DNA of 22,854 nucleotides from a virus. The position numbers and the translations under genes were made by a program. The DNA is taken from the IMG/VR virus record IMGVR_UViG_3300030099_000794, positions 1 to 22,854 of that record. The stretch is one strand, 5' to 3'. The notes beneath the pieces are model-generated. The model was not told where the DNA came from, made no database searches, and saw only the letters and a program-made list of their open reading frames with translations. This document shows positions 1-22,854 of this stretch, in pieces. The stretch's first letter is position 1; each line of letters opens with the position of its first letter.

Positions 1-408
1 AATATCCTTAAGTATTACAGGCTCACAAGAAAGTGGGCTTGTAAGACTTACGGATTAACAGATGCAGATTTAGAATTATTAATTTACTTAGATTGTAAAG
101 GAAGATTTACACGACAAGAGTTTATAGATGGTACTTATACCATGAGCTGGGATAAAAACCGGTGGGAAAAACTAAGAAGAGAAGGTTGGATAGAAACTTG
201 GAGACACAGAAACAGAACTACAATAAAGTACTCAGTGTTTAAAACCTCGTTCAAATGTTCTCAATTAATAAGTAGAATATACAGAATACTACTTGGCGAA
301 GAAGATTTACCTACTTCAGAGAGAAGTAAGTTTTATAATAACAAATCATATACAGATAAAGTTTATAATAAAGCTATAGATGATATGATAAAAGATAAAG
401 AAAGATAA
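1..408 (+). CDS. Winged helix-turn-helix (MarR-like) DNA-binding protein, 5' end outside the window
   Basis: The reading frame is open from base 1 to the TAA at 406-408, giving 135 residues; the first in-frame ATG (142) falls in the middle of the domain, so the true start lies left of the window. Numbering from base 1, a helix TDADLELLIYL (20-30) leads into FTRQEF (36-41), a basic, Trp-rich probable recognition helix WDKNRWEKLRREGWI (50-64), and a basic beta-wing rich in Arg/Lys (66-81). This order fits MarR-type winged helices. The tail (about 100-135) is charged and probably helical. It lies directly before the virion genes, one base from the next start, so it may regulate late transcription or bind DNA in another role. 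The fold is inferred from the pattern; the function is not known. Confidence 0.75.
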   Translation, partial: NILKYYRLTRKWACKTYGLTDADLELLIYLDCKGRFTRQEFIDGTYTMSWDKNRWEKLRREGWIETWRHRNRTTIKYSVFKTSFKCSQLISRIYRILLGEEDLPTSERSKFYNNKSYTDKVYNKAIDDMIKDKER

Positions 409-409
409 T

Positions 410-886
410 ATGGCATTTAAAATGAAAGGCTTTCCAACGCATAGCGTGTCTGCGTTAAAAAAGAAAAACACAATAAAAGAAAATAAATTTGATGTAGACA
501 AGTTAGCTGACGCAGACGATCAAAGATTTTTAGATAGACAAAGAGAAGAAAGAGTTAAATACTCTGAACTAGACGCTAAAGGTAAAGCTATTTACAATAA
601 AAATAGACAAAAATCAGGTTTAGCTCCATTAAAAAGAGATAGAACACCAGGGTCACAAAATCCTAATTTTCCAGACGTAGTGTATACTATAGATGGTAAA
701 GCAGTTAAAAGTATTAATATCGATGAAGAAGGGTTAGATTTAAGACCTAGTATAGGACCAAAAGGCAAGTTTGTTAATTATACTGAAAACGGTAAAAAAA
801 TAAAGTACTATTATAAAAATCCTAAAAAATCACCAGATCAAGCTAAGTTTAGTGATTTAGAAAAGTTTGATGAAGACAAAGGTTAA
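410..886 (+). CDS. Small basic protein with M(A/G)FKMKG N-terminal motif, function unknown
   Basis: 158 residues, strongly charged and Lys-rich, with no membrane segment or signal peptide. It begins MAFKMKGF, nearly the same start as the next gene (MGFKMKGP), and both then run into a Lys-rich stretch (KKKNT here, KKKKV there). Residues 35-70 are highly charged and probably helical; residues 85-140 look beta-rich (VVYTIDGKAVKSINI; KFVNYTENGKKIKYYYK). The start ATG follows an A/T leader, one base after the preceding stop. I do not recognise a family. Its place among holin, lectin and peptidase genes and the shared N-terminal tag suggest a late protein, perhaps virion-associated; this is inference. 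Confidence 0.7.
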   Translation: MAFKMKGFPTHSVSALKKKNTIKENKFDVDKLADADDQRFLDRQREERVKYSELDAKGKAIYNKNRQKSGLAPLKRDRTPGSQNPNFPDVVYTIDGKAVKSINIDEEGLDLRPSIGPKGKFVNYTENGKKIKYYYKNPKKSPDQAKFSDLEKFDEDKG

Positions 887-889
887 GAT

Positions 890-1378
890 ATGGGATTTAA
901 AATGAAAGGGCCTAGCCTATACAGAAATAAATCAGCGTTTACAGCTAAAAAGAAAAAAGTTAGTCCAAACTTTGATAAAAATTTTACTTCATTGTCTGAA
1001 TCAAAAAGTCCTGTTTTTAGAAAGAGTTTAGACGAAGGAGTTTTAGGTGAAGCAAATAATGATGGTACTATATTTGTAGATAAAAGCGTACCAAAAAATA
1101 GCCCACTAGAAGCAGAAGTTGTAGCGCACGAGCAAAAACATATCGATGATATGAAAGCTAAAATTAAAGTACCTGGTAAAAAGAACAAAGTTAAAAAACT
1201 AGATTATGGAGATAACTTTGTAATTTATAGAGGTAAAAAATTAAAAAGAAAAGATGGTATGATAGAACATCCAAAAACTGGAGAAATGAAACCAGAAGGA
1301 GATACTAGCTTTCCATGGGAACAAGCTGCTTATAGAGCAGGTAATAAAGCAAGAAAAGAAGCAGAAAAAAAGATATGA
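890..1378 (+). CDS. Putative zinc metallopeptidase (HEQKH motif) with FKMKG N-terminal tag
   Basis: 162 residues. An HExxH zinc-binding signature is present as H80-E81-Q82-K83-H84, preceded by the hydrophobic-acidic run EAEVVA and followed by IDDM. E144 in PWEQAAYRAG lies 60 residues downstream within a predicted helix and could be the third zinc ligand, as in gluzincin-type peptidases where a Glu follows HExxH. Before the motif is a short beta segment (GTIFVDKSV), also usual for such domains. There is no signal peptide. The N-terminus MGFKMKG repeats that of the gene before. Its TGA stop overlaps the holin ATG in ATGA, so the two are probably translated together; a role in lysis or in virion peptidoglycan cleavage is possible. 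The motif is seen; activity and substrate are inferred. It could be a structural relative without activity. Confidence 0.65.
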   Translation: MGFKMKGPSLYRNKSAFTAKKKKVSPNFDKNFTSLSESKSPVFRKSLDEGVLGEANNDGTIFVDKSVPKNSPLEAEVVAHEQKHIDDMKAKIKVPGKKNKVKKLDYGDNFVIYRGKKLKRKDGMIEHPKTGEMKPEGDTSFPWEQAAYRAGNKARKEAEKKI

Positions 1379-1767
1379 GTATATTAGGTAAAATATTTTC
1401 AAGTGGAGCTAATGAATTAGTAAAAGGTGTAGGTGGTGTAATAGACGAACTACACACTTCAAAAGAAGAGAAGCTTGAAGCAGAAAGAAAAATAAAAGAT
1501 ATGATAATGGGTTACGAAGCTAATATGCAACAGCAAGTAACTAAAAGATGGAAGGTTGATATGGCCTCTGATTCTTGGTTATCAAAAAACATAAGACCTT
1601 TAGTTCTTATATTTCTAGTAGTATCAACAGTGTTAATGATATTTATCGATGCTGGTGTTATTGCTTTTGAAGTAAAAGACACTTGGGTAGACTTATTACA
1701 ATTAGTATTAATAACAGTGATCGGTGCTTATTTTGGCGGTAGATCACTAGAAAAAGTAAAAAAATAA
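1375..1767 (+). CDS. Holin-like membrane protein (3TM / gene-transfer-agent holin type)
   Basis: 130 residues. The N-terminal 70 residues are amphipathic and charged: a Gly-rich start (FSSGANELVKGVGGVIDEL), then a Lys/Glu helix. Two strong membrane segments follow, at about 75-100 (PLVLIFLVVSTVLMIFIDAG) and 105-122 (VDLLQLVLITVIGAYFGG), with a short basic C-terminal tail (RSLEKVKK). The sequence SWLSKNIRPLVL before the first segment and the layout match the 'holin of 3TMs, for gene-transfer release' family that I know from marine phages and gene transfer agents. Holins of this kind form holes in the inner membrane and time lysis. The start overlaps the stop of the metallopeptidase gene by four bases (ATGA), implying translational coupling. 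Confidence 0.8.
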   Translation: MSILGKIFSSGANELVKGVGGVIDELHTSKEEKLEAERKIKDMIMGYEANMQQQVTKRWKVDMASDSWLSKNIRPLVLIFLVVSTVLMIFIDAGVIAFEVKDTWVDLLQLVLITVIGAYFGGRSLEKVKK

Positions 1768-1770
1768 ATT

Positions 1771-2142
1771 ATGGCATTTAAAGATCCAACAGATTACGCA
1801 TTTGGTCAATTAGGTAGTATACACGTAAGAGGTACAAACGCGGTAACATTAATTGGCGGAGATGATACTAACGCTACACCAGCTGGTAATACTAACCGTA
1901 TAACAAAAGTTTTTGTAGCAATAACGTTTTTAGAAGATACTACTTTTAACACTGGAGCTTCTGGTTTAACGCCAGCAGACGCACAAAACTTTCCTAGTTC
2001 AGACGGGGCTAGTACAGATATAGATGCTGATGGAGGTGTCGCAGTAGATGGTGAAACTTTTCCAAAAGGTGTTACTATATACGGTAGATGGACAGGCTTT
2101 CAATTAGCTAGTGGAGGTGTAATAGCTTACGTAGGTATATAA
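1771..2142 (+). CDS. Small beta-rich protein, probable virion component
   Basis: 123 residues, rich in Gly, Ala, Thr and Asp and low in Lys, unlike the basic proteins before it. Features are the start MAFKDPTDYAFGQLGSIHV, a beta stretch ITKVFVAITFLEDTTF (about 44-59), an Asp/Gly-rich middle, and the C-terminal FPKGVTIYGRWTGF followed by GGVIAYVGI. I have the impression that this C-terminal pattern recurs in small marine phage proteins found near structural genes; I cannot name a family. It starts three bases after the holin stop and its TAA overlaps the ATG of the lectin gene by one base, so the two are likely co-translated. A role as a decoration or fibre-associated protein is inference. Confidence 0.65.
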   Translation: MAFKDPTDYAFGQLGSIHVRGTNAVTLIGGDDTNATPAGNTNRITKVFVAITFLEDTTFNTGASGLTPADAQNFPSSDGASTDIDADGGVAVDGETFPKGVTIYGRWTGFQLASGGVIAYVGI

Positions 2143-2897
2143 TGATAGGTTTAGGAGCTGGATCATCACCAGTTGTATCAGATATGGCTAATCAAACTTT
2201 TTATACTTTTGATGGCACAGATCAACAAATAATACCACACGCAGATGTAGTAACTAATATTGCTAACGCAGTAACTTCTGAAGGAGTTGAATTTAGTATA
2301 TCTGCTTGGTTTAAAATAAACACTGTAAGTGCGTCTAGAGTTTTATTTAAGCTTTTTAGAAACGGAGTCTCAACTGATCAACTTTTACTAATATATCATG
2401 CTTCTGGAAACGAAATGAGATTTAGTAGTAAATTTAATAATGTAAATGATCTTTGTCAACAAGGAACTAATAGCATGGAAGGCGATGGTAATTGGCACCA
2501 TGTAATTGGCACTTGTAGTTCAACAGATAATACAACAGAACTTTGGATTGACGGTAGTAAAGTAGATGACAATACAACAGGCGTTGGAACGCCAAGCGTT
2601 ACATTTGACACAGTGGCAATATGCACTAACGGCGCGGGTGGTGGTTTTTGGGATGGTAGTGTTGATTCGTTGGCCGTTTATACTAGACAATTACAAGATA
2701 CTGAAATAGCTAAAATATATGAAGCTGGAGTAGGAGGTTTAGATCTAGTAAGTGCTGCTCATGTAGATCCTACAGGTTTAGTGCTATTACATAGATTTGA
2801 AGAAAAATCAGGTACAGTTTGTATAAATGAAGTAGGCCAAAACTCTACTTATAGAAACTCACCAACAGTAGTTCAACATAACGGAGCATTTAGTTAA
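2142..2897 (+). CDS. LamG / concanavalin A-like lectin domain protein
   Basis: 251 residues, mostly one laminin-G-type jelly roll (about 45-205). The signatures are visible in order: FSISAWFKIN, SRVLFKLF, then the hallmark GNWHHVIGTCSS, TELWIDGSKVDD, and SVDSLAVYTRQLQDTEIAKIYEAG closing the domain. The last motif (LAVYTRQLQDTEIAKIY) is typical of Laminin_G_3 modules on surface and phage proteins. There is no signal peptide. The domain usually binds glycans, so a virion protein that touches host or environmental polysaccharide (head fibre or receptor-binding accessory) is likely. It lies between holin and terminase genes and not among the tail genes. An internal ATG at residue 15 (MANQTFYTF) could be the real start. 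Confidence 0.85.
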   Translation: MIGLGAGSSPVVSDMANQTFYTFDGTDQQIIPHADVVTNIANAVTSEGVEFSISAWFKINTVSASRVLFKLFRNGVSTDQLLLIYHASGNEMRFSSKFNNVNDLCQQGTNSMEGDGNWHHVIGTCSSTDNTTELWIDGSKVDDNTTGVGTPSVTFDTVAICTNGAGGGFWDGSVDSLAVYTRQLQDTEIAKIYEAGVGGLDLVSAAHVDPTGLVLLHRFEEKSGTVCINEVGQNSTYRNSPTVVQHNGAFS

Positions 2898-2898
2898 T

Positions 2899-3120
2899 AT
2901 GAAAAAATACGTAATAATAAATACAAATAAACTTTCAAGTGTTGATTACAGCTTAGTAGAGCAAGACTCTATAAATACTGTTAGAAAATCACTTGACAAA
3001 TCATTATCTTTAATATCGTTTTTTGGTAACACACCTAGTTTTTTAGAAGGTGAAACACAGTACGATAAACAAGGTATAAAAGAAATATTAGAAAGTGCTG
3101 ATTGGCATATAGAAGAATAA
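2899..3120 (+). CDS. Small protein of unknown function (73 aa)
   Basis: 73 residues starting one base after the lectin stop. It opens with a beta strand MKKYVIINTNKLSSVDYSLV, then a helix (INTVRKSLDKSLSLISFFG), then an acidic end ending in ILESADWHIEE. The pattern 'strand, short helix, ...I.E.L.S.DW' looks like a compact alpha/beta fold. There is no membrane segment. I recognise the general type as a frequent small gene between lectin/fibre and terminase genes in marine phages but know no function. Coding is supported by codon use like its neighbours (AGA, TTA, ATA) and by tight packing. Confidence 0.65.
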   Translation: MKKYVIINTNKLSSVDYSLVEQDSINTVRKSLDKSLSLISFFGNTPSFLEGETQYDKQGIKEILESADWHIEE

Positions 3121-3145
3121 TAATAATTAAATTAAATTAAATAAA
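3121..3145 (+). promoter_or_regulatory. A/T-only leader with short tandem AAATT repeat
   Basis: A 25-base spacer of only A and T with three tandem AAATT-like units before ATGGC at 3146. There is no Shine-Dalgarno sequence. It probably acts as an unstructured ribosome-loading region; I see no convincing promoter boxes. Confidence 0.4.
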
Positions 3146-3403
3146 ATGGCAAAAACAAAAAAGGCTAGTAAGCCTACAAAAATTACTAACGAAGAATTAA
3201 ATAAATTACAAGACACGGTAAATATAATAAACAAAGCTCAAATGCAAATAGGTATGTTGCAAAGTAATATACACCAATTACTACATCATATAGCTGGTAA
3301 AAATGATGAGTTAGCTTTGATGCAGTCTAACTTTAAAGAAAGTTATGGTACTGATGATATTAATATTTCTGACGGAACAATAAAATATAATGAAAATAAT
3401 TAG
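3146..3403 (+). CDS. Small coiled-coil protein, function unknown
   Basis: 85 residues. After a Lys-rich tail (MAKTKKASKPTK) comes one long helix, about 17-68, with heptad-like hydrophobics (LNKLQDTVNIINKAQMQIG; MLQSNIHQLLHHI; LALMQSNFKESYG). It ends in a short Asp-rich beta piece (INISDGTIKYNENN). The 'helical hairpin plus INI.DGTI' form is one I associate with a small conserved gene near TerL in marine phages; its role is unknown. The stop is TAG, one of the signs that TAG is not recoded here. The end overlaps the next gene by 14 bases. Confidence 0.7.
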   Translation: MAKTKKASKPTKITNEELNKLQDTVNIINKAQMQIGMLQSNIHQLLHHIAGKNDELALMQSNFKESYGTDDINISDGTIKYNENN

Positions 3404-3608
3404 AAAAATTACTGTAGGTAAAGACTACAAGGAAAACGCTATGCACTATGCCGTAGGCCAAGATGTTTATGGTGGTCATACTATATGTAACATATTAGAA
3501 GAAGAAGACAAATATTCTATTTACATAAAGAAAAACAAAGACGTGTTACCTTGGAAGGACTTTAATAAAAACATGGCTGTATCAGTAGAATATAACTTAG
3601 AGTATTAA
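3390..3608 (+). CDS. Small beta-rich protein, function unknown (72 aa)
   Basis: 72 residues starting within the last codons of the preceding gene. It opens MKIIRKITVGKDYKENAMHY and continues VGQDVYGGHTICNIL, KYSIYIKKNKDVLPWKDF and VSVEYNLEY. The alternating hydrophobic pattern suggests four or five beta strands, with the conserved-looking 'PWK.F' turn and 'VEYN' final strand. There are no membrane or signal segments. The start choice follows the only ATG giving this frame. Its TAA overlaps the next ATG by one base. I regard it as a genuine gene of the small conserved block before TerL; function unknown. Confidence 0.65.
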   Translation: MKIIRKITVGKDYKENAMHYAVGQDVYGGHTICNILEEEDKYSIYIKKNKDVLPWKDFNKNMAVSVEYNLEY

Positions 3609-4198
3609 TGAAAGCACCTTTTGACTTTGTTATAGAGCCAAAAGGTAGTAGATACAACAATACTAAAAAAGTTGGTGATAAAAATTTAGTTTTAAATACA
3701 GAAATATTTAACCACCAATTTGTAAATAGAGAAGCTATTGTTAAATCTGTACCTACGGCTTTTAAAACAGAAATAAAACCAGGAGATACTATTATAACAC
3801 ATCACAATGTATTTAGACGTTGGCATGATGTTAAAGGTAGAGAAAAAAATAGTAGAAGTTATTTTAATGAAAATACATACCTTGTAAAACTAGATCAAAT
3901 ATTTTTATATAAAAGATATTGGGAGTGGAAAGCACCTAAAGGATTTTGTTTTGTACAACCGATAAAACAAAGAGACAAAATGAAAGCTGAGCTAGAAGAA
4001 CAATGTATAGGTATAGTTAAATATACAGATGGTGTTAATAAGATAGGTGAGCTTGTAGGTTTCACTCCTTTTTCAACTTACGAGTTTATAATTGACAACC
4101 AAAGACTATATAGAGTTTACAATAAATTTATTACAATTAAATATGAATATCAAGGAAACGAAGAAGCTTATAATCCAAGCTGGGCACAGAGCAGTTGA
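3608..4198 (+). CDS. Putative GroES-like co-chaperonin protein with two tandem barrels
   Basis: 196 residues. Each half reads like a GroES barrel. Half one (about 5-103): FVIEP near the start, then NLVLNTEIF, REAIVKSV, the KPGDTIITHH turn (P58-G59-D60) and DQIFLYKR at the end; compare GroES 'RVIVK ... GIVL ... GEVLAVG ... VGDIVIF ... DILAIVE'. Half two (about 112-182): GFCFVQPIKQR, QCIGIVKYTDG, KIGELVGFTP (G147-E148), EFIIDNQRLYRV and FITIKYE; compare GroES 'VGDIVIF ... [20 protein letters not shown]'. A short tail ends NPSWAQSS. Phages such as T4 (gp31) replace GroES to fold their capsid protein; this gene lies just upstream of the packaging and capsid genes. The alignment is by eye, so the function is inference. 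It could instead be another double beta-barrel protein. Confidence 0.55.
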   Translation: MKAPFDFVIEPKGSRYNNTKKVGDKNLVLNTEIFNHQFVNREAIVKSVPTAFKTEIKPGDTIITHHNVFRRWHDVKGREKNSRSYFNENTYLVKLDQIFLYKRYWEWKAPKGFCFVQPIKQRDKMKAELEEQCIGIVKYTDGVNKIGELVGFTPFSTYEFIIDNQRLYRVYNKFITIKYEYQGNEEAYNPSWAQSS

Positions 4199-4418
4199 AG
4201 AATTAATTAACGTAGCAAAAGAAAAAATTATTACAAACACAGACGATGACGTTAGTGCTGATAGACTTAAAAACGCTGCCGCTACTAAAAAGCTAGCTAT
4301 ATTTGATGCTTTTGAAATTTTAAATCGCATACAAGAAGAAGAAAATTTATTAAACAATAAAACCATAGAAAAACAAGAAATTAGTTTTAAAGGTTTTGCA
4401 GAAGGTAGATCTAGGTAA
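4143..4418 (+). CDS. Small helical protein, terminase small-subunit candidate
   Basis: 91 residues from the ATG at 4143; the frame is also open from a TTG at 4092, but that would overlap the preceding gene by 107 bases. The ATG still overlaps it by 56. The protein is all-helical: ETKKLIIQAGHRAVEELI, DDVSADRLKNAAATKKLAIF, DAFEILNRIQEEENLL, and a basic end GFAEGRSR. Its stop overlaps the TerL ATG by one base. Position directly before TerL, small size and helical character suggest the DNA-recognising small terminase subunit, and I recall similar proteins ending GFAE.RSR before TerL in marine phages. No clear helix-turn-helix is visible, so the assignment is tentative. Confidence 0.6.
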   Translation: MNIKETKKLIIQAGHRAVEELINVAKEKIITNTDDDVSADRLKNAAATKKLAIFDAFEILNRIQEEENLLNNKTIEKQEISFKGFAEGRSR

Positions 4419-6625
4419 TGTACGAGCAGAACTTGGTAAAGGTTATAGAACCTATAAAGAAAACAACAATCACACGGATGAACCGTGGTAAAAAATGGAA
4501 ATATGGATATAATAAAGAACATGATATTATCGTTATATCAAAAACTGGTAAAATTGGTGAGATACTTGAAATACAAAATTTGCGGGTGGCTTTGCCGTTG
4601 CTGCCATTGCGATTGCAACACAAAATAGGTAAGTGGCAAAAAATAGAATATCCAAAAGAATTAAGCAAGTTAAAAAGTATATTTGACTGGAAAAATTATC
4701 CAGAAGAATTAAAGCCTCAATGGTACGACTATATAGACGAAGAGTTTAAACGTAGAGATGAAGGCTTTTGGTTTTTAAATAATAACAAACCAACTTATAT
4801 AACAGGTGCTCACTATATGTATTTACAATGGAGTAAAATAGATGTAGGTGCACCAGATTTTAGAGAAGCAAACAGGTTGTTTTATATATTTTGGGAAGCT
4901 TGTAAAGCTGATAAAAGATGTTATGGTATGTGTTATCTTAAAAATCGTAGATCTGGCTTTAGCTTTATGTCATCTGCAGAAACAGTTAATTTAGCAACAC
5001 TCGCAAGTGATAGTAGATATGGAATATTATCTAAAACTGGTAATGATGCTAAAAAAATGTTTACAGACAAAGTTGTTCCAATATCGGTCAACTACCCTTT
5101 CTTTTTTAAACCAATACAAGACGGTATGGATAGGCCTAAGTCTGAACTTGCTTATCGTGTGCCTGCAAGTAAGTTTACACGTAAAAAAATTAATGCTAAT
5201 GAAAAGCAGGAAGACTTGGTTGGACTTGATACTACTATTGATTGGAAAAACACAGGTGACAATAGCTATGATGGAGAAAAACTTAATTTATTAGTACACG
5301 ATGAAAGTGGTAAGTGGGAAAGACCTGATAACATATTAAACAATTGGAGAGTTACAAAAACTTGTTTAAGATTAGGTAGTAGAATAGTTGGTAAGTGTAT
5401 GATGGGTAGCACATCAAACGCTTTAGAAAAAGGAGGTGGTAATTTTAAAAAATTATATAATGCATCAGACGTCACTAAAAGAAATCGTAATGGACAAACA
5501 AAGTCTGGTTTATATTCTCTCTTTATCCCGATGGAATGGAACTACGAAGGCTTTATTGATGAATACGGATATCCAGTATTTGATAATCCACATAATGACG
5601 TTTACGGACCAGACGGTGAATTAATAGATTATGGAATAATAGAGCATTGGCAAAATGAAGCTGAAGGTTTAAAAGATGATCAAGATGCTTTAAACGAGTT
5701 TTACAGACAGTTTCCACGTACAGAAGAACATGCGTTTAGAGACGAAACAAGAAACAGTATATTTAATTTAGTAAGAATATACGATCAAATAGATTATAAC
5801 GAAGGCACAAGGCCTAATATTAGTAAGGGTAATTTTCAATGGGTTAATGGTATAAAAGATACACAAGTAATATTTTACCCTGATAATAACGGTAGATTTA
5901 ATATTAGCTGGACACCACCTTTACATTTGCAAAATAAAATAGTAACTAAAAACGGTATTAAATATCCTGGTAACGAGCACATGGGTGCTTTTGGTTGTGA
6001 TAGCTACGATATATCAGGCACTGTAGATGGTAGAGGTTCTAATGGCGCTTTACACGGTTTAACTAAGTTTAGTATGGAAGATGCACCGCCTAATCAGTTT
6101 TTTTTAGAATATATAGCTAGACCACAAACAGCGGAAATATTTTTTGAAGATGTTTTAATGTCATTAGTATTTTACGGTATGCCAATACTAGCAGAGAATA
6201 ACAAACCTAGATTACTGTATTATTTAAGACGTAGAGGTTATAGAGGTTATTCTATGAATAGACCAGATAAGATTTGGAATAAATTGTCTACAGCAGAAAA
6301 AGAAATAGGTGGTATACCAAACTCTAGCGAAGATATAAAGCAAGCTCACGCGGCTGCTATTGAAATGTACATACAACAATATGTTGGAGATATTGGTGGA
6401 GGTAATTGGGGTAACATGTATTTTAATAAGACGTTAAATGATTGGGCTAAATTTGATATAAATAAAAGAACAAAGTTTGACGCTAGTATCAGTAGTGGTT
6501 TAGCTATTATGGCTTGTAATAGAAATTTATATGCGCCTAATGCTAAAATTGAAAAGAAAAAATTAAGTTTAAATTTTGGAAGATACAGTAACAACGGAGC
6601 TTCGTCTAAATTAATTAAAAATTAA
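4418..6625 (+). CDS. terL: Terminase large subunit (TerL), ATPase-nuclease DNA packaging motor
   Basis: 735 residues. The ATPase half carries a deviant Walker A, K175-N-R-R-S-G-F-S182, like the lambda gpA form with Lys at the start and no GK[ST]. Walker B is LLVHDE (D295, catalytic E296) and the coupling motif GSTS starts at S331. The RNase H-like nuclease half has GCDSYD with D528, an acidic EIFFEDV segment about 585-591, and a final Asp in TKFDASISSG (D688). Together these support a motor that docks on the portal, translocates DNA and cuts concatemers. Residues about 54-66 (LRVALPLLPLRLQ) are coded by an unusual GC-rich patch, but the frame continues. The start overlaps the upstream stop by one base; the portal gene starts one base after its stop. 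Confidence 0.93.
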   Translation: MYEQNLVKVIEPIKKTTITRMNRGKKWKYGYNKEHDIIVISKTGKIGEILEIQNLRVALPLLPLRLQHKIGKWQKIEYPKELSKLKSIFDWKNYPEELKPQWYDYIDEEFKRRDEGFWFLNNNKPTYITGAHYMYLQWSKIDVGAPDFREANRLFYIFWEACKADKRCYGMCYLKNRRSGFSFMSSAETVNLATLASDSRYGILSKTGNDAKKMFTDKVVPISVNYPFFFKPIQDGMDRPKSELAYRVPASKFTRKKINANEKQEDLVGLDTTIDWKNTGDNSYDGEKLNLLVHDESGKWERPDNILNNWRVTKTCLRLGSRIVGKCMMGSTSNALEKGGGNFKKLYNASDVTKRNRNGQTKSGLYSLFIPMEWNYEGFIDEYGYPVFDNPHNDVYGPDGELIDYGIIEHWQNEAEGLKDDQDALNEFYRQFPRTEEHAFRDETRNSIFNLVRIYDQIDYNEGTRPNISKGNFQWVNGIKDTQVIFYPDNNGRFNISWTPPLHLQNKIVTKNGIKYPGNEHMGAFGCDSYDISGTVDGRGSNGALHGLTKFSMEDAPPNQFFLEYIARPQTAEIFFEDVLMSLVFYGMPILAENNKPRLLYYLRRRGYRGYSMNRPDKIWNKLSTAEKEIGGIPNSSEDIKQAHAAAIEMYIQQYVGDIGGGNWGNMYFNKTLNDWAKFDINKRTKFDASISSGLAIMACNRNLYAPNAKIEKKKLSLNFGRYSNNGASSKLIKN

Positions 6626-6626
6626 A

Positions 6627-9047
6627 ATGATAAGAACAAGTGTAACAAATAATTTCCCTAGTCAAGTTGTAAGCGACGCTGAAAAGTCTAGCTTTGAATA
6701 TGGTATGAAAGTTGCTAAAGCTATAGAGCATGAGTGGTTTAATACTGATTATGCTATGAGTAGATATTTAACTAATATGAATAACTTTCATAGATTAAGA
6801 CTTTACGCTAGAGGAGAACAATCAATACAAAAGTATAAAGACGAGTTATCTATAAATGGTGATTTGTCTTATTTAAATTTAGACTGGAGACCAGTACCTA
6901 TAATACCAAAGTTTGTTGATATTGTAGTTAACGGTATAGCAGATAGAGTTTATGATGTAAAGGCTTTTTCACAAGATCCTTTTGGTGTAGATAAAAGAAC
7001 TCAATATATGCAGTCTATTTTAAACGACATGCGAGCTAAAGAAGTCAACGATTTTGCACAAGATAAGTTTGGTATGTCTTTGAGAGAAAGTAGTGTTGAA
7101 GAACTTCCTGGTTCTGAAGAAGAATTAGCTTTACACATGCAGCTTACTTATAAACAAGCTGTAGAGCTAGCAGAAGAACAAGCTATAAACGTTTTATTAG
7201 AAGGTAACAACTTTGATTTAATTAAAAGAAGATTCTATTACGATTTAACAGTTTGCGGTATAGGTGCCGTTAAAACAAATTTTAATGAATCTGAAGGAGT
7301 TAAAATAGAGTATGTTGATCCAGCTAATTTAGTTTATTCTTATAGTGACTCACCTTATTTTGAAGACTTGTATTATGTAGGTGAAGTTAAATATATATCT
7401 ATAAATGAACTTATAAAAGAGTTTCCACATCTAACTATGGAAGAGTTAAAAGAATTAACTGAGAAAAGTTATTCTGTTAATAGAGGTAATTACAATAAAC
7501 CATATTCTACTAGAGAGCAAAAAGATAAAAACAAAGTACAGATACTTTATTTTAATTATAAAACTTTTAATACAGAAGTTTATAAAATAAAAAATACTAA
7601 TACTGGTGGTTTAAGAGTTATAGAAAAAGATGACACGTTTACAGCTGAAAGCACAGAGTACTTTACTGTTGAGTCTAGAAAAATAGAAGTACTTTATGAA
7701 GGAGCTATAATACTAGGTAGCGATAGACTATTGAAGTGGAACATGTGTAAAAATATGATGAGACCTAAAAGTGATCATACTAAAGTAAAAATGAATTATG
7801 CTATGTGTGCGCCTAGGATGTACAACGGTAAAATTGAAAGTTTAGTTAGTAGAATAACTGGTTTTGCTGATATGATACAACTAACACATTTAAAGCTACA
7901 GCAAGTAATGTCGCGTATAGTTCCAGACGGTATTTATTTAGATGCTGATGGTTTAGCTGAAATAGATTTAGGAAATGGTACTAACTATAATCCACAAGAA
8001 GCTTTAAATATGTTTTTCCAAACTGGTTCTGTAATAGGTAGAAGTTTTACGTCTGATGGTGATATGAATCCTGGTAAAGTGCCTATACAAGAAATACAGT
8101 CTGGTAACGGAGGTGCTAAAATGCAAAGTTTAATTGGTACGTATAACTATTATTTACAAATGATTAGAGATACTACTGGTTTAAATGAAGCTAGAGATGC
8201 TAGTGTTCCAGATCCAAAAGCTTTAGTAGGTGTACAGAAAATGGCAGCAGCAAATAGTAATACAGCTACAAGACACATATTGCAAGGAGGTTTATTTTTA
8301 ACAGCAGAAATTTGTGGTAACTTGTCTATGAGAATATCAGACATATTAGAATACTCACCTACAAGAGACGCGTTTATACAAAAAATAGGTAGACATAACG
8401 TTGGTACTTTAGATGACGTTAAAGAGTTACATTTGTATGATTTTGGTATATTCTTAGAACTTTCACCAGATGAAGAAGAAAAGGCTATGTTAGAAAATAA
8501 TATACAAATAGCTCTTTCACAACAGACTATAGATTTAGAAGATGCTATAGATCTTAGAAATATTAAAAGTTTAAAACTAGCTAATCAACTTTTAAAAGTT
8601 AGAAGAAAAAAGAAAATGCAAAACGATCAGCTGCGAGCACAACAAAATATGCAGGCTCAAGCTCAAGCTAACGCACAGCAACAAGCTGCAGCCGCTCAAG
8701 CAGAAGTACAAAAACAACAGGCATTAACTCAAACAAACATACAATTAGAACAAGCTAAGTCTAATTTAAAAAGAGAGTCTATGATGCATGAAGCTGAAAT
8801 TAAAAAACAGTTAATGGATCATGAGTTTAATATCAACATGAGATTAAGACAAATGGAAGTTGAAGCTATTAAAGGTAGAGAAAAAGAAAAAGAAGATCGT
8901 AAAGATAAAAGAACTAAAATACAAGCGTCACAACAAAGTGAGCTTATAGATCAAAGAAAAAATGAAAAACCACCTAAAAACTTTGAATCATCAGGTAATG
9001 ATATATTAGGAGGTGGTATGGGTTTAGAAGCATTTAATCCTAGATAA
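6627..9047 (+). CDS. Portal protein
   Basis: 806 residues, directly after TerL. The N-terminal region has the portal look: WFNTDYAMSRYLTNM, RLYARGEQSIQKYK, LNLDWRPVPIIPKFVDIVV and NGIADRVYDV (about 35-110). A long alpha/beta body follows, with VCGIGAVKTNF and VEYVDPANLVY-like stem/wing elements (about 205-240), and an AARHIL-type helix region near 545-560. The C-terminus (about 663-780) is an extended Gln/Ala-rich then charged coiled coil, fitting the crown/barrel seen in portals of podoviruses and crAss-like phages. Portals form the 12-subunit DNA channel at one capsid vertex and nucleate head assembly. Size, order and sequence pattern agree. There is no sign of truncation or of an attached protease domain. 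Confidence 0.88.
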   Translation: MIRTSVTNNFPSQVVSDAEKSSFEYGMKVAKAIEHEWFNTDYAMSRYLTNMNNFHRLRLYARGEQSIQKYKDELSINGDLSYLNLDWRPVPIIPKFVDIVVNGIADRVYDVKAFSQDPFGVDKRTQYMQSILNDMRAKEVNDFAQDKFGMSLRESSVEELPGSEEELALHMQLTYKQAVELAEEQAINVLLEGNNFDLIKRRFYYDLTVCGIGAVKTNFNESEGVKIEYVDPANLVYSYSDSPYFEDLYYVGEVKYISINELIKEFPHLTMEELKELTEKSYSVNRGNYNKPYSTREQKDKNKVQILYFNYKTFNTEVYKIKNTNTGGLRVIEKDDTFTAESTEYFTVESRKIEVLYEGAIILGSDRLLKWNMCKNMMRPKSDHTKVKMNYAMCAPRMYNGKIESLVSRITGFADMIQLTHLKLQQVMSRIVPDGIYLDADGLAEIDLGNGTNYNPQEALNMFFQTGSVIGRSFTSDGDMNPGKVPIQEIQSGNGGAKMQSLIGTYNYYLQMIRDTTGLNEARDASVPDPKALVGVQKMAAANSNTATRHILQGGLFLTAEICGNLSMRISDILEYSPTRDAFIQKIGRHNVGTLDDVKELHLYDFGIFLELSPDEEEKAMLENNIQIALSQQTIDLEDAIDLRNIKSLKLANQLLKVRRKKKMQNDQLRAQQNMQAQAQANAQQQAAAAQAEVQKQQALTQTNIQLEQAKSNLKRESMMHEAEIKKQLMDHEFNINMRLRQMEVEAIKGREKEKEDRKDKRTKIQASQQSELIDQRKNEKPPKNFESSGNDILGGGMGLEAFNPR

Positions 9048-9075
9048 CAATTAATTAATTATATAATATTTTATT
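9048..9075 (+). promoter_or_regulatory. A/T-only leader before the scaffold gene
   Basis: A 28-base gap between the portal stop and ATGGC at 9076, all A/T except one C, with repeated TTAATTAATTA and TATAATATTTTATT. There is no Shine-Dalgarno sequence. It may hold a promoter, since TATAAT occurs, but spacing to the gene is too short for this to be convincing. A ribosome-loading leader is more likely. Confidence 0.35.
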
Positions 9076-10284
9076 ATGGCTAAAAAAAATGAAACAACAG
9101 AACCTACTGTTGAGCAACCAAAAGTTGACAACGAAGTAGAAAAAATTAAAGTAAAAAAGAAATTAAAAAAAATCAAACCACAAGAAGATACTGTAAAAGT
9201 AGACTTAAAAAAATTAGTTGAAGAAGCAGAGAACGTTGTAAAGGTAGATTTAAACAAACCAGTTGAAGATATCAAAGCTCCAGATACAGAAGTTAAAGAA
9301 GAAGTACAAAAAGTTGAAGAGCCTAAAGCTGAAACTGAAGAAGCACCAGTAATAGAGTTAGAAGAAATAAAAGAAGAACCTAAAGAAGAGGTTAAAGCAG
9401 AAGAACCAATTAAAGTTGAAGAGCCTATAGTAGCGCCTGAAAAACCTACTATAGATTTACCAGAAAACGTTAACAAGCTTTTAGACTTTATGAAAGATAC
9501 TGGTGGAGATATAAATGATTACGTAAGATTAAATATGGATTATTCTGAATTAGATAACCATACGTTACTTAGAGAATATTATAAAACAACTAAACCACAT
9601 CTAGACTCAGAAGAAGTAGATTTTTTAATGGAAGATACTTTTTCTTTTGACGAAGAGGTAGATGATGAAAAAGATATTAGAAGAAAAAAACTAGCGCTAA
9701 AAGAGCAAGTTGCTAACGCTAGAAACCACTTAGACGGGTTAAAGTCTAAATACTATGAAGATATCAAGGCTGGAAGTAAACTAACAAGTGAACAACAGAA
9801 AGCTATTGACTTCTTCAACAGATATAACAAAGAGTCTGAAGCTGAACAAAAAGCATTACAAAGATCTAGATCTGCATTTCAACAAAAGACAGACAGTGTT
9901 TTTAACGACGAGTTCAAAGGTTTTGAATATAACGTCGGTGATAAAAGATTTAGGTTTAATGTTAAAGATGTAAACAAAGTAAAGGAATCACAAAGTGACA
10001 TTAACAATTTTGTCAAGAAGTTCTTGAATAATGAAAACTTAATGGAAGATGGGGCTGGTTACCATAAGTCTATGTTTACAGCTATGAACGCTGATGCTGT
10101 TGCTAAGCATTTTTATGAACAAGGTAAAGCTGATGCTTTAAAAGAAAGTATAGCTAAATCTAAAAATGTTAACATGGACCCTAGACAGTCTCACTCAGGT
10201 GAAATACAAGCTGGGGGAATAAAAGTAAGAGTGCTTGGAGAAGATGCTAATGACTTTAAGTTTAAAATTAAAAGAAAACAATAA
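9076..10284 (+). CDS. Putative scaffolding / capsid assembly protein
   Basis: 402 residues between portal and major capsid genes, the standard place for a scaffold. Residues about 1-130 are low-complexity and rich in Glu, Lys, Val and Pro, with repeated EEP/KVEEP units (for example EEPKEEVKAEEPIKVEEPIV). Residues about 130-350 are helical and charged (ELDNHTLLREYYKTTKPHLD; LKSKYYEDI; ALQRSRSAFQQK; AKHFYEQGKADALKESI). The C-terminal 35 residues form a basic beta/helix end (GGIKVRVLGEDANDFKFKIKRKQ), comparable to the basic capsid-binding end of scaffolds such as that of P22. It should act inside the procapsid and leave or be degraded before packaging. No protease signature is seen. The role rests on position and composition. 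Confidence 0.72.
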   Translation: MAKKNETTEPTVEQPKVDNEVEKIKVKKKLKKIKPQEDTVKVDLKKLVEEAENVVKVDLNKPVEDIKAPDTEVKEEVQKVEEPKAETEEAPVIELEEIKEEPKEEVKAEEPIKVEEPIVAPEKPTIDLPENVNKLLDFMKDTGGDINDYVRLNMDYSELDNHTLLREYYKTTKPHLDSEEVDFLMEDTFSFDEEVDDEKDIRRKKLALKEQVANARNHLDGLKSKYYEDIKAGSKLTSEQQKAIDFFNRYNKESEAEQKALQRSRSAFQQKTDSVFNDEFKGFEYNVGDKRFRFNVKDVNKVKESQSDINNFVKKFLNNENLMEDGAGYHKSMFTAMNADAVAKHFYEQGKADALKESIAKSKNVNMDPRQSHSGEIQAGGIKVRVLGEDANDFKFKIKRKQ

Positions 10285-10305
10285 CTAAATTAAAAATTAA
10301 AAATT
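10285..10305 (+). promoter_or_regulatory. A/T leader before the capsid gene
   Basis: A 21-base gap with two direct ATTAAAA units and a single C, immediately before ATGGC of the capsid gene. No Shine-Dalgarno sequence is present although this must be the most heavily translated gene of the phage, supporting a host that uses unstructured A/T-rich leaders. Confidence 0.4.
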
Positions 10306-11769
10306 ATGGCAATTACTGCAGGAGATAATTTGAATAGTGTACCAGCACCAAAGAAAGCTTCACTATCATCAAATTATATCGATTTTACAGCGTCCGGTAC
10401 ACAAGGATGGGCGCAACAATACCTGCCTGACTTAATGGAAAAAGAAGCTGAGGTTTTTGGAAACAGAACTATCTCAGGATTTTTATCTCAAGTTGGAGCA
10501 GAAGAGTCTATGACTGCTGATCAAGTTATTTGGTCTGAGCAAGGTAGATTACATTTATCATACACAGGTACTGTTAACACTGGTACTTCTGTATTTACTG
10601 TTTTATTAGATATCGATGGTGACAATGGTATTACTTCTGGTAACCACGGTATAAGATTAAACGATCAAGTAGTGATAGCAACTTCTGAAGGGGCTATCAA
10701 GTGTTTTGTAACAGCTATTTCAACTGACGATGTTACTTGTAAGCCTTACGAGTTTGCAAATATTGACGACAGTCCAATATTCGCTACAGGATCATCTGTG
10801 GCTGCAACTTTATTAGTTTATGGTTCTGAGTACGCTAAAGGAACTGATGGTCAAGGTGGCCACGCTTCTGGAGCTAAAAATGTAGAGCCTGTATTTAAGT
10901 CTTTTACTAATAAGCCAATTATTATGAAAGATTACTATGAAATTTCTGGATCTGATGCGTCTGCAATAGGTTGGGTTGAAATTTCTGGTGAAGACGGACA
11001 ATCAGGTTACTTATGGTACTTAAAAGCTGAAGGTGATACTAGACAAAGATTTACAGACTACTTAGAAATGACTATGATGGAAGCTGTAAAAGGTGTTTCT
11101 GGTAACTCTACTATAGACGGTACTGATAGTATAGGAACTGAGTTTGGTACTCAAGGTTTATTTGACGCTATTGAAGATAGAGGTAACGTAACTACTGGTG
11201 TAACTGGTGTTAACGCTGCTACTGACTTAGCTGAGTTCGATGCTATTTTAGCAGAGTTTGACAATCAAGGAGCTATTGAAGAAAACATGTTATTCATAAA
11301 CAGAGCTACTTCACTTGCTTTTGACGATATGTTAGCTTCAATGAACTCTTACGGAGCTGGAGGTACTTCTTACGGAGTATTCGACAACGAAGAAGATATG
11401 GCGTTAAACTTAGGTTTCTCAGGATTTAGAAGAGGTTCTTATGACTTCTACAAGTCTGACTTTAAATACTTAAATGACAAAGCTACTAGAGGAAGTATAA
11501 ACAGTAGAAATACTACTTCACCTGTTAGAGGTGTCATCATACCAGCTGGTGTATCATCTGTGTATGACCAAACTTTAGGTAAAAACTTGAAGAGACCATT
11601 TTTACATGTTAGATTTAGAGCTTCACAAACTGATGACCGAAGAATGAAGACTTGGGTTACTGGTTCTGTTGGTGCTGTTACATCTGACTTAGATGCAATG
11701 CAAGTTCACTACTTATCAGAAAGATGTTTAGTTACTCAAGGTGCTAACAACTTTATGATGATGAAGTAA
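10306..11769 (+). CDS. Major capsid protein (HK97 fold)
   Basis: 487 residues, following the scaffold and ended by a strong terminator. The N-arm carries WAQQYLPDLMEKEAEVFGN and TISGFLSQVGAEESMTADQV (about 32-75). A beta-rich insertion follows (about 84-175; TVLLDIDGDNG, HGIRLNDQVVIATSEG, ATLLVYGSEYAKG), a plausible insertion (I) domain. The P-domain and spine helix include WYLKAEGDTRQRFTDYLEMT and MMEAVKGV (about 238-265). The A-domain end has GVIIPAGVSSVYDQ, RPFLHVRFRASQ and VHYLSERCLVTQGANNF. Size and form resemble capsid proteins of crAss-like and marine Bacteroidetes podoviruses. Codons ending in C (AAC, GAC, TAC, TTC) are more frequent than in neighbours, a sign of high expression. No N-terminal cleavage site is evident. 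Confidence 0.88.
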   Translation: MAITAGDNLNSVPAPKKASLSSNYIDFTASGTQGWAQQYLPDLMEKEAEVFGNRTISGFLSQVGAEESMTADQVIWSEQGRLHLSYTGTVNTGTSVFTVLLDIDGDNGITSGNHGIRLNDQVVIATSEGAIKCFVTAISTDDVTCKPYEFANIDDSPIFATGSSVAATLLVYGSEYAKGTDGQGGHASGAKNVEPVFKSFTNKPIIMKDYYEISGSDASAIGWVEISGEDGQSGYLWYLKAEGDTRQRFTDYLEMTMMEAVKGVSGNSTIDGTDSIGTEFGTQGLFDAIEDRGNVTTGVTGVNAATDLAEFDAILAEFDNQGAIEENMLFINRATSLAFDDMLASMNSYGAGGTSYGVFDNEEDMALNLGFSGFRRGSYDFYKSDFKYLNDKATRGSINSRNTTSPVRGVIIPAGVSSVYDQTLGKNLKRPFLHVRFRASQTDDRRMKTWVTGSVGAVTSDLDAMQVHYLSERCLVTQGANNFMMMK

Positions 11770-11777
11770 ATCACTTT

Positions 11778-11810
11778 AAAAGACCGGGGCTTCGGCCTCG
11801 GCCTTTTATT
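11778..11810 (+). terminator. Intrinsic terminator with UUCG tetraloop after the capsid gene
   Basis: The hairpin starts nine bases after the capsid stop codon. Stem 11778-11790 pairs with 11795-11807 around loop TTCG (11791-11794) closed by C-G, the very stable C(UUCG)G form. Pairs are all matched except one A-C at 11783/11802 and one G-T at 11787/11798. The 3' side runs into TTTTATTTTATT. GC-rich stem, stable loop and T-rich tail give a classic rho-independent terminator, in strong contrast to the A/T-rich surroundings. It probably ends or reduces transcription so that the capsid message is more abundant than the downstream tail genes. Confidence 0.88.
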
Positions 11811-11836
11811 TTATTAATTTTATTATATATTATATT

Positions 11837-12643
11837 ATGGCAAAAAAGAAAAAACAAACTAAAAAGGTGGAGGCACCTGTTGTTGAAGCACCAGTTGTTG
11901 AAACACCAAAACCTAAAAAAGATACTTGGGAAATAAAAGATAGAAATTATTTTTTAATAGGAGACAAAGAGCCTTTGTCTTACCAAGTAAGATCGTCTAA
12001 CATTTATTGGTTCGACGAAGAAAAAGGTTATGAAAGAGAACTAAAGTATACTTCTAACCAAAGAACACCATTTGTTGATGAGATGACAGGTGAACACAGA
12101 TTAGAGCACATTGTATTTAGAAGTGGTACACTGTACGTTCCTAGAGAAAAAACTGTTTTACAAAAACTATTATCTTTGTATCATCCACACAGAGATAAAA
12201 TATTTAAAGAGCACAAACCTGTAAAAGTAGCCGAGTCACAGTTAGATTGGTTAGAGTTTGAAGTTGCAGCAATGAACGCGGCTAATAACTTAGATATTGA
12301 TATGGCTGAAGCTGTTATGCGTGTAGAATTAGGTTCTAAGGTATCAGAGATGAGTTCTAAAGAACTTAAACGTGATTTATTACTATTTGCTAAGAAAAAA
12401 CCTAAATTATTCTTAGAGTTAGTTACTGATGAAAACGTTCAACTTAGAAACTTTGGTATCAGAGCTACAGAAAACAATATAATAAGTCTATCACAAGATC
12501 AAAGAACATTTACTTGGACTTCTACTGGTAGAAAATTATTTACAGTTCCTTTTGATGAGCATCCATATTCAGCATTAGCTGCTTGGTTTAGAACTGACGA
12601 AGGTATGGAAATATATAACAATATAGAAAAAAGATTAAAATAA
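11837..12643 (+). CDS. Conserved-type phage protein of unknown function after the capsid gene
   Basis: 268 residues. The N-terminus is a Lys-rich tail with a VEAPVVEAPVVE repeat (1-30), similar in style to the start of the scaffold protein. Then a beta-rich region has DRNYFLIGDKEPLSYQV, IYWFDEEKGYERELKY and HRLEHIVFRSGTLYVPRE (about 33-107), with the pattern 'LQKLLSLYHPH'. The C-terminal half is helical (LDWLEFEVAAMNAANNL; KELKRDLLLFAKKKPKLF) and ends with NIISLSQDQRTFTWTSTGRK and a helix AWFRTDEGMEIY. I recall related genes after the capsid gene in marine phages, but no known function. It is flanked by two GC-rich hairpins, so its expression may be set apart from its neighbours. Virion or DNA-binding roles are both possible. 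Confidence 0.75.
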   Translation: MAKKKKQTKKVEAPVVEAPVVETPKPKKDTWEIKDRNYFLIGDKEPLSYQVRSSNIYWFDEEKGYERELKYTSNQRTPFVDEMTGEHRLEHIVFRSGTLYVPREKTVLQKLLSLYHPHRDKIFKEHKPVKVAESQLDWLEFEVAAMNAANNLDIDMAEAVMRVELGSKVSEMSSKELKRDLLLFAKKKPKLFLELVTDENVQLRNFGIRATENNIISLSQDQRTFTWTSTGRKLFTVPFDEHPYSALAAWFRTDEGMEIYNNIEKRLK

Positions 12644-12649
12644 TCAAAC

Positions 12650-12686
12650 TGTAGAGCGGTCGCCCTACGGGGCGATCGTAACTACA
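12650..12686 (+). other. GC-rich intergenic hairpin with UACG tetraloop
   Basis: Stem 12656-12665 pairs with 12670-12679 (two G-T pairs) around TACG (12666-12669) closed by C-G, an UNCG-type stable loop. A lower stem 12650-12654 pairs with 12682-12686 across a small internal loop. What follows is A-rich (AATAAAAAAATATT), not T-rich, so it lacks the tail of an intrinsic terminator on the + strand. It ends 13 bases before the next start codon. A role in RNA processing, message protection or translation control of the ring-protein gene is likely but unproven. Confidence 0.75.
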
Positions 12687-12699
12687 ATAAAAAAATATT

Positions 12700-13419
12700 A
12701 TGGCGATAAGTATAGATACAGTACATCAAAGAGTTTTGGCTTTAGCCAACAAAGAACAAAGAGGTTATATAACTCCTCAAGAATTTAACTTATTTGCTAA
12801 TCAAGCACAAAGAGAAATATTTGAACAATATTTTTATGAATTAAATAAATTTGCTAGATTACCACAAAACAGCTACGAGTATTCTAATGTACCAGACATA
12901 TTAAAAGAAAAAATAGCTGTGTTTGAAAAGTTCCATATAGACATGTCTGCGGTATCAGGTTCTACTTGTACGCTACCTACAGATGTTTATAGATTAGGAA
13001 CAGTTTTTTACAATAACGGCACTAATAGCTTAATAGTAGAAAAAGTAGAGAAAAAAGAATTACAAAGAATGAATCAAGCTGCTTTGTACAAACCTAGACA
13101 AGCTAGACCTTTATACGTAAGAAAAAACGCTACGCAGATAGTGATATATCCTGAATCTGCATCCCCATCATTTTCCACATCAACAGTAAACTGTCATTAC
13201 ATAGCTAAGCCATCTACGGCTAAGTGGGGCTCTGTAATTGTAAATGAAAAAGCTTTATACAACTCAACTACTAGTGTAAACTTTGAATTACACGAGAGCG
13301 AAGAAACTAGTCTAGTAATAAAAATATTAGAATTAGCAGGTGTAACTATAAAACAACAAGATATAACTACGTTTGCTACTAACAAAGACATTGTAACAGA
13401 AACTAAAGAAAAACAATAA
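12700..13419 (+). CDS. Head-tail connector / ring protein 1-like
   Basis: 239 residues, the first of two adaptor-type genes after the capsid. The N-terminal helical part has VHQRVLALANKEQRGYITPQEFNLFANQAQREIFEQYF broken into successive helices (about 8-48), a pattern I associate with the first ring or connector protein of crAss-like phages and Cellulophaga podoviruses. The middle is beta-rich (CTLPTDVYRLGTVFYN; ATQIVIYPES; TVNCHYIAKPS; about 92-175), as expected for a protein that bridges portal and tail. The C-terminal helix (SLVIKILELAGVTIKQQDI) is followed by a charged tail. It is expected to bind beneath the portal as a 12-subunit ring. It starts after the UACG hairpin and ends three bases before the next gene. 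Confidence 0.72.
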   Translation: MAISIDTVHQRVLALANKEQRGYITPQEFNLFANQAQREIFEQYFYELNKFARLPQNSYEYSNVPDILKEKIAVFEKFHIDMSAVSGSTCTLPTDVYRLGTVFYNNGTNSLIVEKVEKKELQRMNQAALYKPRQARPLYVRKNATQIVIYPESASPSFSTSTVNCHYIAKPSTAKWGSVIVNEKALYNSTTSVNFELHESEETSLVIKILELAGVTIKQQDITTFATNKDIVTETKEKQ

Positions 13420-13422
13420 AGT

Positions 13423-14319
13423 ATGGCTACTAACTATTTATTAAACGAAACACAAGAAAATTACTATGATGACACAGCGGTTGATTATGGTAATTATCAG
13501 TTTACATCTTTAACAGATATTATAAATCAATTTATGTTAGCTTATGTTGGTGAAGAGAAAATAATACCTAGAGCTAAAAGAGCTGATGTAGCTTTTCACG
13601 CGCAGAGAGCTATGCAAGAGTTATCGTTTGATACTTTTAAATCTGTTAAGTCACAAGAAATAGAAATACCACCAGCGTTAACAATGACACTTCCTCAAGA
13701 CTATGTTAACTATGTTAAGCTTAGTTTTTCAGATGCTTCAGGTATAGAACATGTTATTTATCCAGCTATTAAAACTTCTAATCCATTTGCAATATCTCAA
13801 GCTGCTGATGGTAGTTATAATAATGATGGTACTAATTTAACAGAGCAAGATGCTACTAATCATTTATCAGATACTTGGACTAAGTACAAAGCTCAAACAC
13901 CTTCAGAAAACAATCAAGACGATTACGAAGATGACATGTATTGGCCTAACGAAGGCGGTAGATATGGACTAGATCCAGCTCACGCTCAAGTTAACGGTAG
14001 TTTTTACATTGACGAACTGCAAGGTAAAATACACTTTAGCTCAAATATAAACGGCAAGACCGTTATATTAAAATACATAAGTGATGGCTTAGGAACTGAA
14101 GAAGAATTAAGAGTGCATAAATTTGCAGAAGAAGCTATGTACAAACATATAGCTTACGGTATTTTGTCTACAAGAGCTAATACACCAGAATTTTTAGTTG
14201 CTAGATTTAAAAAAGAAAGGTTTGCTGAAACTAGAAAAGCTAAACTTAGATTATCTAATATTAAACTAGAAGAAATTACACAGATACTACGAGGTAAATC
14301 TAAACATATAAAACATTAA
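13423..14319 (+). CDS. Tail adaptor / ring protein 2-like structural protein
   Basis: 298 residues, three bases after the first ring protein gene. It begins with a Tyr/Asn/Asp-rich segment, then FTSLTDIINQFMLAYVGEEK and IPRAKRADVAFHAQRAMQEL (about 27-67), the latter a motif I recognise from tail-tubular/adaptor-type proteins in this phage group. Beta strands follow (EIEIPPALTMTLPQDYVNYV; HVIYPAI), an acidic loop (about 150-178), then FYIDELQGKIHFSS and KTVILKYISDGLG. The C-terminal helices (ELRVHKFAEEAMYKHIAYGI; FKKERFAETRKAKLRLSNI) are basic. Position and size fit the second ring beneath the portal, before the large muzzle-type protein. Which ring it is in the particle cannot be told from sequence. 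Confidence 0.75.
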   Translation: MATNYLLNETQENYYDDTAVDYGNYQFTSLTDIINQFMLAYVGEEKIIPRAKRADVAFHAQRAMQELSFDTFKSVKSQEIEIPPALTMTLPQDYVNYVKLSFSDASGIEHVIYPAIKTSNPFAISQAADGSYNNDGTNLTEQDATNHLSDTWTKYKAQTPSENNQDDYEDDMYWPNEGGRYGLDPAHAQVNGSFYIDELQGKIHFSSNINGKTVILKYISDGLGTEEELRVHKFAEEAMYKHIAYGILSTRANTPEFLVARFKKERFAETRKAKLRLSNIKLEEITQILRGKSKHIKH

Positions 14320-14323
14320 TTAA

Positions 14324-17300
14324 ATGCCAGAGTTAAAAAGAAGTTTTAGTTTAGGTCAAATGAATAAAGACCTTGACGAAAGACTAGTTGAAAACGGTAC
14401 ATATAGAGATGCTTTAAATATAGAAGTTTCTACTTCAGAAGGTTCTGATGTTGGGGCTGTACAAACTTTAAAAGGTAATACTGTTTTAACAACAGCGGTA
14501 GAACCAAAAAGTTTTTGTGTTGGCTCTATAGCTGACGAGCAAAACGATAAAATATATTGGCTAGTAGCTGGAGCTAAATTAGCAGAAGGATCAAATGATG
14601 CTGCTACCACTGTTTTTAGAGATTATATATTAGAATACGAAATATCTACTACTACACTTAAATATGTTTTTGTTGACATATATAAATCTACAGCAATAAC
14701 AACTTCTACAGTTTCCAACTCTACAACTATACCAGTTGGAGATGCTACTTACATAAGAAAAGGTATGCAAGTGTCTGGTGTGGCAGGTATGCCTTTAGTT
14801 ACGGTTACAGATATAAGTAGTTTAAATATAACTGTTTCAGAAAGCGTTACAATACCAGATGCGTCTACAGTAACATTTGAGTCTCCAACAGTTGATGAGA
14901 ACAACCCTGGAAAACCAGGCGGTAGAACTTTAAATTATAGCTCTGATAGATTAATAACAGGTTTAAATGTTATTGATGGTATGTTACTTTGGACAGACAA
15001 TCACTCTGAACCTAAAAAAATAAACATAAGAAGAAGTATATTAGGCACAGGAGCTAATGACTTAACTATAGGTAACGGTGCTGTTTCTACGTTTCATACT
15101 AGATTAGTTATTACAGACGAAAATAATGATGATATAATAGTAACAGATACTGGTAGTTACCCTGTGTATATGCAAGAGCAATATATAACTGTTATAAAAA
15201 AATCTCCTTTGCTAGCACCCGTGTTAGCTATGTCTGATACTTTAGAAGCTAGAGGTGAAACTAAAGGAGTCACAACTACGGCTGTTAGATTTTATGACAC
15301 TACGCCTAGTCCTAACGAAATATTAGAAGCTGGTGAAACTATAACTATAAGTATAGGTAGCTTGTTAGGTACTGGTTTGCCTGATTATAGAGAGGGAGAT
15401 GTTATATTGTTAAGTAACACTGGAGCTTCTAGCTTTACAGAGCATAAAATAAGAGCGCAGATAAACGTAGGAGGCACACCTTTGCAAAACGGTAGTTCAA
15501 ATGATTTTGATGTTACTATACTAGCTATAGATCAAAACGTTCCTGATGCTGACGAAACTTGGAATATTGTTTTAGAGTTAACGCCACCTTTGTTTGAAAA
15601 GAAGTTTGTTAGGTTTGCTAGTAGATTCAAGTATGAAGACGGTGAGTATTCTGCTTTTTCTCCTTTTACTAATGTAGCTTTTTTACCTGGTGAGTTTGAA
15701 TATTACGCTAGCGAAGGTTACAACTTAGGTATGTCAAATAATCTTCGTAGCTTGAAAATACAAGATTTTGTTCCAGAAAAATCTATACTACCTCAAGACG
15801 TGGTAGCCATAGATATATTGTACAAAGAAGACGGCTCACCAAACGTTTATACAGTTAAAACTGTAGATAGAAATAGTGCTGAATGGGTAGCTGCTGGCTC
15901 TGGAAACGGTTTAAATAATGGAGAGTTACTTATAGAATCAGATGTTATATACGCTACTCTTCCAGCTAATCAATTATTAAGACCTTTTGATGAAGTACCT
16001 AGAAAAGCACTAGCACAAGACATGACTGGCGGTAGAATAGTTTATGGTAACTATCTACATAAATTTAGGATGGAAGGTTACGGTGTTAAAGCTAAAAACA
16101 TAAGCGTAAACTTAAACACGCTTTTAGAGTTTAATGAAATAGCTGATGTTGGTATACCTGAAAAAAGTTTAAAGTCTTTACGAAATTACCAAGTAGGTAT
16201 TGTTTATAGAGATATATACGGCAGAGAAACACCCGTGTTAACATCGGAAAATGTAGCGGGAAGCAATAATGTATTGCAAGTTGACAAGCCGCAAGCTATA
16301 ACCTCTAATAAAATACATGTACATATAAATAGTCCGGCACCTAAGTTTGCTGATTCATTTAAGTTTTTTATAAAAGAAACTTCTAACGAATACTATAACT
16401 TAGCTATGGACAGGTGGTATAACGCTGAAGATGGTAATATATGGTTAAGCTTTCCTTCTTCAGAAAGAAACAAAGTTGACGAAGAAACATTTTTAATACT
16501 TAAAAAAGAGCACGATGGCTCTACAGCTGTAACTGAAAATTATAAATATAAAATATTATCTATAGTAGGTGAAGCACCTATATTTGTGAAAACTATACAA
16601 AAGTTTGTTGCTACAATAACTAATTCATCTGTAGGTAATGTTTCAGACGCAGTATTTGGTCAAGTGGTAGGTAATAGTTTGTCAGAAGGTTATCCTTTGA
16701 AAAACCTAAGTACATTTATGATACACACTTCAACTTACAAAGACTCTGCTTTATCAGACGCTTTTGAAGTTAAGAATACTTTTGTAAGATTTAGAACTGA
16801 CACTGCTGCTTCTAAATATTATAAAATAATTGGTATTGTACCAGGAGACGCTGCTGCAGGTACCGCTACTAAATTTACAATAGAAGGTAGATTCGGTTCT
16901 GATATAGATTTTACTTCCACGGCTGGTAGTATAGGTACTAGAATATCAGGCTTAATTGCTGATTTTAAAAGTAGAAACGTAGAAGATAGACCAGAGTTTG
17001 AAGGTAAATTTTTTGCTAAAATATATAAAGACTTAGGTATAAGACAATTTATAACAAAAGAACTTTTAGATGATGAAGATAGTTTAGTTGTTAGTAAAGC
17101 GCTTCCAATTAGATGGGTTAAAAATGACGGTGTTGATTTTAATCAAGTTTTAAATGACCCTGGTCAAAACGCTTCTGTAGGTCAGTTTGGAGTTGTAACT
17201 AATGCACAGTGGGGTGGTGTTGATATTAAAGGTAGCGCTTCTACTGCTTGGCATGGTTTATCTGCTGGATTTGATAATGACGGTAATAGCGGTGGTTTTG

Positions 17301-19693
17301 GTTTAGACCCAAAACAAGTTGGTAGTAATGAAAATTCTGGTCAAGGCGCTGAGTACTGGAGAGATTTTGCTAAAGTTTATGAAGGCGCTGCTACTGGTAG
17401 TGGTGATGATAATCACTTTTTTATAGATGAAGCATTTTTTCAAAACAGGCTAAACTCAAAAGGTAATTCTATAGGTGCTAATGGTAGCACTAAAAACACT
17501 GGTGATGGTATAAGGCCTAATAATAATCCATCTAAAAACGTAACAGTAGATCAAGATTTAATAGATATATCATGGGCAAATATACATCCTTCAGGTTCAA
17601 CAAATGGTTTTTCAGCTGTTTATTATCCTGTGGCTCATGATTTTATTTACAGCCTTTATCAAGTAGGTACTAAATTTAGAATAAAAGATGATCCAGACCA
17701 AATAATATATACTGTAGAATCTTTAGAAGGTCACACACAGAGAATACAAAACTATCAAGTTAATATTTTATCAAATAGAAACGATCCTGAAAACAAAAGA
17801 GAGACTTGGACTATGTCTGTATCTCCTAGATTTGGACTTGGCCCTTCTGGTTACCATCCATTAAAACCAAATACACACTTTGAGGTTTCAAGTGGTCCTG
17901 GTTTAGGCCAGATAGCAGTTGATCGTTTTCATAACAATGTAGGTTCTACAGCTGGTACACCTACTGGTACTGCTAGAGAAGGTTCTAGATTACAGCCTCA
18001 CGGTAATTCACCTGGTCATACTTTTGAAATACTAGAAAACGTAACTAATACAAACTCTCCTGATGATTCGTTTACAGAAAATCCTGCTTTGTGGGAAACA
18101 GAACCTAAAGAAGATATAGGATTAGATATATATTACGAAATAGGTAGAACATATCCTATGAAGTTTGATTTTAGAACTAATGAGCAGTTAATACCTGTTG
18201 GCTCTTCTATTACTTTACTTACTGGTACAGCTACCAATTTAACCACACAAACAGTTACAGCTTGCAACGATAATACAGTTACAATTAATGGCGCCGCTGT
18301 GACAACTGCAACTGGCACTAGATTAAAGTTTACTTTTCCAAAAGAATATGATACTGACTTACCAGGCGCTGTTGTTATGCAAGTAGACTCTAGCTCTACT
18401 TCAAACACTGGTTCAAATATAATAACTTTAAATCCAGACGTACATCAAACAGGAGAGTTTATATTACCTTATTTTAATTGTTATAACTTTGGCAATGGTA
18501 ATGAGTCTAATAGAATAAGAGATGATTTTAATGCTCCAACTATAGATAAAGGTGTAAAAGTGTCTACAGTCACAACAGAGCCTTATACAGAAGAAAGAAG
18601 AGGTAGTAGTTTAATATTTAGCGGTATATACAACTCTAGAAATGGTGTAAACAATTTAAATCAATTTGTAGCATCTGATGGTATTACAAAAGATTTAAAT
18701 CCAAAATATGGTACTATACAAAAGCTACACTCAAGAGACGGAGATGTTGTAACTTTTATGGAAGACAAGATATTTAAAGTACAAGCTAATAAAGACTCTT
18801 TGTTTAATGTAGACGGTAGTACTAATTTAGTTTCTACAAATGCAGTCTTAGGTTTTCCAACGCCAGTAAAAGGAGAGTATGGTATATCTAAAAATCCAGA
18901 GTCTTTTGTTTTCCAAGGCTATCAAGCATATTTTACAGATAAAGCAAGAGGAGCTGTCCTACGTATGTCTATGGACGGATTAACTGTTATATCAAACGTA
19001 GGTATGAAAGATTATTTTTCTGATACATTTAAAACAGCTAATACTAATATCATAGGTACTTATGATGATAAGAAAAGTCAATACAACGTTACGCTAAAAG
19101 GTACTAGCATGACAGACACTACTATTAGTTGGAACGAAGGTACAAAAGGTTGGGTTAGTTTTAAATCTTTTATACCAGAATCAGGTGTAAGTTTTAATAA
19201 TACTTATTATACTTTTTTTGAAGGTGAGCTTTACGAACATCACAACAATGAAACAAGAAATAATTTTTATGGCACTCAATATAACTCTGACTTTACTTTA
19301 ATAATGAATGATGCGCCTGGTAGTGTAAAGAATTTTAAAACTTTAAATTACGAAGGAACTCAAGCTAAAGTTACTCAGTTTCAAACTTCGACAGTTGATA
19401 GTGTGGCTGACGACTTAGATGGTACTTATAATGATGGACAATATTATAACTTAAATGCTAAAACAGGTTGGTTTGTAGAAAGCATAACTACAGACATGCA
19501 AGAAGGTTTAATTAGCGAGTTTAAAGAAAAAGAAAACAAGTGGTTTAACTATATTAGAGGAGCAGCTACGACATTAGAAAATCTTGATACATCAGAGTTT
19601 TCTGTACAAGGATTAGGTAAAGCATCTGCTATTAGCAGATCAGATACAGAAAGAACAGTATTTAAATTAATAGTAAAAGAAAATAACGATTAA
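14324..19693 (+). CDS. Giant tail 'muzzle' / stabilisation-type protein (1789 aa)
   Basis: Starts five bases after the ring-2 gene. The N-terminus has the family hallmark SLGQMNKDLDERLVENGTYR and SEGSDVGAVQTLKGN (about 8-51). Later hallmarks are RFASRFKYEDGEYSAFSPF (about 429-447), RPFDEVPRKALAQDMTGGRI (about 552-571), RPEFEGKFFAKIYKDL (about 890-905), then near the end FNCYNFGNGNESNRIRDDFN (about 1385-1404), FSGIYNSRNGVNNLNQF, EYGISKNPESF (about 1518) and GAVLRMSMDGLTVIS (about 1544-1558). These repeated beta segments suggest a propeller-like body, as in P22 gp10-like and crAss muzzle proteins. Added beta modules lie about 124-188 and 300-420, and a Gly/Ser/Asn-rich region about 945-1075. 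It should form the distal short tail that closes the DNA channel. Confidence 0.82.
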   Translation: MPELKRSFSLGQMNKDLDERLVENGTYRDALNIEVSTSEGSDVGAVQTLKGNTVLTTAVEPKSFCVGSIADEQNDKIYWLVAGAKLAEGSNDAATTVFRDYILEYEISTTTLKYVFVDIYKSTAITTSTVSNSTTIPVGDATYIRKGMQVSGVAGMPLVTVTDISSLNITVSESVTIPDASTVTFESPTVDENNPGKPGGRTLNYSSDRLITGLNVIDGMLLWTDNHSEPKKINIRRSILGTGANDLTIGNGAVSTFHTRLVITDENNDDIIVTDTGSYPVYMQEQYITVIKKSPLLAPVLAMSDTLEARGETKGVTTTAVRFYDTTPSPNEILEAGETITISIGSLLGTGLPDYREGDVILLSNTGASSFTEHKIRAQINVGGTPLQNGSSNDFDVTILAIDQNVPDADETWNIVLELTPPLFEKKFVRFASRFKYEDGEYSAFSPFTNVAFLPGEFEYYASEGYNLGMSNNLRSLKIQDFVPEKSILPQDVVAIDILYKEDGSPNVYTVKTVDRNSAEWVAAGSGNGLNNGELLIESDVIYATLPANQLLRPFDEVPRKALAQDMTGGRIVYGNYLHKFRMEGYGVKAKNISVNLNTLLEFNEIADVGIPEKSLKSLRNYQVGIVYRDIYGRETPVLTSENVAGSNNVLQVDKPQAITSNKIHVHINSPAPKFADSFKFFIKETSNEYYNLAMDRWYNAEDGNIWLSFPSSERNKVDEETFLILKKEHDGSTAVTENYKYKILSIVGEAPIFVKTIQKFVATITNSSVGNVSDAVFGQVVGNSLSEGYPLKNLSTFMIHTSTYKDSALSDAFEVKNTFVRFRTDTAASKYYKIIGIVPGDAAAGTATKFTIEGRFGSDIDFTSTAGSIGTRISGLIADFKSRNVEDRPEFEGKFFAKIYKDLGIRQFITKELLDDEDSLVVSKALPIRWVKNDGVDFNQVLNDPGQNASVGQFGVVTNAQWGGVDIKGSASTAWHGLSAGFDNDGNSGGFGLDPKQVGSNENSGQGAEYWRDFAKVYEGAATGSGDDNHFFIDEAFFQNRLNSKGNSIGANGSTKNTGDGIRPNNNPSKNVTVDQDLIDISWANIHPSGSTNGFSAVYYPVAHDFIYSLYQVGTKFRIKDDPDQIIYTVESLEGHTQRIQNYQVNILSNRNDPENKRETWTMSVSPRFGLGPSGYHPLKPNTHFEVSSGPGLGQIAVDRFHNNVGSTAGTPTGTAREGSRLQPHGNSPGHTFEILENVTNTNSPDDSFTENPALWETEPKEDIGLDIYYEIGRTYPMKFDFRTNEQLIPVGSSITLLTGTATNLTTQTVTACNDNTVTINGAAVTTATGTRLKFTFPKEYDTDLPGAVVMQVDSSSTSNTGSNIITLNPDVHQTGEFILPYFNCYNFGNGNESNRIRDDFNAPTIDKGVKVSTVTTEPYTEERRGSSLIFSGIYNSRNGVNNLNQFVASDGITKDLNPKYGTIQKLHSRDGDVVTFMEDKIFKVQANKDSLFNVDGSTNLVSTNAVLGFPTPVKGEYGISKNPESFVFQGYQAYFTDKARGAVLRMSMDGLTVISNVGMKDYFSDTFKTANTNIIGTYDDKKSQYNVTLKGTSMTDTTISWNEGTKGWVSFKSFIPESGVSFNNTYYTFFEGELYEHHNNETRNNFYGTQYNSDFTLIMNDAPGSVKNFKTLNYEGTQAKVTQFQTSTVDSVADDLDGTYNDGQYYNLNAKTGWFVESITTDMQEGLISEFKEKENKWFNYIRGAATTLENLDTSEFSVQGLGKASAISRSDTERTVFKLIVKENND

Positions 19694-19694
19694 C

Positions 19695-21350
19695 ATGGCA
19701 ATAACAAATTGTACATTAGCTAATGCAACAGGTGGTACTGACGTAGTTTTTGCAAACGTTGGTGGTTCTGCTATAGGTAGTGATGTTGCAGAGTTTTTTA
19801 TAACTGCTAACCCTGGTTTTACAGTAAGAGCCGCTAATTTTGTAAACAACACAGGTAGTCAATCATGGTTGACTAGTATAACTTTAACAGATACTGATAC
19901 TAATTTAACTAGTTTAAGTAATTACAGTTCTAATGGAGACGTGTTATTTCCACACGCAACAACGGCTAATACAGTTAAAGTAACAGTAACTTTAAATACT
20001 AGTTTTACTATGCCAACGTCTGACACTACTTTAATATTTGATATTGATGACGCGGCAGGTGAAAATGGTGGTGCCCAACAAGGTTCTAGAATAGAATTAA
20101 ATGTTGATGCTATATACGATGTAGTAACTAATCAAACAGTTACAACTACAGCAGCGACAGGTTTTACAGAAACATCTGCTACAGCTAGTAGCGTTACTAC
20201 AGATAATTATAAAGATCATATATTAGCTAATACTGATACTAATGTTTTTACAGCTACGTTTGCTGCAGACGGCGGAAGATATTATATAAATCCACCAGTA
20301 CCTGTTATATCAGCTGGTAGTTTAGCAAGTAGATACACTTTAACAAAAACAGATACAACTAATGCAGCTGGTCAAATAACACAAAGAGTTTGGGTTTGCG
20401 TTTATAACGGAGATACAGATGTTACTATTAATGACAACCACGATATAACGTTCGTAGGTTTTGGAGGTGAAGCGGTTACTATATCAACAAACTCTGCTTT
20501 TGATAAAGGTGCTACAATAGATCAAATGTTTGTAAGACCTGAAAATACTATAATAAGTTCAAGTGGAGAAACAAAAACCGTAGTAGTTAGAGGTACACCA
20601 ACAACTGGAAAATATACTTTAACTGTTACTAAGTTTGGAGAAATATCAGCTACAAGTGTTACAGATACTACTTATGATTTTTCTAGTGATACTTTTACAT
20701 CTGGCTCTACAAATACAGGTACTATAACTTTAGGGTCTACAGGCGAACAAACTCACGACATTGTATTTCCTTCAGTTAGTGCTAACGATAGTTATGGTAT
20801 AACAATAGCAGGAGTAGACACCACTATAGCTGGAACTGTGCCAAGTGCTACTAGTTACGCTGGTGGTAGTCCTAGAATAATAATAAAACAATTTACTTCA
20901 AATGTTTCTGTTAACTTAGGAGTTGTATCTACAACTTTTGGACCTGGAGGTAGTGGCGAAACAAGATTAAATACGCTGCCAAGTGGCGTTACTTTACAAG
21001 ACGTGCCTACTAGAAATAAAAAACAATTTGAACAGCAAGAAGGTTCTGACAGATCTATAGTTAGAACTTCTGCTAATCAAGTGTCATTTAGTTTTGTAGT
21101 TGACACCATATCAGATTTTGTTTATCCAGCTGTAAATGAAATTAGTTTTTCAGATGCTAATGTAGCTGATGAAACTGCTATTAATCCAGACTCAAACGGA
21201 GGTACTTCATTAAGACTTTCTGGTTTAAAAGCTACTAGAACTAGTAATACTAGAATGACTTACACAGGAAGATTAGAAGTAGATAACTTTGGAGACACAG
21301 ATGTAGATATTAATTTTAACTTAGAATCAATAATAACACCAGATAACTAA
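19695..21350 (+). CDS. Beta-rich virion structural protein, probable tail or fibre component
   Basis: 551 residues, very rich in Thr, Ser, Val, Asn and Asp, with few Lys/Arg and no signal peptide or membrane segment. The sequence is a series of short strands with Thr-rich turns, as in stacked Ig-like or beta-sandwich modules: FFITANPGFTVRAANFV (about 32-48), TVKVTVTLNTSFTMP, DTDVTINDNHDITFVGFGG, ETKTVVVRGTPTTGKYTLTV (about 296-315) and RIIIKQFTSNVSVNLGVV. Near residues 420-460 a more charged segment (PTRNKKQFEQQEGSDRSIV) precedes a final beta domain. It begins one base after the muzzle gene stop and its own stop overlaps the next ATG by one base. It is likely attached to the tail or capsid surface; receptor binding is possible but unsupported. 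Confidence 0.7.
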   Translation: MAITNCTLANATGGTDVVFANVGGSAIGSDVAEFFITANPGFTVRAANFVNNTGSQSWLTSITLTDTDTNLTSLSNYSSNGDVLFPHATTANTVKVTVTLNTSFTMPTSDTTLIFDIDDAAGENGGAQQGSRIELNVDAIYDVVTNQTVTTTAATGFTETSATASSVTTDNYKDHILANTDTNVFTATFAADGGRYYINPPVPVISAGSLASRYTLTKTDTTNAAGQITQRVWVCVYNGDTDVTINDNHDITFVGFGGEAVTISTNSAFDKGATIDQMFVRPENTIISSSGETKTVVVRGTPTTGKYTLTVTKFGEISATSVTDTTYDFSSDTFTSGSTNTGTITLGSTGEQTHDIVFPSVSANDSYGITIAGVDTTIAGTVPSATSYAGGSPRIIIKQFTSNVSVNLGVVSTTFGPGGSGETRLNTLPSGVTLQDVPTRNKKQFEQQEGSDRSIVRTSANQVSFSFVVDTISDFVYPAVNEISFSDANVADETAINPDSNGGTSLRLSGLKATRTSNTRMTYTGRLEVDNFGDTDVDINFNLESIITPDN

Positions 21351-21712
21351 TGCCAACAATAACTTTAACATTTGCAACAGCAGGAGACGCAGGATTAAAC
21401 ACATCAGTTCAAGTTGGTGACGTAGGTTATTACGTTCCTACAACATCTGTAGCTGGTTTTGACACTGCTACGCAGACTGCTATAGTAGAAATAGGTGTAG
21501 TAACGGCTGTTACTACTAACTCAGTTACTTGTGATATAGCTACTAATATAGCTAGTCCTACAACAAGTGACTTTATATTTTTTAGTAAAGATAATCAAGC
21601 TAACGCTAGTGGTTTAATTGGTTACTTTGCTGAAATAAAATTTAAAAATGATTCAACAACAGAAGCTGAATTGTTTTCTGTAGGGTCTGAGTTTTTTGAA
21701 AGTAGTAAATAA
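21350..21712 (+). CDS. Small beta-rich structural protein
   Basis: 120 residues with one-base overlap with the preceding gene (TAATG). It opens with beta strand ITLTFATAGDAGLNTSVQVG, then DVGYYVPTTSVAGF, AIVEIGVVTAVTTNSVTCDI (a small barrel-like pattern, about 44-64), then FIFFSKDNQANASGLIGYFA and the close EIKFKNDSTTEAELFSVGS with FFESSK. I recognise this end (FSKDN.AN.S.L.GY.AE.KF.N.S...AELFSVGSE.FESSK) as a recurring small protein of marine phage structural regions. It presumably is a virion component paired with the larger beta protein before it; no exact role is known. Confidence 0.7.
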   Translation: MPTITLTFATAGDAGLNTSVQVGDVGYYVPTTSVAGFDTATQTAIVEIGVVTAVTTNSVTCDIATNIASPTTSDFIFFSKDNQANASGLIGYFAEIKFKNDSTTEAELFSVGSEFFESSK

Positions 21713-21754
21713 GAGAGAAAAAGTGTAATAATAATATAACAAAAATATAAAAAT
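21713..21754 (+). promoter_or_regulatory. A-rich leader before the internal virion protein gene
   Basis: A 42-base gap, A-rich, with GAGAGAAAAAG just after the stop and several TAAT/TATAA units. GAG at 21713 is too far from the start (over 30 bases) to act as a Shine-Dalgarno sequence. A weak promoter is possible (TATAAC-like), but I cannot support one. Confidence 0.3.
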
Positions 21755-22639
21755 ATGTATAAGCAGAAAGGATCAACATTTTATAATGATTTAAAACCAC
21801 CATTTAAAGCAAGAGGTGGAGTTAGTCCAATGAAGAGCATAGGTGCAGGTTTAAGTGACATTATAGCTTCTGGAGGTGCTAAAAGAAGAGCTGCTAAAGA
21901 ATTAAAAGGAGCGCGAGCAGAAGAAGCAGCGGCAAGAGAAGCTTATATGAATATGGACTTTTCTAATCCTTACGCAAACATGGAGAATACAGCAGAAGAC
22001 TTAACTGTTAATCAACAAGCAGCTGATTTAGCTAAACAACAGTTTCAACAGTCACAAGCTAACATTTTAGGCTCAATGCAACAGACTGGTGGAAGTTTTA
22101 ATGCTGGTAATATACAAGCTTTAGTTGGAGCTGGTCAACAAGCAGCAGCGGCTACAGCGGCAGATATAGGAAAACAAGAGCAAGCTAATCAAGCGTTAGC
22201 AGCACAACAAGCAGCTACAAATCAACAACTAGCAGCGCGAGGAGAAGCAGAAGCTCAAGAGGCAAAAAGAGGTCAAACAGAAACATTGTTTGGTATGTCT
22301 CAACAAAGACTAGGCGCAGCTGAAGCAGCAGACGCAGAAGCCAAAGCTATGTTAGGTAGAGGTATAGGTAATCTTATTGGTGGAAGTATAGACTTAGGAA
22401 CAAAAGCGCTCATGGCATCAGACGTTAGATTAAAAGAAAATATTAAACACACCGGATATTCTAAATATGGAATACCTACGTATGAGTTTAAATACAAAGG
22501 ATGTGATACGGTTTGGTCAGGTACTATGGCTCAAGATTTAATTAATTTAGGTATACAAAACGCCGTCGAATTAATGGATAACGGTTATTATGCTGTTGAC
22601 TACAACGCGATAGATGTTAATATGTTACCTTGTAAATAA
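21755..22639 (+). CDS. Ala/Gln-rich internal virion (ejection-type) protein with C-terminal S74 self-cleaving chaperone domain
   Basis: 294 residues. Residues about 1-35 are basic (PPFKARGGVSPMKSIG); about 40-200 are helical and dominated by Ala, Gln and Glu, with few aromatics (for example QFQQSQANILGSMQQTGG; AGQQAAAATAADIGKQEQAN), the composition of podovirus ejection proteins such as P22 gp7. A Gly-rich hydrophobic stretch follows (GRGIGNLIGGSIDLGTKAL). Residues 222-294 match the Peptidase_S74 chaperone: S222-D-V-R-L-K227, where in endosialidase-type domains the Ser is the cleavage site and the Lys five residues on completes the dyad, then GIPTYEFKYK, WSGTMAQDLINLG and YYAVDYNAIDV. Self-cleavage before S222 would leave a 221-residue mature protein. 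The S74 part is short (73 residues against about 100 or more). Confidence 0.82.
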   Translation: MYKQKGSTFYNDLKPPFKARGGVSPMKSIGAGLSDIIASGGAKRRAAKELKGARAEEAAAREAYMNMDFSNPYANMENTAEDLTVNQQAADLAKQQFQQSQANILGSMQQTGGSFNAGNIQALVGAGQQAAAATAADIGKQEQANQALAAQQAATNQQLAARGEAEAQEAKRGQTETLFGMSQQRLGAAEAADAEAKAMLGRGIGNLIGGSIDLGTKALMASDVRLKENIKHTGYSKYGIPTYEFKYKGCDTVWSGTMAQDLINLGIQNAVELMDNGYYAVDYNAIDVNMLPCK

Positions 22640-22645
22640 AATAAT

Positions 22646-22854
22646 ATGGCAGTAAATAAAGAACTATTACAAGCTTCAGCAGCTAGATCTGCAGCACGTA
22701 GAAACCCAGCGGCAATTCCTGGTCTTCAAAAGGCTGACGATGCTTTAAATGAGTATTTTGATTATAAAATACAAAAGAAAAGAGAGCAACAAGATCACGA
22801 AGACAAGCTTAAAAGGCAAAAAGAACTAAGAGAAGATGATGCTGAATATCAAGA
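22646..22854 (+). CDS. N-terminal part of a second probable internal virion protein, 3' end outside the window
   Basis: The frame opens at ATG 22646, six bases after the preceding stop, in an AAAATAATATGGC context, and stays open to the window end (69 full codons). The visible part is helical and charged: MAVNKELLQASAARSAARRN, PGLQKADDALNEYFDYKIQK, then a Lys/Arg/Glu/Gln/Asp-rich helix (KKREQQDHEDKLKRQKEL). No signal peptide or membrane segment appears. Position after an ejection-type protein and the helical start suggest a further internal virion or ejection protein (compare P22 gp16/gp20-type order), which are often large. This is inference from context. Confidence 0.65.
   Translation, partial: MAVNKELLQASAARSAARRNPAAIPGLQKADDALNEYFDYKIQKKREQQDHEDKLKRQKELREDDAEYQ

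Follow-up and report, generated by a model that had tools for sequence, protein, structure and literature searches.

A strictly conserved late-operon zincin of marine crass-related phages as a candidate virion-associated peptidase with a separate endolysin slot

A small, tag-bearing zincin with an invariant HExxH motif occupies a fixed slot in the late operon of marine phages related to the crass-type group, and the endolysin slot of the same genomes lies elsewhere. The gene was found in a complete linear IMG/VR virus fragment of 22,854 nt, hereafter the window, and had been described in an earlier note as one half of a possible holin and zinc endolysin pair. The reading preferred here, tentatively and at somewhat less than even confidence, is that of an active zinc peptidase belonging to a new family, compact and minigluzincin-like. 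It would be made late and would act on proteins of the phage while virions are assembled, or be carried in the virion, and it would not be an endolysin. This removes the unorthodox zinc endolysin as a false lead and brings to light a family of proteases that is near-core and strictly conserved in abundant marine phages known only as uncultured viruses. It also links that family with a common N-terminal tag, which may serve as an address for proteins.

Conservation and late-operon context of the zincin gene

The zincin gene (890..1378, plus strand) starts with ATG and encodes 162 amino acids. Three features reported in the earlier note are all confirmed in the window sequence: the zinc-binding and catalytic motif HEQKH at residues 80-84 (1127..1141); E144 of W-E (1319..1321), the presumed third zinc ligand; and the ATGA at 1375-1378, in which the zincin stop overlaps the start of a holin-family ORF. 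Upstream of the active-site helix lies a further, near-invariant motif, EANNDG (residues 54-59; 1049..1066). Relatives were collected in two IMG/VR scans that yielded 129 and 218 related stretches, and 92 distinct zincin ORFs, taken from the best 80 of the 129 and the best 80 of the 218, were compared. The pattern used for the second scan was [GA]EANNDG alone, and HExxH was thus not preselected. The motif is kept in 90/90 relatives with a complete motif region (the other two of the 92 are cut there) and in 63/63 relatives of the first set, so that no loss of H80, E81 or H84 was encountered, and a Glu equivalent to E144 is kept in 92/92. Invariant residues include L47, E54, A55, N56, D58, G59, H80, E81, H84, Y106, R120, E136, G137, W143, and E144. 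Divergent members lacking EANNDG, found via the DNA pattern of the N-terminal tag, retain HExxH as well. Because both motif and Glu persist throughout the relatives, those of the second scan having been collected without preselection for HExxH, and because dN/dS between close relatives is 0.01-0.18, the HExxH of ORF 890-1378 is, as judged by this alignment, more than a chance occurrence. The description of the protein as an HExxH+E metallopeptidase without an assigned family is supported by the motif invariance and by the Pfam search, in which no family was reached.

The family was absent from 50,697 phage records searched with three family members as queries, the sole hits being three Caulobacter phage matches at chance level (E about 8), and from 84,980 GTDB species genomes scanned with the EANNDG pattern. 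No close Pfam family exists for it; two PHROG families, both without function, are matched by 30 of 36 members (phrog_16532, best E 1.4e-6) and by 23 of 36 (phrog_10499). The literature contained nothing relevant on a zincin of crass-like phages. The zincin is best placed as a new family within a known kind of zinc peptidase.

The window also encodes the crass-type muzzle domain PF25729, its TerL and its portal protein fall into the families phrog_6681 and phrog_6547, and the source phage is podovirus-like. Its TerL is 64% identical to that of Caudoviricetes MW202828 and 46% identical to that of the Flavobacterium elemo phages. On account of the muzzle, the TerL and portal families, and these TerL relatives, the host is probably a member of the Bacteroidota. 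When loci were picked by TerL alone, 25 of the 26 that span the region contained the zincin. The gene order is GroEL, GroES, a conserved protein of 136-146 aa, zincin, holin, TerL, portal, and capsid, with tagged ORFs optionally on either side of the zincin; the names GroEL and GroES follow the annotations of MW202828 and elemo and sequence resemblance. Such phage GroEL-like and GroES-like genes were seen just upstream of the conserved gene and the zincin in G001 (C1:3115-4924, L087), L014, G021, G022, and G034. Both the zincin and the strict tag are missing from MW202828 and elemo. The 3′ part of the conserved 136-146-aa gene forms the beginning of the window (1..408, plus strand). In most relatives this gene precedes the zincin, often 0-2 nt apart, and the zincin starts 0-2 nt after it in 36 of 69. 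DUF6321, a domain of unknown function, occurs in two late proteins (L102:14073-14405 and L089:3347-3733), one of them tagged.

Predicted fold and N-terminal tag

An AlphaFold2 model of the window zincin, built with 36 relatives, has a mean pLDDT of 76.9, rising to about 90 for residues 80-150, and a disordered N-terminus. In this model HExxH lies on helix 72-89, E144 stands at the start of helix 142-161, and strands at 51-55 and 61-64 accompany EANNDG. The model of a compact member (118 aa), computed with 49 relatives, shows the identical order of structural elements. In Foldseek its top PDB matches are abylysin (4jiu) and selecase (4qhi) at E about 0.1 (0.087 at best) and probability 0.95-0.99, matches that are partial, covering about 50 residues, and none of them individually significant; PprI/IrrE comes next as a weak match, and the 162-aa window model gave no convincing PDB match. 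A sequence profile search, independent of the fold search, ranked selecase MJ1213 first at E 0.08. Since both searches place minigluzincins first, we read the protein as a compact zincin closest to the minigluzincins, a likeness of type that falls short of established family membership. There is also a weak structural resemblance to phage SprT-like and IrrE-like proteins. Assignment to M90, M91, eCIS_core, DUF6782 or SprT was rejected, as the matches were weak and no family was reached.

The zincin begins with MGFKMKG (890..910), and the neighbouring ORF (410..886, plus strand; 158 aa), a protein with neither HExxH nor a family match, begins with MAFKMKGFP. Exact matches to this tag, M(A/G)FKMKG, number two in the window (410-430 and 890-910) and none in 100 shuffles. 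Across 14 genomes, a looser form of the tag heads 73 of 553 plus-strand (late) ORFs and 1 of 189 minus-strand ORFs, with 0.8% in shuffles. A DNA scan for the tag found at least 98 tagged ORFs (L280-L359); among those listed, 76 come from contigs that carry markers of the group, a good share are zincins, and basic or low-complexity proteins are frequent. The synonymous codons of the tag vary roughly as those of the gene bodies do, with the exception of Ala, which is mostly GCA, and constraint on the tag therefore acts mainly on the protein.

Several further arrangements were observed among the tagged proteins. Beyond the window, for instance at L087 986-2776, the tag marks small basic late proteins of many unrelated kinds, and it is largely restricted to the late strand. 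The zincins of L009, L010, and L037 have in common with other tagged or basic late proteins a module at the N-terminus, and that of L014 (2224-3768) is fused with a low-complexity tail of about 390 aa. A roughly 60-residue module, GYxVxIxKGKVVS...PHxxF...HExYH...KPFTDAEGxP, which contains an HExYH of its own, is present in some zincins and also in proteins, tagged or basic, that are encoded close to the M15 gene (L132:670, L133:5824, L037:1299, L089:4487, L095:1925, and L121:17287). Tagged HExxH proteins in two loci that lack the clade's markers, L292 and L359 (MAFKMKGINQVLSLHETSNH... and MAFKMKGVNELLSLHETSNH...), possibly represent a second tagged zincin family.

The endolysin slot and the function of the zincin

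The ORF that overlaps the zincin stop (1375..1767, plus strand; 130 aa) matches PHROG holin family 3427 (E=2e-32) and scores 22.1 bits against Pfam GTA_holin_3TM, slightly under the cut-off of 24.8. Among 79 family members for which a holin was found, the zincin lies upstream of the holin in the same operon; the two genes overlap in about 6 of the 79 and are within 15 nt of each other in 13, and the remaining distances are 0.24-3.6 kb with other genes in between. Conserved translational coupling of zincin and holin was rejected on these counts. As the earlier note stated, no endolysin is visible in the 22,854-nt window, and Pfam and PHROG add none, an absence that says little because the window is a fragment only. 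The rest of the genome, in which the note proposed to look for a standard endolysin, is represented by contig G001 (47,894 nt) of the same phage, whose zincin, holin, TerL, and MCP are 100% identical to those of the window; identity is 100% for genes across the shared part, with one ORF at 99.7%. At 45,665-46,126, as the final gene of the late-strand operon, G001 carries an intact M15_3 peptidase with SQHMKGQAID ... WLHISW (SxHxxGxAxD and a C-terminal His), which is matched at E 2.5e-13 in Pfam and at 7e-27 by the endolysin family 894 of PHROG. Hydrophobic proteins of 51-53 aa are encoded directly before the M15 gene in G040 and G043, and a similar small one lies one gene further upstream in G035. 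Among the 24 records that bear the zincin and measure at least 44 kb, 15 carry M15_3, two Amidase_2 (G030 and G034, in the latter at the late-operon end), one a phrog_3000/33083 endolysin-type protein (G022), and one a DUF5675 protein (G056), both also at that slot; the other five stop short of it, so that it is filled in 19/19 records covering it. As a putative wall hydrolase, the DUF5675 protein is a suggestive case only. M15_4 was absent from the zincin genomes and present in the elemo control only, and Phage_lysozyme was absent from 18 records. As the late-operon end is occupied in all 19 of these records by one of the four types, the wall-hydrolase slot is, by gene content, located elsewhere than the zincin, its enzyme being exchanged between genomes while the zincin is retained.

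These observations bear directly on the explanations that compete with the preferred one. That the zincin is a small zinc endolysin forming the phage's sole lysis pair with the holin was suggested by the gene overlap in the window phage and the lack of an endolysin within 22.9 kb, but the overlap is not conserved and an ordinary endolysin gene accompanies an identical zincin in G001, with M15_3, Amidase_2, PHROG endolysin-type or DUF5675 genes in the remaining genomes of at least 44 kb that reach the operon end; the zincin as sole endolysin, paired with the holin, is accordingly abandoned as extremely improbable. A milder version, in which the zincin enters the periplasm once the holin has opened the membrane and there assists the main endolysin by cleaving envelope proteins or the peptides of peptidoglycan, retains the shared operon and the overlap in its favour, and has a precedent in Mtz/Tim of Listeria, an HExxH protease of phage origin by which cells become sensitive to lysins (PMC8235301). 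It is nevertheless unlikely, given that the holin usually lies 0.2-3.6 kb away beyond other genes and that a recognised endolysin is encoded elsewhere in the genome. Moreover, the zincin has no cell-wall-binding domain, no lysis family was matched by the window protein in Pfam or PHROG or is included in the family matches listed for 36 relatives, and the zincin, in contrast to the endolysin slot, was never seen exchanged for a wall hydrolase.

Two further explanations place the protein outside lysis. As a protease aimed at the host, either injected along with the DNA or produced inside the cell, it could inactivate a defence or regulatory protein of the host in the manner of ImmA/IrrE-type zincins; its weak resemblance in structure to PprI/IrrE and to SprT-like and IrrE-like proteins of phages agrees with this, as does the presence of ejected cargo proteins in crass-type virions (PMC10172136), whereas its fixed late slot in 25 of 26 loci is unlike that of a variable counter-defence gene and no defence-type neighbour was found, which leaves this option, too, with a low probability. 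A catalytically inactive structural protein retaining the zincin fold would account for a small, basic product with a disordered N-terminus and for modules held in common with non-enzymatic-looking late proteins, but the catalytic E81 is as invariant as the ligands, and this explanation is hardly probable.

For an active peptidase of the virion-building stage, we infer catalysis, substrate, and the use of the tag as an address along the following lines. Zinc would be held by the two His of HExxH with E144 as the third ligand, and E81 would serve as general base. Produced late, while virions are being built, the enzyme would cut phage-encoded protein substrates during assembly or travel in the virion, to which the M(A/G)FK(M/L) tag common to many small basic late proteins may direct it. 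The earlier note had named processing of virion proteins as its alternative, and this suggestion fits better than lysis, on evidence that is indirect. Three zincin-bearing genomes (G035, G037, and G043) encode no strict M.FKMKG proteins, a point against the assembly-protease reading: the enzyme does not simply process this tag, and the idea that it acts on the strict form exclusively is weakened. The tag could have an alternative role. Also counting against an assembly protease, the description of the phi-crAss001 virion, from a distant relative, makes no mention of protein cleavage (PMC10172136). More specifically, and rather doubtfully, marine crass-related phages might gather small basic late proteins and the zincin into the forming virion by means of M(A/G)FKMKG, and the zincin might mature or release them there.

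Comparison with known zincins and with phage T4

The phage zincin resembles the minigluzincins (abylysin, jannalysin, and selecase MJ1213) in being a single-domain zincin of about 100 residues with a strand before the HExxH helix and a distant third Glu on a C-terminal helix. It differs from them in a strand region inserted between the two helices that bear HExxH and the Glu, in its N-terminal tag, and in its occurrence in phages only, and the likeness amounts to a non-significant sequence match (E 0.08) and a partial fold match. With the IrrE/ImmA, SprT-like, M90, M91, and eCIS_core zincins it shares weak matches around HExxH, whereas the EANNDG and EG..WE signatures are specific to the phage family. 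The Peptidase_M15_3 endolysins (PHROG 894) are likewise zinc peptidases of the same genomes, but their fold, their motif (SxHxxGxAxD...H), and their gene slot are different. In bacteriophage T4, the capsid targeting sequence is an N-terminal tag on several internal proteins, and the prohead protease gp21 is a serine protease. An analogous layout in the marine phages would consist of an N-terminal tag on internal proteins and a protease in the assembly module, although gp21 has no homology to the zincin and both targeting and cleavage are here a proposal. If true, the proposal would amount to targeting and cleavage in the manner of T4, but with a protease of unrelated origin.
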